A stretch of 64,000 nt of DNA from an uncultured Flavobacteriales bacterium (GTDB lineage Bacteria; Bacteroidota; Bacteroidia; Flavobacteriales_G; Salibacteraceae). The notes below the pieces were generated by a model. It ran no database searches. It was not told where the DNA came from and was given only the letters and a program-made list of their open reading frames with translations. Of the stretch, positions 1-64,000 are shown one piece after another. Positions within the stretch are counted from its first letter, which is position 1. Each line of letters begins with the position of its first letter. The stretch covers positions 742,861-806,860 of the forward strand of contig CALSRJ010000001.1 of assembly GCA_943788725.1 (NCBI GenBank). Direction: 5' to 3'. Both the position numbers and the translations under genes were made by a program.

Positions 1-1071
1 GGCCACGGCAATCACGTCTTCGCCTTCGTGGATCTCCTTTGCACGATCTACCAATGCTTGCTTTTCCGCTTTGGTCTTCTCAAATTCTGCACTGTGCGCT
101 TTCATGAACGCATCCCGCTTGGAGAAGTATCCATCGCAAGCGGTGCGGAAGGCTTTCCAGATTTTATCGTTCTTGCCACGGCCGGCATACCCTATCTTCT
201 TCCATTCTTTTTGGGCATTTATCACCTCTCGAGTAGCCGCTTGTAATTCTCGTACGTCAGCGTATTCCTTACTGGCGATCTCTTCGACTTTAGTGACAAG
301 GTTTTGCTTGTGTTCGAAATGTACGTTATGCTCTTGCTTAACCTCCTGGCGGTGCTCGCGAATGCGTTCAAAGACCTTTCCAACCTCGGTCTTGAATTCC
401 TCCCGAATTTTTTCCCATTCCTCGCGAAAGGTGGGGCCGATCTCGTCCCACTCGTGCAAATATTGATGGATTAGGAAATCAACCTGGTTGATCGCCTTCT
501 CATTTTCTAATAACTTAATCTCTCGAATCACATTCATTTTCAACTCCTGATTTTTCTTCAGGTCATTGATTTGAAGTTCGCGGTAAATATTGATGTTGTA
601 GTAGAAGAGTTCGATCAATCGACTGTACTCCCCCTGCAATTCGCGTCGCTCTGCATTGGGAACGTGTCCGATCTCATTCCACTTTTGCTTGATGGCGTTA
701 AAACGCTTGTACGCCTTGGCAATGTTCTCCTCGTCTTGAATCACCTCATTGATCTGAGCGAGCAACTCCTTTTTCTCCTTCAGGTTTTGCTTCGCCGCCT
801 CCGCCCGTTCCTTATCCGCAACCTTCCGACGCTCATGGTAGATATCAAGGAGTTCCTTGAATCGCGCATCCTCTGCATCTGGATGGTAATTGAATTCAAC
901 TTCTGTCTCTTCACCGTGTTCTGCAGTAAAGGCCTCTTGCTGTGCGCGCTCGGTAGCATCACGCAGCGCGTTGAACTCCTTGGTCAGGTTCTCAATCCGT
1001 TCCTTGTTCGGAACAAAATCTTCTCCCGTCAACCAGGATTGGAGCTCATTGACGATTTCTTCTTTTGACAT
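1..1071 (-). CDS. DUF349 domain-containing coiled-coil protein (partial, runs off left edge)
   Basis: Minus-strand translation from the ATG at 1071 stays open to base 1 (MSKEEIVNELQSWLTGEDFVPNKERIENLTKEFNALRD...KQKWNEIGHVPNAERRELQGEYSRL...EWKKIGYAGRGKNDKIWKAFRTACDGYFSKREAF). Repeated W-x-x-I-G motifs are typical of DUF349. Absent from the ORF track because no stop lies in the window. Confidence 0.9.
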   Translation of the reverse strand, partial: MSKEEIVNELQSWLTGEDFVPNKERIENLTKEFNALRDATERAQQEAFTAEHGEETEVEFNYHPDAEDARFKELLDIYHERRKVADKERAEAAKQNLKEKKELLAQINEVIQDEENIAKAYKRFNAIKQKWNEIGHVPNAERRELQGEYSRLIELFYYNINIYRELQINDLKKNQELKMNVIREIKLLENEKAINQVDFLIHQYLHEWDEIGPTFREEWEKIREEFKTEVGKVFERIREHRQEVKQEHNVHFEHKQNLVTKVEEIASKEYADVRELQAATREVINAQKEWKKIGYAGRGKNDKIWKAFRTACDGYFSKRDAFMKAHSAEFEKTKAEKQALVDRAKEIHEGEDVIAVA

Positions 1072-1138
1072 CGTTAGCTTGTTATTGCTACCAAAAATAA
1101 CAGACGCTAGCTGAAATACACGGGGAATGGCAATAAAT

Positions 1139-1259
1139 GGGGGTTGGGGAGTGGGGATTGGGGATTGGTTATGCGCTATTGCAACTGCACCTGCAATCAT
1201 TCGCACCGCAAGGTTCCTCCGATTCCCTATTCCAACCCTAATCCCTAATCCCCAAACCC
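1139..1259. repeat. Paired G-rich / C-rich telomere-like tracts (G4-capable on both strands)
   Basis: GGGGGTTGGGGAGTGGGGATTGGGG at 1139-1163 and CCCTATTCCAACCCTAATCCCTAATCCCCAAACCC at 1225-1259; the arms are roughly inverted copies. Confidence 0.7.
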
Positions 1260-1283
1260 TAATCTTACCTTTGCCGCCTTCAT

Positions 1284-2279
1284 ATGTTATTCGTAAACAT
1301 ACATAGCCTTGACCTCAGTGAGGACGATTCTGCTTGGAAAAAGCTGTTCGATAAGACCTGGCCCGCTTACGAACGTTGGTTCAGCAAGGAAGGGTTGAAA
1401 GCCCGCCCTGGTTACTTGAGTTCGCTCATGGCATTTGAGGCGACCTTTCCTGAGCTCCTGCATCTTTACACGCACTTGTGCGAAATGGCGGGTCGTTCAG
1501 ACCTTGCCTCTCGCTTCTTGAGCATGTATTGCCCTCCTCCCTATATGAGCGGATGTAGCCAAGTGGCCTGGACCAAGGATCAACCGGCGTTGATACGGAA
1601 TTACGATTACAGTCCTCTCTTCTTTGAAGGTGTGGTGATGCGCACCAATTGGTTGAAACCCGTCATTGGAATGAGCGATTGCACTTGGGGATTGCTCGAT
1701 GGCATCAATGCAGATGGCCTTTCCGCTTCATTGACGTTTGGCGGCAGGAGAATCACTGGAAAGGGTTTTGGAATTCCACTTGTTTTGCGTTACTGCTTAG
1801 AGACATGCTCCACGACGGAAGAAGCTGTTCACCTACTGATCAAAATTCCTGTGCATATGTCGTACAACGTCACCATCATGGACAAGGAATTGAACTATGC
1901 GACCATTTACTTCGTTCCAGGTCAGGCAAATCAAGTCCACTACGTACCGGTAGGAACCAATCATCAAGAAGAGATTACATGGCCAGATTACGCAGCGATG
2001 ACACGGACCGTGGAACGGAGAAACATTCTTGAATTCGCAGTCATGAACCCGCACGAGCACTACGATACCATGGTGCATAAATTCCTCGCTCCTCCCCTCT
2101 ACAACACAGCCTACGAAAAGGCATTCGGAACGTTGTACACGGCCGCTTATCTACCGAAGAGCAATACCGTACATTATTACTGGCCGGGCAAACAGCTCAC
2201 GCAATCCATCGAAGATTTTAAGCCGGGCAAAATGGGCATCACCTTGCGCACCAACGCGCAGCGCAAAGTGGCTTTATAG
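1284..2279 (+). CDS. C45 family peptidase / acyl-CoA:6-APA acyltransferase-like Ntn hydrolase
   Basis: ORF with ...PPYMSGCSQVAW...LIRNYDYSP...GLLDGINADGLSASLTFGGR..., resembling the C45/choloylglycine hydrolase group. Confidence 0.75.
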   Translation: MLFVNIHSLDLSEDDSAWKKLFDKTWPAYERWFSKEGLKARPGYLSSLMAFEATFPELLHLYTHLCEMAGRSDLASRFLSMYCPPPYMSGCSQVAWTKDQPALIRNYDYSPLFFEGVVMRTNWLKPVIGMSDCTWGLLDGINADGLSASLTFGGRRITGKGFGIPLVLRYCLETCSTTEEAVHLLIKIPVHMSYNVTIMDKELNYATIYFVPGQANQVHYVPVGTNHQEEITWPDYAAMTRTVERRNILEFAVMNPHEHYDTMVHKFLAPPLYNTAYEKAFGTLYTAAYLPKSNTVHYYWPGKQLTQSIEDFKPGKMGITLRTNAQRKVAL

Positions 2280-2282
2280 GGC

Positions 2283-2873
2283 TTAACCGTGGATAAACTC
2301 CTTGGTTCCGTAGCGCTTCATGACTTCCGCCTCGAATTCGAGAAATTCCTCCCAAACCGCATCCACATCCATCACATCTTGACCGAACGATCGGGCGAAT
2401 TTTAGAAACATAGTATAGTGCATGGCCTCACTTCTCATGAGGTCTGCATAGAACTCCGAAAGCTCAGGATCTTCAATCCCTTCAGACAACACCTTGAAGC
2501 GCTCGCAACTTCGAGCCTCGATCATAGCCGCGGTCATCAGAGAGTTGACGAGGTGTATCATACGGCTCGCTCCACCTCTTGCTTTAAAGAACTCCCTCAG
2601 GTCATGCACGTATGGATCCTTTCGCTCCCATCCGAGTGCCAATCCTCTTTTCTTCAGGTGGTCATGGACACGCTGAAAGTGTTCCATTTCTTCTCTTGCC
2701 AACTCCGTCATGGCATCTACCAATTCTGGAAACTCTGGAAATTGCACGATGAAGGAGATTGCAGCACTCGCCGCTTTCTGCTCACAGAAGGCATGATCCG
2801 TTAGAATTTCTTGGATGTTCTTTTCTGCGATATTCACCCATCGCGGGTCCGTGGGAAGTTTGAGCCTTAGCAT
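2283..2873 (-). CDS. miaE: tRNA-(ms2io6A)-hydroxylase
   Basis: DHAFCEQKAASAA...REEMEHFQRVHDHLKKRG...NSLMTAAMIEARSCERF...EAMHYTMFL: MiaE diiron ferritin-like motifs. Confidence 0.88.
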   Translation of the reverse strand: MLRLKLPTDPRWVNIAEKNIQEILTDHAFCEQKAASAAISFIVQFPEFPELVDAMTELAREEMEHFQRVHDHLKKRGLALGWERKDPYVHDLREFFKARGGASRMIHLVNSLMTAAMIEARSCERFKVLSEGIEDPELSEFYADLMRSEAMHYTMFLKFARSFGQDVMDVDAVWEEFLEFEAEVMKRYGTKEFIHG

Positions 2874-2946
2874 TTGATCCGAAATTGATACGCAAAGGTA
2901 CCATCAAGCGTTAGATGAGTGCTTTACAACTGCGATATTTGCACGC

Positions 2947-3654
2947 ATGCGCACTACGCTGGGAATATTGATTTTATTGGCTTGCTTGGCAGGATGCAAG
3001 GACCGGTGCATTCGCCTGGACGGTCCGCGAGAGCGCTACGAGCAACAGCTCTTGCCGGTTCATTCCCTCGCATTGCTCACCCCGGCGGAGGTCACCCTTT
3101 ACGTCGACACCTTTGCCCATAGCCATTTAGAGATCTTCGCCCAACCAGAAGTCTATCACGTCCTCAACACCGATGTGGCCAATGCACAATGCATCGTGGA
3201 AATGGATGCCTGTTTCAAGGATCAAGAAGCAGTGCTGATCAATGCCACTTTTAAGCGCATCGATAGCATCACTTTCGAATCGGCCGGACAAATCACTTCT
3301 GGAAACTTGATCCTACAAGATTCCATCCGGATCAAGAATACAGGCTTGGGAGACATTGACCTCACCCTGAAAAGTGAGCAGGTATTTTCTCACATCACCT
3401 CCTCTGGAAGCATCATTTTGGCAGGAACCGCTAACAGGTCCGTCAGCCTCGCCTCCGGTTCAGGCGAAATCAGCGCATTCAATCTCATTGCAGACAGCGC
3501 CGTCATCCATACCATTGGTAGCAGCATCATTCAAGTGTACGCTGATCGATACCTTGAAGTGCACTTCTGGAGCCCAACTACCGTGCAATACCGAGGCGAG
3601 CCGGATTCCATTGTGGTGTTTGGAGAAGGAACATTGGTAGACGCTAACCTTTAA
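2947..3654 (+). CDS. DUF2807 (GIN domain) head lipoprotein
   Basis: Lipobox LACLAGC; repeated short beta-strand pattern (SGNLILQDSIRIKNTGLGDIDLTLKSEQVFSHITSSGSIILAGTAN). Confidence 0.7.
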   Translation: MRTTLGILILLACLAGCKDRCIRLDGPRERYEQQLLPVHSLALLTPAEVTLYVDTFAHSHLEIFAQPEVYHVLNTDVANAQCIVEMDACFKDQEAVLINATFKRIDSITFESAGQITSGNLILQDSIRIKNTGLGDIDLTLKSEQVFSHITSSGSIILAGTANRSVSLASGSGEISAFNLIADSAVIHTIGSSIIQVYADRYLEVHFWSPTTVQYRGEPDSIVVFGEGTLVDANL

Positions 3655-3732
3655 ATTCCAGATGCTGTTGGATGAACAGCTACATCTTCCTACTTTCATC
3701 GAACAATGATCGATGGAAATAACACCAAGCAC

Positions 3733-5943
3733 ATGGCAAGACTGATCCTAGGCTACGCACTTTCAATCCTGACTATTATTAGCTTCAACGTTGATCGAGC
3801 GCAGGGGCAAACCAAGGAACTCACCCTCCAAGACGCAGTGCTCAACCGCTTCTCCTCCTTCTATCCAGAACGGATGAACCAACTGCAATGGGTCACCGGA
3901 ACCTCTACGTTGAGCTTTGTAGAAGAATTGAAAGGCGTCCAAACCCTCATGTTGCGACCTGCAGCATCCAAACCCAAGGCGACGTTGAGCCTTACAACCT
4001 TGAATGAATGGATCGGCGAAGATGCTTCTCTGGGTTCCTTCCCGAGGGTTTCATGGGTAAATGCATCGAATTTTCAATTGCAACACCATAGAAATGTCTA
4101 CTCCGTTGATCTGAAAAAGAAAACCGCCAAGAAGGTGTTTACGTTGCCCCAAGAAGCCGAAGAAATAGCATTCAATCCAGATCGCAGCATGTGTGCATAT
4201 GTGAAAGAGCATAACATCTATGTGCTTACCAAGGCCGGAGAGGTCCGCGTCACAGACGATGGAGCTCCTGGACTCGTCTACGGCAAAGCAGTGCATAGAA
4301 ACGAGTTTGGCATCAACAAGGGCCTCTTTTGGTCCAACGATGGAAAGAAATTGGCCTTTTACCGTATGGATGAGCGAATGGTGGAAACATACCCGCTCGT
4401 CGAGATCAGCACACAACCTGCCACTGTGAGAGAAATCAAGTATCCCATGGCAGGAAGGACGAGTCATCACGTCACCCTCGGCAGCTTCGACTTTGCTACG
4501 AAAAAGACGGTATACATGAATACCGGTACTCCCGAGGATCAATACTTGTGTTCGGTGACCTGGTCTCCCGACGCCAGTGCGCTGTACATCGCCTTGTTGA
4601 ATCGAGATCAGAATCACCTCGCCTTGAACCGTTATACGGCTGCAACCGGTGCATTCGAAAAGACCTTGCTGGAAGAGTCCGATCCTGCATATGTGGAACC
4701 TGAGCGCCCGCTTTGGTTCATGCCGAATGACCCGACGAAATTCATTTGGATGAGCGAACGAGATCACTATCAGCACATGTATCTCTACAACACCGATGGT
4801 GAGCGGCAAAAAATTCTCTCTGGAGGTCTTTGGGAAGTACACGAAATCTTAGGGCTGGATGCGACTGGAAAGTTCATCTATGTGCGAGGCACTGGAGAGC
4901 CCATGATCACGTCAAGAAACTACGATGACGAACGAAATGCCTTGCAGCGTTATACCTACGCCATTGACCTAGAACGCGGGAGCATCAACTTCATCGACGC
5001 TCGCAAAGGCACTCACATGGGTTCGCTCAGTGACGACGGAAAGTACATTCTTGAGCATTTTACAAGCATCGACACCCCGTGGGAAACAGCGATTTATTCC
5101 GCCCAAGGAAATCCCATTGAGACGATCCACGAGGCAAAAGACCCCTTGGAAGGATATGCGCTATCAAAGCCAGAAATCGGGCACATTTCAGGTGGAAATG
5201 CTGAACGACTGTACACCCGACTCATCAAACCACACGACTTCGATGCCGACAAGAAGTACCCATTGCTCATTTATCTGTACGGAGGTCCGCATGCACAGAT
5301 GATCACAGATAGCTATTTGGCAGGTGCTCCCATGTGGATGTATTGGATGGCTGAGCAAGGCTACATCGTGGCAACGGTTGACAACCGAGGATCTGCCAAT
5401 CGAGGAATCGATTTTGAGCAGGCTACCTTCAGAAATCTAGGTAAAGAAGAAATGATTGACCAAAAGAAGTTCTTGGATTACTTGGTTACGCTTCCCTATG
5501 TAGACGCCTCAAGAATGGCCATCCATGGATGGAGTTTCGGAGGCTTCATGACGATCAATATGATGCTGAATTATCCGGCCTATTTCAAGGCTGGTGTGGC
5601 GGGAGGTCCTGTGTGTGATTGGAGCATGTACGAGGTGATGTATACCGAACGCTACATGGACACTCCCGAGGCAAACCCCGAAGGATATGCAGCAGCCAAT
5701 TTGGTGCAGCATGCCGATCAATTGAAAAATGACCTGTTGGTGATTCACGGAACCGTCGATGATGTAGTGCTTTGGCAGCACTCTCAGGCGTTTGTGAAAG
5801 CATGTGTCGACAATGAAGTGCAGTTGGATTACTTCCTGTACCCCGGCCACCCGCACAACGTACGAGGGAAAGATCGCTACCATTTGATGGAAAAAGTGCT
5901 GCGCTACATAGACGAACGCATCGGAGATCCTAAGCCGGAATAA
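3733..5943 (+). CDS. S9 family peptidase, dipeptidyl-peptidase IV-like
   Basis: DPPIV beta-propeller N-terminus and catalytic GWSFGG, GTVDDVV, PGHPHN motifs; signal peptide at MARLILGYALSILTII (ORF opens at 3706). Confidence 0.93.
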   Translation: MARLILGYALSILTIISFNVDRAQGQTKELTLQDAVLNRFSSFYPERMNQLQWVTGTSTLSFVEELKGVQTLMLRPAASKPKATLSLTTLNEWIGEDASLGSFPRVSWVNASNFQLQHHRNVYSVDLKKKTAKKVFTLPQEAEEIAFNPDRSMCAYVKEHNIYVLTKAGEVRVTDDGAPGLVYGKAVHRNEFGINKGLFWSNDGKKLAFYRMDERMVETYPLVEISTQPATVREIKYPMAGRTSHHVTLGSFDFATKKTVYMNTGTPEDQYLCSVTWSPDASALYIALLNRDQNHLALNRYTAATGAFEKTLLEESDPAYVEPERPLWFMPNDPTKFIWMSERDHYQHMYLYNTDGERQKILSGGLWEVHEILGLDATGKFIYVRGTGEPMITSRNYDDERNALQRYTYAIDLERGSINFIDARKGTHMGSLSDDGKYILEHFTSIDTPWETAIYSAQGNPIETIHEAKDPLEGYALSKPEIGHISGGNAERLYTRLIKPHDFDADKKYPLLIYLYGGPHAQMITDSYLAGAPMWMYWMAEQGYIVATVDNRGSANRGIDFEQATFRNLGKEEMIDQKKFLDYLVTLPYVDASRMAIHGWSFGGFMTINMMLNYPAYFKAGVAGGPVCDWSMYEVMYTERYMDTPEANPEGYAAANLVQHADQLKNDLLVIHGTVDDVVLWQHSQAFVKACVDNEVQLDYFLYPGHPHNVRGKDRYHLMEKVLRYIDERIGDPKPE

Positions 5944-6823
5944 AGGCCAACTGAAATGCCTTAGAAAGCGAGTCAATGGCCACAGGCTTATCTTTCTCCG
6001 ACAAATGCTTCGGCGGCCCTTGAGGCGTATTGTTCGCATCTACGATATAGATCCGATGATCTTCGCAATCGCGCAATACATCCAATTCGCAAAACTCAAG
6101 GCCAGCAAGGGTGCAAAAACCAATGATTTGCGCTACTTCCTCTGAAGAAAGTTTTGAGGACACATCCTTGCAGAGTTCCGAGCGGTCTGGGACATTTTTG
6201 AAGCGCTCTGCGTTTCTGCGGTAGTTGAGGTAAAGATGCGGGATGGCACCTCCTATTACGGGCACACGTAAGTCCATAACCTCTCGCTCGTTGACACTGC
6301 TGTCGATCAAGCGTTGGTAAATAACACCTTCTTCAGGGTCGCACGGACATTGTACGGCCTGTCCATCATGCACGGCATTTTGGAGACTCTTCTTTACGGC
6401 AATTCCTTGAAAGTTCGAAGGATCAATGCGGGTTGAATAGCCAAACGCACTCTCCATCTGCTCATCTACCACATCCTTGGATATATCTCGACAATGCAAG
6501 TTGATAACACGTACATGCTCAATCCCTTCCAGAGGACCGAATTCCTCTCTAACGGTTGCATATTCCCAATGCAAAGCGAGCTCAAATGATCGATCCATGC
6601 TATTGGTAACCTCCCAACCCAACGACCTTGCAATCTGATACAACGTACTCCCCCTGCTCGGAAAATGAGGGTAGGCCAACAGCGTCTTTCGCTTTTTGGA
6701 CTGCAAAGCATCTAGGAGTTTTCGGAAGGCCACGGCGCTGTCTTTCAGGAACATTTCGCTGACAGGCATGCCCTTGCGGTACCGGTTGAAAATGCCACGA
6801 CGGTATCTTGACAAGAAGTACAC
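5930..6823 (-). CDS. ATP-grasp-like protein, function unknown
   Basis: GIAVKKSLQNAVHDGQAVQCP...VYQRLIDS...DLRVPVIGGAIPHLYLNYR...ELDVLRDCEDHRIYIVDANNTPQGPP resembles an ATP-grasp C-terminal half. Start abuts the stop of the TlpA-like gene. Confidence 0.6.
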   Translation of the reverse strand: MYFLSRYRRGIFNRYRKGMPVSEMFLKDSAVAFRKLLDALQSKKRKTLLAYPHFPSRGSTLYQIARSLGWEVTNSMDRSFELALHWEYATVREEFGPLEGIEHVRVINLHCRDISKDVVDEQMESAFGYSTRIDPSNFQGIAVKKSLQNAVHDGQAVQCPCDPEEGVIYQRLIDSSVNEREVMDLRVPVIGGAIPHLYLNYRRNAERFKNVPDRSELCKDVSSKLSSEEVAQIIGFCTLAGLEFCELDVLRDCEDHRIYIVDANNTPQGPPKHLSEKDKPVAIDSLSKAFQLAFIPA

Positions 6824-7393
6824 CTACTCAATCAACTTTTTGATTTGTTCCGCCACCTTAGGATTGGCCCAATCTGCTGCACCTGTGAACTGATAGATCA
6901 CTTGTCCATCTGCGTCTAGGATGTAAGAGGCAGGAATCGCCTTAGGAGTAAGTTCACCCGGTAAAGGGGTGGTTACCCGATAATATGGCACATCGAATGG
7001 CGAGGAGGCGACGAAGTGATCGAAGACCTCTTTCGATTCAAAGTTCAGGAAGACGAAGGACAACTCTGGCAAAGAAGCTTGCAGCTCCTCCAAACTTGGC
7101 AACTCTGCAACGCACGGAACGCACCAACTCGCCCACATATTTAGGAAGACCGGTTTACCCTTGAATGCTGCAAGAGATTGCACTTCTCCGTTCACATCCT
7201 CAATGCGAATATCATAGCGATAAAGGGTTTGAGACGGCTCCTCGGACTCGATGTATTGCGGTGCATCCAACCGCCAACGGGTAAATTCGACCTGCACCCA
7301 GGTGCCGATCTCGGTGAAGAACAGCAAAGACATGATCCCAAAAAAGACCAAGTTCTTCGCCCAAGATTTCCCCCACCACTCTCGTATCGTCAT
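6824..7393 (-). CDS. TlpA/ResA-like thioredoxin-fold protein
   Basis: N-terminal TM; KPVFLNMWASWCVPCVAELPSLEEL (WCVPC) redox motif. Confidence 0.88.
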   Translation of the reverse strand: MTIREWWGKSWAKNLVFFGIMSLLFFTEIGTWVQVEFTRWRLDAPQYIESEEPSQTLYRYDIRIEDVNGEVQSLAAFKGKPVFLNMWASWCVPCVAELPSLEELQASLPELSFVFLNFESKEVFDHFVASSPFDVPYYRVTTPLPGELTPKAIPASYILDADGQVIYQFTGAADWANPKVAEQIKKLIE

Positions 7394-7394
7394 C

Positions 7395-7751
7395 TCATCC
7401 CAATTTATCCCCGTTTTTGCAAGGGCGTTCTACAGAAAGCAAAACTACACCTTGCTCCGAGTACACACCCAATACCAAGCATTCACTCATGAAATCCGCT
7501 ACTTGTTTCTTTGGAAAATTGACGATTCCCAATACTTGACGATCAAGGAGTGCTTCGGCATCGTACAACTCGGTGATTTGAGCACTTGATTGAAGTACTC
7601 CTACATCAGGTCCGAAATCCAGCCATAGCTTCAAAGCTGGTTTTCTTGCCTTTGGAAAGGGCTCAACCTTGAAGATAGTTCCCACTCGGATATCAAGCGC
7701 CTGAAAGTTTGAAAATTGTGCTTCTGCTCCTATCATTTCTTCTAATACCAA
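7395..7751 (-). CDS. csaA: tRNA-binding (EMAP II/CsaA-like) protein
   Basis: FQALDIRVGTIFKVEPFPKARKPALKLWLDFG...SSAQIT...LDRQVLGIVNFPKKQVADFMSECLVLG. Confidence 0.88.
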   Translation of the reverse strand: MVLEEMIGAEAQFSNFQALDIRVGTIFKVEPFPKARKPALKLWLDFGPDVGVLQSSAQITELYDAEALLDRQVLGIVNFPKKQVADFMSECLVLGVYSEQGVVLLSVERPCKNGDKLG

Positions 7752-7787
7752 ATTTCATTTGTAAATTCGAACAAATCCTACTGACCA

Positions 7788-10073
7788 ATGAAACAATATT
7801 ACGCCCTTCTCTTGATCTTGCTATGTCCATTTTTCTTATGGGCCCAGACTACGGAATATGCAGACGACTTTGAAAATGGACTGTCCAACTGGACTACGAC
7901 AGGAACCTGGGGCACAGCTTCCGCCTATGCCTATAACGGCACATACTCTCTTGCCGATAGTCCGTCTGGTTTGTACCAAAATGCAACCACCAGTTATGCG
8001 ACACTTGACAGCGTAATGGACCTAAGTGCTGCCTTGGATGCATCTGTGCACATGCGCCTCAAGTTCGACATCGAAAATGGATTTGATTATTGCTACTTGG
8101 AAATGTCTCCAAACAATGGATCATCTTGGACCACCATGTACACCTTCAACGGCGAGAACAACTTGAATACCTGGACGAATTTTTCTGTCAGCGCAGGCGG
8201 TTTGGTCGGGAACAGTCAAGTCAAGCTGCGCTTCCGCTGGTACAGTGATGCTGGATACACGGCGTACGGTATTTATATGGACAGCTTGAGGATTACCAGC
8301 GACACCACCGATAATGCTCCACCGCTGATCGTACACGAACCGGATCCTCATTTTGAAGGAGAACCTGACACTAACTACCGCGAAGTGACGATCACGGATA
8401 TTTCTGGAGTAGCTTCAGCTCAGCTGACCTATACTGTCGACAATGGACCTCAAAATGTCATTAATCCGATCGATACGAATGGTGATGTATACACCTTTGC
8501 GATTCCACCTCAAGATGCTGGCGCTTACGTGGACTACTTCATAGATGCGATTGATTCTTCCGCCCAGCAAAATGCGGCGAGTTCAGAAATCTACCAGTAC
8601 ATATCTGGAAATTACATCAAGCACGACAATGGCACGGTGAGTTTCGTGCAAAGTTTCAGCGCTGGCGGGTTTTTAACTGGCGTTGCGAATAGAATCACGC
8701 TGAGTGGACAAACCACGTTGACTACTGCCCTCATCCGGAATTATACAGATGTAAACAATCCGAACGATAGCATTGAAATCCATGTTTGGTCAAACAATAG
8801 TGGTACACCAGGCACTGATCTTATCACGCCATTCAACGTCTTCCCAGAAGCCAACCTGCTTGAACCTCAGCGCATGACGCGCATCGATTTACGCGATTAC
8901 GAAAGTCAGCTCGACAGCTTACAGGGTAGCATCTTCATTGGATTCACCGTTCCTTCCGGACAAGCATGGGTTTGTGAAACTTCGGGATCAAACGGCCGAG
9001 GATACACCTACAATGGCTCTACATGGTCAAGCTCTAGTTACACGTACCACTTCAGGGCCATCACCACGGATCCGTTGACTCCTCCTGACGCCTACTTCAC
9101 GGCCGACACTATCAACGACCCGGAGGTTGCTTTTACCGACCTTTCGAACGGCAACCCTACGAGCTGGTATTGGGATTTTGACGATGGAGACACGAGCAGT
9201 GTGCAGCATCCAACCCACACGTATGAAAACCCAGGAACTTATAACGTTTGCCTTACCGCGACCAACTTTGTTGGCTCGAGTCAAGCCTATTGTGACAATG
9301 TAACCGTAGTGAATGCGGCGCCTGTTGCTCTTTTCTTGGTGGATCAATCTAATGACCCTACCATACAATTGGATGAGTTCTCACTCTACAATCCTACGTC
9401 TTGGTCTTGGGACCTTGGCGATGGAAACTCCAGTACATTACAAGAGCCAGAGCACACGTACGGAAGTGCTGGATCGTATGAGGTCTGTCTTATCGCCAGT
9501 AATGCCTACGGAAGCGATACGGCATGTCAGAATGTGAACATTGTCAATTATCTTCCAATTCCACTGTTCCAATACGAAGTGCAGGTAAACAACATTGTAA
9601 CCTTTGAAAACCTTACGGCGATTGGCAACCCTGCGGCTACAGACTATCATTGGGACTTCGACAACAACGGCGACACCTCTATTGTGGCAGAGCCTACCTA
9701 TAACTTCCCATTGACCGGCGGAACATTTAACGTCTGCCTGATAGCTTCCAATACGGTAGGCGCGAGCAATCCGTATTGTTCGGATGTTGAGTTGAATGAC
9801 CTAACCGTTGGAGTGCATGAAGTATCAACCAATGGTTTTGTAGTAGCACCAAACCCGGCCGTCGACCTGGTGCAAATCAAGTGCCCAGACGCTTCGAAAC
9901 ACATTCGTTCCTATCGCTTTGTTGGCGTTGATGGAAGTATCAATGACCTGAAAGCAACGCGTTTGACAAATGGACTTGAATTCAATGTTTCATCACTAGC
10001 TCAAGGAATATACTTTCTTGAATTGACTTCGGACGACGATTCCATTTCGCGCCTTCCGATTGTGATTCAGTAA
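7788..10073 (+). CDS. T9SS type A sorting domain protein with PKD domains
   Basis: Signal peptide; several PKD motifs (SWYWDFDDGDTSSVQHPTHTYENPGTYNVCLTATN); C-terminal VAPNPAVDLVQI...ARGIYFLEL-type sorting region. Confidence 0.88.
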   Translation: MKQYYALLLILLCPFFLWAQTTEYADDFENGLSNWTTTGTWGTASAYAYNGTYSLADSPSGLYQNATTSYATLDSVMDLSAALDASVHMRLKFDIENGFDYCYLEMSPNNGSSWTTMYTFNGENNLNTWTNFSVSAGGLVGNSQVKLRFRWYSDAGYTAYGIYMDSLRITSDTTDNAPPLIVHEPDPHFEGEPDTNYREVTITDISGVASAQLTYTVDNGPQNVINPIDTNGDVYTFAIPPQDAGAYVDYFIDAIDSSAQQNAASSEIYQYISGNYIKHDNGTVSFVQSFSAGGFLTGVANRITLSGQTTLTTALIRNYTDVNNPNDSIEIHVWSNNSGTPGTDLITPFNVFPEANLLEPQRMTRIDLRDYESQLDSLQGSIFIGFTVPSGQAWVCETSGSNGRGYTYNGSTWSSSSYTYHFRAITTDPLTPPDAYFTADTINDPEVAFTDLSNGNPTSWYWDFDDGDTSSVQHPTHTYENPGTYNVCLTATNFVGSSQAYCDNVTVVNAAPVALFLVDQSNDPTIQLDEFSLYNPTSWSWDLGDGNSSTLQEPEHTYGSAGSYEVCLIASNAYGSDTACQNVNIVNYLPIPLFQYEVQVNNIVTFENLTAIGNPAATDYHWDFDNNGDTSIVAEPTYNFPLTGGTFNVCLIASNTVGASNPYCSDVELNDLTVGVHEVSTNGFVVAPNPAVDLVQIKCPDASKHIRSYRFVGVDGSINDLKATRLTNGLEFNVSSLAQGIYFLELTSDDDSISRLPIVIQ

Positions 10074-10093
10074 GGATAATTTCAACCTTATAC

Positions 10094-10127
10094 AAAGCCC
10101 TTTCGTCTTATGCGGAAGGGCTTTTTT
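10094..10127 (+). terminator. Rho-independent terminator
   Basis: AAAGCCCTT...AAGGGCTTTTTT downstream of the 10073 stop. Confidence 0.8.
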
Positions 10128-10265
10128 CATGGTAACAAGTGCGCGTTGATGATTTAACAAACAATCTCCCTTGCCTATCGTATCAGCCGCAACCTTTGTC
10201 GAATTGAATCGTTTTTGTACGAACAAGCCGTTAGCTTTGAAATCGCCAACCAGAAACCAGGTGCA

Positions 10266-11693
10266 ATGACACGACAGATCGGAAGCAGTGAAAAAGCGTT
10301 AAGCATCAATTTAGACCCGTCCATTTATGGGTCTTTTGCAGAAATCGGAGCAGGACAAGAGGTCTCTGCCAACTTCTTCGCCGCTGGCGGAGCGTCCGGC
10401 ACCATCGCCTTGGCAACTTCTGCTTACGACATGAAGATTTCAGACTCTGTTTATGGAGCATCCAAGAAGTATGTAGCCGAGCCTCGTTTGATCACCATGC
10501 TGGACAAGGAGTTTTCAAACCTTGCCTCCAAACTCGAGCACCGCAAGCACGATACGCGTTTCTTCTCTTTCGCCAACACGGTTGAAATCCTCAACTACTA
10601 CAAGACCAACAAAGGTCACGGCTGGGTAGGATTGCGCTTTCAACTCGAACCGGACAGTCCGCCCAATGAATGTGTGTTTCACGTCATCATGAACGACAAC
10701 GATGGATTGATGCAACAAAAGGCACTTGGCCGTCTTGGAGTGAACTTGATCTACGGAGTATACCACTACAAACACGATCCTGAAATGCTGTTGAACAGCT
10801 TGCTCGACGGCTTGGGTCAAGGACGGGTAGAGATTGACATGTTCCGACTCTCGGGACCAGATTTCGACCACGTAGACAACCGTATCTTGAGCTTGCTCTT
10901 GGTGAAGAATGGAATGACCGATGCTGCTATGTTTGGTCCAAATGGCGACGTCTTGCAAGCTTCACAAGCATTGTACAAGAAAAACATTCTCGTATTGCGC
11001 GGACGATTCCGTCCTCTCACCCACGTCAACCTCGACATGTTGAAGATGGGTCTCAAGGAATTCCGGAAAGAGGAAGACGTGGATGTTGATCGTATTCAGG
11101 TATTGTTTGAACTGACGCTCAAAGACCTTAGTGCAGACGGCAGGATCGATGAGAAGGATTTTCTCGACCGGGTAGATATCATTGGTAGCCTGGGCTACAC
11201 GGTATTGATTTCTAATTATCAGAAGTACTACACACTCGTTTCTTACTTGAGTGATTCGGTTCGAAATCGCAAGGTGGGGGTCATCCTTGGCGTTGACAAC
11301 CTAGACCTGATTTTCGATGATAAGTATTACGATCTACTCAAAGGCAGACTGCTGGAATCCTACGGTATTCTGTTTGGTAGAAATGTGAAGCTGTTCGTTT
11401 ACCCATCACTTGCCAAAGATGGTGAGAGCCTCAAGACCGTTGACAATCTCAATTTCGAAGACAAATCGATCTATCACCTTATCGAGTATTTGAAATCGAA
11501 AGATAAATTAGAGCAAATCCGTTGCTCCAACAAAGACATCCTCAATATCTTTTCTGACCACGTGGTTAAAAAGATCAAGGATTGTGAATCTGGGTGGGAA
11601 TACATGGTGCCAAGCATCGTAGCCAATATGATCAAAGAAGGAAAGCTCTTTGGCTGGAAACCTGAAATGGTTGAGGACAAAGAATCCGCTTAA
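10266..11693 (+). CDS. Conserved uncharacterised Bacteroidota protein (475 aa)
   Basis: MTRQIGSSEKALSINLDPSIYGSFAEIGAGQEVSANFFAAGGASGTIALATSAYDMKISDSVYG...; resembles a widespread family often carrying unrelated product names. No catalytic motif assigned. Confidence 0.8.
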   Translation: MTRQIGSSEKALSINLDPSIYGSFAEIGAGQEVSANFFAAGGASGTIALATSAYDMKISDSVYGASKKYVAEPRLITMLDKEFSNLASKLEHRKHDTRFFSFANTVEILNYYKTNKGHGWVGLRFQLEPDSPPNECVFHVIMNDNDGLMQQKALGRLGVNLIYGVYHYKHDPEMLLNSLLDGLGQGRVEIDMFRLSGPDFDHVDNRILSLLLVKNGMTDAAMFGPNGDVLQASQALYKKNILVLRGRFRPLTHVNLDMLKMGLKEFRKEEDVDVDRIQVLFELTLKDLSADGRIDEKDFLDRVDIIGSLGYTVLISNYQKYYTLVSYLSDSVRNRKVGVILGVDNLDLIFDDKYYDLLKGRLLESYGILFGRNVKLFVYPSLAKDGESLKTVDNLNFEDKSIYHLIEYLKSKDKLEQIRCSNKDILNIFSDHVVKKIKDCESGWEYMVPSIVANMIKEGKLFGWKPEMVEDKESA

Positions 11694-11709
11694 GCACTAC
11701 CTTTTTGGC

Positions 11710-12318
11710 ATGAGACTGAGACTTGCCTTCGTTCTAACGTTCCTACTTCCATGCTCGCTGTGCTTCGCACAGTTTCCTGAAAATGCGGACCTCAGCATGC
11801 TCGCAGAAACCATGTGCGGGACCTATGCGGCTACAGAACAATCCGCCGGTGATGGCACAGGAGAAGTCTCCTTAAAGCTCACGCGCATTTGGAAAGATGA
11901 AAAAGACGTCTGGATTTTCGCGGAGCAACGATCTTCCACGGCTACTGAGGTTTCCTACCGAAGAGAAGTATATCAGCTCGTAATGAACGGAAAGAACAAA
12001 TTCATTCAATCCATATTCGACCTCGAGAACGAAGAGGCGTGGATGGGTGCAGCTGACAAACCCAAATGGGTAAAGAACCTTGGCCCTAGCGATGTAACAC
12101 TGCGTGAAGGATGCTCCATCGGCTTCATTTATTCAAACGGCACTTATTCCGGCAGCACGCAAGACAAATGTGTCTTCGCTTGGAAAGGAGCGGTATTGGC
12201 CACATCCGAGATTGCCCTTTCAGAAAGAAAAATGGCCAGATGGGACCGAGGGTGGAGCGATCAAGGACAGCAAGTATGGGGACCTCCCAAAGGTGGATAC
12301 GTCTTTATCAAAGAATAA
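11710..12318 (+). CDS. CpcT/CpeT (DUF1001)-like secreted protein
   Basis: Signal peptide; CGTYAATEQS...VWIFAEQ...YRREVYQLV...REGCSIGF...WDRGWSDQGQQVWGPPKGGYVF matches the CpeT-type pattern. Confidence 0.75.
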   Translation: MRLRLAFVLTFLLPCSLCFAQFPENADLSMLAETMCGTYAATEQSAGDGTGEVSLKLTRIWKDEKDVWIFAEQRSSTATEVSYRREVYQLVMNGKNKFIQSIFDLENEEAWMGAADKPKWVKNLGPSDVTLREGCSIGFIYSNGTYSGSTQDKCVFAWKGAVLATSEIALSERKMARWDRGWSDQGQQVWGPPKGGYVFIKE

Positions 12319-13168
12319 GCGCGCCACTCCAATGGGCGTAACCTTCCCAGTCAGTTGGAATTTGCGGGATCTGTTTGAATATTCCATAAACGCTTGAACC
12401 ACTGCCCGTCATGGATGCGTAGTCAGCTCCAAGAGCGTACATTTCTGCTTTTATTTCCCCCAACAAAGGATAGCTTGGAAAGACACTTTTCTCAAAATCA
12501 TTCTGAATAACCCCTTTCCAATCGGCTACGTCTAGTGAGGAAAGAAGCGTCAGGTCGATTGGAGGAGGGCCGGGTTGCACACCTGCATAGGCCTCCCTAG
12601 TGGAAATGTGAATGCCGGGATTCACAATCAACACGGAGTAATGACTCAAGTCTAGTTCGATCGAATGCATTCGCTCTCCCCTGCCGAAGACGTACATCGG
12701 TTCGTTCTTCCAAAAGAACGGGCAATCGCTTCCGATCTCTGCGAGGATGTCCATGGCCTCTTTATCCGAGAGGGTCAACGAAAAAAAATCCTTCAGAGCC
12801 TTCAAGGTGTAGGCTGCATCTGCGCTTCCGCCGCCCAATCCCGCTCCAATGGGAATCGTCTTGAGCAGGTGAATATCCACCGCAGGAAGATTGAACCACT
12901 TCTCCAATCGCTCATAGACCTTGATGCAGAGGTTCTGATCTGCACTTCCGGGTATGTCGATCCCATAACTCATGAAGCGCACTTTTCCAGATTCTGCCTT
13001 TGAAACGATTTCAGGATGGTTCCAAGCTGCTTCGTCGCGGTCTGATAATTCAAGACTCTCTTTCCATTGCACCGAATAAAAGACAGACTCAATGTTGTGG
13101 AATCCGTCTGGCCGTTTTCCGGTAATGTAGAGGCCGATATTGATCTTTATATTGGGGAATACCACCAT
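12308..13168 (-). CDS. ispE: 4-diphosphocytidyl-2-C-methyl-D-erythritol kinase
   Basis: FPNIKINIGLYITGKRPDGFHNIES... and PIGAGLGGGSADAA GHMP-kinase motif; MTGSGSSVYGIF. Confidence 0.93.
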   Translation of the reverse strand: MVVFPNIKINIGLYITGKRPDGFHNIESVFYSVQWKESLELSDRDEAAWNHPEIVSKAESGKVRFMSYGIDIPGSADQNLCIKVYERLEKWFNLPAVDIHLLKTIPIGAGLGGGSADAAYTLKALKDFFSLTLSDKEAMDILAEIGSDCPFFWKNEPMYVFGRGERMHSIELDLSHYSVLIVNPGIHISTREAYAGVQPGPPPIDLTLLSSLDVADWKGVIQNDFEKSVFPSYPLLGEIKAEMYALGADYASMTGSGSSVYGIFKQIPQIPTDWEGYAHWSGALIL

Positions 13169-13366
13169 GGAAATGCGAAGATGAGGAATGAGAATTGGAA
13201 TTCCGCGAAGGATCTTCCTGATTCACGGGAAGGACGGATACTTCTCGGAAAGCATTAGCCTTTCAATTCGGCCGTTCATGCGGTTAAAGACTCGCAAAGC
13301 ATAATCATCGCCCTTGACTTTTCCATCTCCTCCTCAATAAATAGCTTTGGGCGAAACAGAAAGCAC

Positions 13367-13804
13367 ATGGCGATATGGTTTAAAGAAGTTCCAGTGGAAC
13401 AAGCAGACACAATGCGGAAGGGAACGATGTTGGAGGCCCTGGACATACGCATGATTGAATTGGGGGACGACTACATCAAAGGATCCATGCCAGTGGACCA
13501 TCGGACGGTGCAACCGTATGGCATCCTCCACGGAGGTGCATCCGTAACGCTGGCCGAGAGTCTTGGCAGCGTCGCCGCACACCTCACGGTAGATCCGGAT
13601 AAATACTACTGCGTAGGTATGGAAATCAATGCCAACCATCTTCGTCCCGCTACCAAAGGACGTGTAACTGGCACGGCACGGCCGATCCATTTGGGCAGGT
13701 CATCGCAGGTGTGGGGCATTGAAATCGTAGATGAAGACGCAAAAAAGATTTGCATCAGCCGGATCACCATGGCAGTGGTGCCCAAAGACAAACTGAAAAA
13801 GTAG
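13367..13804 (+). CDS. Hotdog-fold thioesterase (PaaI/MenI-like)
   Basis: VQPYGILHGGASVTLAESLGSVAA and GMEINANHLRPATKGRVTGTARPIHLGRSSQVWGIEI. Confidence 0.9.
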   Translation: MAIWFKEVPVEQADTMRKGTMLEALDIRMIELGDDYIKGSMPVDHRTVQPYGILHGGASVTLAESLGSVAAHLTVDPDKYYCVGMEINANHLRPATKGRVTGTARPIHLGRSSQVWGIEIVDEDAKKICISRITMAVVPKDKLKK

Positions 13805-13828
13805 ACTTCATCCAAGGAGATTAAAAGA

Positions 13829-13862
13829 AGAAAAGCCAGCACTGTAGAAGCGCTGGCTTTTC
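13829..13862. terminator. Bidirectional Rho-independent terminator
   Basis: AAAAGCCAGC-ACTGTAGAAGC-GCTGGCTTTT between convergent genes. Confidence 0.8.
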
Positions 13863-13886
13863 TGAACCTAACTAAACGAAGAAGAT

Positions 13887-14924
13887 CTAATCTATTTCTA
13901 CGCTCCCTTGAGATATGTCGATCGTCACCCTGCGCCCGCCGGGCGAAGAGCCGACGTTGCCTGCTAAAATGCGTTGCATGTGATCTGGGCTAACCTTAAC
14001 GTTCGCATCTATGTTGTTTGGTCCATCGATTTCTCCGGCCTTCACCTTGGCATTCAAGGCATAGGAAGCTCCATTCGCGAAACCGATTTCTACACTCGAA
14101 AATCCTCCTGTAATGGTCACGGAAGAGAAGGATGCTGCAATCTCATCAACTTCGAGGCTTCCGTATTGTAGCTCTGCTTTTAGCGACCCAGAAAGTTTAT
14201 CGATCTCCGCAGAAGAAAAGGAACTGGTCATGGACATCGCGCCGATATCATCAATCTCAAATGCATCGTAGCTTGACTTCACATCAAGAGAGACGCCACG
14301 GTCGATATCGATGGCTGAAAAAGAGCTTTTCATGACGAGTTTTCCAGCATTGTCAATTTCCAAGTTACCATAGGTCATGTTGATCTCGGCATCTGAAAGT
14401 CCATCGAGTTCAGCACTGCTAAAATCCATGTTCAAGACATTGCCCTTTCCTTCGAGCTTTTCAGCCCGCAAGTTTCCGTAATCAATATCCACGGTAACCG
14501 GAGCCGTCATGGATGCCAGAAAGCTGTTTCCAAAATCGTTATCCAGATCAATTCGTACGCTAGCTGGCATCTTAATCGTATAAACGAGGGTCACATCATC
14601 CATCTTCTTGTCATCAAGCATCGTTTCCAAAGAAACGGCACTTGCATTGGCGCTGACTTCTTTCACAGATATGGCATCCAACACCTTCTGTGCATTGCTT
14701 TCGTTGCCATCGTCTACTGTCACTAAGAAGTGAACAGAGATGGTGTTTTGGTCCCAGGTGGTGATGTTGACATCACTGAATTTACTTTTCAGCTTGAAGG
14801 CCGCATCCGCATTGACGGAGTAATCTTTTTCCCACTCCTTGGTGTATTCATCCTTGGCCTGTGCTGTTGCACCTAGAACCGAGCCTGCAACCAGCAGGAG
14901 AGCGATTTTGTTGATTGTATTCAT
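13887..14924 (-). CDS. DUF4097-like beta-strand repeat secreted protein
   Basis: Signal peptide; alternating repeats YGNLEID / SFSSAEID / YGSLEVD / GFSSVEI. Confidence 0.75.
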   Translation of the reverse strand: MNTINKIALLLVAGSVLGATAQAKDEYTKEWEKDYSVNADAAFKLKSKFSDVNITTWDQNTISVHFLVTVDDGNESNAQKVLDAISVKEVSANASAVSLETMLDDKKMDDVTLVYTIKMPASVRIDLDNDFGNSFLASMTAPVTVDIDYGNLRAEKLEGKGNVLNMDFSSAELDGLSDAEINMTYGNLEIDNAGKLVMKSSFSAIDIDRGVSLDVKSSYDAFEIDDIGAMSMTSSFSSAEIDKLSGSLKAELQYGSLEVDEIAASFSSVTITGGFSSVEIGFANGASYALNAKVKAGEIDGPNNIDANVKVSPDHMQRILAGNVGSSPGGRRVTIDISQGSVEID

Positions 14925-14926
14925 GG

Positions 14927-15472
14927 TTAATTCACTAAACGGTTTTGCTGCTCGTATTTTTCGATTTTCTCTAGGTGCATCTCGAGCAACATGAGACGCA
15001 ATCTATAGTTCTCAACCATGTGCCGCACGATCCGCTGATCGCCTTGGTGATGGTTTAATTCTTCTCTGAGAGCCTCGTAATCTTCCTCGAGCTGATGCAA
15101 CTGTCCCACGACAAGTTGACCGATCATTTCTTCCGATTCGCTTGAGGCGACGCTTCTTTTTTTAGTGCGTATTTGTTCCATGAAGTAGCTCTCCACTTCA
15201 GCCATTTCAGGCGAAATATCACTCAAACCAATCGTGGCTTGTTGAATGGGCTGATCCATTTCTCCTTCCCGATTCGGAACAGCTCGAGTAACGAACAATA
15301 TTCCAACGATCACCGCAGCGGCCCACCAGACCATCTGCATCGGGTTATTGCTCGTAGGCTCCTCGGAAAACTTGCGCAGCTTTTGTTCGAAGCGCTTTGC
15401 ATGCCCTTGGTTTGGCTCTTGGTCATCAAAAGATGACCGATCGGCGCTGATAATTTCTTGTAATGATTTCAT
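14927..15472 (-). CDS. Putative membrane anti-sigma factor
   Basis: Single TM (MVWWAAAVIVGILFV); overlaps the stop of the upstream ECF sigma gene by 4 bp. Confidence 0.6.
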   Translation of the reverse strand: MKSLQEIISADRSSFDDQEPNQGHAKRFEQKLRKFSEEPTSNNPMQMVWWAAAVIVGILFVTRAVPNREGEMDQPIQQATIGLSDISPEMAEVESYFMEQIRTKKRSVASSESEEMIGQLVVGQLHQLEEDYEALREELNHHQGDQRIVRHMVENYRLRLMLLEMHLEKIEKYEQQNRLVN

Positions 15473-16074
15473 GGATGCTGCATTAAAAATTCTTTGACCC
15501 GCTGTTTTCCTCGGTTGAACTGTGACCGAGACGTGGCACTACTGATGCCCAGGATATCTGCAATCTCTTCATGATCGTAACCTTCAAATAGGTACAAGGT
15601 GACGATGCTTCGATATCCATCCGACAGCTGCGCAATCGCCTCTTTGATCTGTTGAACAGTATAAGGAGCGTCAAAGGATGGTTCTGCCTCCTCTGAACCA
15701 GACCATTCTTCCTTGTGACCGTCATAGGTCTTCCTCGCACGCAATGCATTGAGGCTTTTGTTCACGACAATTCGCTTCAGCCATGCGGGAAACGTCGATC
15801 TATCTAAAAGGGATGGGAGCTGTTCAAACGCAGTCAGAAAAGCCTCCTGCATGACGTCTTCCGCGTCGTGGCGATCCAATACTATTCGATGAGCAGTGTT
15901 GAACATGGCTTTGTAATACAGGTGATAGATCTGCATTTGAGCATGACGGTCTCCTTTTACACAGCGCGCCAAAACATCCCGATGGATGCTCTTGACATGA
16001 TCTGAACTCGTGCTATGATCCTGCGCGCTCACCGGCTGAAAGGTAGTATTCCGAAGTCTGTTCTCTTGCATCAC
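15469..16074 (-). CDS. RNA polymerase ECF sigma factor
   Basis: Sigma-70 region 2 (YYKAMFNTAHRIVLDRHDAEDVMQEAFLTAFEQL) and region 4 (YRSIVTLYLFEGYDHEEIADILGISSATSRSQFNRGKQRVKEFL). Confidence 0.92.
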   Translation of the reverse strand: MMQENRLRNTTFQPVSAQDHSTSSDHVKSIHRDVLARCVKGDRHAQMQIYHLYYKAMFNTAHRIVLDRHDAEDVMQEAFLTAFEQLPSLLDRSTFPAWLKRIVVNKSLNALRARKTYDGHKEEWSGSEEAEPSFDAPYTVQQIKEAIAQLSDGYRSIVTLYLFEGYDHEEIADILGISSATSRSQFNRGKQRVKEFLMQHP

Positions 16075-16192
16075 TACAACCTAAAGACAAGCCTCAAAAG
16101 GAAGTGATGCATTTGAAGTGATTTTTTTAAGGAGACATACAATGCGAGGTGATTGATTTGATTTTCACTCAAAGAATAACTAGCATTGAAAC

Positions 16193-16678
16193 ATGCTGCG
16201 TCAAACTCCACAGATTGTGCACAAGGAAGGCCAATCGTTCATCGGCTATAATACTCAAACCTCCTTCGCGCACAACAGGACGTTTCAGCTTTGGAATCGA
16301 TTTATGCCAAAGCGTAGTTCTATCAAGACGGCCATAGGTATTGAACTGTATTCTATTGATGTGTATCCCCCAGGCTTCTATACTCGATTCAACCCTGAGG
16401 TTGAGTTTATCAAATGGGCGGCGGTCAAGGTTGCTCCATAGAGCGAAATACCCGATGGATTTGAGCTTCTTGAAGTGGCAGAAGGGGTCTTTGCCGTGTT
16501 TTCCTTCAAAGGAAAGCCGAGTGAATCTCGGCCGTTTTTTGAATGGGTTTTTCAAGAATGGATCCCCAATTCCGCCTATGAACTCGATGAACGCCCTCAC
16601 ATAGCTGTAATGGGTGAACGATATTTAGGGGAGGACCCTGCCTCTGAGGAGGAGATTTGGATTCCCCTGAAAAATTGA
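16193..16678 (+). pseudogene. GyrI-like / AraC effector-binding domain protein split by one in-frame TAG
   Basis: ORFs 16193-16441 and 16475-16678 share a frame. N-part: ...FQLWNRFMPKRSSIKTAIGIELYSIDVYPPGFYTRFNPEVEFIKWAAVKVAP*; C-part: SEIPDGFELLEVAEGVFAVFSFKGK...ELDERPHIAVMGERYLGEDPASEEEIWIPLKN. Confidence 0.8.
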
Positions 16679-16721
16679 GATTAGCATTTGCGCATCCACC
16701 TTTTGATTGCATCTTTTGGGG

Positions 16722-17126
16722 ATGAAAAAGGATAGCTATGCCTCTGCCATTACCACGATTTTAGTGGTAAGCGACGTCAAACGATCAACCCAATGGTACA
16801 CTGATGTACTCGGCGCTGAGCTCTACCGCGCTTATGGAGGCGATTCCGTAGTACTTCAATTCCTTGGTCAATGGCTGCTTTTGGTGACGGGTGGAGCTCC
16901 TACTGCAGATAAGCCTAGCACTTATATGAATCCTCCTAAGGATGCTGACGATGTCAGCCATGCCTTTACCTTGAGGGTAGAGGATTGCGAAGCGAGTTAT
17001 CACCTGCTGAAAGATCGGGGTGCTTCGTTCATAACTCCACCCGTGCAAAATGGAGCGGAGACGCGCTGCTTTTTTCGAAATCCCGACGGACACCTGTTTG
17101 AAATCAGTGCCTATGACCCCGCCTAA
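16722..17126 (+). CDS. VOC family (glyoxalase/bleomycin-resistance-like) protein
   Basis: ILVVSDVKRSTQWYTDVLGAEL...FFRNPDGHLFEISAY. Confidence 0.9.
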   Translation: MKKDSYASAITTILVVSDVKRSTQWYTDVLGAELYRAYGGDSVVLQFLGQWLLLVTGGAPTADKPSTYMNPPKDADDVSHAFTLRVEDCEASYHLLKDRGASFITPPVQNGAETRCFFRNPDGHLFEISAYDPA

Positions 17127-18133
17127 TTTGCTTGTGCTCTGAATTGCACCGGCGTCATCTGCGTCCACCTCTTAAACGAACGCACGAATGCACTGGCATC
17201 TGCATAATCGAGCAGGTAGGCTACCTCGGAAATGGACAACTCATCCTTCTTTAAATAGTTCATCGCAAATTCCTTTCTGAGCTCGTCAATAAGTTGCTTG
17301 TAGGTGTGCCCATCTTCCTTCAACTTTCGTTGGAAGGTGCGAACACTCATATTAAGGTGGGCCGCAATCTGTTCTATGGAAGGGAATTCAGGCTTCACCA
17401 AATTTACCACTGCCCGCTTCACTTGGCTGTAGAAGCCAAGTTCATTTCTCAGGCTCCGCTCTTTCTCTTCCGCGTGCGAAACCAAAATCCGCAACAAGGC
17501 GAAGTCACTTGTAACGACAGGTGACTCGATGTGTTTTTCGTCAAAAATGATGGCGTTTTCTTCGCGTTCAAAGCGCACTGCGCAACCCACTACGCGCTCC
17601 ACATCTGCGGGCTCTGGCGGCGCCTCACAAGTCAACCAAACTTCTTTTGGAACGTGCGTGTTCCGCGTAATCGATTGAAACTCGCGGACCGTAAACGCCA
17701 GGTAACCATAAACGGTTTGCTCTACGCTCACTTTGGACTGATCCGCCCATTCTTTGACAGGACGCAGGGTCAACTTGTAATCAGTCCCCATGCGGTGGAG
17801 CTCGGTAGGCAAGGCGCTGCATCCTAAGTTGGCAAATTCACAGCAATATTCGAGCGCCTGGCGAACGGTGGCACTTGTCTGTGCAATCTGATTTATGAGT
17901 CCTGCGGCTGCAAGGTTCAAATGCTCGCCGCCGTGCAATCCGAACAGGGGATCGCCTGTCTTTTCCATGGCACTTTCAATGACGGCGTTGTATATGTCTT
18001 GTCCAAACCGACAATCTTCCTGGCTCAGTTCTTCCATGGTGAGGCCAGTTAGTCCAATCAGTGCCTTACTGTCGGCACCTAACTGACCGGCAAAATCGAT
18101 CATACTCAACACAAATCTCCCATTGAAATGCAT
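17123..18133 (-). CDS. AraC family transcriptional regulator
   Basis: C-terminal HTH: PSIEQIAAHLNMSVRTFQRKLKEDGHTYKQLIDELRKEFAMNYLKKDELSISEVAYLLDYADASAFVRSFKRWTQMTPVQFR. Confidence 0.93.
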   Translation of the reverse strand: MHFNGRFVLSMIDFAGQLGADSKALIGLTGLTMEELSQEDCRFGQDIYNAVIESAMEKTGDPLFGLHGGEHLNLAAAGLINQIAQTSATVRQALEYCCEFANLGCSALPTELHRMGTDYKLTLRPVKEWADQSKVSVEQTVYGYLAFTVREFQSITRNTHVPKEVWLTCEAPPEPADVERVVGCAVRFEREENAIIFDEKHIESPVVTSDFALLRILVSHAEEKERSLRNELGFYSQVKRAVVNLVKPEFPSIEQIAAHLNMSVRTFQRKLKEDGHTYKQLIDELRKEFAMNYLKKDELSISEVAYLLDYADASAFVRSFKRWTQMTPVQFRAQAN

Positions 18134-18240
18134 ACCTCAAAAATAGGCAGCTTATCTTTTGGCACGAAATGTCAATACAATGGCACTTACTGAAAGCCCT
18201 TCTGATCATTGAAAGATGAGTTTTGTTCCATCAAAAACAA

Positions 18241-18687
18241 ATGACAATGAAATCAATAAAGACTGCCATTACCATCAACGCTCCCGCTGAAACGATATGG
18301 AATATTTTAGCCCATACCGCTGCTTATCCAACATGGAATCCACTTGTCGTCACTTTGAACGGTGAGCTGAAAGAAGGAAACAACATCGAGATCCACGTTA
18401 GCTTGGGAAAGGACAAACCATCCGTATTTAAACCCAGATTGCTCGTCGTAAAAAAAGACACTGAGTTGCGATGGATAGGAAGCTTGTTCGTAAAAGGACT
18501 TTTCGATGGAGAGCATTCCTTCCAGCTCGAGCCCCAAGCCGACGGAAGCGTTCGTTTCGTACATGAAGAGGTATTCACGGGGATGCTCTCTTCCCTCATT
18601 TTTGGAATGATTGGAAAGGATACACTCGCAGGGTTCAATGCAATGAATGAAGCATTGAAGCACCGAGCTGAAGCCATGAACGGCTAA
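18241..18687 (+). CDS. SRPBCC family protein
   Basis: ITINAPAETIWNILAHTAAYPTWNPLV...HSFQLEPQADGSVRFVHEEVFTGML. Confidence 0.88.
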   Translation: MTMKSIKTAITINAPAETIWNILAHTAAYPTWNPLVVTLNGELKEGNNIEIHVSLGKDKPSVFKPRLLVVKKDTELRWIGSLFVKGLFDGEHSFQLEPQADGSVRFVHEEVFTGMLSSLIFGMIGKDTLAGFNAMNEALKHRAEAMNG

Positions 18688-18697
18688 TTACATTGAC

Positions 18698-19072
18698 ATG
18701 AATAACTTGAAACGAGCTCTGACGGCCAATGCGCTGTTCAGTGGAACCAGCGCGACGGTCGCGCTGGTCTTTGCAAATGAGGTTGCTTTTTGGAGGGGTG
18801 TTCCCAATGCCTGGATGCTCCGCTTCATCGGAATAGGTTTGTCGGTCTTTTGCATAGGCTTGACACTACTGATCCGACAAGCAAGGCCCAATCCTAAACT
18901 AGCCTGGACAATCGTGTTTCAAGACCTGCTCTGGGTGTTGGGCAGCAGTTTGATTTTGCTCTTTCCTCCTGCTGATTTTAGCGTTGGTGGTAAGTTGCTC
19001 ATCGCGGTCATCGCACTCATTGTAGGCCTGTTGGCTCTTTGGCAAATCATGGCCTTGAGAAAACTTAAGTGA
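18698..19072 (+). CDS. Small 4-TM membrane protein
   Basis: Hydrophobic segments over 124 aa, next to the SRPBCC gene. Confidence 0.65.
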   Translation: MNNLKRALTANALFSGTSATVALVFANEVAFWRGVPNAWMLRFIGIGLSVFCIGLTLLIRQARPNPKLAWTIVFQDLLWVLGSSLILLFPPADFSVGGKLLIAVIALIVGLLALWQIMALRKLK

Positions 19073-19112
19073 TGGACAATTGCTATCTTTCCATCCTTAA
19101 AACCAATCTATT

Positions 19113-19571
19113 ATGCGATTGCCCCTACTTTCCCTTTTTCTTCTTCTTGGATTGATCTTCACCGCCTGCGAGAAGATGGACAACGATAAATGCCATGAGA
19201 AGCAAACGTGTGACTACTGCGACGACAAGGACTGGGATGACAAGGATCATCAAGACGGCGACGATGACAACGACAAAGGCGACACAGACAAGGCAAGCGA
19301 TAAGGCTGAAAATGATCAAAAGAGCACGGATGAAGCCTGGGAAAAGACCATCGTAGAACCACTTGTGTTGAACGAAGATTGCGGATGCTATACAGCGGGA
19401 ATAATCAAGTATGTGAGCGGTGATGATGTCGTCCTAGTGAAATACGACAATAAGGACTGCGATGGCAAGGCCTACAAGATTTACTGCGACGACGGAGACT
19501 GCGAGAGCGAAAAAGCGAAATGCTGTGTTTTCAACCAGAAATGTAAGGAGACCACCAAGCTGAAGGACTAA
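19113..19571 (+). CDS. Acidic, Cys-rich lipoprotein
   Basis: Lipobox LIFTAC; DDKDWDDKDHQDGDDDNDKGDTDK tract; many Cys near the C-terminus. Confidence 0.65.
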   Translation: MRLPLLSLFLLLGLIFTACEKMDNDKCHEKQTCDYCDDKDWDDKDHQDGDDDNDKGDTDKASDKAENDQKSTDEAWEKTIVEPLVLNEDCGCYTAGIIKYVSGDDVVLVKYDNKDCDGKAYKIYCDDGDCESEKAKCCVFNQKCKETTKLKD

Positions 19572-19616
19572 AGTCTCGTCGAACAGCGATCCGACGCAGC
19601 ACAATTACGAACAATC

Positions 19617-19640
19617 AAAGGCCATTGAGTTGGCCTTTTT
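19617..19640 (+). terminator. Rho-independent terminator
   Basis: AAGGCCA-TTGAGT-TGGCCTTTTT. Confidence 0.7.
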
Positions 19641-19705
19641 CGTTGTCAAGCCTCAATAGCTTCTCCTCGCTGGTGGTTTTATATTTGTAATCCAATTTTA
19701 CATCT

Positions 19706-22700
19706 ATGCATTTGACCGCTCGCCTCCTGGTACTGCTTTTTGTGGCTGTTTTGATTCAGCCCGCTCAAGCCCAAGACACTACCATCATTCAAACCTTCAC
19801 TTTCAGCGACATCACCAAACGGCGCGATGTGTTTGCATTTCCTTCAGGAGACCAAGAGTGGCGAAAGATCTTGATGTACAAGACATTGAAATGCGACAAT
19901 GCCACCACACAAGACAACTATGCATGTGGCGAGTGGGATTACCTGACCTACACTTTTGTCTACGACCATACGGGTGAACTCGATTCAACCGAGGTAGTCC
20001 ATCCGTTTTTCTTAGCGGGCGGTTTGGACATGGATACGGCTTACTACCACAATGCCCCTATGCACAACGTACACCAACGAGCACAGCAGCAACTCGTCAT
20101 CGACAGTGTGCTTTCTGAAACCTCATTCTCCATCACTTCGGGTACAGGCACGTCCAACCTTGTTTTGCCGAGCAGTGCACCAGCGTCAAGGTTTCAATTC
20201 ATATTGGATCAAGCAGATCTATCCGCAAGTGGATTGGCTGCCGATACGATAGACCGCATGGAACTGATGCTGGACCAATTGGGATCTGAGCTCAAGCATT
20301 TCACCGTGCGCCTAGCTCACACTTCATCCACGTCATTGAGCGCCTTTGCCAATCCAAGCTTTACGACGGTATATGAGCGCAATACTTTGTTTACCGCAAC
20401 GGGTTCTCAAGTCCTCAACTTCACGAGTCCTTTCGAATGGAATGGCACTTCTTCCATTCTTGTTGAACTCAGCTTCACCAATGATGCTGCCGGCACGAAC
20501 AACATCGTTGCAAGCGGAACCCAAACGGGCAATGGTGTATACGCTAACGGCGAAGATGGATACGCTTCGTTCGGTGACAACAGTCGCATCGAAGTCCCTC
20601 TTGGTGCGGTCGACTTCGGTGATGAGGTCACCATCAGCTTTTGGAGTTACGGAGACGAAAACATCCTACCGGTCAACACATCCGTATTCGAAGCTGCCAA
20701 CCACATTGGACAACGTGTACTCAACGTGCACCTTCCTTGGAGCAACGGAAGTGTATACTGGGATGCTGGTGAAGGATCGGGATACGACCGCATCAACAAA
20801 GCTTCAAATGCAGCGCAATTCAGTGGTACTTGGACGCACTGGGCTTTTACCAAGAATGCTACTACAGGTACGATGAAAATCTTCCTGAACGGAACCCAGT
20901 GGATGAGTGGAACGGACAAGAACCGCACGCTTGGAGAGATCAGAAACCTGATCATCGGTCGTGGACTTAATGGCAATCCGTACCCAGGTAAAATCGATGA
21001 GTTTCAGATGTGGACCAAGGAACTTTCCGAGCAAGAGATTCAAGATTGGATGAACAAATCAGTTGATGCTACCCACCCACAGTACGCAGACCTTCTGCTC
21101 TACTTAGACTTTAATGATGGGTACACATTGCAGAATGCAGTATCCAGTGGCGTTGAAGCCTTCTGGCACGGTGCTCCGACTGTATCAGCCCACGAAGGTC
21201 AAGCGCTGTTCTTGAATCCAACCCTTACCAATGCGGTACCGACCGTTTCCCTTTTGCAAGGGTCTTACGCATCTTCATTGGTAACGGATACGGTAAGTGA
21301 TACAGTGGCAGTTGCCCCCTACTCCATTGTAGAATATACCGTGACTGGAAACACTATCCAGGCTACTTCAGCCAACTATCCTTCACGCGTTGGACATTCA
21401 TATGTATACGATGTGAACGGCAATGCCATCGATTCTACCTTCTACAATTCTACCCAATCTCAAATCAACAATGATTTAACCTATTTCTACGAGCCTTTCG
21501 AAGTCGTTGATCGCTACGAAATTGGTCGTTTCATTACTCCGTATGGTATTGGTTTGACCTTAGGTCCACAAGGATTTACTTGGATGTATGACGTCACCGA
21601 CTACGCCCACTTACTAGTCGATTCGGTCGACATTTCTAGCGGTAACCAGCAAGAGTTGCTCGACTTGAAATTTGTCATGATTTCTGGAACTCCTCCTGCA
21701 GAGGTCGTGTCATTTGATCGACCATGGGGTCCTTCCGCCTCCGTTCGATACAGCGCGCTTGACGACGATTCCCGAATGGAGCCTGTTGAGGTAACCGTCC
21801 ATCCTGATGCTGTTCGTCAAAAGGTTGTTACGAGACTTACCGGCCACGGACACAACAGCAACACCGGAAATTACCCTCACTGCTGCGAGTGGAAAGACAA
21901 TACACACTACCTCTACGTTGATGGTTCCAAATCAGCCGAATGGCACATTTGGCAGACCCACGATTGTGCATTGAATCCTGTCTATCCTCAAGGAGGAACA
22001 TGGCCTGGAGCGCGCGAAGGTTGGTGTCCTGGTGACGTGGTGAAAGACAACATGTTTGACATCACCGAAGACGTATCAGGCAGTAGCTATGAGCTCGACT
22101 ATCGCATCACACCGGTACCTTCCAGCAACCAAGGAATGGGCAATGGAAACTACGTAGTAGCCATGCATGTGCTTCAGTACGGTGAGCCCTCTTTTGCACT
22201 TGACGCGGAAGTATACGACGTCATACGTCCAAACGATCGACAGTATTATGGACGTACAAATCCTGTTTGCTTCGCTCCGACGGTTGTCATACGAAACAAT
22301 GGAAGCACGCCGCTGACCAGTGTAGACATTACGTATCAGGTTGCTGGTGGTTATCAGCGCGTCTTTGAATGGCACGGATACCTTGAATTCCTTGAGTCCG
22401 AAGAGGTCGAATTACCCTTTGAGAACGGTAGCTTTTACTTAGGTGATGGCACGAATAAATTCACAGCAACCGTTTCGAATCCAAACGGTGAGCAAGACCA
22501 ATACGCAGACAACGACGCATTCACCTCTTCCTTTGAATTGCCAGCCTATACCGAAGGTGCCGTGGTTCTTCAGTTCAAGACCAACACCTTCAAGAACGAA
22601 AACGACATCTACGTTTACGATGCTGCAAACAACCTCGTATTCTCTAAGAAAGGCGTGAACCTCGACGCGAACACGACCTACTGGGATACCCTGGACTTGG

Positions 22701-23176
22701 ACACTGGATGTTACCGCATGGAAATCACAGACTCTAAAGATGATGGACTCTCCTATTGGGCATGGCCGAATCAGGGTACTGGATTCGTTCGACTGTGGAA
22801 CGATGCAGGTGGCGTATTCAAAGTATTCGAAAGCGAATTTGGGCACAGCATCAACTTCTCCTTTACGATAGACGCGATGTCTGTTGAAGGATATGTATAC
22901 GAGCCCACCGGTCTCGAGGAGCTCGGTACAGAAAGCGTGGTCAACGTTTACCCGAACCCGAACGACGGCAGGTTCTATTTAGAGCTGATTGGCTTCGAAG
23001 GTGTTCAGCAGCTAGAAGTGGTGGACATGAGTGGCCAAATGGTCTACTCAAAATCACTCAACGTGCATCATGCCTATTTAGATCAAGTAGACCTCAGCCT
23101 TTCTGCGGGTGTCTACTTCGTTCGCGTGCAGAATGACAAGGGCGTGGTATCTAAGAAGATCGTGGTTGGGCAATGA
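19706..23176 (+). CDS. T9SS sorting protein with PNGase F-like region and LamG/concanavalin-like domain
   Basis: EWRKILMYKTLKCDNATTQDNYACGEWDYLTYTFVYDHTG; LamG-like GNGVYANGEDGYASFGDNSRIEVPLGAVDFGDEVTISFWSYG...IDEFQMWTKELSEQEI; C-terminal VYPNPNDGRFYLEL...GVYFVRVQNDKGVVSKKIVV. Confidence 0.85.
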   Translation: MHLTARLLVLLFVAVLIQPAQAQDTTIIQTFTFSDITKRRDVFAFPSGDQEWRKILMYKTLKCDNATTQDNYACGEWDYLTYTFVYDHTGELDSTEVVHPFFLAGGLDMDTAYYHNAPMHNVHQRAQQQLVIDSVLSETSFSITSGTGTSNLVLPSSAPASRFQFILDQADLSASGLAADTIDRMELMLDQLGSELKHFTVRLAHTSSTSLSAFANPSFTTVYERNTLFTATGSQVLNFTSPFEWNGTSSILVELSFTNDAAGTNNIVASGTQTGNGVYANGEDGYASFGDNSRIEVPLGAVDFGDEVTISFWSYGDENILPVNTSVFEAANHIGQRVLNVHLPWSNGSVYWDAGEGSGYDRINKASNAAQFSGTWTHWAFTKNATTGTMKIFLNGTQWMSGTDKNRTLGEIRNLIIGRGLNGNPYPGKIDEFQMWTKELSEQEIQDWMNKSVDATHPQYADLLLYLDFNDGYTLQNAVSSGVEAFWHGAPTVSAHEGQALFLNPTLTNAVPTVSLLQGSYASSLVTDTVSDTVAVAPYSIVEYTVTGNTIQATSANYPSRVGHSYVYDVNGNAIDSTFYNSTQSQINNDLTYFYEPFEVVDRYEIGRFITPYGIGLTLGPQGFTWMYDVTDYAHLLVDSVDISSGNQQELLDLKFVMISGTPPAEVVSFDRPWGPSASVRYSALDDDSRMEPVEVTVHPDAVRQKVVTRLTGHGHNSNTGNYPHCCEWKDNTHYLYVDGSKSAEWHIWQTHDCALNPVYPQGGTWPGAREGWCPGDVVKDNMFDITEDVSGSSYELDYRITPVPSSNQGMGNGNYVVAMHVLQYGEPSFALDAEVYDVIRPNDRQYYGRTNPVCFAPTVVIRNNGSTPLTSVDITYQVAGGYQRVFEWHGYLEFLESEEVELPFENGSFYLGDGTNKFTATVSNPNGEQDQYADNDAFTSSFELPAYTEGAVVLQFKTNTFKNENDIYVYDAANNLVFSKKGVNLDANTTYWDTLDLDTGCYRMEITDSKDDGLSYWAWPNQGTGFVRLWNDAGGVFKVFESEFGHSINFSFTIDAMSVEGYVYEPTGLEELGTESVVNVYPNPNDGRFYLELIGFEGVQQLEVVDMSGQMVYSKSLNVHHAYLDQVDLSLSAGVYFVRVQNDKGVVSKKIVVGQ

Positions 23177-23406
23177 GCGCAGTGAGTAAACGCCTAAACT
23201 TCTACGAACAGCCCGGATCTTGAGGTGAATGCGTCATCACCTGCGCAAAGGGCACATCGCCCCAATAAGCATTGAACGGAGCCATTAGCCCCCGACAATC
23301 TGTTACCTGATTTTAATCCGACCGATACAATTGGTTATTATTGAAATAAGGTGATCCCTTTACTGGATGAGAATCCCGTCAGTCGTACCTGCTGATTCGA
23401 TGAAGA

Positions 23407-24015
23407 ATGGCGCGCAACAACGATCCTACAGGAGTGATTTCTGACCTACTGAAACTAATAGGTCAAATCGTTGAATTGGAGAAAGAGGAGGAGGCACTTA
23501 TCACGGCAAGCTTTACACCAAGGACCCTCAATAAAGGAGAGTTTTTCCTGCAATCGGAAGAGGTAAATGAATACGTCGCCTTTTTGGCAAAAGGCTTGGT
23601 CAGGTATTTTGTCTATAAGGATGATGAAGAGTCCACATTCGAATTCACGAAGGAAGGAGAGTTCATCGCCGACTATCAAAGCTTTAACCATAAAACGCCA
23701 TCCAAACAGAACATTCAAGCCATTGAAGATTGCGAGTTACTGATCATTTCACACGCTGACCTTCAGCACATTTTCCACTCCACCAAGCATGGAAACCTGA
23801 TTGGGCGCATCATCATTGAGCACCGCTTTGACATCATGGTCAACCAGTTATTGGCGATCTACATGCAAAGCCATGAAGAACGGTACCAGAATTTTGTGCG
23901 CCATTATGCGGACATTGCGCAGCGGATACCTCAGTATCTGATTGCTTCGTATGTAGGCGTTAAGCCCCCTTCTCTGAGCAGAATCAGGAGAAGATTTGTG
24001 AAGGGAAATTCTTAA
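23407..24015 (+). CDS. Crp/Fnr family (cyclic nucleotide-binding) regulator
   Basis: TPRTLNKGEFFLQSEEVNEYVAFLAKGLVRYFVYKDDEESTFEFTKEGEFIADYQSF...; HTH QYLIASYVGVKPPSLSRIRRRF. Confidence 0.88.
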   Translation: MARNNDPTGVISDLLKLIGQIVELEKEEEALITASFTPRTLNKGEFFLQSEEVNEYVAFLAKGLVRYFVYKDDEESTFEFTKEGEFIADYQSFNHKTPSKQNIQAIEDCELLIISHADLQHIFHSTKHGNLIGRIIIEHRFDIMVNQLLAIYMQSHEERYQNFVRHYADIAQRIPQYLIASYVGVKPPSLSRIRRRFVKGNS

Positions 24016-24076
24016 CCCATGTTAATCAATGGGTTAGATCAATCAACCTAGGTTTGTCTTATCAAAACCACTCATT

Positions 24077-24448
24077 ATGACTGATCTGAAAAAGGCCATG
24101 ACCATCATTCGTTGGTCAGCTCGCGTTTCTGGCACCCTCATGCTACTTTTTGTGCTTTTCTTCGTCTTTGCGCACGTCTTTGGGGACTCAGAATCGGGGG
24201 AGGGATTTAGCAACACCAAGGAAGTCGTATCATTCATATGTTTCCCTATTGCCACCACTATCGGTTTGAGCTTAGCGCTCAAATGGGAAGGACTCGGAGG
24301 ATTGATTACTTTGCTGGGGATGATTGGGCTTCTTGCATTGAGGCCCGACTTGCTCAAAAGCCTCCTGATAATGATCCCCATCCTTCCAGGATTTCTGTAC
24401 ATCCTATATTGGGGAATGCGCAGCAAGTACCTGGACGATACAAATTAA
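24077..24448 (+). CDS. Small integral membrane protein
   Basis: Four hydrophobic segments; 123 aa. Confidence 0.65.
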   Translation: MTDLKKAMTIIRWSARVSGTLMLLFVLFFVFAHVFGDSESGEGFSNTKEVVSFICFPIATTIGLSLALKWEGLGGLITLLGMIGLLALRPDLLKSLLIMIPILPGFLYILYWGMRSKYLDDTN

Positions 24449-24475
24449 CCTTATCCTGAACGCACTTAGACAAGA

Positions 24476-24507
24476 CAATTCCTGCTCCTATCGCGGAGCA
24501 GGAATTG
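24476..24507. terminator. Strong inverted repeat between convergent genes, terminator candidate
   Basis: CAATTCCTGCTCC-TATCGC-GGAGCAGGAATTG perfect 13-bp stem; weak T-tract. Confidence 0.55.
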
Positions 24508-24550
24508 ATTGTATTGATATATTAAACCGTCTCGTACTTAAGAACCTATG

Positions 24551-25216
24551 CTAATAATCAATCGAGATAGTCTCATTTTCCCCTTGGACAACGGAAATCA
24601 ATTGGCTCATAGATTCTGTCTGACCATTCTTCGTCACATCCCACCTCAGCAATTGATCGCCAGCCAATAGCTTAATGAATTGCTCATTACTATAATCACC
24701 CCTCCCTTTGTAATGAACAAGTTTTGCCATGGCTAGGTCATGCTCCGCATAAACTTCAATTAAATCATCTTCATCATAAGGCTGGAGGTTGGAAACTTTA
24801 ACTTTCAATCCTCCGGTAGGATAGACTTTCAAAGTCACGTTGGTATTGGAGCCCTTCTTCTTTATTTCAGCCTCGTCAACCACCTCCGTTCCTTCATAAC
24901 CAGCTGATGCGAATTGAGTCCAATTAGGATATGAATATTTGACACGATACGAATATCTATTGCCTCGTTTCGCATTGAAGTCGAATTCAAATTCGCCAGA
25001 TGAAGCAATGCTCTGGTTAGCAATCTCCTTTTCGACAATCGCTTCGAATGGCCTAGCAGGTGTTTCGGTTTCTATAATATCAACTTCCCCCGTCCTGAAG
25101 AGCTCTCCGGTTATTCCATTTATCACGACTCCACTGCACACAGTGGAATTCAGCTGTTCGCTCTTTGAGCATCCCATTAAAACGAATGCCGCAACGACTA
25201 TTAATACTTGTTTCAT
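24551..25216 (-). CDS. Hypothetical lipoprotein (third gene of cassette)
   Basis: Lipobox VLMGCSKS; start overlaps the stop of the upstream gene. Confidence 0.75.
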   Translation of the reverse strand: MKQVLIVVAAFVLMGCSKSEQLNSTVCSGVVINGITGELFRTGEVDIIETETPARPFEAIVEKEIANQSIASSGEFEFDFNAKRGNRYSYRVKYSYPNWTQFASAGYEGTEVVDEAEIKKKGSNTNVTLKVYPTGGLKVKVSNLQPYDEDDLIEVYAEHDLAMAKLVHYKGRGDYSNEQFIKLLAGDQLLRWDVTKNGQTESMSQLISVVQGENETISIDY

Positions 25217-28167
25217 TGTAATACGATTTTTCGATTAATATTTCTTTGGCTTGAAACAATTTGAACTGTATAAACGCCTACCTCACAATTCGATAAATTA
25301 ACATCAAGAGACTTCCCTGCCATTTCGCTTTTGTAGATAAGCTGTCCTCGAGTATTGAAAATTTGAACATCTGAATCGACTAAAGCTTCTCCAACTTGAA
25401 TCGACAATTGACCCGCCGTGGGATTTGGAAATAAGAGAACATCTTGATCGGAAAAACCAAATTGAGTCAATCGTTCATTTGGCGGGTCTATCTTCTTAGT
25501 TGAAGTATCTCTTTTGAGATTTTCAATTTGAAGCTCAAAACAACTCGAATCCAGATTCAAAACGGAGGAAATTGTGGCACGAGAACCTGACTGCGCGTGA
25601 AACCCATTCGAAATTCGAACTCTCTGACTCACGATACGTGTTTCAGTAGAAGAATGGAGAATTACCTCCCCTTGAGTGGATCGAAAAGTGACATTCTTAC
25701 CAATCAACATCGAATCATTAGCCGAGAATGAACTCGTGTAATTCTCACTGAAGAACTCCCGATTCTGAATAAATCCATTCGGCGGACTCACTTCAAATAA
25801 AATGTACTCAGCCATTGAAATTTGTGGATTTTGAATATGAAATTCATTTTGAACACTCGCAAAACATGAATGAAACGGAGTCATGGAAGTTGGGTTTCCG
25901 ACATTCAAATTGTTGTGAGGATAACCGTATAAGTTCTGTATATCGTGAATACCTGGTTCACGGTAAAACAAGCTATTGCTTACATCATAACTATAATCCA
26001 CACTTGCATCGTCCTGGATGTCAAACACGCTGGTAGTCGGCGCGAAGGGTGCCCGATACGCTGTATTACGACACTTCCAATTGGCCGGATTCATGGATAA
26101 ATTCGCATGTATGAGGATGCCGTTGTAGAAGCGCTCATACGACGCCGGAGCCGCGTACTCTGCCTTGGGATAGTTCTTATTCACCGTGACCTTGAATCCA
26201 GGAACGTTTATCCCATCAATTCTAAACCTCCCCTTAAACAACTCAATATCTTGGTTTACTTCTCCGGTGGTTGCCTTCATTTTAATAGAGAGAATCAAGG
26301 GTTTGAGCGGGATGTGCAACTCCACATCATTCAAACAGGTGTTTACGATCTGTCCATTGCTCGTTTCCAAGCCATCCGGCCGCGTGACGTTTGAACTCCC
26401 ATCAGCGATTGCCACTCTTCTCGGGAACTGAGGATATCCAAGGGAATCCAGCTCATGTTGCAGTTTCAGAAAATAGGGATGCCGATGCAGCGTGGTAGAC
26501 TTATCCTTATTGTTGGTATAGTGATAGGTCATCAAACACTTTGCTGCCGCGTTGTTCAATGCGTTATTCAGTGCAGCCACTTCCAACACCTCAGCCAAGG
26601 CAAGTCCTGGAATCAATCCTATCAATCCAAAGGATGCTATGCTCAAAGCGGTCGGAAGCTTTTTGGTCAGGTACCAAGAGGCCAATTGCAACCCCATCGG
26701 TATGGTAGCCCCTTGCATTTCGCCCTCCCAGGAAATCCATAGACGACATTGATGATGCCTATAGGTTTCGCTGTCTTCTTGCATGAACTTCTTTTCCCAA
26801 GCGGCCAATGCATACCGCGAACTCACACCACCCATGCTTTGTCCGCAGATAACGTTCTCGTGCATGCTTCCGTTGTTGGCTTTCTCCTCATTTACCCAGG
26901 CAATGACCTCCTCAACCAAGGCCGCGTGGTTCTGAACAAAGTCCACTCCATTATCGAAATACACGGTGATCACGTCATAGCCCTCGTTCCTTAATCGATA
27001 CAGAATATTCGCTCCGTTGTTTTCACCTGCTTCTTGATTGCCAGAAGCATCCGCACCATACATCCCGTTCATGCTTGTGTAGAGCATATTATTTGCCTGA
27101 TCCGCCACCAAGGTTTTTTGGTTCACTACTCCCGGCACTTCCGGCCCGTATCCTGATACGACGATGTACGGCTTTCGCAGTTCACAGGCAGTATTACCGC
27201 ACCCGTAGTAAATGCCCATACTGCCGCTCACGACGCTAGGATCCTCATTCTTTGGATTCAAAATAGGGGCTGGTACCGACAAATCCACAATGTCTTGAGG
27301 TAAGTCACGCATGACCTCTCCTTCGGCGACCGATCCTCCCTCACCGCAATCGTATTCAAATACGGGGTCTGCCGAACGCGCCGAAAAGGAGGTGCTCCCT
27401 TCCCGCACGTCACCGCTCTCGAAGTGAACCGCGTAGTACCATTGATACTCTCCCTCATCGTTGTAGTAGACATCCAAGGGTTCATTGAACCTTACTTCCC
27501 TGAACCCATTGCCATCACCAAAATCAATGGCCATAGCGTACGGAAGGTCATCGTACACATTCGTGAAAAAGAAACTGGAGTCTAAAATGAAGGATACCTT
27601 CCCCTCATGAAGGTATCCTTCGATCAGCGGAGATAGCGCGAACACCTCCTCTGATCTAAATAGATCATATGAAACTTCTTTATCTGTCACCTTCAACGCG
27701 TACTCGTCCCAGTAGATTCCCCCTTTCTCCTTTGCTTCTTCCGATATCTGATGATACTTGTACCGAAGCAAACCGATGGTCACGAGGTCGTCCTCGACAA
27801 ATGCTTCCCTCGCCGTTGAATCCAACTGAAAAAAGGCTGGCTTAGGCCTCAGTGGAATATGCGCATCGGACATCTCGGTATATATTAAGTAGAAGTCTTC
27901 TAGCGTTAGCAGACTATCCGGATGCTCTCCCTTGAACACCCCGCGTCTGGAAATCTCGGGAACACAATCAACCAAAACATCAAAAGTCAAGTGCTTCTCA
28001 AGATTTCCATAGATGTGGTCAAGGACATCACTGTAATCCTTGAAATCCGCAGGTGGCGTCTTTGTTGTATCCGGTCCCCAGTAAACCTGAGGATCCTCCT
28101 GTGCCAAAGCAGTAACGCTGGTTACTACTTGGAATAAAATGATCAGTACGGTTACCGCTAGCCTCAT
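25213..28167 (-). CDS. T9SS-secreted protein with alpha/beta-hydrolase (lipase/esterase-like) core
   Basis: Signal peptide; ENVICGQSMGGVSSRYAL nucleophile elbow (GxSxG); C-terminal LFPNPTAGQLSIQVG...GVYTVQIVSSQRNINRKIVLQ. Confidence 0.82.
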   Translation of the reverse strand: MRLAVTVLIILFQVVTSVTALAQEDPQVYWGPDTTKTPPADFKDYSDVLDHIYGNLEKHLTFDVLVDCVPEISRRGVFKGEHPDSLLTLEDFYLIYTEMSDAHIPLRPKPAFFQLDSTAREAFVEDDLVTIGLLRYKYHQISEEAKEKGGIYWDEYALKVTDKEVSYDLFRSEEVFALSPLIEGYLHEGKVSFILDSSFFFTNVYDDLPYAMAIDFGDGNGFREVRFNEPLDVYYNDEGEYQWYYAVHFESGDVREGSTSFSARSADPVFEYDCGEGGSVAEGEVMRDLPQDIVDLSVPAPILNPKNEDPSVVSGSMGIYYGCGNTACELRKPYIVVSGYGPEVPGVVNQKTLVADQANNMLYTSMNGMYGADASGNQEAGENNGANILYRLRNEGYDVITVYFDNGVDFVQNHAALVEEVIAWVNEEKANNGSMHENVICGQSMGGVSSRYALAAWEKKFMQEDSETYRHHQCRLWISWEGEMQGATIPMGLQLASWYLTKKLPTALSIASFGLIGLIPGLALAEVLEVAALNNALNNAAAKCLMTYHYTNNKDKSTTLHRHPYFLKLQHELDSLGYPQFPRRVAIADGSSNVTRPDGLETSNGQIVNTCLNDVELHIPLKPLILSIKMKATTGEVNQDIELFKGRFRIDGINVPGFKVTVNKNYPKAEYAAPASYERFYNGILIHANLSMNPANWKCRNTAYRAPFAPTTSVFDIQDDASVDYSYDVSNSLFYREPGIHDIQNLYGYPHNNLNVGNPTSMTPFHSCFASVQNEFHIQNPQISMAEYILFEVSPPNGFIQNREFFSENYTSSFSANDSMLIGKNVTFRSTQGEVILHSSTETRIVSQRVRISNGFHAQSGSRATISSVLNLDSSCFELQIENLKRDTSTKKIDPPNERLTQFGFSDQDVLLFPNPTAGQLSIQVGEALVDSDVQIFNTRGQLIYKSEMAGKSLDVNLSNCEVGVYTVQIVSSQRNINRKIVLQ

Positions 28168-29273
28168 TATTTCTCAGCATTTGCGGTTTCCAAGGCAAGG
28201 AGACGTTCTTCCAATTCAAGGATGTAGAGCACCAACTCCTCTTGCTTCTCAAGCATCAGCCGCGACAACTCGCCGAGCTCCATCCCTCCTTGTTCCTCGA
28301 ACTCAAGCGCCGATGGAATATTGGGCAAATGACGCTCTTCGGCTATGTATGTCCGCAATTCCGATATGGGCATAAGGGCATAGTCTTCTTGAAACACATA
28401 ATCGGGAATGGATTCATTGATATCGACCAAGATTTCCCTGGCCACTACATAGCCCGTGCTCTTTACTTCAAATTGATTGACGCCTTGTGCATTGCCCACC
28501 ACAAATCGACCATTCTTAATAAAGACTTCACCACTGGTGACCTCTACATCTCCATTCTTGACTAAGAGTTGCCCATTGTCTACCTCTACACTGCCATTCT
28601 GCACTTCTAGCGCACTGCTGGGATTAGTAGTGCCAATACCGACTCGGCCGTTATTCGTAACCGTCAAGCGAGGCAGAGGAGTCGTGCTTGTGCCAATTCC
28701 AGTGTATATCCGTAACGCCCCGTTGTGGTTCTGAATGGCACTACCGCTTTGACCTGAGGTCGTTTGAGACATCAACCCACCATTCACCCTAGCTCCCAGT
28801 CCCAAGGTGTATTTGAAAAGAGATGAACCCACTTGGCTAGAGAAATGAAAGTCATCAGATAGCAATACCTCATCGCCGCCAATACTGGTTTCGTTCTCAG
28901 AAAGTGAAAAAAGCGTTGATGCACTTGATCCCGTCCCCGCGATGAACTCAAGTTCCTCTCCTGAATGAATGTCCCACGTATAAAAGGTGGAGATCGAACT
29001 CGCTGTCGGTGGGTTTGGATGCACCTCAGTAGTAAGCCTCAACGCTGGGTCATCTGCCGGTGGCAGTGAAGGGCAGTTGATACAGGTGGGCGGAGGTATG
29101 AAGTCGTTCTTGATCTCCAATTTAGCCTCCGGATCGTTCTCACCGATCCCGACGTTGTTGCCGCTGATCGTGTTGTTTCCATTGCTGTAGAGTTGTGCAA
29201 GGCTTACACCTCCCAACCCGAATTGCAGAGCGGCACCTAGTGCACATACTCTTACGTAGTTATTAATCCTCAT
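28167..29273 (-). CDS. Secreted tail-fibre/S74-like protein with beta-repeat region and C-terminal coiled coil
   Basis: MRINNYVRVCALGAALQFGLGGVSLAQ signal; NGRVGIGTTNPSSALEVQNGSVEV...; VFQEDYALMPISELRTYIAEERHLPNIPSALE...EELVLYILELEERLLALE typical of Bacteroidota tail-fibre-domain proteins. Confidence 0.78.
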   Translation of the reverse strand: MRINNYVRVCALGAALQFGLGGVSLAQLYSNGNNTISGNNVGIGENDPEAKLEIKNDFIPPPTCINCPSLPPADDPALRLTTEVHPNPPTASSISTFYTWDIHSGEELEFIAGTGSSASTLFSLSENETSIGGDEVLLSDDFHFSSQVGSSLFKYTLGLGARVNGGLMSQTTSGQSGSAIQNHNGALRIYTGIGTSTTPLPRLTVTNNGRVGIGTTNPSSALEVQNGSVEVDNGQLLVKNGDVEVTSGEVFIKNGRFVVGNAQGVNQFEVKSTGYVVAREILVDINESIPDYVFQEDYALMPISELRTYIAEERHLPNIPSALEFEEQGGMELGELSRLMLEKQEELVLYILELEERLLALETANAEK

Positions 29274-29294
29274 TTCCGTATAATATTTTGTGAA

Positions 29295-29391
29295 TAAAAT
29301 TTTAACCGAACAAACATGATGCGCTTCTCCCATTTTCAAAAACGACATCTGCGAATGCCTTACTGGCTGATTTGCACTTATTAAAATTTTA
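29295..29391. promoter_or_regulatory. Two identical TAAAATTTTA palindromes (29295-29304 and 29382-29391), candidate operators
   Basis: Exact 10-bp palindromes 87 nt apart in the intergenic region between the divergent cassette and HTH gene. Confidence 0.4.
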
Positions 29392-29528
29392 GAATCAGGC
29401 GTTGGCGGGAAGTGTCAAAATTTCGAGGCACCAAAAGAGGCGTTCCATCAACTTTTTCATAATTTGCCCCCGACTACGCCGATTGATTGCTCCCCTTTTA
29501 TCATTTATTTAAACCAATTTAGTGACCT

Positions 29529-30578
29529 ATGAAAACAGATTCACTGATTCAGCGTCGTGTCTTTGATGAACTAAAGAAGCAGACACCAAAGGGAGTAAGC
29601 GTCGTCGACAACATTGCAGAGCTGCTTGATATTAGTACCGATAGCGTGTACCGCCGGATGCGCGGGGACACCGATCTCACTGCCAAGGAACTGGAGATCA
29701 TCAGCCTTAACTACGACGTTTCCGTTGATGAAATCCTGGATGGCTCAAGCAAGCGTGTGAGTTTCAACTTCCAACCGATCAACGAAGAGAGCTTCACATT
29801 TATCGATTACCTGAACTACATCAAGAACATGATGCGATTGGTACACGAGGCGCGCGATCGAAAAATGCTTTACATCGCCAACGACATACCATTCTTTCAC
29901 CTGCTCAGTGCGCCTACCATCGCTGCTTTCAAGCTTTTCTTTTGGCACAAAACCATTCTTGACTACAAAGACTACAGGCAATCGAAGTTTGAGCTGAACG
30001 TCAAGAACGATGCTATAAATGAAATCTCTCGGCTCACCCGACATTATTACCTGGGCATCCCTTCCATTGAAATCTACTCTCCAGAAACGATCAATACTAC
30101 GCTCAAGCAGATTTACTATTACTTCGAATCGGGTCACTTCTCCAAGCCTACGCTTGCGCTTCTACTGTTAGATGATCTAGAACGTTTGGTAGATCACCTC
30201 AGAATGCAATGCGAAGTGGGCTACAAGTTCACACCCAATAAAAAGGGCAGCACGCCTTCCCCCAATGAAGTCCCTTACGATACAGATGGCAATTACACCG
30301 TGTACCACAACGAAGTGCTCTATACGGACGCCACCATCCTTGTAGAGCTTGACGACCAAAAGTGGAGCTACCTCACCAATAACGGACTCAACGTATTGAG
30401 CACTAGAGATGAACGCTTTTACGAGGACAACCTGAAAAGCTTTGAAATATTGAGTCGGCGCAGCACACGTATCTCCGGCTCCTCGGAGAAAGAACGAAGC
30501 AAAGTGTTCAACAATTACCAGTTATCCATCTCTCAGATGCGCAAGAGGATTGAGATCGCTATGCAGCTGGGGATGTGA
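29529..30578 (+). CDS. HTH (BetR/XRE-like) transcriptional regulator with long C-terminal domain
   Basis: GVSVVDNIAELLDISTDSVYRRMRGDTDLTAKELEIISLNYDVSVDEIL HTH followed by about 270 aa of uncharacterised sequence. Confidence 0.75.
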   Translation: MKTDSLIQRRVFDELKKQTPKGVSVVDNIAELLDISTDSVYRRMRGDTDLTAKELEIISLNYDVSVDEILDGSSKRVSFNFQPINEESFTFIDYLNYIKNMMRLVHEARDRKMLYIANDIPFFHLLSAPTIAAFKLFFWHKTILDYKDYRQSKFELNVKNDAINEISRLTRHYYLGIPSIEIYSPETINTTLKQIYYYFESGHFSKPTLALLLLDDLERLVDHLRMQCEVGYKFTPNKKGSTPSPNEVPYDTDGNYTVYHNEVLYTDATILVELDDQKWSYLTNNGLNVLSTRDERFYEDNLKSFEILSRRSTRISGSSEKERSKVFNNYQLSISQMRKRIEIAMQLGM

Positions 30579-32077
30579 AGGGGAAGGTGAAGTGCCGCGA
30601 TTTTGCGGCTGCGTGCTTCTGCCGCGCGTTGGTTGATCGCTGGATCATATGCTACATGACTCTCTTCATCGTGTGCTAGTCCGGTGAGCGTGTACATCCC
30701 TCCTTTCATTCCTGGGATAGGACGTTGACTCAACCCGGTTTCTTCGGCCCATTCATAGGATCGAACTCCTTCTTCCCAATCGCTTTGATCGATGGGAGAT
30801 GCGAACCAATCTTCCGAAATCTTAGGCCTTGGAAACGCCGAAACTCCTGTAGCCAGGTTGGCATCCGTAAGCACGAACACAGGGGTGCGGAAGGATTCGG
30901 CGAGCTTTCGAGCCAGAATGATGAAGTGAAAACATTCTTCAATGGTACTGGGAGCAATGACCACTTTAGGCGCATCTCCCGGATCACCAAACAGCACCGA
31001 GAGCAAGTCTCCCTGCTCCACTTTTGTAGGTAATCCTGTACTCGGACCGCCGCGTTGCACATCAACGATGACCAGCGGAACTTCCGCCATAACTGCTAGG
31101 CCAATGAATTCTGTCTTCAGTGCGATACCCGGTCCGGATGTAATCGTGATCGCTGTTTTACCCGCATAGCTCGAACCGATTGCAAATCCAATGGCGGCAA
31201 TTTCATCCTCTGCTTGGTGCACTAATCCACCTACCGACTCCATGTGCTCGGCTAAGTGGTGTGATGCAGAAGTTGCAGGCGTGATCGGATACATCGAACA
31301 AACGTCAATTCCGGCTGCCATTACACCGAAGCTGATCGCTTCATTTCCGTTCATCACCAGCATTTCTTGGTCTGTCTCGATGGCGGGAATCTCAAAGTGC
31401 AGATCAAGGTTTGTCTCCGCCCAGGTATAGCCCGACATAAGGAGGTTGATGTTGTCTTGAATGATCTGATCCGATTTCTTTCGGAATATCCTTCGGATTT
31501 GCTGTTGTGCCTTCTCGAGATCGCGCGAGTAGATATAGCTTAGCATACCGAGTACCCACATGTTCTTACCCTTCTTGGCGTTCTTAACCACCTTGAGGCA
31601 TTCCTCTTCCATGGGAATCTCAATTACATCCGCCCCAAGTACTTTGAATTGCTCAATCGCCTCGGTGTACTCCTGCCTGATTTTTTCGGTGGGATCGTTT
31701 CGCCACTTGTTTTCGATCAGAAGATGCGTGCCCGGTTTATACGCCCGTTGCTCGATCCGTCCGTAGGGAACCTGTTCATTGAAGGCAACAACCAGCTGGG
31801 CGTGGTCGCCCATGTTGGTGACCGATTCACTTCCAATGCGTACCCGAATACCAGAGGCTCCGGCACGCGAACGAGCAGGAGGTTGGATCTCTGCTGGGAT
31901 GATCTCTACGGTCCAAACACCATTGCCCATCTTCGCCGAAATGGCGCCGAGGCTTTGCCCACATTTTTGCGCGCCTTCCCCTGAGTCACTGACTATCTCG
32001 ACGATGGCTTCTGAAAGTACGGTAGGTTTTTTTGTTGGCTGTTTGGAACCTTTTGGGGGGCTCACTATTGTATCCAT
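30533..32077 (-). CDS. korA: 2-oxoacid:ferredoxin oxidoreductase subunit alpha (fused gamma/alpha), 3'-truncated
   Basis: SGEGAQKCGQSLGAI...GNEAISFGVMAAGIDVCSMYPITPATSASHHLAEHMESVGGLVHQAEDEIAAIGFAIGSSYAG...; reading departs from the family after RSRKIAAL and ends in antisense of the HTH gene. Confidence 0.85.
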   Translation of the reverse strand: MDTIVSPPKGSKQPTKKPTVLSEAIVEIVSDSGEGAQKCGQSLGAISAKMGNGVWTVEIIPAEIQPPARSRAGASGIRVRIGSESVTNMGDHAQLVVAFNEQVPYGRIEQRAYKPGTHLLIENKWRNDPTEKIRQEYTEAIEQFKVLGADVIEIPMEEECLKVVKNAKKGKNMWVLGMLSYIYSRDLEKAQQQIRRIFRKKSDQIIQDNINLLMSGYTWAETNLDLHFEIPAIETDQEMLVMNGNEAISFGVMAAGIDVCSMYPITPATSASHHLAEHMESVGGLVHQAEDEIAAIGFAIGSSYAGKTAITITSGPGIALKTEFIGLAVMAEVPLVIVDVQRGGPSTGLPTKVEQGDLLSVLFGDPGDAPKVVIAPSTIEECFHFIILARKLAESFRTPVFVLTDANLATGVSAFPRPKISEDWFASPIDQSDWEEGVRSYEWAEETGLSQRPIPGMKGGMYTLTGLAHDEESHVAYDPAINQRAAEARSRKIAALHLPLHIPSCIAISILLRI

Positions 32078-32231
32078 ATCTGGAGGTTAATGTTCTTTCC
32101 CAAAGGTGTCGAGATTGACAAGGGCAAAAGCTGACCGTTGTCAGACGGTGGCCCGTAATCCAACAGATTCAGATTTCCAGATAGACGGGATGAGATAGTC
32201 ACAACTAAATCCCTGCACCTATTTTCGTCTC

Positions 32232-32786
32232 ATGGCTGAAACCCATCCCTATTGCGCCTACGTGGATACGCTAGACGAAAACAACGTGCACAGGCACTAC
32301 CATGACCATGAATACGGTTTTCCGATTCCCTCAGATGACGAACTGTTTGGGCGTCTGTTGCTCGAAATCAACCAAGCGGGATTGTCTTGGACTACCATCC
32401 TCAACAAGAAGGACAATTTCCGAAAGGCCTACGCTGGATTCAAGATCGATGTGGTAGCCAATTTCTCAGAAAAGGACCGCGAACGCCTCCTCGCAGACGC
32501 AAGCATCATTCGCAACCGGCTTAAGGTCAATGCAGCCATCCATAACGCCCAAGTAATCCGCGGTCTGCAACAAGAGCATGGGTCCTTCACCGCATGGCTG
32601 GACCAACACCACCCCAAGTCAAGGGAAGCATGGGTTAAGCTCTTTAAAAAGACCTTCAAGTTCACGGGTGGAGAAATTACGAATGAGTTCCTGATGAGCT
32701 CCGGATACTTGCCCGGCTCTCATTCCGATACTTGTCCTGTCATGCAAAGGATCAAAGAAGAAAACCCGCCTTGGATGCGCGCTTGA
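32232..32786 (+). CDS. tag: DNA-3-methyladenine glycosylase I
   Basis: HRHYHDHEYGFPIPSDDELFGRLLLEINQAGLSWTTILNKKDNFRKAY...SSGYLPGSHSDTCPVM. Confidence 0.93.
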   Translation: MAETHPYCAYVDTLDENNVHRHYHDHEYGFPIPSDDELFGRLLLEINQAGLSWTTILNKKDNFRKAYAGFKIDVVANFSEKDRERLLADASIIRNRLKVNAAIHNAQVIRGLQQEHGSFTAWLDQHHPKSREAWVKLFKKTFKFTGGEITNEFLMSSGYLPGSHSDTCPVMQRIKEENPPWMRA

Positions 32787-32788
32787 AC

Positions 32789-33637
32789 CTATTGACCAGC
32801 AAATTTACCTTGCTGGTAGTCCAAATAGGCTTGACGGATCTCCTGCTCGGAATTCATCACGAAGGGACCTTGAGCTACAATTGGTTCGTGAAAGGAATTG
32901 GCATGTCCAAAAATGATGACTACATCTTCTGAAGTTTCAATCGTCACTTCCTCGCCTTCGTTGTTGAAGTCAACCAACTCACGAAGATCAACCTCCATTC
33001 CATTGACCCTTGCCTTGCCTCGTACAACATAACACAAGATGGTTTCCGACGCGGGAATCACTTTCTTGAAGGTACTCCCCCCCTTCAAATAGAGCGTGCT
33101 CAGAAAGATCGGGTAAGAGGACACAAAGGAGGCCTCGCTTCCCTCCCAAGCACCGAAAATGAGCTGCAAGCGACTCCCGTTTTCAAGGTCGATTACTACC
33201 ATCTCTTCTTCTTGCTTCCCCACATACCGGGGTTCGGTCATTTTCAGACTAGCCGGTAAGTTGAGCCAAAGCTGAAGGATCTCCAGGTCTCCCCCATTCT
33301 GTTTGAATTCAGGACTACTCACTTCCGAATGAATGAGCCCTCGTCCAGCCGTCATGTACTGGATACCACCTGGACCGATTACTTCTTTGTGTCCACCTGA
33401 ATCTTCGTGCATAATATCGCCGTCGAGGATGAAGGTCACTGTCTCCATGCCTCTGTGGGGATGCGGACCAAAGGGCAAGCCATTGTTTTGCGCAGGATAA
33501 GTTTGAAACCCGTGGTGATTCAGGAAGAGAAAGGGATCGATGTGATTCAGCCGGCGGGTAGGCATTGGGCTGTACGTAACCAAATCGTCTATGGGTCGAT
33601 ACTCTGCCGGGTGAATAGCCTTTATGGTTCGCATCAT
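32789..33637 (-). CDS. Pirin family protein
   Basis: HIDPFLFLNHHG...FGPHPHRGMETVTFILDGDIMHEDSGGHKEVIGPGGIQYMTAGRGLIHSE. Confidence 0.93.
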   Translation of the reverse strand: MMRTIKAIHPAEYRPIDDLVTYSPMPTRRLNHIDPFLFLNHHGFQTYPAQNNGLPFGPHPHRGMETVTFILDGDIMHEDSGGHKEVIGPGGIQYMTAGRGLIHSEVSSPEFKQNGGDLEILQLWLNLPASLKMTEPRYVGKQEEEMVVIDLENGSRLQLIFGAWEGSEASFVSSYPIFLSTLYLKGGSTFKKVIPASETILCYVVRGKARVNGMEVDLRELVDFNNEGEEVTIETSEDVVIIFGHANSFHEPIVAQGPFVMNSEQEIRQAYLDYQQGKFAGQ

Positions 33638-33869
33638 GGTGCATCTGATTTTAGCTAAAACAAGGAAATAGAAAAAGCGTTCATCGCAAGGTGCGTATTC
33701 CAATGAAATCAACCCAAACTTTCATGTTGATACGATTGTAAAGCGGCATTGTACACGCAAGATATCAAACCGAACCACCGAGTGCTTCCCCGTCGACCTA
33801 TGAAACCTCAATAGCCGTATTTGCAAAACACCAATTCATCCATAGTTTTGATCAAAATCAACATCTATT

Positions 33870-34121
33870 ATGAGCTGGCAAGAAGAAGACCTCGGTGAGG
33901 GCAAGAAAGGATTGATCCGAACCTTTGAATTCGCTGATTTCAAAGAAGCGTGGAGTTTCATGAGCGAAGTCGCCGAACTCGCCGAAGCCCATCAGCACCA
34001 TCCCAATTGGACAAACGTATACAACCGAGTGACCATCCTGTTGAGCACGCACGACGCCGACGATTCCATTACCGAAAAAGACAAAGCATTGGCCGAGGCA
34101 ATCGATGCCTTAGACGGATAA
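33870..34121 (+). CDS. phhB: 4a-hydroxytetrahydrobiopterin dehydratase
   Basis: [56 protein letters not shown] motif. Confidence 0.92.
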
Positions 34122-34122
34122 G

Positions 34123-35025
34123 ATGAAGGCAGAGCGAACGAGCACGCTGAAAGCCCATAGCGCCCCGCTCTACGCGCTAGCTCCGGGAAGAAATTTGGGC
34201 ACGCTCTTCTCCGGAGGAGGTGACCGAGTAATCGCGGAATGGGACCTGAGCAACGAACAGACCAATCCATTCGGCATCCGCACCGATGCTACCATTTACA
34301 GCCTGCTCAACATAGATCAAGAAACATTACTCATAGGAACCAACCGAGGGAGTATTCACGTTATCGATCTCGCTTCAAAAAAGGAAGTTCGACACCTCAA
34401 ACTGCACGACCAAGGGATTTTTCACATGTGCTATTGCAGCACACTCAACCGCGTCTATGTTGGAAGCGCTGACGAAAGCATAAGTGTTTGGGAGGCAGAA
34501 CAATGGAGCTTGCTTTGGCACCTCAAACTTGGACAAGGCAAGGTGCGTAGAATTGCGTTGAATGCAGACCAGTCCAACGTGGCCATCGCCTGTGGAAATG
34601 GGCGTGTTCAGATGCTAGAGACAGCAGATAACACCATGATCTATTCTATTGAAGCTCATGATGACGGGGCGAATTCAGTGGCATTTCTGCCCAATGGGAA
34701 CTTAGTCACCGGGGGCAAAGACGCCCACCTAAAGGTCTGGGACGGAAAAAATCATTTTCGGCAACTGATCAGCATTCCAGCACACAACTTCGCGATCTAC
34801 GACATCATCGTTCAACCGCAGGGCAAATGGATTGCAACCGCAAGTAGAGATAAAACAGTGAAAATTTGGGACATCGACCTCTTGGAAAAACCGATCAGGC
34901 TAGACAGAAAAAGTCATGCGGGGCACACTCATTCGGTCAATGCGCTTTGTTATTTGGAAGAGGAAGACTTGCTGGTCTCGTGTTCCGACGATCGCACCAT
35001 CTGCCTGTGGAACGTGGGAATCTAG
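34123..35025 (+). CDS. WD40 repeat protein
   Basis: Repeated GH/WD units (GGGDRVIAEWDLS; ATASRDKTVKIWDIDLL; VSCSDDRTICLWNVG). Confidence 0.92.
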   Translation: MKAERTSTLKAHSAPLYALAPGRNLGTLFSGGGDRVIAEWDLSNEQTNPFGIRTDATIYSLLNIDQETLLIGTNRGSIHVIDLASKKEVRHLKLHDQGIFHMCYCSTLNRVYVGSADESISVWEAEQWSLLWHLKLGQGKVRRIALNADQSNVAIACGNGRVQMLETADNTMIYSIEAHDDGANSVAFLPNGNLVTGGKDAHLKVWDGKNHFRQLISIPAHNFAIYDIIVQPQGKWIATASRDKTVKIWDIDLLEKPIRLDRKSHAGHTHSVNALCYLEEEDLLVSCSDDRTICLWNVGI

Positions 35026-35033
35026 CAAGTTGT

Positions 35034-35399
35034 CTATAGAAGATGGAGCACCACCAATGTAATCGCCGCAGGAAGGGCCTGAATCCAAATGATCTTTTTA
35101 GAGATCGAGTAGCCGCCATATAAACCAGCTACTAGCACACAGCCAAGAAAAAAAACAGCCACATTTTGCGCCCAAGGTCCATCACCGATCAACAAGGACC
35201 ATGCTAATCCAGCAGCGAGGAAGCCATTGTACAATCCCTGATTCGCCGCCATACCTTTGGTCGCCTCAAACATCTCAGGAGGCATTGCACCCCTAAACGC
35301 CCGCTTTCCGAAAGTGGTCCAAGTGAACATCTCCATCCAAAGGAAAAACAGGTGTTCAATTAAAACAATGGAAACCAATATCTTGACTATGATAGACAT
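35034..35399 (-). CDS. DUF1304 membrane protein
   Basis: IEHLFFLWMEMFTWTTFGKRAF...MAANQGLYNGFLAAGL. Confidence 0.88.
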   Translation of the reverse strand: MSIIVKILVSIVLIEHLFFLWMEMFTWTTFGKRAFRGAMPPEMFEATKGMAANQGLYNGFLAAGLAWSLLIGDGPWAQNVAVFFLGCVLVAGLYGGYSISKKIIWIQALPAAITLVVLHLL

Positions 35400-35459
35400 G
35401 GGCTAGGCGGTTTGATAATGACCAAAATAGACCTTTTGTTGGCTTGATTGAAATGTGGC

Positions 35460-35918
35460 TTACACAAGGCGCTTTTCAAAGCAAACGCTGTTCACCATCT
35501 CCTTGTAGGGTTCATAGTTGGGAATGCGCTGAAAACCTTCGCGTTCGTAGAGTCGGATTGCCTCTGGTTGACGCAGTCCCGTTTCTAGGATACAACGCTC
35601 GTATCCGAGTTCTTCGGCCCAATCTTCGAGTGCACTCAACACCACCGCTCCAAGTCTATTTCCTCGAAACTCGGGAGCGGTGAACATGCGTTTGACCTCC
35701 GCAGAAGTGGCGTCGTATTCCTTGATGGCCCCGCATGCTGCAGGCACTTCATTCAGGTACAATACAACCGCGTGTTGGATCGCTTCTAGTCCGTTGAACT
35801 GGGCATAAAAGGCGTTTTCGTCACCGTCTCGAATGGCAAGGTCTGCGTCGAGTTGGCGGACCAACCCTACAAATGCCTCATCCGCGCTGCTTACTCTCTC
35901 TAGTCGATGTGTTGTCAT
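35460..35918 (-). CDS. GNAT family N-acetyltransferase
   Basis: EVKRMFTAPEFRGNRLGAVVLSALEDWAEELGYERCILETGLRQPEAIRLYEREGFQRIPNY. Confidence 0.92.
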   Translation of the reverse strand: MTTHRLERVSSADEAFVGLVRQLDADLAIRDGDENAFYAQFNGLEAIQHAVVLYLNEVPAACGAIKEYDATSAEVKRMFTAPEFRGNRLGAVVLSALEDWAEELGYERCILETGLRQPEAIRLYEREGFQRIPNYEPYKEMVNSVCFEKRLV

Positions 35919-36880
35919 CCTTCATGTGCTCTTCCAAAGATGCCATTCTTTGCCTTTTTCGCCTCCATCTCCTTTCGTTCTTGTTCAATGGCCTCCAATA
36001 CGGCTGGATCAATAGGCGTGTCCATATCCGGTTGACCAGCTTCTACCCATGCCGAATACCAAAAGCTCCCGATCACGATGATGCTTCGGCGGATGCGTCG
36101 CTCTACCATTCCGTTGAGCATATGGTGATAATCAGCTGAAAATCCTCGACTGTAGGTGTTCACCACGGCATTGCCACGCTGATCAAAGGCGTACTTCTCA
36201 TCCGATGGATAGTTGATCGTGAGGCTGCGTTCCATGTCCAAGACAGAATCGACCGCCGCGTGGCTTTGCTCTACTGCCTTCCAAATGCTTTCCAAGGGCG
36301 ATGAAAGGAGCTGGGCGCGGCCGACGAAGAAATCATAGTCATCGGCATATAACTCGGGAAGACGGGACTCCCAAAAGCCATGTATGCCGTGCTGATTTGT
36401 CAGTTGACCATTATAATTCTCGGTAGTGTGCAAGGGTACATGCGCGTCGGCTATGTAGTGGCCCAGGTCACTGGCTGTTTTCAGGACATAGGCCGCATCC
36501 TTCCTGCGAAACGCCTCCACCAGTCGATAATACATGCGGTTCACATGCCACGGAACAATGCCGTATGCCTGCAAGGTATCCTCCGTGAACTTACTCACTG
36601 CTGAGTCCCAGCGTTTAGGAACACGCTCAAACGCATCCTCGCCATAGTGATCGATGTCGATGTAGTGACGCGGCGCCTCCTCCTTCAACGCGTAACGGCG
36701 CATGTCAGGGTCTACCGCATGGTCTGAAATGAAATCGATGTGCTCCTTGAAGAATCCCATCAGTTCACTCGGCAACGTATACACCGCTAGCCGATTGATG
36801 CGCTTATGACCGAAGAACCCCCAGGATTGAGCAAGCAGCGGAAGGGTCAGCAATAGTATGAAACAAACGGTGCGACGCAT
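35915..36880 (-). CDS. Zinc-dependent phospholipase C / S1-P1 nuclease-like secreted protein
   Basis: Signal peptide; WGFFGHKRINRLAV; DLGHYIADAHVPLHTTENYNGQLTNQHGIHGFWESRL. Confidence 0.85.
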   Translation of the reverse strand: MRRTVCFILLLTLPLLAQSWGFFGHKRINRLAVYTLPSELMGFFKEHIDFISDHAVDPDMRRYALKEEAPRHYIDIDHYGEDAFERVPKRWDSAVSKFTEDTLQAYGIVPWHVNRMYYRLVEAFRRKDAAYVLKTASDLGHYIADAHVPLHTTENYNGQLTNQHGIHGFWESRLPELYADDYDFFVGRAQLLSSPLESIWKAVEQSHAAVDSVLDMERSLTINYPSDEKYAFDQRGNAVVNTYSRGFSADYHHMLNGMVERRIRRSIIVIGSFWYSAWVEAGQPDMDTPIDPAVLEAIEQERKEMEAKKAKNGIFGRAHEG

Positions 36881-37254
36881 GAAGCGCCTAAATTATTTCA
36901 AGCTGCACAACTGCGAGAAGCAATCCTTGCAACCCACCAAAGGCAATTTGCACTTTCTGTCCACTCCTTCACTTAATGCTCATTGGCAACGGTGGGTCAG
37001 ATTTTCTTCCGTCGACCTCAAACAATCCTGAGGATTCTTTCGCTTTGTTCCACGACGTGAACAGCAATGGAGATTGTGACTTGAACTTCTCAGGAATTCC
37101 GACCGAACCTTTCGGATTTTCGAGAAATGTACAACCGGTCTTTAAGGTGCCTTCCTTCACAGAAACGAGAATGGAGATCGGACTACATACTCAAATCCAG
37201 ATCGAATTGATCCGGTAGCACTTGTCCGATTCTTCCTGTAGATAAAGCCAGTGA

Positions 37255-38340
37255 CTACCCCTTGTAGAAAGGAAACTTCACCACCTTGGCCGCCAACACC
37301 TTGTTGCGGATGATGATGTTTACCTCTGTTCCTTCAGCGAAATAAGGTCGATCTACGTACCCCATCGCAATGGCCTCTCCTAGGCTCGGCGCCATAGTGC
37401 CGCTGGTCACTTCACCGATGCGCTCGCCTTCTTTGTTTTGAATCTCGTAACCGTGGCGTGGGATGGGACCTTTGTCCAAGACTTCAAATCCGACCAAACG
37501 CTTGCTCACTCCTTCTTCCTTTTGCTTCAGGAGGTTGGCCGAGTTCGTGAACTCTTTGGTGAACTTGGTGATCCACCCAAGACCGGCCTCAAGCGGAGAC
37601 GTCTCGTCGTTGATGTCATTTCCGTACAAGCAAAAGCCCATTTCCATCCTCAAGGTATCGCGCGCGCCCAAACCCGCCGGCATAATGCCTTGGTCCTTGC
37701 CCGCCTCAAAAACGGCATCCCATATTTTCTCCGCGTCGCCGTTCTTCATATAGATCTCATATCCACCCGCTCCCGTGTAACCGGTGGTAGCTACGATTAC
37801 ATCGTCAACACCAGCAAACCTGCCCACTTGCACCGTATAGTACGGCATATCCCCAACATTCAGATCGGTCAATGAAGCAATGGCAGCCGTAGCCTTCGGT
37901 CCTTGAACCGCCAGCAATGCATACGCATCAGAACGATCAACGATGTCGACGTTTTCCGTATTGAACTGCTGGATCCAGTTCCAATCTTTCTCCATGTTAG
38001 AAGCATTCACTACCAGCATGTATTCAGATTCGCCCAAGCAATACACCAAAAGGTCATCCACGATTCCACCTTCTCGGTTTGGCAAGCAGGAATACTGCAC
38101 CTTTCCAGGCGTCAGTTTTGAAGCATCGTTGGACGTCACGCGTTGGATCAAATCCAAGGCGCCGGGTCCTTTCACAAAAAACTCACCCATGTGCGACACA
38201 TCAAAGACACCCACATTGGCGCGGACGTTCTTGTGTTCCTCCCCAAGGTTGCTGTATTGAACGGGCATATCATAGCCTGCAAAAGGAACCATCTTGGCTC
38301 CGAGGGCAACGTGCTTGTCGTATAGGGCGGTCTTCTTCAT
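37255..38340 (-). CDS. gcvT: Glycine cleavage system aminomethyltransferase T
   Basis: MKKTALYDKHVALGAKMVPFAGYDMPVQYSN...FDVSHMGEF...ARDTLRMEMGFCLYGNDI. Confidence 0.96.
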   Translation of the reverse strand: MKKTALYDKHVALGAKMVPFAGYDMPVQYSNLGEEHKNVRANVGVFDVSHMGEFFVKGPGALDLIQRVTSNDASKLTPGKVQYSCLPNREGGIVDDLLVYCLGESEYMLVVNASNMEKDWNWIQQFNTENVDIVDRSDAYALLAVQGPKATAAIASLTDLNVGDMPYYTVQVGRFAGVDDVIVATTGYTGAGGYEIYMKNGDAEKIWDAVFEAGKDQGIMPAGLGARDTLRMEMGFCLYGNDINDETSPLEAGLGWITKFTKEFTNSANLLKQKEEGVSKRLVGFEVLDKGPIPRHGYEIQNKEGERIGEVTSGTMAPSLGEAIAMGYVDRPYFAEGTEVNIIIRNKVLAAKVVKFPFYKG

Positions 38341-38390
38341 GGGTGTGATTTTTTAAGAGGGCGCAAAATTAGCATTGTGTGATAGATTGA

Positions 38391-39479
38391 CTATGCCAAA
38401 ACGTGGTCAAAAAGGTCCATGTAACGCTGAAGGTTTGCCTTGACTGAATATTGGTTTTCCACCGTTTTTCTTCCAGCTTTACCTAATCGTTGGCGCAAGG
38501 AGGCATCGTCGATCAACTTGCTCAGCTTTTCAAACCATTCATCTTCATGCGCTGCCAAGAACCCATTCTCGCCGTCTTGAATGATCTCGGTATTGACTCC
38601 TACCGGTGACATGATCGTAGGAATCTCCAAAGCCATGTACTGCAAGCCCTTCAGCCCACACTTTCCTTTAGCCCACTCGTCGTCCGGCAAAGGCATGATG
38701 CCGATGTCCATTTCACATAGGTCCTCAATTTCAGTTTCGGCGTTCCAGCCCTGACCCTCAATACCCAATGCGGGATTTCGGTATTGCGCATCGCCGATCA
38801 CTTTGATCGCAACCCGATCTCCATATACGTCCTTGATTCGCTGGAGTACGTTCACTGCAAGGTTGAAGTGTTGGATGGTAGTTATGCTTCCACTCCAGCC
38901 AATCGTTATCGCATTGCCCACCTCGGTTTTTGGAAGAGGTCGATAAGCTTCCGTATCGATCGTAGTGGGAATGATCGAGACCTGATCATTGAACTGAAGC
39001 GCATAGTCAGCCAGGTATTGGTTGCCAGCAATGACATGATCAGCCAGCGGAATGATGCGTGATGTCTTGTTTGCCCCTTTGAGGAAGCGGAGCGATCGAT
39101 TGGCGTCAGAAACATTACTGAGCCAAATGCTATCGTCGAAATCAAAAATAAACTTGGCTTGACTTTTCGAAAACTTACGTTCAAAAATGACGTTGCGCGT
39201 CATGAAGGCCTCGCGCTGCACGAACACAATGTCAAATTGATTAACCCAAACAGCATCGTCCTGACGTCGTTTGAAGCTATCTGCCAAAATTCTAGCCTTC
39301 GCATCATATCTGCCTCTGGTGTATAAGACCTTATCCGCAGCCTCATCTATCAAGTATGAGAATTCGTATTCGTAACCGTTGGCCCTTAAGTGCTCGAAGT
39401 ATTGTTCAAACCGGAACCGCTGCGAAGGCGATCGATTCGGTCGATGTTGGGCGATAAAAAGGATACGACGTTGAGACAT
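38391..39479 (-). CDS. Glycosyltransferase family 4-like protein
   Basis: KFIFDFDDSIWLSN...IGWSGSITTIQHF...DIGIMPLPDDEWAKGKCGLKGLQYMALEIPTIMSPVGVNTEII. Start reset to 39479 (MSQRRILFIAQHRPNRSPSQRFRFEQY). Confidence 0.88.
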   Translation of the reverse strand: MSQRRILFIAQHRPNRSPSQRFRFEQYFEHLRANGYEYEFSYLIDEAADKVLYTRGRYDAKARILADSFKRRQDDAVWVNQFDIVFVQREAFMTRNVIFERKFSKSQAKFIFDFDDSIWLSNVSDANRSLRFLKGANKTSRIIPLADHVIAGNQYLADYALQFNDQVSIIPTTIDTEAYRPLPKTEVGNAITIGWSGSITTIQHFNLAVNVLQRIKDVYGDRVAIKVIGDAQYRNPALGIEGQGWNAETEIEDLCEMDIGIMPLPDDEWAKGKCGLKGLQYMALEIPTIMSPVGVNTEIIQDGENGFLAAHEDEWFEKLSKLIDDASLRQRLGKAGRKTVENQYSVKANLQRYMDLFDHVLA

Positions 39480-39486
39480 GCGATGC

Positions 39487-40476
39487 TTAATTATTCCAGA
39501 TCGAAGGGAGGTTTTCGCTGATCTCGATGTTTTCGAACGTACTGCTTGCACGCGAACCCACCGCCTTGGCCCAATCGGCCATCTTTCGAATGCCTTCTTC
39601 CAGTGAAGCGTAGTCCTGCTCGCCAAAAACGCGACGCACCTTCGAATGGTCAGCATAGGCGTGGACCACCTCATTACGAGGAGGCAAGTGCAATAACTTC
39701 CCCTCCGTTTGCATGGCCTCCACCACCGTACTAGCGAGTTCCTTCACGCTGTACTCTTGGTCTGCCCCAATATTAAAAACCTCGTTATAAGCACCTTCTA
39801 CATGCACAGAGCGCGCAATGATCGGCGCCACGTCATCGATGTAACTGAACGCACGCGTTTGTTCACCGTCGCCAAATACGGTAAGGTCCTTTCCTTGCAT
39901 CAACTGATTCATAAAGATCCCCACCACATTGCGGTAGCGATCCCCGATGTTTTGGTATTCGCCGTACACATTGTGCGGCCGGAAGACGATCGAGTTCAAT
40001 CCAAACATTTCGTGGGCACATTTCAGGTCCATTTCCACCGCGTACTTGGCCACGCCATAAGGATCTTCGGGTTTCGGGGTCATGTCCTCTCGCATGGGAG
40101 GGTCTTGCTCCCCATACACTGCGATGGAAGAGGTGAACACAAAACACTTCACCTTGTGCACTACAGACGCGTTGATCAAGTTAATGCTCCCGATCAAGTT
40201 GTTGTTGTAATTGAACCGTCGGATAAAATGGCTCAAGCCCTCTGCAGCATAAGCTGCCAAGTGATAGACATAATCAAATTTATGCTCTTCAAACAACCGG
40301 TCTATCAGCACATTATCCTCTACCGAACCTTTGACAAAGACAGCCCGAGGATCTACGTTGTCTTCAAATCCACCCGAAAGGTCATCGAGCACTACTGCGT
40401 CCATTCCAAGGGCCAATACGTGTTTCGTCACGTGGGCCCCGATGAATCCTGCCCCTCCTGTCACCAATGCTTTCAT
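39487..40476 (-). CDS. NAD-dependent epimerase/dehydratase (UDP-glucose 4-epimerase-like)
   Basis: MKALVTGGAGFIGAHVTKHVL; SSIAVYGEQDPPMRED; YGVAKYAVE. Confidence 0.93.
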   Translation of the reverse strand: MKALVTGGAGFIGAHVTKHVLALGMDAVVLDDLSGGFEDNVDPRAVFVKGSVEDNVLIDRLFEEHKFDYVYHLAAYAAEGLSHFIRRFNYNNNLIGSINLINASVVHKVKCFVFTSSIAVYGEQDPPMREDMTPKPEDPYGVAKYAVEMDLKCAHEMFGLNSIVFRPHNVYGEYQNIGDRYRNVVGIFMNQLMQGKDLTVFGDGEQTRAFSYIDDVAPIIARSVHVEGAYNEVFNIGADQEYSVKELASTVVEAMQTEGKLLHLPPRNEVVHAYADHSKVRRVFGEQDYASLEEGIRKMADWAKAVGSRASSTFENIEISENLPSIWNN

Positions 40477-40546
40477 AGGCTGCGTTTTGTGCGACGAAAG
40501 TACGGAATGGGGTACGTGAAACACAATCGAGAAAACAAGAAGGACT

Positions 40547-40646
40547 AGGGCGTGCAGCCCACCCTTCGGGTCGGCTACCGCGCTATCCGTTCCTACGCTT
40601 CGCCGCTTGCAGCGGCTGCAGGGTATCCACTGCTATCACTCACGCG
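40547..40646. repeat. Structured GC-rich intergenic element, candidate dispersed Bacteroidota repeat
   Basis: GGGCGTGCAGCCCACCCTTCGGGTCGGCTACCGCGCTATCCGTTCCTACGCTTCGCCGCTTGCAGCGGCTGCAGGGTATCCACTGCTATCACTCACGCG; hairpins ACCC-TTC-GGGT and GCCGCT-TGC-AGCGGC, outer GCGTG/CACGC. Confidence 0.6.
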
Positions 40647-40655
40647 AATCTTGGA

Positions 40656-41333
40656 CTAAAGCATAAACGCATCGCGTCGAATCCATCCCGTAATGCTTAC
40701 ACGCGGCTCCACAGCAGGCAATACTTCATGTAAGATCTCATCGCTTTTAAAACAAACCAAGCGCCCATGCAAGGGCGAAATGTCTTCAAAGGGACCATCC
40801 GCATGATGGATGCGCAACTCCCCACCATCACCTTCCTTCCAATGAGGATTCAAATAAGTGATGACCGAAAAGATACGGTCGCCATGGTCTCGAAATTGAT
40901 CCACATGGGGAGCGTAGAAGGAACCCTCCGGATAGACTGCAAAATGCAATTCAGTGCGCTCCAAGTGAATACGAAAAAAAGCGCGCAACCGCTCTCTGAG
41001 TTGGTCCATCACACGCCAATAGTCCAATTGCGCTTTCGTGGCTTCAGATCGATTCAGCCAACGCACTCGGTCTGACCTCACCTCTTGAATGCGCTGCTTC
41101 AAGATTCCCTTTGCAATGTGCGCAGGGGCAAATTCCCCAGCTTTATAATCAAGGATGACTTCGGTCCGCAATGCATCCAATACCGCCTTTGGCAAAACAC
41201 CGTCCGCAACCGCCCAAGAGCGCCGTTCTAACTGGCTTTCGATCGATAGGAGATCACCCGGTGCTATATTCACATTGCAAATTGACACTAAAGTTCTTTT
41301 CTGTGGAGAAACTTCGATGTTATTTTGAGACAT
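40656..41333 (-). CDS. 2OG-Fe(II) oxygenase / prolyl 4-hydroxylase-like
   Basis: ELHFAVYPEGSFYAPHVDQFRDHGDRIFSVITYLNPHWKEGDGGELRIH...GRLVCFKSDEILHEVLPAVEPRVSITGWIRRD. Confidence 0.9.
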   Translation of the reverse strand: MSQNNIEVSPQKRTLVSICNVNIAPGDLLSIESQLERRSWAVADGVLPKAVLDALRTEVILDYKAGEFAPAHIAKGILKQRIQEVRSDRVRWLNRSEATKAQLDYWRVMDQLRERLRAFFRIHLERTELHFAVYPEGSFYAPHVDQFRDHGDRIFSVITYLNPHWKEGDGGELRIHHADGPFEDISPLHGRLVCFKSDEILHEVLPAVEPRVSITGWIRRDAFML

Positions 41334-42285
41334 GGACACAAAAGACTGCATAGGAATCATCCTTCCGATGAAGAATGCTGAACTTTGGTTGGCCGACTGT
41401 CTGCACTCCGTGCATCGCCAATCCTACGCAAACTGGGAGTGTATTCTGGTAGATGATCATTCTCAAGACAACACCTTATCCATCGCACAGTCCTTCGTCG
41501 CCTCAGACGATCGATTTTGTTGCATATCCAATAAAGGAACCGGCATTGTAGACGCATTGAATACCGCCCTAAGTCATAGTCAATGTGCGTGGGTAACACG
41601 CATGGACGCAGACGACATCATGCCACCCGAAAAACTGGAGTGGATGAAAAATGCCTTGGGAAATCGAAAAGACTGCGTCGTGACAGGAAGGGTACGCTAT
41701 TTCAGTCCATCCCCAGTATCTGAAGGCTACAGAGCTTATGAAACCTGGCTCAACGAACGTGTCGATCGCCAAGACCATTGGGAATGGGTGTACCGAGAAT
41801 GTGTAATCGCAAGTGCTAATTGGCTGACGCACCGAGACAATGTTCAGTTTCCGACCGATGTGTATCCAGAAGATTACTCCTTGGTATTCGACTGGTACAG
41901 AAAGCACTTGAAGGTGATTGGAATTGACCACGTTACCCATATGTGGCGCGAACATCTCGGTCGCACGTCGCGTACATCGGCGCACTATCAGCAGCCTGCC
42001 TTCTTCAGAATGAAAACGGCACGCTTCATTGAATTAGACCGCGACCATACACGTCCGCTCGTCGTTTTAGGTGACAATGTCAAAACCGACCTTCTAAAAG
42101 AAGAACTCGAAAGCATAGGGGAATCTCCCGTGCAGATTGACCGCACCGAAGTCAAGAGGATGGATTCGGTCGTCAATCCGCAGGTTCTTGTCGGCGTCTA
42201 CCCCGCTCCTGTTGATCGACTTCGCTTAGAAGAATGGTTGACTGCAAAGGGGTTGAAAATGGGCGTTGATTGGTTTTATACGTGA
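41332..42285 (+). CDS. Glycosyltransferase family 2
   Basis: IGIILPMKNAELWLADCLHSVHRQSYANWECILVDDHSQDNTLSIAQSF...WVTRMDADDIMPPEKLEW. Confidence 0.93.
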   Translation: MDTKDCIGIILPMKNAELWLADCLHSVHRQSYANWECILVDDHSQDNTLSIAQSFVASDDRFCCISNKGTGIVDALNTALSHSQCAWVTRMDADDIMPPEKLEWMKNALGNRKDCVVTGRVRYFSPSPVSEGYRAYETWLNERVDRQDHWEWVYRECVIASANWLTHRDNVQFPTDVYPEDYSLVFDWYRKHLKVIGIDHVTHMWREHLGRTSRTSAHYQQPAFFRMKTARFIELDRDHTRPLVVLGDNVKTDLLKEELESIGESPVQIDRTEVKRMDSVVNPQVLVGVYPAPVDRLRLEEWLTAKGLKMGVDWFYT

Positions 42286-42354
42286 AGGATTCCGACCCTT
42301 TCCGCAGAAGCAGCTTCAGCCAATAAGAATTCCATTTCTTTGCAACTACCGATG

Positions 42355-42627
42355 ATGCGAACACTACTCAGCATATTTCTGGTCTTCAACCTGATGAACC
42401 TATCCATAGAGGTTTGGGGGTCATCCGTCTTATTGGTTGAAATCAATGAAGAGGTAGAGCACATCATTGAGGATCCGCTTGCCAATGAAGCGCTGATGCT
42501 GGACGACCATTCCGCCCTGTTCGCCTCTCAGCTTTGGCTGACCGATTATCGCAACCTTCACATCGATGAGTTCTCTCAATGTTGCGATTTCTTTGAGATC
42601 GATTCGCCTCCTCCCGATTTAGGCTAG
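42355..42627 (+). CDS. Small secreted hypothetical protein
   Basis: Signal-peptide-like MRTLLSIFLVFNLMNLSIEVWG; 90 aa; precedes the SulP gene. Confidence 0.5.
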   Translation: MRTLLSIFLVFNLMNLSIEVWGSSVLLVEINEEVEHIIEDPLANEALMLDDHSALFASQLWLTDYRNLHIDEFSQCCDFFEIDSPPPDLG

Positions 42628-42699
42628 TTCTAACGAGCGTAGATGCTCAGGCAATCTACACGAATCAGTTTCTCATCGTTCAAGCATCAATTTTTACAC

Positions 42700-44343
42700 A
42701 TGTTCAAACATTTCTCCAAAGACCTGCCCGCAGGCATCATCGTATTTCTAGTCGCCGTTCCACTTTGTCTTGGCATTGCTTTGGCCTCTGGCGCACCGCT
42801 CTTTTCTGGTATCATAGCCGGTATTGTGGGCGGTATTGTGGTCGGCGCGATCAGTGGTTCCACCTTGGGTGTCAGCGGCCCCGCCGCCGGCTTAGCCGTA
42901 ATTGTTGCGGATGCCATCATCAGGCTGGGCACCAACAGTGAAGGTATCTTCAGCATGGAGGTTGGATTTCCATTATTCTTAACAGCAGTCGTGATCGGCG
43001 GAGTAATTCAAATCGGATTGGCCTTTGCGCGAGCAGGAATCATCGGCTACTTTTTCCCCAACTCTGTGATCAAAGGCATGCTTTCCGCCATTGGCATTAT
43101 CATCATTCTCAAGCAGATCCCCCATGCTTTAGGCCATGACGTGATTGCAGAAGGACTGGACAGTTTTTGGCAAAAAGACGGCGAAAACACCTTCACCGAA
43201 CTCTGGGTCGCGATGGGCGATATCAACCCCGCGGCACTGATTGTCACGTTGTTATCGCTCGGCATTCTCATTCTCTGGGAGCAAGGGTTTATGAAGCGCA
43301 TTAAAGTCTTTCAAATCATCCAAGGCCCATTGGTGGTGGTAGTGCTAGGCATTGTGGCAAGCAATCTATTTGTCGCCGTCGAAGGCTTCTCCTTCGCCCA
43401 GGATGAAATGGTCGGCCTTCCTATCGCCTCAGAAGAAGGAGGGTTCTTAGCATTGCTCACCTTCCCAGATTGGAGCGGGCTTTTCGTGAAGGAAGTCTGG
43501 GTCATGGGATTTACCATCGCAGTCGTAGCCAGCTTAGAGACCTTGCTATGTGTGGAAGCAACCGACAAGCTCGACCCAGAAAAAAGCGTCACTCCTACCA
43601 ACCGTGAACTGATTGCACAAGGCACAGGAAATATCGTATCTGGTTTGATCGGTGGTCTGCCCATCACGCAAGTCATTGTACGGAGTTCAGCCAACATACA
43701 ATCCGGTGGTAAAACGAAATTGTCGGCCATTCTACATGGCTTTTTACTCGTTTTCACGGTATTGGCCATTCCAGAGGTGATGAACATGATCCCGCTCTCA
43801 AGTTTAGCTGCCATTCTATTCTTGGTTGGGTACAAACTAGCGAAGCCTTCCATCTTTGTACAGATGAGCAAGCAAGGAAAATCTCAATTCATCACCTTCA
43901 TGATTACAGTGCTCAGCATCGTCTTCACAGACTTGCTCCTCGGCATTTCGATTGGATTGGCTGTGGGCATCTTCATGATCCTCTACAAGAACTACAGCGT
44001 TCCCTTCTCGTTTTCAGAAAAAATTGACCCCGGGAAACCGATCGAGATCAAGTTGTCGGAAAACGTCACGTTTTTGAACAAAGCAAGTTTGATGCAAGCC
44101 CTAAAAGTCATTCCAGATGGCAGCGAGGTGATCATTGACGCTACCCAATCGCATTACATCCACCCCGACATCATCGAAATCATTCACGATTTCATGGACC
44201 ATAGTAAAGTCCATGGTACCGCAGTGAAAGTGATTGGCGATTTTGACGAAGTGAACTTTAACCATCTGGAGTATTTCATGCACAAAGTCTCCAAGGATGA
44301 TAAGCCCAAAACGCCGTACTTAGAATCCGTTTTGAAGAATTGA
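42700..44343 (+). CDS. SulP family inorganic anion transporter with STAS domain
   Basis: FSKDLPAGIIVFLVAVPLCLGIALASGAPLFSGIIAGIVGGIVVGAISGSTLGVSGPAAGL; GGLPITQVIVRSSANIQSGGKTKLSAILHG; C-terminal STAS-like region. Confidence 0.95.
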   Translation: MFKHFSKDLPAGIIVFLVAVPLCLGIALASGAPLFSGIIAGIVGGIVVGAISGSTLGVSGPAAGLAVIVADAIIRLGTNSEGIFSMEVGFPLFLTAVVIGGVIQIGLAFARAGIIGYFFPNSVIKGMLSAIGIIIILKQIPHALGHDVIAEGLDSFWQKDGENTFTELWVAMGDINPAALIVTLLSLGILILWEQGFMKRIKVFQIIQGPLVVVVLGIVASNLFVAVEGFSFAQDEMVGLPIASEEGGFLALLTFPDWSGLFVKEVWVMGFTIAVVASLETLLCVEATDKLDPEKSVTPTNRELIAQGTGNIVSGLIGGLPITQVIVRSSANIQSGGKTKLSAILHGFLLVFTVLAIPEVMNMIPLSSLAAILFLVGYKLAKPSIFVQMSKQGKSQFITFMITVLSIVFTDLLLGISIGLAVGIFMILYKNYSVPFSFSEKIDPGKPIEIKLSENVTFLNKASLMQALKVIPDGSEVIIDATQSHYIHPDIIEIIHDFMDHSKVHGTAVKVIGDFDEVNFNHLEYFMHKVSKDDKPKTPYLESVLKN

Positions 44344-44350
44344 CCCACCA

Positions 44351-44380
44351 AAAAGGGCCGCTCATGCGGCCCTTTTCTTT
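44351..44380. terminator. Bidirectional Rho-independent terminator
   Basis: AAAAGGGCCGC-TCAT-GCGGCCCTTTT between convergent SulP and carbonic anhydrase genes. Confidence 0.85.
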
Positions 44381-44395
44381 GCTGTATTATCCAGA

Positions 44396-45022
44396 TTAAT
44401 CCAATCTATAAATCTCCATGATCTTCTGGAGAATGTGGGGGAAGTCAATCTTCAAATCGATAATGTTTCCCGAGCTCAAGTCAAACACCCAACCGTGCAC
44501 GGTCAAATTTCTCTCACGATATGCCTTCTGTACCACTGATGTCTTGATCACATTGACACATTGTTCCTGAACATTCAATTCAACCAATCGATTGTATTTA
44601 TCATGCTCGACCTCGATGTCATTCAATTCAGCACTGTGGATGCGATATACATCTCGGATGTTTCTCAACCAAGGATTGAGAATGCCCAAGTCGGCAGATT
44701 GCATAGCCGCTTTTACCCCACCGCAATTGTAATGGCCGCAGACTACCACATGGTTGACCTTTAAATGTGTAACCGCATAATCAATTACCGACATCACATT
44801 TAAATCGGTATTAGGTACCATGTTAGCAATGTTCCTATGCACGAAAGCATCACCGGGGCTGATTCCCATAATCTCTTCTGCAGTCACCCGGCTATCACTG
44901 CATCCGATGTACAATATCTCAGGTGATTGTCCTTTTGCTAGGTTTTCGAAATAGTGCTCATCTACGTTTAGCTTCTCTTTAACCCAAGCCTTGTTGTTCT
45001 CAAAAATCTGTTCAATATTCAT
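44396..45022 (-). CDS. can: Beta-class carbonic anhydrase
   Basis: YIGCSDSRVTAEEIMGISPGDAFVHRNIANMV...VNHVVVCGHYNCGGVKAAM zinc-site motifs. Confidence 0.95.
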   Translation of the reverse strand: MNIEQIFENNKAWVKEKLNVDEHYFENLAKGQSPEILYIGCSDSRVTAEEIMGISPGDAFVHRNIANMVPNTDLNVMSVIDYAVTHLKVNHVVVCGHYNCGGVKAAMQSADLGILNPWLRNIRDVYRIHSAELNDIEVEHDKYNRLVELNVQEQCVNVIKTSVVQKAYRERNLTVHGWVFDLSSGNIIDLKIDFPHILQKIMEIYRLD

Positions 45023-45161
45023 AGTTCTGTTGGCTTTAACTCCTTCCAAAGATGTATCCTGAAGATGTATATCACAAATTAGAAGCTCCTTTGATCAAAT
45101 TTTAGGTGATTCGTAGGATTACGTAGATTCGACATTCTACCTACCTAGACCCATCAATCGA

Positions 45162-46502
45162 ATGGAAATGAGAATACAACAACGAATTTTCAAATCTCTT
45201 TTTCTCGGAGGACTGCTACTTCTGTCCTATTTGTCGCATTCCCAAGCAACCATACCACCGGTCAAGTACGACCTCAATTCGGATGGCTCACAATATGTGC
45301 GCTTTACCGGACTCAATCAAATATGGCTTCGACATACGGAGCTGAATCCTGGTTCAACACTGTTCGGTAATCCAGTGCAAAGCATGACCGATATAGGCAT
45401 CCGTCGGCTTCGCTTTCAACTGATCGCGCAGCTGACCGACCGCGTGTTCTTTTACGCACAGTTTGGCCAAAACAACTTCTCCTTTCTTCAACCCAGGTAC
45501 ACCAGCTCCTTCTTTCACGATGCAATCACCGAGCTAAAAGTGCATGCCGAACACATCTCGTTAGGAGCGGGACTCACTGGATGGAACGGATTGAGTAGGT
45601 ATGCCACACCTAGTATTGGAAGTATGCTCACATTAGACGCCCCACTTTATCAGCAAGCCACTAATGGTCAAAGTGATCAGTTTCTTCGAAAATTGAGCCT
45701 CTACGCCAAGGGACAAGTAGGTATACTCGACTATAGGTTAGCAGTCAGTAAGCCACTGGCTGTTCAAAATGCTACGGGTGGTGCTCCTCTGCTCAACCCA
45801 GATAGAAGCACCTTCAATACTGAACCCACTGAATTTCAATACCAAGGCTACTTTAAGCTTCATTTGCTCGATATAGAATCCAACCTGACTCCCTATAACG
45901 TTGGGACGTACTTAGGCCAAAAACGAATGCTCACCCTCGGGGCAGGGTTTATTCAACAAAGCAACGCGATGTGGAAATCCAATTCCAATGGTGACACAAA
46001 TCGTACAAATCTCTTACTCATTGGGGCAGACATCTTTTTAGACCTTCCGATCAATGAAGTCCAGAGCGTGATATACACCTTTTATGGCGCGTACACTTTC
46101 TATGAGTTTGGACAAGGTTATGTGCGCAATGTGGGGGTCATGAACATGGCCAATGGCACGAACGGTCAGGGCACCTTCAATGGTTCAGGCAATGCATTTC
46201 CCATGATTGGTACAGGCAACAGTCTCTATCTGCAAACTGGAATCGCTTTTGGCAAGAATGTGATCACAGAGGGAGGGAAACTACAGCCGTACGCTGCAGC
46301 CCAGTATTCCGTGTTTCGTGGACTGGATGCTCCAATGCTCATGGCAGAGGGAGGTCTGAATTGGTACATCAATGGCACGCATGATTCTAAGGTGAGTGTC
46401 AATTACCAAAGCCGGCCCGTTTTTGAGGCCGATGAAGAAGGCCAATTGGTGGAAGGTGCACGGCGAGGCATGCTTCAATTGCAGTACCAAATCAGCTTTT
46501 AA
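45162..46502 (+). CDS. Outer-membrane porin-like beta-barrel protein
   Basis: Signal peptide, aromatic-rich alternating strands (VFFYAQFGQNNFSF; YTFYGAYTFYEFGQGYVRN), terminal LQLQYQISF. Confidence 0.75.
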   Translation: MEMRIQQRIFKSLFLGGLLLLSYLSHSQATIPPVKYDLNSDGSQYVRFTGLNQIWLRHTELNPGSTLFGNPVQSMTDIGIRRLRFQLIAQLTDRVFFYAQFGQNNFSFLQPRYTSSFFHDAITELKVHAEHISLGAGLTGWNGLSRYATPSIGSMLTLDAPLYQQATNGQSDQFLRKLSLYAKGQVGILDYRLAVSKPLAVQNATGGAPLLNPDRSTFNTEPTEFQYQGYFKLHLLDIESNLTPYNVGTYLGQKRMLTLGAGFIQQSNAMWKSNSNGDTNRTNLLLIGADIFLDLPINEVQSVIYTFYGAYTFYEFGQGYVRNVGVMNMANGTNGQGTFNGSGNAFPMIGTGNSLYLQTGIAFGKNVITEGGKLQPYAAAQYSVFRGLDAPMLMAEGGLNWYINGTHDSKVSVNYQSRPVFEADEEGQLVEGARRGMLQLQYQISF

Positions 46503-46574
46503 ACGGGTGATGCACTAACGAGAGACGAGTCACCGAGGCGTTGGCATCATCCTTTCCGCTATTTTCACCTCCAA

Positions 46575-47390
46575 ATGTCAAAAGAAGCAGCATACATCCT
46601 GGGCACCCACAATGAGGAATTAGACCGCCTTGGGTTTCAACATCGTGTTTGGGCAGATGCGGCGCACGCGCTGTGGCACAAGGCCAACATTCGGGGCGGA
46701 CAGCACGTATTGGACCTCGGTTGCGGCCCTGGTTTTGCTTCGTTTGACCTTGCGGGAATCGTGGGGCACGACGGTTTGCTGACCGGTATTGACAGATCAG
46801 CGGAATACATAGACTACGCACAACAAAAATCAGCGGCAAGCGGGGTGCAGAATACACGCTTCGTGCATTCAAATTTTGCTGAAATGGAGCTCGGGAAGGA
46901 GCAATTTGATGCCGCTTATGCGCGCTGGGTCTTCTCTTGGATTACCAATGTAGATGAAACCATTGCCAAAGTAGCAGCATCATTGAAACCCGGAGGCGTC
47001 TTTGCCGTACAGGAATACTTGCAATGGGGAACCTTTCGCATGATCCCCGAACATCCTGACGTGAGGGTGATGATTGAAGCTTGTCGCGAAAGTTGGCGTT
47101 TGATGGACAGCGAAATTGACATTGGCCGGACGCTTACCGAGCGTTTTGAGAAGGCCGGATTATCGATCACGCATGTAGCACCGTTAGAGCGAACGGCACG
47201 GGTCGACAGCCTGACTTGGCAATGGCCCACCGGATTCTTACGCATTTACGCCAAACAACTGATGGCTTTGGGACTGATTACCCAAGATCAGCTGGATCGT
47301 TACCTCGTTGTGCTTCCTGAGATCGAACAACAAAACAGCGCATTTCTGGTAACACCTCTGATGGTAGAAATCATTGGGGTAAAACATTAA
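46575..47390 (+). CDS. Class I SAM-dependent methyltransferase
   Basis: GGQHVLDLGCGPGFASFDLAGIVGHDGLLTGIDRSAEYIDYA. Confidence 0.93.
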   Translation: MSKEAAYILGTHNEELDRLGFQHRVWADAAHALWHKANIRGGQHVLDLGCGPGFASFDLAGIVGHDGLLTGIDRSAEYIDYAQQKSAASGVQNTRFVHSNFAEMELGKEQFDAAYARWVFSWITNVDETIAKVAASLKPGGVFAVQEYLQWGTFRMIPEHPDVRVMIEACRESWRLMDSEIDIGRTLTERFEKAGLSITHVAPLERTARVDSLTWQWPTGFLRIYAKQLMALGLITQDQLDRYLVVLPEIEQQNSAFLVTPLMVEIIGVKH

Positions 47391-47416
47391 TTCCAGCTAA
47401 TTTTCAACCTCCTATC

Positions 47417-47821
47417 ATGGATCTGAACCACGAACAGAAATTGAGTCTTTTGCATCAGCTCATCCGCATTGCGGGTGCAGACGGCGAACATCGCGATGAG
47501 GAATACGACATGCTTCACGTGGTTGCCCAGCACCTTCAAGTAGAACCGATGGATATGGAATCCTTGTTCTCCGTTAGGGTGGATGATCAACCACCCAAAG
47601 AAGAGTCGCGCCGAATAGTGGTCTTTTATCACATGCTGCGTATGGTATGGGCCGATGGAGAGTTTGACCCTGATGAAGAAGTCTTATTGAGAGAATTAGG
47701 GGCCAAGCTCGGCTTGCGTTTGCAAGCGATCGACACGACCATCATGCGTTCAAAAATCTATCCGAATGGAAACATTCCAGAATCGGAATTTCTTCAGATC
47801 TTTTTGCTGCACCACAACTGA
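47417..47821 (+). CDS. TerB-like (DjlA N-terminal-like) protein
   Basis: LLHQLIRIAGADGEHRDEEYDMLHVVAQHL...VFYHMLRMVWADGEFDPDEEVLLRELG. Confidence 0.75.
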   Translation: MDLNHEQKLSLLHQLIRIAGADGEHRDEEYDMLHVVAQHLQVEPMDMESLFSVRVDDQPPKEESRRIVVFYHMLRMVWADGEFDPDEEVLLRELGAKLGLRLQAIDTTIMRSKIYPNGNIPESEFLQIFLLHHN

Positions 47822-47926
47822 AGCTTCATCACCCCGATGCGCCGTAGGGATTGACCATACCCCGCTCCTCCTTCTCGCACAAAATCGGAGGAGGCATGTT
47901 ATACTTTCGTTCACATAAATTCACTC

Positions 47927-49042
47927 ATGCGTATGCTGAAATACACCGTCATTTCGCTACTTTCTTTGGTGGCTGTAGGGTTCGTTACCGCCCTCATCAT
48001 CTTGCAATTGCCTCAATTCGGAACCAAACCAGAGGGAGCACACCTCGAAGCATTAAAGCGCTCTGCTCAACACAACGGAGAGGTTTTCGTCAATAAAAAA
48101 GGTGCCGATGTTGACATGGGAGGACGCACGTTGATCAATGTCATCAAGGCGTACATGAATGCTCCAGAAGGACGGCATGCAGATTCGTTGCCTATCCTCC
48201 ATCCAGATCCGGCAGATGTGGCAGAGGATACCATTGGCGAATACCATCTGACGTGGTTTGGTCATTCTTCCTTCCTCTTGGAAGTGGACAATAAAAACAT
48301 CCTTTTGGATCCAATGCTCGGTCCAGCCGCAGCTCCTTTTAGTTTTCAGGTTAGGCGCTTTAGTCAAGACCTGCCAATCACCATGGAAAACCTTCCCGTA
48401 ATCGATGCGGTAATTTTCTCTCACGACCACTACGATCACCTGGATCATACGACCATCCTCGCCATAAAAGACAAAGTCAAACATTTCTATGTTCCACTCG
48501 GACTGAAGGGCCACCTTACAGGCTGGGGAGTAGATCCCGAGGCAGTGACCGAATTAGATTGGTGGGAAGAGGTGAAGGTGGATAACGTCCGTCTCGCCTG
48601 CACGCCTTCCCAGCATTTTTCCGGACGCGGTCTCACCGACCGAAATGCAACTTTGTGGTGTTCGTGGGTCATCACTACTCCAGAACAAAACGTCTACTTC
48701 AGCGGCGACTCCGGATATTTCAATGGGTTCAAATCCATCGGAGAGAAATACGGTCCTTTTGACCTGGCCTTGATTGAATGTGGTCAGTACAACGATCTTT
48801 GGCAGGCCGTCCATATGCTTCCAGAACAATCTGCACAAGCTGCGGTAGATCTGAATGCCAGGGCGATGATTCCAATCCACTGGGGAATGTTCGAATTGGC
48901 ATTACACCCTTGGAAAGAACCAGCAGAGCGCGTCACGGTGAAAGCCAAAGAATTGGGCATGCCTTTACTAACCCCGATGATCGGTGAACGTCTTGCTATT
49001 AGAGAAAAGCTAACTACTGAAGCTTGGTGGAATGCTTATTGA
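47927..49042 (+). CDS. MBL-fold metallohydrolase (NAPE-PLD/UlaG-like)
   Basis: YHLTWFGHSSFLLEVDNKNILLDPMLG...VIFSHDHYDHLDHTTI...SQHFSGRGLTDRNATLWCSWVI...YFSGDSGYF. Confidence 0.93.
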   Translation: MRMLKYTVISLLSLVAVGFVTALIILQLPQFGTKPEGAHLEALKRSAQHNGEVFVNKKGADVDMGGRTLINVIKAYMNAPEGRHADSLPILHPDPADVAEDTIGEYHLTWFGHSSFLLEVDNKNILLDPMLGPAAAPFSFQVRRFSQDLPITMENLPVIDAVIFSHDHYDHLDHTTILAIKDKVKHFYVPLGLKGHLTGWGVDPEAVTELDWWEEVKVDNVRLACTPSQHFSGRGLTDRNATLWCSWVITTPEQNVYFSGDSGYFNGFKSIGEKYGPFDLALIECGQYNDLWQAVHMLPEQSAQAAVDLNARAMIPIHWGMFELALHPWKEPAERVTVKAKELGMPLLTPMIGERLAIREKLTTEAWWNAY

Positions 49043-49055
49043 TGAAAGACGCAGA

Positions 49056-49634
49056 ATGAAAATATACAGACACATAGGTATGGCAATCTTCATGCTGATT
49101 GCCACAAACTTCATTTCTCCGATAGGGGGCATTGCTCAGGACTTCAGCGGGGGACTTGAACAGGAAGAAGCTGCTGAAGCACAGCCAGAAGAGGAATACA
49201 GTCTAAAGGAACACGTCCGATTAGGGGGCAACCTGGGTGCTCAGTTCGGCACCATTACGTTTATCAATGTTTCTCCCATGGTCGGATACCAATTCAACAA
49301 ACGCTTCATGATGGGCGTGAGGGGCACCTACCAGTATTACAAGATCCAAGGCTATAGTCAATTGTCAAGCAACGTATTCGGCGCGAGTGGCTTTGGGCGG
49401 TTCTTCGCGTTTGAAAACATTTACACGCACGCTGAGTACGAAGTCTTGAACGGCTATTTCGATCGGAGCGGTGAACGCATCAACCTGCCCTTTCTCTATT
49501 TCGGCATTGGCTACCTTCAGTCTGTAACCAAGAATGTGGGTATCAGCGCCACGGCACTCTATGAAGTACTCCGCTTCAATACATCTCCTTCTATCCTTCC
49601 CATGATACGGGTGGGTGTAGTAGTAGGCTTGTGA
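49056..49634 (+). CDS. Outer-membrane beta-barrel protein
   Basis: Signal peptide; GGNLGAQFGTITFINVSPMVGYQFNKRFMMGVRGTYQYYK pattern. Confidence 0.75.
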   Translation: MKIYRHIGMAIFMLIATNFISPIGGIAQDFSGGLEQEEAAEAQPEEEYSLKEHVRLGGNLGAQFGTITFINVSPMVGYQFNKRFMMGVRGTYQYYKIQGYSQLSSNVFGASGFGRFFAFENIYTHAEYEVLNGYFDRSGERINLPFLYFGIGYLQSVTKNVGISATALYEVLRFNTSPSILPMIRVGVVVGL

Positions 49635-49674
49635 AGTCGAGTATGTATACTTGTACTGTAAAATCAATGCTATC

Positions 49675-50160
49675 ATGACACGTTTATGGATGCTTTCTAT
49701 CGCCTGCGGAATGATGTTCTTGACTACGAACATCCAAGCACAAGGTGGTTGCTCTACCCTACTCGAATCGATTGACGATGCTCCGATGGAGGAAGTCTCA
49801 AAAGAATTCCGGCGGTTAAAATCGTACAACAACCCGTATTGCGACACCACGGGGAGCGATTTTGAGATGCTTATGAAAAAATTGGGCGATCAGCTGGTGG
49901 AAGTGGGAGCCACAAAGGATCAGGTCTTGAGCAGTATGGGAGAGCCCTACTACAAAGGCGCTTTGACCGATTACGAGAACCAAAAACTTACCATTGGGAG
50001 AGATGGAAAACCAACCGGAAAAGCCCTCCCTCCTTCTTATAAAATCCCCAGTGGAGATTATTTCATCGTCTACCTCTGGCGGAAAAAAGATTACCTCGTA
50101 TTTGCGCTGAAAGGCGATAAGACTAGCGAATCGCGTTGGTGGGAAAAAGGAAAGTATTGA
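49675..50160 (+). CDS. Secreted hypothetical protein
   Basis: Signal peptide MTRLWMLSIACGMMFLTTNIQAQ; 161 aa. Confidence 0.65.
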   Translation: MTRLWMLSIACGMMFLTTNIQAQGGCSTLLESIDDAPMEEVSKEFRRLKSYNNPYCDTTGSDFEMLMKKLGDQLVEVGATKDQVLSSMGEPYYKGALTDYENQKLTIGRDGKPTGKALPPSYKIPSGDYFIVYLWRKKDYLVFALKGDKTSESRWWEKGKY

Positions 50161-50165
50161 ACAGA

Positions 50166-50192
50166 AAAAAGCCCCGAAATGGGGCTTTTTTT
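50166..50192. terminator. Bidirectional Rho-independent terminator
   Basis: AAAAAGCCCC-GAAAT-GGGGCTTTTTT between convergent genes. Confidence 0.85.
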
Positions 50193-50523
50193 ATGCCGAC
50201 ACCGTGGATTCTTGAGAAGGTACGCCACATCGATCAGCGAACTTTGCTTTGAACGCATCCCGTTGATCGGGAGACATATGTTCCCAACGATGTTTCATCC
50301 GATGCTTCCACCAATGCCCCCTTCTGCCGCGCGTAAATCCTCCGAACAAAAGCCTACTCAATGCGATCAAGCCTAGTGCTTGCCAAAAGCTAAGCGTTCC
50401 AAACCCGACTGCTGCAGGCAATATCCAATTCCACAGCGTCATAACAGCAAAGCCCGATGCTGCGATGAAAACTCCTCCTAGCACGACCGCCTTGAGGATC
50501 CATTTGAATGATTTCTTTTTCAT
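50191..50523 (-). CDS. Small membrane protein with His/Trp/Arg-rich cytoplasmic or periplasmic tail
   Basis: Two TM segments then RRGHWWKHRMKHRWEHMSPDQRDAFKAKFADRCG; follows the sigma gene. Confidence 0.7.
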   Translation of the reverse strand: MKKKSFKWILKAVVLGGVFIAASGFAVMTLWNWILPAAVGFGTLSFWQALGLIALSRLLFGGFTRGRRGHWWKHRMKHRWEHMSPDQRDAFKAKFADRCGVPSQESTVSA

Positions 50524-50539
50524 GTTTCTTGTTTTATGG

Positions 50540-51127
50540 CTAATCTGCCTGTTTATCTGTGACCATTTCTTTGTACAAAGGCTCCAATCGCCTTCTCAGG
50601 TGCAGCACGGCGTATCGCTTTCTCGAAATGAGGGTGTTGATTGCCTCGCCCGTCTCTTCGGCGAGCGCTTGAAAGGACCTTCCTTCCATTTCATGTTGTT
50701 CGAACACCCACCTTTGCGTCAGGGGCAATTCACGAAGGGCGTCCTCCAACACCTCCAAAAACCATGCGTTCATCCAGGCATCATCGGGAGTGGATCGATC
50801 GCAAACGGCTGCATTCCAACGCGTCTGTTCCCCTTCCCTAAACTGATGCTCACTGATCGGCCTCCGCTTTCGAAAGAAGTCCACGATCTTGTGCTTTGCC
50901 ACGGCGTAAAGCCACGCAATAGAATCTTCTACCGAATCCCCTGTTGAGCCCAATTTTAGGAATTGCTCCAAGACATCCTGTAAAAGATCCTCAGCATCGT
51001 CTACGTCATCGATTTGCTTTCGAATAAAACCGAGTAATCGTCCTTTTTCCGATTTCACCTTTTCCGCAAAATCCTCGAGTTCTTGACGATCGACTTGGCT
51101 CCTTTGTATTTCTGAAATGATTTCCAT
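50540..51127 (-). CDS. RNA polymerase ECF sigma factor
   Basis: KSEKGRLLGFIRKQIDDVDDAEDLLQDVLEQFL...ELPLTQRWVFEQHEMEGRSFQALAEETGEAINTLISRKRYAVLHLRRRL. Confidence 0.92.
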   Translation of the reverse strand: MEIISEIQRSQVDRQELEDFAEKVKSEKGRLLGFIRKQIDDVDDAEDLLQDVLEQFLKLGSTGDSVEDSIAWLYAVAKHKIVDFFRKRRPISEHQFREGEQTRWNAAVCDRSTPDDAWMNAWFLEVLEDALRELPLTQRWVFEQHEMEGRSFQALAEETGEAINTLISRKRYAVLHLRRRLEPLYKEMVTDKQAD

Positions 51128-51259
51128 TCAAGTTGAGGTCGAACAAGTCTTCAAAATATTTTATCCGTAATGCAAATTGCTGATTCTTAAGTACGAACGG
51201 TCATGGCCTCGGTTGAAAGGGAAATCGAAAAACACACAAACACCTTCATTCCATTTTTA

Positions 51260-51360
51260 TTTGTCGTTACACTTAATGTTTAGACATTTGGTGTCTATTT
51301 CATAGTAGGTGGGTTTAAAGCCTCGGAGTTCCGTAAGGTTCTCCGGGGCTTTGTTTTTTT
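51260..51360 (+). ncRNA. Candidate small RNA or attenuator leader (promoter-like + palindrome + terminator, no ORF)
   Basis: TTTG-N19-GACATTTG (51260-51290) resembles Bacteroidota TTTG/TAnnTTTG; palindrome TAGACA-TTTGG-TGTCTA 51281-51297; hairpin AAAGCCTCGGAG...CTCCGGGGCTTTG with T-tract 51317-51360. Confidence 0.4.
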
Positions 51361-51412
51361 ACCCTTCTTTTTAAGATGGTTCGCCCTAAGTTTGCATACT
51401 AAACCCAAACTC

Positions 51413-51619
51413 ATGAAAAAGATATTCATCAGCTTCTTCTTCCCTGCCTTTCTGTTGGCGTGTGGGGGCAATGAAGGATCCGAAGCTTCATCCGACGACA
51501 TTCCAGCTGAAATTGAAGCTACTGCAACAGAAATACAAACCGTCGAAGAAACCGAGACCATCGGATCTCAGGTGGACGAAGTCAATCAAGATGTTGATAG
51601 CATTCTAAATTCATTATAA
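51413..51619 (+). CDS. Small acidic lipoprotein
   Basis: MKKIFISFFFPAFLLACGGNEGSEASS lipobox; 68 aa. Confidence 0.65.
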   Translation: MKKIFISFFFPAFLLACGGNEGSEASSDDIPAEIEATATEIQTVEETETIGSQVDEVNQDVDSILNSL

Positions 51620-51621
51620 CT

Positions 51622-52215
51622 ATGAAAAAGCTAATCATGACTGCGATGATTGCGGTGCTTTCTATGGGATTATGCCTTGGCCAAGGCAAGAGCCAAGGAA
51701 AAGAAAAGCAACAGCAAAATAAAGATCGTACCGAAAATCAGCACAAAGAGAAAGGCAAAGAAGACATGCACAAAGCGGCCGAGCATGAAGACGAAGCCAA
51801 GAACATAGAAGACCATTCAGCCCATGACCAAGCGGGAGCTAAAGAAAACAAAGCCCAAGGCAATGCATATGGGAAGGATAAAGGGGAAATGACTGGTCGT
51901 GAATTTGGACAGCAACGTTCTAGCGATGCTCGTTCCAACGAGGCAGCAGCCCGAGAAGCTGATGAGAACTTGATAGAAGCAGAACAGAACCTTCACAAAG
52001 GCAGACAAAAAATCGAAGAAGCTCGTCAAAAAGTGGAGTCCAAAAAGCAAGAAGGTGAAATTTCAGATGAAGAATTCATCAAGGTGAGTAAGGCGCTTGA
52101 AGAAGCCCAAATAAAGCTCGAAAAAACCCAGGAAGACATCATGAAGAAGCGAGAAGAAATCGATCGCATGAGAATGCAAACTCAAGAAGAATCTCAAGGC
52201 TTCAGAGGGAAATAA
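51622..52215 (+). CDS. Secreted charged coiled-coil protein
   Basis: Signal peptide then Lys/Glu/Gln-rich low complexity and heptad-like region ENLIEAEQNLHKGRQKIEEARQKVESKKQEGEISDEEFIKVSKALEEAQIKLEKTQEDI. Confidence 0.7.
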   Translation: MKKLIMTAMIAVLSMGLCLGQGKSQGKEKQQQNKDRTENQHKEKGKEDMHKAAEHEDEAKNIEDHSAHDQAGAKENKAQGNAYGKDKGEMTGREFGQQRSSDARSNEAAAREADENLIEAEQNLHKGRQKIEEARQKVESKKQEGEISDEEFIKVSKALEEAQIKLEKTQEDIMKKREEIDRMRMQTQEESQGFRGK

Positions 52216-52233
52216 TCCTCCTAATTGTTATAT

Positions 52234-52259
52234 AAGGCGCTCCTCGGGGCGCCTTTTTT
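52234..52259. terminator. Rho-independent terminator between convergent genes
   Basis: AAGGCGC-TCCTCGGG-GCGCCTTTTTT. Confidence 0.85.
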
Positions 52260-53688
52260 AATGCCTAATAAGACGAGTGCTTGATTCCCCGGCTATTTGC
52301 ACCGTCAGGATGTAGACCCCTGATGGAAGCGCTGAAATATCCAAAATCGGGGTGTTCGCATCTAGCTCACCCTCTAAAAATTTACGCCCCATGACATCAA
52401 GCAATGTGAAAGCAGTCGGCCCCAACAATCCCTCCACCCGTACGATTCCGTTACTAGGATTAGGAAACACGCGCATGCCAAGTTCTTCAGCAGCACTTCC
52501 AACGGACGCAGGTAATCCAAATTCCAATCGCTTGTAACGTATAGACGCATCGAAGATGTCGCGGTAGACCAGATCAAACCCTTGGTTCGAGTAAGCAATA
52601 TCTGGAGCGTTATAAATTCCTGAAGAATCTTTCACGAAGTCGATCGGCACCGTAAAACTATCGCCACCATCCAAAGACCACATGATCACACTGGTAGTGA
52701 TTGGACTTTCGATTTGCTCATAAACGATGGCAATGGTATCTCCAGACGCCGCTATGCGCGGTGTGAATTGAGAAAGATCAGAGCTCGATAGAAAGTCAGT
52801 AGCAACCTCATTCGTGGTTGGATCTAATACGCTCATCAGCACTTGAGGATGGCCAAAGCCAGAGGAGGACCAAACAGAATGCACCCCTTTTGATGTAAAA
52901 GCTGCGTCAGGCCCTGTTGAGGGGCAGCCAGCAATGTACCAATCACTCGGATCAATATCGAAAACGGTATCTGCATAATTGTCTTCATCCTTTATGTGAG
53001 CATACCAGATGTCGCGGATGTTGGCGTCGTTGTTTCGAAAGAATGCCATGGTAGCATCTTGTCCTGCAAGTAAATGCGCCGGACAACAATCACATACTTC
53101 ATGGGGTGCGTCCTCTGAAAACGACACAAGTTCGGAGAATGAGCTGCCGCCATCCGTTGAGCGGGCCACTACATATTGAGGATCCGCATAATTGCTGTCA
53201 TAAGCCATCAACATAATCGCCGGATTTCCCTGCTCATCCAACGCCACCGTAGGCAAAAAAGGGATGATGGAGTCCGGAAGCGCCAACTGTTGCGGCGTTG
53301 TCCAACTCGTACCGCGATCATCAGACAAGGTCCAGTAGACTTTCGCTTGCAGATAAGGGGTGGTCATGAACGTAACAAACAGTCGATCCCCTTCTGCTGC
53401 GATATCTGCTCCACCATAACTGGCCGCAAAAACACTTCCGATCGATTGATTCAATTTGAACGGTTGTCCAAACGCACTGTCGCCATCCTTCTGTGAAAAG
53501 TAGAGGTTACCGTTAGGTTTGGACCAAATCACACCTACGCCTTGATGGAAGGAAACCACATGGGGGCGAATGTTTCCATACTCAGAGGCATCGACAACCA
53601 CCTCGCTCTCAGTAAAGTAGTGATCTGTTTGTGCTAGGACAGGCAACGCACAAAGGGTCAAACAAGCAATCAAAAGGGAATATTTCAT
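52258..53688 (-). CDS. T9SS sorting protein with sialidase/BNR-like propeller
   Basis: Asp-box-like SDDRGTSWTTPQQ, RSTDGGSSFSELV, SLDGGDSFTVPI; C-terminal VFPNPSNGIVRVEGL...GVYILTVQIAGESSTRLIRH. Confidence 0.88.
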   Translation of the reverse strand: MKYSLLIACLTLCALPVLAQTDHYFTESEVVVDASEYGNIRPHVVSFHQGVGVIWSKPNGNLYFSQKDGDSAFGQPFKLNQSIGSVFAASYGGADIAAEGDRLFVTFMTTPYLQAKVYWTLSDDRGTSWTTPQQLALPDSIIPFLPTVALDEQGNPAIMLMAYDSNYADPQYVVARSTDGGSSFSELVSFSEDAPHEVCDCCPAHLLAGQDATMAFFRNNDANIRDIWYAHIKDEDNYADTVFDIDPSDWYIAGCPSTGPDAAFTSKGVHSVWSSSGFGHPQVLMSVLDPTTNEVATDFLSSSDLSQFTPRIAASGDTIAIVYEQIESPITTSVIMWSLDGGDSFTVPIDFVKDSSGIYNAPDIAYSNQGFDLVYRDIFDASIRYKRLEFGLPASVGSAAEELGMRVFPNPSNGIVRVEGLLGPTAFTLLDVMGRKFLEGELDANTPILDISALPSGVYILTVQIAGESSTRLIRH

Positions 53689-53739
53689 ACGAAGCTCAAA
53701 TCAGAATTGATGGCAAAAGATAATACTGATATTTGGACC

Positions 53740-54192
53740 ATGAAAGGACTAAAGTGGTCGATACTCGTTGCCAGCTGCTTTTTTTTCGCCTGCAGCCAGC
53801 CAGCGAGCGAATCGAAGGAAGAGCAGTTGCCTACAGACAGCATGACGGTAGTCAATGGCGTAGAGCGCACAGAACTAGCGCTGCTCATGCGCAAGATGTA
53901 CGATGAAATGGCCTTGGTCAAGGATTCCATCAAGGAGGGCTTCACTGTAAAAACCAATTTCCTAAACGAGTTTAAACGGATTCAAACGGCGCACGCCACG
54001 GAACCCGAAAAGATCGATGCTACGTACAAAGCAATGGCCGATGCCTTCTTGATCAATTACGAGCTTTTCGAGTCTTCTCAAGGTGAACAGGCAAAAGCCT
54101 TCAACAGCATGCTTCAAAATTGTCTGGTGTGCCACGAAAACAAATGTCCTGGCCCAGTCAAAGCGATCAAAAAACTTCGCATCAAACCCTAA
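53740..54192 (+). CDS. Lipoprotein with a single CxxCH haem-binding-like motif
   Basis: MKGLKWSILVASCFFFACSQ lipobox; NSMLQNCLVCHENKCPGPVKAIKKLRI. Confidence 0.7.
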   Translation: MKGLKWSILVASCFFFACSQPASESKEEQLPTDSMTVVNGVERTELALLMRKMYDEMALVKDSIKEGFTVKTNFLNEFKRIQTAHATEPEKIDATYKAMADAFLINYELFESSQGEQAKAFNSMLQNCLVCHENKCPGPVKAIKKLRIKP

Positions 54193-54199
54193 TCAAGGC

Positions 54200-55003
54200 A
54201 TGAGACTTCTTTTCTTCTTGGCTGCACTTACAATCACCTTGGCGGGATGCAGCGCAGCCAACAAAACCATCTTGCTGACCTCCGAAGTTTCAAAGTCGGA
54301 AGCAAAACGAGTAGAACGATTTTGGTTAGGCAAGCACGATCACCTGATTCAATTGAGTTACGTGGGCGACTATCGGTTAAAAGACCATAGCAGCTCTGAG
54401 CAACACCTATACGAACTCCCGCTCTTTCAAGCTGCTCAATCGAATCAAGGTTTTCGTCCAGATCAATTGCACGTCGAGAATTTAGCATTCCAAACTCCAA
54501 AAGGCCAAATAGTGCCAAACCCACCTTTGTCAGATGATTGGAGGTCGATCTTGTTCGGTAAAGAGCAACCGGTTGCCTTAACTGGCACCGGAGGGGACAC
54601 CCTATTTCAAACAGCTCTCTACCTTCCCCAAACCCTTGAGGTATCCATCGTCAATGACCATCAGTCGACGTTCAGCTATACCTGGACTCCAGACAGCGGC
54701 AATGCCTCAGGTATTCACATGCAATTCACAGCACTCAGAGGACCTCAGACGGGACATGGCGGAAACCTTAAGAGTTTCAATTGGACCTTTGTAGCCAATG
54801 ACGCCGATGGAAAGGCAATCATCCCCTACAGCGAGCTGCCAGAATGGGTATGGGAGGATCCTGAACACACCTCATTCAGCCTGACCGTTTACAGGCGAAA
54901 TACGGTGAGAAATAAGATGTCAAAAGGCAGCGGCAGGGCTCGGGTGGTCTGCACCCAAGGTGTGCAATACGAGATCTTTTCGACACATAAACCTCAAGGC
55001 TAA
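54200..55003 (+). CDS. Hypothetical lipoprotein
   Basis: MRLLFFLAALTITLAGCSAANK lipobox; follows the CxxCH gene. Confidence 0.65.
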   Translation: MRLLFFLAALTITLAGCSAANKTILLTSEVSKSEAKRVERFWLGKHDHLIQLSYVGDYRLKDHSSSEQHLYELPLFQAAQSNQGFRPDQLHVENLAFQTPKGQIVPNPPLSDDWRSILFGKEQPVALTGTGGDTLFQTALYLPQTLEVSIVNDHQSTFSYTWTPDSGNASGIHMQFTALRGPQTGHGGNLKSFNWTFVANDADGKAIIPYSELPEWVWEDPEHTSFSLTVYRRNTVRNKMSKGSGRARVVCTQGVQYEIFSTHKPQG

Positions 55004-55021
55004 ATCTTGAATCGGATTGGG

Positions 55022-57766
55022 TTATCTGATCACCAACGGCTCAACCACCCAATGAAATCCTTGCTTAACTTCAAGGTAGTACGTCCCTGATCGAAGCCCG
55101 TTCAAATCCAACTTTGGCTCAGCCTTATCCGATAGTAGGTTGAGGGTGAAATGTTTGACTTCCCTGCCAACTTGATCGTAGACAATCGCATTCGCCTCGC
55201 CCGCTTCATAACCCTGAAGTTGCAGTGTCACAGAACCGCTGCTCGGATTAGGGAAGATTGACATGCTCTCTTTCGCCGTCATTTCAGATACACCTTCAGG
55301 TGTAGGAGGAGTGGTCGTATCGATCAAGGAAACATGACCTGCATACATTCCCTTCCCATGGGTTCCTGCTACCAACCAACCGTCAGACCCACGGTACTTG
55401 AGCATATCAACCACCGCATTTCCAATGGTTTGAGAACCCTGCATCACCCATTCAGTGTTCTCTCCATCAAGTTTCGCAGTTGAAAATACACCCACACTGG
55501 TGCTGATGAAATAAACGTCGCTATTAGCACCGGTCGGAACGAACGTTGCCCAGCGGATAGACGGACCATTGCCAATAAACCAGAGGCTCTCAGGAACTCC
55601 TGGGTCAGGCTCGCCCGCCAAGTTTCCTTCAATATCAACCCAATCCGCACCGCCGTCTTCGGTGTACCAGATGCTGCGACAGTTGTAATTACTAAACACT
55701 ACAATGGCCTTCATCGGGTCAAAGGGATGCACCGCGATGCATGCGGTATAACCGCCGTTAGAAATGCTGTCGCTAAGTGGAATGACCTGGGCAGTTTGAT
55801 TCACATGCGCACTGTCTAAACGGAAAACTTTACCGCTTGAAGTTCCTATATACACGATGCCTGCGTCGCTTGGACTGGATGAGATTGCCGTGATGCCATT
55901 GTCCAGAGAAGCAATCAACTTCCAATCGCTGAAAAGGGTTGCGCTATCGGTCTCGGTGATCTTCGTGTTTCTCCAAACGTTATACCCGTTGGGCAAGTAC
56001 ATGATGTCGTTGTCTGCTCGATCCAGGGTAAAAGGATGCACGAATAAAAACCCTCCATTCACCTGCTTAGGCATGATGTTGTACGCGCCACTTTTCTGTC
56101 CATTTGAAGCTATTTGACATCGTTCAATGTTGGCGTACTGGGTACTGATGTAGTAATGACCGCCGCCGTCCTCTACCTCGCAATAGGCGCCGTCACCTCC
56201 GCGCACGTGAGACCACAAATGCTCGTCGTCAGCCACATTGGTCCAATGGGTTCCGCGGTCCTGCGTGCCGCCAATTGCGACCTCGCTTCCCATGGTGCCT
56301 TCGTCAATGGCAAAACCGTAGAATTGGGTAACGTTGTAACCGTTCAAGAGTCCTTCCCATTGCATCGTATCCAACATGCAATTCTGTGCTACATGAACTC
56401 CGGCGTCTGTCGTACTGATCAATACATCCGGGTCATCTGGACGAAATGCCAAGTTCTGTTGATCTGGATAGTGCTTTCCACCCCCATTGAAGTAATTATA
56501 AACGGAATCTCCATCGATAGAATACCCCCCGATCTGGTTTACTTGAAAGGTGTCAGCAAATGCATTGTTTGAGCGATAAAGGTTGTTGTTCCCCAAAAAG
56601 AGCACGTCTTCGTCATCTGGCTTGACGCCCAAGACCATATTGTATCCCCATTGCATGCTGAAACTCGAACTAGCGAGTCCCGATGTACGATTCTGCCAAT
56701 CACCACCGTTTCCAGTGCCATCGCCGCTGATGTACTCATATCGCCAAAGGATGGCACCGTTAACACCAGCGCTTGGTGCATAGCTATAGAAGAACACGAC
56801 GTCCTCATTGGATGGAGCGACCGCTATGACGGTTCGATCATGACTCCCTGCTAATGCGTTTGGATTGATTTTCACCCAATCAAACCCGTCGGTAGATCTC
56901 CAGAATCCTCTGTTGGCGGAAGCATCACTTGAAATCGAAGCGTAGAATACACCCTCAGAAGTTGACGTTACGCGAGAAAAATCACAGGAAGCGCCAGACT
57001 TGAGTACGTATTTCCAAGTCTCCCCACCATCATTGCTTCGGGCGATGCCCTTCTTCATTGCCGCAAACACTATGTCGCTATCATTGCGGGTCGGATCCAT
57101 GCACATGTTATGCACCACTTCCCAATCGGAAGACTTGTGCTGAAGCGATGCTGTGCTTTGCAGGTGATTCCAGGTTACCCCATTGTCAACGGACTTCCAG
57201 ATACCACTCCCTTTGTAGATTGCGCTAAAGCTTTTGGACGCTGAATTACCAATGGTCTCACCAGAACCGTAATACCAAATTTCATTCTTCCCATCACGAG
57301 GATCTTGAATGATGTAAGAAGTAGCTGGATGGTCCATACTTTTTGTAACGCTTGTCCAGGATTGCCCCGCGTCAGTCGTTCTCCAAATTCCACCTGTTAC
57401 ACCTCCTACGATGTAGGTATCTGGATTTACACGATCGATTGCGATGGCGCGTGTTCTCCCACCAACATTGTACGGTCCAATGCTCTTGAAGTCTACCGCG
57501 ATCGAATCACGCATCACATCCGCCCTAGGAAGACGACTCGCGTAGACCATTTCACGCATTCGAATATTCTCTGGGATTTCACCTGTTCGCGGATCGACCA
57601 ATCGGTTGTACAAGTACTCCCACCGCCCTTCGTTGGCTACTGACTCTTGTAACATCTGATCCATGTGTACGGATGGAGTAAGGTTAAAATTCAATGCTGT
57701 ACATACCGCTGCTGCAGCTAGCACAAGGCTGATCGCTGTCCACTTCCAAAGTCTTTTCGTCATCAT
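55022..57766 (-). CDS. T9SS sorting protein with BNR/VPS10-like beta-propeller
   Basis: Repeated GGIWRTTDAGQSWTSV, IWKSVDNGVTWNHL, SNDGGETWKYV; C-terminal IFPNPSSGSVTLQL...SGTYYLEVKQGFHWVVEPLVIR. Confidence 0.9.
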   Translation of the reverse strand: MMTKRLWKWTAISLVLAAAAVCTALNFNLTPSVHMDQMLQESVANEGRWEYLYNRLVDPRTGEIPENIRMREMVYASRLPRADVMRDSIAVDFKSIGPYNVGGRTRAIAIDRVNPDTYIVGGVTGGIWRTTDAGQSWTSVTKSMDHPATSYIIQDPRDGKNEIWYYGSGETIGNSASKSFSAIYKGSGIWKSVDNGVTWNHLQSTASLQHKSSDWEVVHNMCMDPTRNDSDIVFAAMKKGIARSNDGGETWKYVLKSGASCDFSRVTSTSEGVFYASISSDASANRGFWRSTDGFDWVKINPNALAGSHDRTVIAVAPSNEDVVFFYSYAPSAGVNGAILWRYEYISGDGTGNGGDWQNRTSGLASSSFSMQWGYNMVLGVKPDDEDVLFLGNNNLYRSNNAFADTFQVNQIGGYSIDGDSVYNYFNGGGKHYPDQQNLAFRPDDPDVLISTTDAGVHVAQNCMLDTMQWEGLLNGYNVTQFYGFAIDEGTMGSEVAIGGTQDRGTHWTNVADDEHLWSHVRGGDGAYCEVEDGGGHYYISTQYANIERCQIASNGQKSGAYNIMPKQVNGGFLFVHPFTLDRADNDIMYLPNGYNVWRNTKITETDSATLFSDWKLIASLDNGITAISSSPSDAGIVYIGTSSGKVFRLDSAHVNQTAQVIPLSDSISNGGYTACIAVHPFDPMKAIVVFSNYNCRSIWYTEDGGADWVDIEGNLAGEPDPGVPESLWFIGNGPSIRWATFVPTGANSDVYFISTSVGVFSTAKLDGENTEWVMQGSQTIGNAVVDMLKYRGSDGWLVAGTHGKGMYAGHVSLIDTTTPPTPEGVSEMTAKESMSIFPNPSSGSVTLQLQGYEAGEANAIVYDQVGREVKHFTLNLLSDKAEPKLDLNGLRSGTYYLEVKQGFHWVVEPLVIR

Positions 57767-58260
57767 TTTAGTTTTTCATATTCACCCACCCGATATTGAT
57801 CCGGGTGATCTGAAGCGTAAGGTGTATTCAACGTTGCTTTAAAGAATTCTCCGGTAGTTAAACCATCGAAATGGGTATTCAGTTCAGGGAAAAGGTCTTT
57901 TGTTGGGTCGAGCGTGAAGTCAAAATGAACCTTGATCACGTCTCCGGCCTCAAACTGTCCATGAAAGTCGCTGCCGATTTGTGTGACCGCCATCAATTCA
58001 ATTTCCGCCTCACAAGGATGTGTATCACAAGGATGACCGTCCCCTTCAAAACGATCTGCATCCAACCATGTCTTCACAACCTTGCCAATCACGATGGTTC
58101 CTGTCGGTCCTTCGACCCCGCCCATCTCTTCTATCTCTGAACTTGGCTCAGGTGATGTTGTTCTCTCCTGCACTTGCTCCATACGGTCAACGCTGCGGCG
58201 ATGACAGGCGGAAAAAGAAAAGATGACCACGAAAAGGAAGAAGCAATTTGGCAGGTTCAC
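57763..58260 (-). CDS. Hypothetical lipoprotein
   Basis: MNLPNCFFLFVVIFSFSACHRR; stop overlaps the start of the downstream gene by 4 bp. Confidence 0.7.
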   Translation of the reverse strand: MNLPNCFFLFVVIFSFSACHRRSVDRMEQVQERTTSPEPSSEIEEMGGVEGPTGTIVIGKVVKTWLDADRFEGDGHPCDTHPCEAEIELMAVTQIGSDFHGQFEAGDVIKVHFDFTLDPTKDLFPELNTHFDGLTTGEFFKATLNTPYASDHPDQYRVGEYEKLK

Positions 58261-58462
58261 TGCTCAAAAATACATCCTAGAGCCAACATGAGGCGAGCAT
58301 TGAATGGCTCCCCTAAGAATTAACAGCTCCTTTGGCTTTCACTAAAGGACTGCTCTGCGTCTAGTATAAAATAAAATGGCGACTTCATCGTACTTTCAGC
58401 GTGTCCCTAATGGACAACCAATCAAAAAGCGAACCTGTAAGTCGCCTTCAAAACTACCAACC

Positions 58463-59104
58463 ATGAAGAATTTCACATTGCTCCTATTGTTGCTCGCTTT
58501 CGTTCTCAGTACTAGTGCACAAATTGAGGAGAGCCCCGTCTCTCCAGTCCCTCAAGCAGAGGAAGACCGATATAGAAACCTGGACAACTCTGTTGGTTTT
58601 GGGATTGTAGGAGGAGGTGAACTCATGGGGGGGATTTACCCAATGCCAGGGTTAGGCTACAAACGCTATATCAAGGAAGGGGCTTTCCGTGTCATGATCG
58701 GTGGTATTGTGAACACCAATACGCAAAACGGACAGTGGGGATCCTCCAACTACGACGAGACGGCATTCAGTGCACGCGTGGGGTACCAGTACCACGTAAT
58801 CGTTGGTCGCTTCATGCCGATAATAGGCGTGGATTTGGCAGGGGGTTACTACCAGATGAAGCAGATGGGCTTCAATCAAGAAAATGAAACGAGGAATACC
58901 ACTATCGGATTGAGCCCAAACGTAGGATTGGAGTTCTTCATCAACAATCGTCTTAGCTTCTTGATAGATACACGTTTCGACTTCTCCTTTCAAAATTATT
59001 ACCAGCGCACTGAATCACCGAATTTCTTTAATACGACCAAGTCGCAGGGAATGCAGACGCACATCTCCCCCATCAGTTCTTTCATGGCGATCTTTCATTT
59101 CTGA
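58463..59104 (+). CDS. Outer-membrane beta-barrel protein
   Basis: Signal peptide MKNFTLLLLLLAFVLSTSAQ; barrel-like strands; C-terminal FMAIFHF. Confidence 0.75.
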   Translation: MKNFTLLLLLLAFVLSTSAQIEESPVSPVPQAEEDRYRNLDNSVGFGIVGGGELMGGIYPMPGLGYKRYIKEGAFRVMIGGIVNTNTQNGQWGSSNYDETAFSARVGYQYHVIVGRFMPIIGVDLAGGYYQMKQMGFNQENETRNTTIGLSPNVGLEFFINNRLSFLIDTRFDFSFQNYYQRTESPNFFNTTKSQGMQTHISPISSFMAIFHF

Positions 59105-59195
59105 GGAAAGTATTGCCGATTCCTTTTAAATCTCTTGCTTCAGAGCCGCTAGGGAATTGATTTTTTCTATTTTGGAATGACCTAACGAAACCACC

Positions 59196-59732
59196 ATGTC
59201 AAAACGAAACGTCATTCTATACATCGCAGCATCGTTGGACGGATGCATCGCTGGTCCAGACGATGATCTCAGCTTTTTAGAAGCAATGCAACTCGAAGGC
59301 GAAGATTATGGATACCAAGCCTTTGTTGAAAGCATTGATACCGTCATTTTGGGCAGAAGGACCTTCATGTGGGTCAAGAATAAAACGGGGACCTTTCCTC
59401 ACCTCGACAAAGACACCTACGTTATTACCCGAAAACAGGGCGGAAGCGAAGATGGAGTTACCTACTGGCCCGGTTCAATCCGAAAGCTCGTTGATGAATT
59501 ACAGTCCAAACCCGGTGGCAACATATACTGTGATGGTGGAGCTGCGGTAGTGAATGAAATGTTGCGGACGGGATGCATCGACGAAATCATTCTCTCCGTC
59601 GTACCCGTTATATTGGGCGATGGAATCAGACTGTTCCATGAAGGCATTCCAGCATCTAGCCTAGTGTTGCTTTCATCGCAATCTTTCGCTTCAGGATTGG
59701 TTCAAATGCACTACCGCGTCCTCCGCCCTTGA
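59196..59732 (+). CDS. Dihydrofolate reductase family (RibD C-terminal-like) protein
   Basis: RNVILYIAASLDGCIAGPDDDLSFLE...TVILGRRTFMWV...NIYCDGGAAVVNEMLRTGCIDEIILSVVPVILGDGIRLF. Confidence 0.93.
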   Translation: MSKRNVILYIAASLDGCIAGPDDDLSFLEAMQLEGEDYGYQAFVESIDTVILGRRTFMWVKNKTGTFPHLDKDTYVITRKQGGSEDGVTYWPGSIRKLVDELQSKPGGNIYCDGGAAVVNEMLRTGCIDEIILSVVPVILGDGIRLFHEGIPASSLVLLSSQSFASGLVQMHYRVLRP

Positions 59733-59831
59733 CGCTAGCGGCCTTGATTTAAAATACATGGTCGACACCCGAGCGGTCGCAACAATTTTCGATCATTCCT
59801 ATTCCTCACTTTCAATAAAAATCCTAACGAC

Positions 59832-60686
59832 ATGCACCTTAACACTGTTTCCCCAATTGCCATTGTCAGCATTGCGCTTTGCTCCTTGATATCTTGCTCG
59901 GGTAATGGCGACCACACTCAGGAAACTTCAACAACAGAATCTACAGTTGCCAAAGCACCGAACGTGATCGGGAGAGAGGTGACCTATGAAGCTGATAGCA
60001 TCACGATGAAGGGATACCTCGCCTACGACGCAAACGTAGAAGGCAAAAGACCTGGGGTGATCGTGGTGCACGAATGGTGGGGGCACAACGAGCACACCCG
60101 AAATGCAGCAGATAAATTGGCAGAAGAAGGTTACGTAGCCTTTGCCCTAGACATGTATGGCGACGGTAAAACTGCTGAACATCCAGAAGACGCTGGTGCA
60201 TTTGCAGGGGCCGTAATGCAAAATTTTGACGGCGCCAAAGCGCGCTTCAACGCCGCGCTTCAAGTGCTTTTAGACGATGCACATTCCCATTCCGAGCAAG
60301 TAGCTGCCATCGGATATTGTTTTGGAGGGGGCGTTGTATTGAACATGGCAAGGCAAGGCGCTGACCTCGATGCAGTAGCTACCTTTCACGGCAGCATTGG
60401 TCCGATTGAACCAGCCCAGCCAGGCGTTGTAAATGCCCGGTTATTGGTGATGAACGGGGAGGACGATCCTTTCGTTTCGGCAGAAGCGATTACCAACTTC
60501 AAAGCAGAAATGGACAGCGCTGGTGTAGCATATGAATTCGTCAATTACCCAGGAGCGGTGCACGCCTTCACGAATCCAGCGGCGACGGAAAAGGGAAAGG
60601 AATTTGGACTCCCATTGGCCTACAATAAGGAAGCCGACGAAAAGAGCTGGGCCAAATTGCTAGCGTTTCTGGATGAAGTATTCTAA
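59832..60686 (+). CDS. Dienelactone hydrolase family lipoprotein
   Basis: Lipobox LISCSG; GVIVVHEWWGHNEHTRNAADKLAEEGYVAFALDMYGDGKTA; AIGYCFGGGVVLNMA. Confidence 0.93.
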   Translation: MHLNTVSPIAIVSIALCSLISCSGNGDHTQETSTTESTVAKAPNVIGREVTYEADSITMKGYLAYDANVEGKRPGVIVVHEWWGHNEHTRNAADKLAEEGYVAFALDMYGDGKTAEHPEDAGAFAGAVMQNFDGAKARFNAALQVLLDDAHSHSEQVAAIGYCFGGGVVLNMARQGADLDAVATFHGSIGPIEPAQPGVVNARLLVMNGEDDPFVSAEAITNFKAEMDSAGVAYEFVNYPGAVHAFTNPAATEKGKEFGLPLAYNKEADEKSWAKLLAFLDEVF

Positions 60687-60823
60687 CCCCTTCTCATTAA
60701 GGGCACGTTCTACCTGGCTTTCTCGTTTCAAAGTGAATGTACATGACCGTTAAGGTCTCCTAGACATGCGACATGCTGAGCACGCTCATATTTTCTTGCG
60801 CTTACGAGGAGCAACTTTGAGAT

Positions 60824-62203
60824 ATGAAAAGCTCCAAATGCACCCTGTCGTTCTTTGGTGCGGCAGGTACCGTTACCGGCTCAAAAACACTCGTGACCTT
60901 CAATGGAAAGCGCGTTCTTATTGACTGCGGCCTTTTCCAAGGCCTCAAGGCGCTTAGAACCCAAAACTGGCAAGACTTCCCAATTCCTCCGAAAGAGATC
61001 GATGAGGTCATCCTAACCCATGCTCACCTCGATCATTGCGGCTATTTACCCAAGTTGGTAAACCAAGGCTTTTCTGGTCCCATCCACTGTACGCAACCCA
61101 CCGCAGACCTTGTAAAGATCATACTGGAAGACAGCGCCAAGATTCAAGAAGAAGAATCCGATAGGGCAAACCGACTCGGCTATACTTCGCATGCAGAGGC
61201 GAAGCCTTTGTACACTCTTCAGGACGTTCAAAATGTGCTTCCGCTCTTGGTTGGACACGAATACAGCGAATGGGTATTGATCAATCCCACTTTTAAGTTT
61301 CAACTGCACACCGCTGGTCACATCTTGGGTTCTGCCATGATTGAAATGGAAGTAGGAGAAAAAACCATCGTTTTTTCAGGCGACCTGGGCACTTCTGAAC
61401 CGCTCTTACTGACTCCTCCAAAGCATTTGAAACGCGCGAACCTCTTGGTGCTTGAATCTACGTACGGAGATAGACTGCATCCTGAAACACCAGCCTACGA
61501 CGATGTCAAGATAGCTGTGCTCTCAGCCGCCAAAAAGAACGGCACCCTGATCATTCCAACATTTGCCGTGGAGCGCGCACAAGAAATCATCTACCTCTTA
61601 ACGCTCCTCAAAGCCAACGGAGACATCCCTGATCTTCCGGTATTCTTGGACAGTCCAATGGGCATAAATGCGACAAAAGTGTTTCTGAAGTATCCATCCT
61701 GGCATGCCATAGGCGAAAAGCGCTGTCAAGACATGTGCAACGGAATTCACCTTATAAAAGATGCCGCGCATTCACGTTCCGTTCAGGCAGACGACAGTCC
61801 AAAAATCGTCTTGGCAGGAAGCGGAATGATCACGGGTGGGCGCGTACTTCACTACTTGTACAAACACATCTCTAACCCTGAGAGCACCCTTCTACTCGCC
61901 GGCTTTCAAGCCGCAGGAACAAGGGGTAGGCAAATACAAGAAGGAGCGAATGAGATCAAATTCTTCGGGACTTGGCACCCGGTGCGGATGGAGGTGTTTC
62001 AAACAGCATCCCTCAGCGCGCACGCAGACCAAGCTGATTTGATCGACTGGACCGCTCAATTTGACAAGCACCTCACGAAGGTTTTGCTCAACCACGGTGA
62101 ACCCATGGCCAGCCATACATTAGCCCTTCAAATTCAAGACAAATTGGGGATTTCAGCAGAAGTAGCTCAACCAAACACGATCTACAATTTGGAGTCGAAT
62201 TAG
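60824..62203 (+). CDS. MBL-fold beta-CASP RNA-metabolising hydrolase
   Basis: FFGAAGTVTGSKTLVTFNGKRVLIDCGLFQG; LTHAHLDHCGYLPKLV; VLESTYGDRLH; SGMITGGRVLHYL. Confidence 0.95.
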   Translation: MKSSKCTLSFFGAAGTVTGSKTLVTFNGKRVLIDCGLFQGLKALRTQNWQDFPIPPKEIDEVILTHAHLDHCGYLPKLVNQGFSGPIHCTQPTADLVKIILEDSAKIQEEESDRANRLGYTSHAEAKPLYTLQDVQNVLPLLVGHEYSEWVLINPTFKFQLHTAGHILGSAMIEMEVGEKTIVFSGDLGTSEPLLLTPPKHLKRANLLVLESTYGDRLHPETPAYDDVKIAVLSAAKKNGTLIIPTFAVERAQEIIYLLTLLKANGDIPDLPVFLDSPMGINATKVFLKYPSWHAIGEKRCQDMCNGIHLIKDAAHSRSVQADDSPKIVLAGSGMITGGRVLHYLYKHISNPESTLLLAGFQAAGTRGRQIQEGANEIKFFGTWHPVRMEVFQTASLSAHADQADLIDWTAQFDKHLTKVLLNHGEPMASHTLALQIQDKLGISAEVAQPNTIYNLESN

Positions 62204-62296
62204 TAAAATAAGGCAGGGGATAAATCCGTATCCTTGAAGGCTGAATTTCGCAGCAATCTAAGGCACTAAAAAGCCCACAGCCGAAATGAGATATTG

Positions 62297-64000
62297 ATGA
62301 AAAAACGTGTATTTGTAACTGGCGCCAATGGAATGCTCGGAGCGAGCATTGTTCGAAACTTGATTAAAGACGGATACGAGGTACACGCGCTCATTTATCC
62401 AGGTAGCAACACATCCGTGATCGAAGGGGTGAACATGCAGATAAGCGAAGGAGACTTATGCGCTGACCTACCGCTAGATGAATGGTTAAAAAATTGTGAT
62501 TACATCATTAACGCAGCCGCAGTAACTTCCATCTGGCCAAGGCGAGAAAAGCGGGTTTGGGACGTCAACTATGATGCTGCATTGAAACTCGCTGAAGCGG
62601 GGACAAGAGCGGGAATCAAACGCTTTATACACATCGGCACCGCCAACTCTTTCGATGCTGGCACGCAAGCCCATCCAGGCGTTGAAAAAGGCACCTACCA
62701 ATCAGCGAAGTATAGGATCGACTACATGGACTCAAAGCATGCCGTCCAAACAGAGCTCCTAAGAAAATTCAAGGACGAAGGCTTCCCTGTTGTGATTGTA
62801 AATCCAACCTTCATGCTTGGACCATTTGATTCCGGCCCCTCCTCAGGCAAATTGATTTTGAACGCCTTGGAAGGAAATGTTCCTGGATACTCTGAAGGAG
62901 GTAGGAACTTCGTTTTTTCGAAAGATGTGGCGCGCGCCGTGGTCAATGCCATTGACTTGGGCCGCCTCGGAGAGTGCTATTTAGCTGCTGGCGAAAACCT
63001 TTCGTACAAAGAATTTTTCACCCTTGTTTTTGAGCAGCTTGGTCAAAAAAAGAACCTCAAAAAAGTACCCCATTTCTTAGCGCTGATGGGCGGTGGAGCC
63101 CTCTCCATATGGTCTAGGATAACTGGAACTACTCCGAGACTTAGCTTCACCATGGCTCGCCTGAGTAGAGCTGGAAGCTATTATTCCAATGCCAAAGCGG
63201 TTGCTGAATTAAAGATGCCAGAAACACCCATTTCTACAGCAATTGACGAATGTGCAACATGGCTACGTAATAATGGTTACGTAAAATTGGGAAACGGCTT
63301 TGCGGGCAAGACGGTTATCATTACGGGTTCAACACAAGGAGTAGGAAAAAAGCTTGCCCATGCGTTGCTGTCGAGAGGAGCTAATGTCGTGCTCAACGGA
63401 CGATCTAGAGCAAAAGCTGAACAGTTGGAATACGAATTTAGCTTTGCAAGAAACCGGGTAGTGTATGCCGCGGCAGACGTTTCTAAAGAGGAAGGAGCTC
63501 AACAGCTCATCGAAACAACGCTCCATTCGTTCGGAAGGATCGACGTTTTGATTAACAATGCAGGCATGTCATCGTATGGAGACCTTGAAGACAGCGCCCC
63601 GAAGGTGATTCATGAAGTGCTCGATTCAAATGCGACAGGATCCATGCTGGTAACGCATTTCGCCCTGCCACATTTGCGACAAACAAAAGGCAGCGTTCTC
63701 TTTATTTCGAGCCTCGCTGGACTTCATGGTCTAGGCGGTCACTCCATCTATTCGGCGGCTAAGATGTCGATGATTGGATTGGCCCAAAGTCTTCGCAAAG
63801 AAATGCAGCGGCATGATGTTTTTGTTGGCTATACATGCCTTGGTTTCACAGAAAATGACAGTGTAAAAAGAACATTAGCGCCGGATGGTAGATTGGAACC
63901 CGTTCCTTCCCGCCCAGGTATTCGCCCTGCCAGCCAGCAGTATGCGGTCAATAAAATCATCAAGCAACTCCAACGTAAAAAATTCAGGTCGGTACACACC
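62297..64000 (+). CDS. Two-domain fusion: extended SDR (NAD-dependent epimerase) + classical SDR (partial, runs off right edge)
   Basis: MKKRVFVTGANGMLGASIVRNLIKDGYEVHALI... then FAGKTVIITGSTQGVGKKLAHALLSRGANVVLNGRSRAK...INNAGMSSYG...YSAAKMSMIG in one continuous frame; absent from the ORF track because it is open at the right edge. Confidence 0.9.
   Translation, partial: MKKRVFVTGANGMLGASIVRNLIKDGYEVHALIYPGSNTSVIEGVNMQISEGDLCADLPLDEWLKNCDYIINAAAVTSIWPRREKRVWDVNYDAALKLAEAGTRAGIKRFIHIGTANSFDAGTQAHPGVEKGTYQSAKYRIDYMDSKHAVQTELLRKFKDEGFPVVIVNPTFMLGPFDSGPSSGKLILNALEGNVPGYSEGGRNFVFSKDVARAVVNAIDLGRLGECYLAAGENLSYKEFFTLVFEQLGQKKNLKKVPHFLALMGGGALSIWSRITGTTPRLSFTMARLSRAGSYYSNAKAVAELKMPETPISTAIDECATWLRNNGYVKLGNGFAGKTVIITGSTQGVGKKLAHALLSRGANVVLNGRSRAKAEQLEYEFSFARNRVVYAAADVSKEEGAQQLIETTLHSFGRIDVLINNAGMSSYGDLEDSAPKVIHEVLDSNATGSMLVTHFALPHLRQTKGSVLFISSLAGLHGLGGHSIYSAAKMSMIGLAQSLRKEMQRHDVFVGYTCLGFTENDSVKRTLAPDGRLEPVPSRPGIRPASQQYAVNKIIKQLQRKKFRSVHT

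Follow-up and report, generated by a model that had tools for sequence, protein, structure and literature searches.

The closest described systems to the gene studied here are the dimeric OGOR (KorAB; 6n2n/6n2o) and full-length KorA proteins matching TIGR03710 (NCBIfam, KorA alpha subunit). In the parts consulted of two reports on sulphur-oxidising symbionts, both dimeric KorAB and Rnf are described (PMC6315080, PMC11636981). In tubeworm symbionts, according to the same parts, dimeric korAB lies apart from the rTCA cluster (PMC6315080), and the expression of dimeric KorAB and of a "PFOR-like" gene falls under the same condition (PMC11636981). A further known class is that of bacterial remnants born by deletion (pseudogenes), in which an ORF is fused to unrelated sequence and the neighbours in a relative reveal the loss. 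The gene at our locus, called korA' here, shares the alpha-subunit architecture of the dimeric OGOR by sequence (phmmer E of 8e-81 for its intact homologue), but it has neither an adjoining beta subunit nor a C-terminal domain. The piece 3ju3, which was solved alone, falls within the part that is lost from our gene.

The window analysed, a stretch of 64,000 nucleotides, belongs to an uncultured Flavobacteriales bacterium whose assembly comprises 2.93 Mb in 7 contigs and is 99% complete. It was compared mainly with G008, the congeneric Flavobacteriales MAG bin.462 (JABMOM010000008.1; 88% nucleotide identity), which is fragmented and leaves contigs 5 and 23 separate. The features of the window were as follows:

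29529 to 30578, plus strand: intact HTH (BetR-like) regulator gene, 95% identical to that of G008 in amino acids
30533 to 32077, minus strand: truncated korA' ORF of 514 aa, made of 497 original codons and 17-18 chimeric residues, then a stop
30533 to 30587, minus strand: chimeric 3' tail of that ORF, covering in antisense the final 46 bp of the HTH gene plus 9 bp beyond it
30587/30588, no strand: junction, very probably of a deletion, from base-by-base comparison with two G008 parental sequences
30588 to 32077, minus strand: surviving part of korA', codons 1-497 of 638, without stop or frameshift
32172 to 32209, no strand: second difference from G008, upstream of korA', with about 38 unrelated bp here against 1.8 kb in G008
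32232 to 32786, plus strand: DNA-3-methyladenine glycosylase-type gene, named from its own sequence rather than from a family search; first conserved gene of the right flank

The initial annotation had described a 3'-truncated alpha-subunit gene with an antisense tail, and this description was borne out. The ORF is real and tracks the family up to codon 497 (...ARSRKIAAL), where the korA' part ends and 18 residues antisense to the 3' end of the HTH gene (HLPLHIPSCIAISILLRI) lead to the stop. The surviving part is 88% identical in nucleotides and about 97.6% identical in amino acids to the intact gene of G008, and it retains both the N-terminal gamma-type domain (Pfam POR, PF01558, residues 32-216, 62.8 bits) and POR_N (PF01855, residues 250-477, 170.7 bits). 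The C-terminal PFOR_II / Transketolase_C domain, by contrast with the full-length homologue, was absent from the window ORF in the Pfam search; in G008 it was matched at residues 511-579, slightly under the Pfam cut-offs. Likewise, the window ORF scored 439.5 bits against TIGR03710, under the curated cut-off of 482.75 bits, whereas the intact gene scored 524.1 bits. The C-terminal loss stood as annotated, while its length of about 100 aa did not: the G008 protein has 638 aa and extends 141 aa past codon 497.

The two halves of the window around the junction match two different places in G008. Window positions 25984-30587 correspond to its contig 23 (87.6% identity), and positions 30585-32171 (88.2%) and 32206-35389 (84.3%) to its contig 5. 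Base by base, identity with the left parental sequence stops at 30587 and identity with the right one starts at 30588, which narrows the break formerly estimated at about 30578-30600 to a single position. The HTH stop codon ends at 30578, 9 bp before this position, which falls within codon 497 of korA'; the final 18 residues of the ORF are accordingly read antisense to the 3' end of the HTH gene. A frameshift or a stop in place of a deletion was considered and rejected, as no korA sequence remains beyond the junction. Two-sided synteny with an intact relative, together with an abrupt breakpoint, is the pattern by which a deletion remnant is recognised, and both were found. No long direct repeat exists between the G008 parental sequences at the junction; the shared bases amount to at most 1-3 bp, which suggests a non-homologous deletion. 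The "island boundary" of the initial annotation could not be upheld, because both flanks are collinear with G008 (the right one up to about 35389), the neighbouring genes are ordinary, no tRNA was found in the window, a long repeat is lacking and no G+C step was seen at the junction. An empty ancestral site was sought in other congeners via the tag gene, of which a good match occurred only in G009, without the other neighbours nearby. As for the second difference upstream of korA', the corresponding 1.8 kb of G008 (L039:3553-5385) holds a gene for a 602-aa YfiR-SpoIIE protein.

The relatives indicate what used to stand between the two flanks. On contig 5 of G008, korA' is followed by an overlapping korB' and by the start of a P842-type protein, at which the contig ends. 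Contig 23 carries two small ORFs (150 and 226 aa) after the HTH gene and then, on the opposite strand, rnfA, E, G, D and C plus the last part of a P1235-type gene, at which this contig breaks off too. In G014, a genome of the same family, the whole operon korA-korB-P842-rnfB-P1235-rnfC-D-G-E-A lies on one contig. Given this gene order, which is also seen in others, G008 contigs 5 and 23 very probably carry opposite ends of one operon, the middle of which falls in the gap between them. The rnfB belonging to the kor operon of G008 is itself not in the G008 assembly, whose only rnfB lies on contig 30 in another rnf cluster, which also includes a PFOR-like gene (L149, G008:C30:95000-114000). The missing stretch was estimated at about 14 kb, by adding the distance between codon 497 and the rnfC end in L066 (about 9.7 kb) to that between rnfC and the junction in G008 (4.4 kb), and at about 14.3 kb from G014.

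Considering these comparisons, we regard it as very likely that the stub is the 5' part of korA' left behind when one deletion, some 14 kb long and apparently recent, removed the remainder of the kor-rnf operon, which encoded a 2-oxoacid:ferredoxin oxidoreductase and the Rnf complex for electron transport. In the proposed course of events, korA' would have been the first gene of an ancestral korA'-korB'-P842-rnfB-P1235-rnfCDGEA operon. One illegitimate (non-homologous) deletion, reaching from a point 9 bp past the HTH stop codon into codon 497, would then have taken the remaining operon and the two small ORFs formerly downstream of the HTH gene. We infer the common operon of the two G008 contigs, the size, the single event and its illegitimate nature from the gene orders and the junction. 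The case is thus one of ordinary gene loss caught early.

The remainder of the genome was searched for a korB and an intact korA, as had been proposed. Only one complete korAB pair was found, on contig 5 of this genome; its KorA is a paralogue just 37-38% identical to korA', and the pair is not the partner of korA'. No second KorB-type match was present in this genome in the TPP_enzyme_C family search. The korB reported as missing next to the truncated gene is indeed nowhere nearby, and the cognate korB beside korA, encoding the TPP-binding beta subunit, by which a functional KorAB enzyme would be recognised is thus lacking. Without its C-terminal domain and beta subunit, the stub is most likely a young pseudogene devoid of enzyme activity, judging from its sequence, and to label it a functional KorA would probably be a mistake. 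The 2-oxoacid:ferredoxin chemistry can fall to the complete korAB on contig 5.

Three other explanations of the junction and its stub deserve attention. The initial annotation had proposed that a deletion or insertion removed the korA 3' end and korB and placed the HTH regulator there. The removal is best explained by a deletion, as set out above, but the placement of the HTH gene has to be abandoned. It is true that this gene abuts the break, as it would if a foreign block carrying it and its left neighbours had been inserted and had cut korA'. Nevertheless, its stop codon is unaltered, the gene lies just outside the breakpoint by 9 bp, and together with 4.6 kb of the same left neighbours it is collinear in G008, where it stands beside the rnf genes. 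Moreover, HTH homologues of 48-51% identity exist in four other congeners, with related left neighbours where these are visible, and a diverged homologue in G005 has partly the same neighbours. The HTH gene is therefore an old resident and no newcomer, and we place it outside the kor-rnf operon. With no long repeat, tRNA or G+C step either, an insertion is hardly credible and is already contradicted by G008. A misjoin, in which the true chromosome would carry an intact kor-rnf operon that the assembler skipped, for instance where coverage was low or a read chimeric, would account for an undecayed stub as readily as expected of any artefact. However, 14 kb would then have to be missing from the whole assembly: RnfB and RnfC gave no match in this genome in protein searches, while a 6.1-kb portion of the lost DNA gave three matches only, of up to 70 bp, all of them copies of a short repeat. 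(The absence of the operon is judged from RnfB, RnfC, the TPP_enzyme_C family and this 6.1 kb of DNA.) In addition, no repeat common to both sides could have caused a collapse, and the junction lies inside a contig of 1.0 Mb. A misjoin is accordingly unlikely.

The state of the stub bears on its age and on whether its product is still used. Over the 497 codons, comparison with G008 gave a dS of 0.73, a dN of 0.012 and an omega of 0.016, without stops or frameshifts; omega was 0.030 for canonical korA and 0.03-0.29 for the neighbour genes. In this lack of decay the stub differs from the usual deletion-born remnants. When the 12 amino acid differences were polarised with five outgroups, 4 fell on the branch of this genome and 5 on that of G008, while 3 were ambiguous. 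A rough Poisson bound (1132 nonsynonymous sites, half of dS on the branch of this genome) allows neutral evolution for up to about 2-3.5% of the branch, as a longer time would have left more changes than are seen. Hence the numbers fit a recent deletion, a stub still under selection or an artefactual join, and the first of the three is the most likely. Continued use of the truncated protein, for instance as a partner for the remaining KorB or as a non-catalytic binding protein, would agree with an omega below that of canonical korA, with the similar numbers of amino acid changes on both branches, with the open frame and with the conservation of the 94 bp upstream of korA'. On the other hand, a recent deletion yields the same numbers, with the time without constraint limited to about 3% of the branch; the KorA still encoded on contig 5 shares just 37-38% identity with korA', the tail is arbitrary antisense sequence, and no short form was found in any relative examined. 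Such a retained function is very unlikely, and recent loss of the operon remains our preferred reading.

The taxonomic distribution of korA' was also investigated. Among 35 genomes of the family, korA' was complete in G008 and G014, truncated in this genome and reduced to a remnant in G018; it was not found in the remaining ones, while canonical KorA was found in nearly all. Had relatives shared both the short KorA and its HTH neighbour, this would have spoken against a loss in this lineage, but none did: the sole congener with korA' has it at full length and with korB. All 80 of the 80 korA' loci examined in a scan of named genomes carry the C-terminal domain that the window copy lacks. The remnant in G018, which belongs to another genus, consists of 68 5' codons with two stop codons beside an MFS-transporter-like gene (contig 318, L148:632-826), and it is apparently a second, independent loss in the family.

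What had been a puzzling orphan gene thereby becomes a roughly dated loss event, and the lost part can be named as a kor-PFOR-like-rnf module. The stub itself is of little novelty, and the lost operon may offer more; since the module occurs over several phyla, it is the part that a specialist might follow. A korAB-P842-rnfB-P1235-rnfC(DGEA) cluster, in equivalent or rearranged form, was found in Bacteroidota, Gammaproteobacteria and SAR324 (L041, L066, L084-L141). The cluster is rearranged in Marivirga, Algoriphagus and relatives (L070-L075), and partial clusters occur in Planctomycetota and Acidobacteria. At 16 inspected loci, that of G014 among them, the KorAB genes stand together with those for P842 and P1235 (large, PFOR-like, with Fe-S motifs) and with rnf genes. 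P1235 resembles PFOR (7plm, 1b0p) over a domain I/II stretch and two Fe-S sites, and weakly in the TPP domain, while P842 carries a single-cluster ferredoxin domain at its C terminus, together with a region similar to the C-terminal part of P1235. Of the 16 loci, 14 lack the TPP-type GDG motif in P842 and 13 lack it in P1235; its presence in the others, being that of a bare tripeptide, is weak evidence. The Fe-S motifs, the accompanying rnf genes and the frequent absence of GDG suggest putative adaptors that pass electrons from KorAB to Rnf. We therefore put forward, tentatively and as a possibility somewhat short of an even chance, that PFOR relatives without catalytic activity may have served as electron-carrying adaptors in an assembly transferring electrons from KorAB to Rnf, and that this assembly has just been lost from this genome. 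This exact cluster was not found described in the parts consulted of the literature on KorAB and Rnf; that the KorAB and PFOR-like genes of the tubeworm symbionts are those of the lost operon is our guess.

Finally, the short repeat of 60-70 bp mentioned above (GCTATCCGCT...CTGCTATCCCTCACGCG) is scattered in this genome. Copies occur at 40582-40650 of the window, around 1501-1570 of L144, L145 and L146, and at L050:8761-8828; one of the copies lies in the 3' end of rnfG in G008. It looks like a REP-type element.
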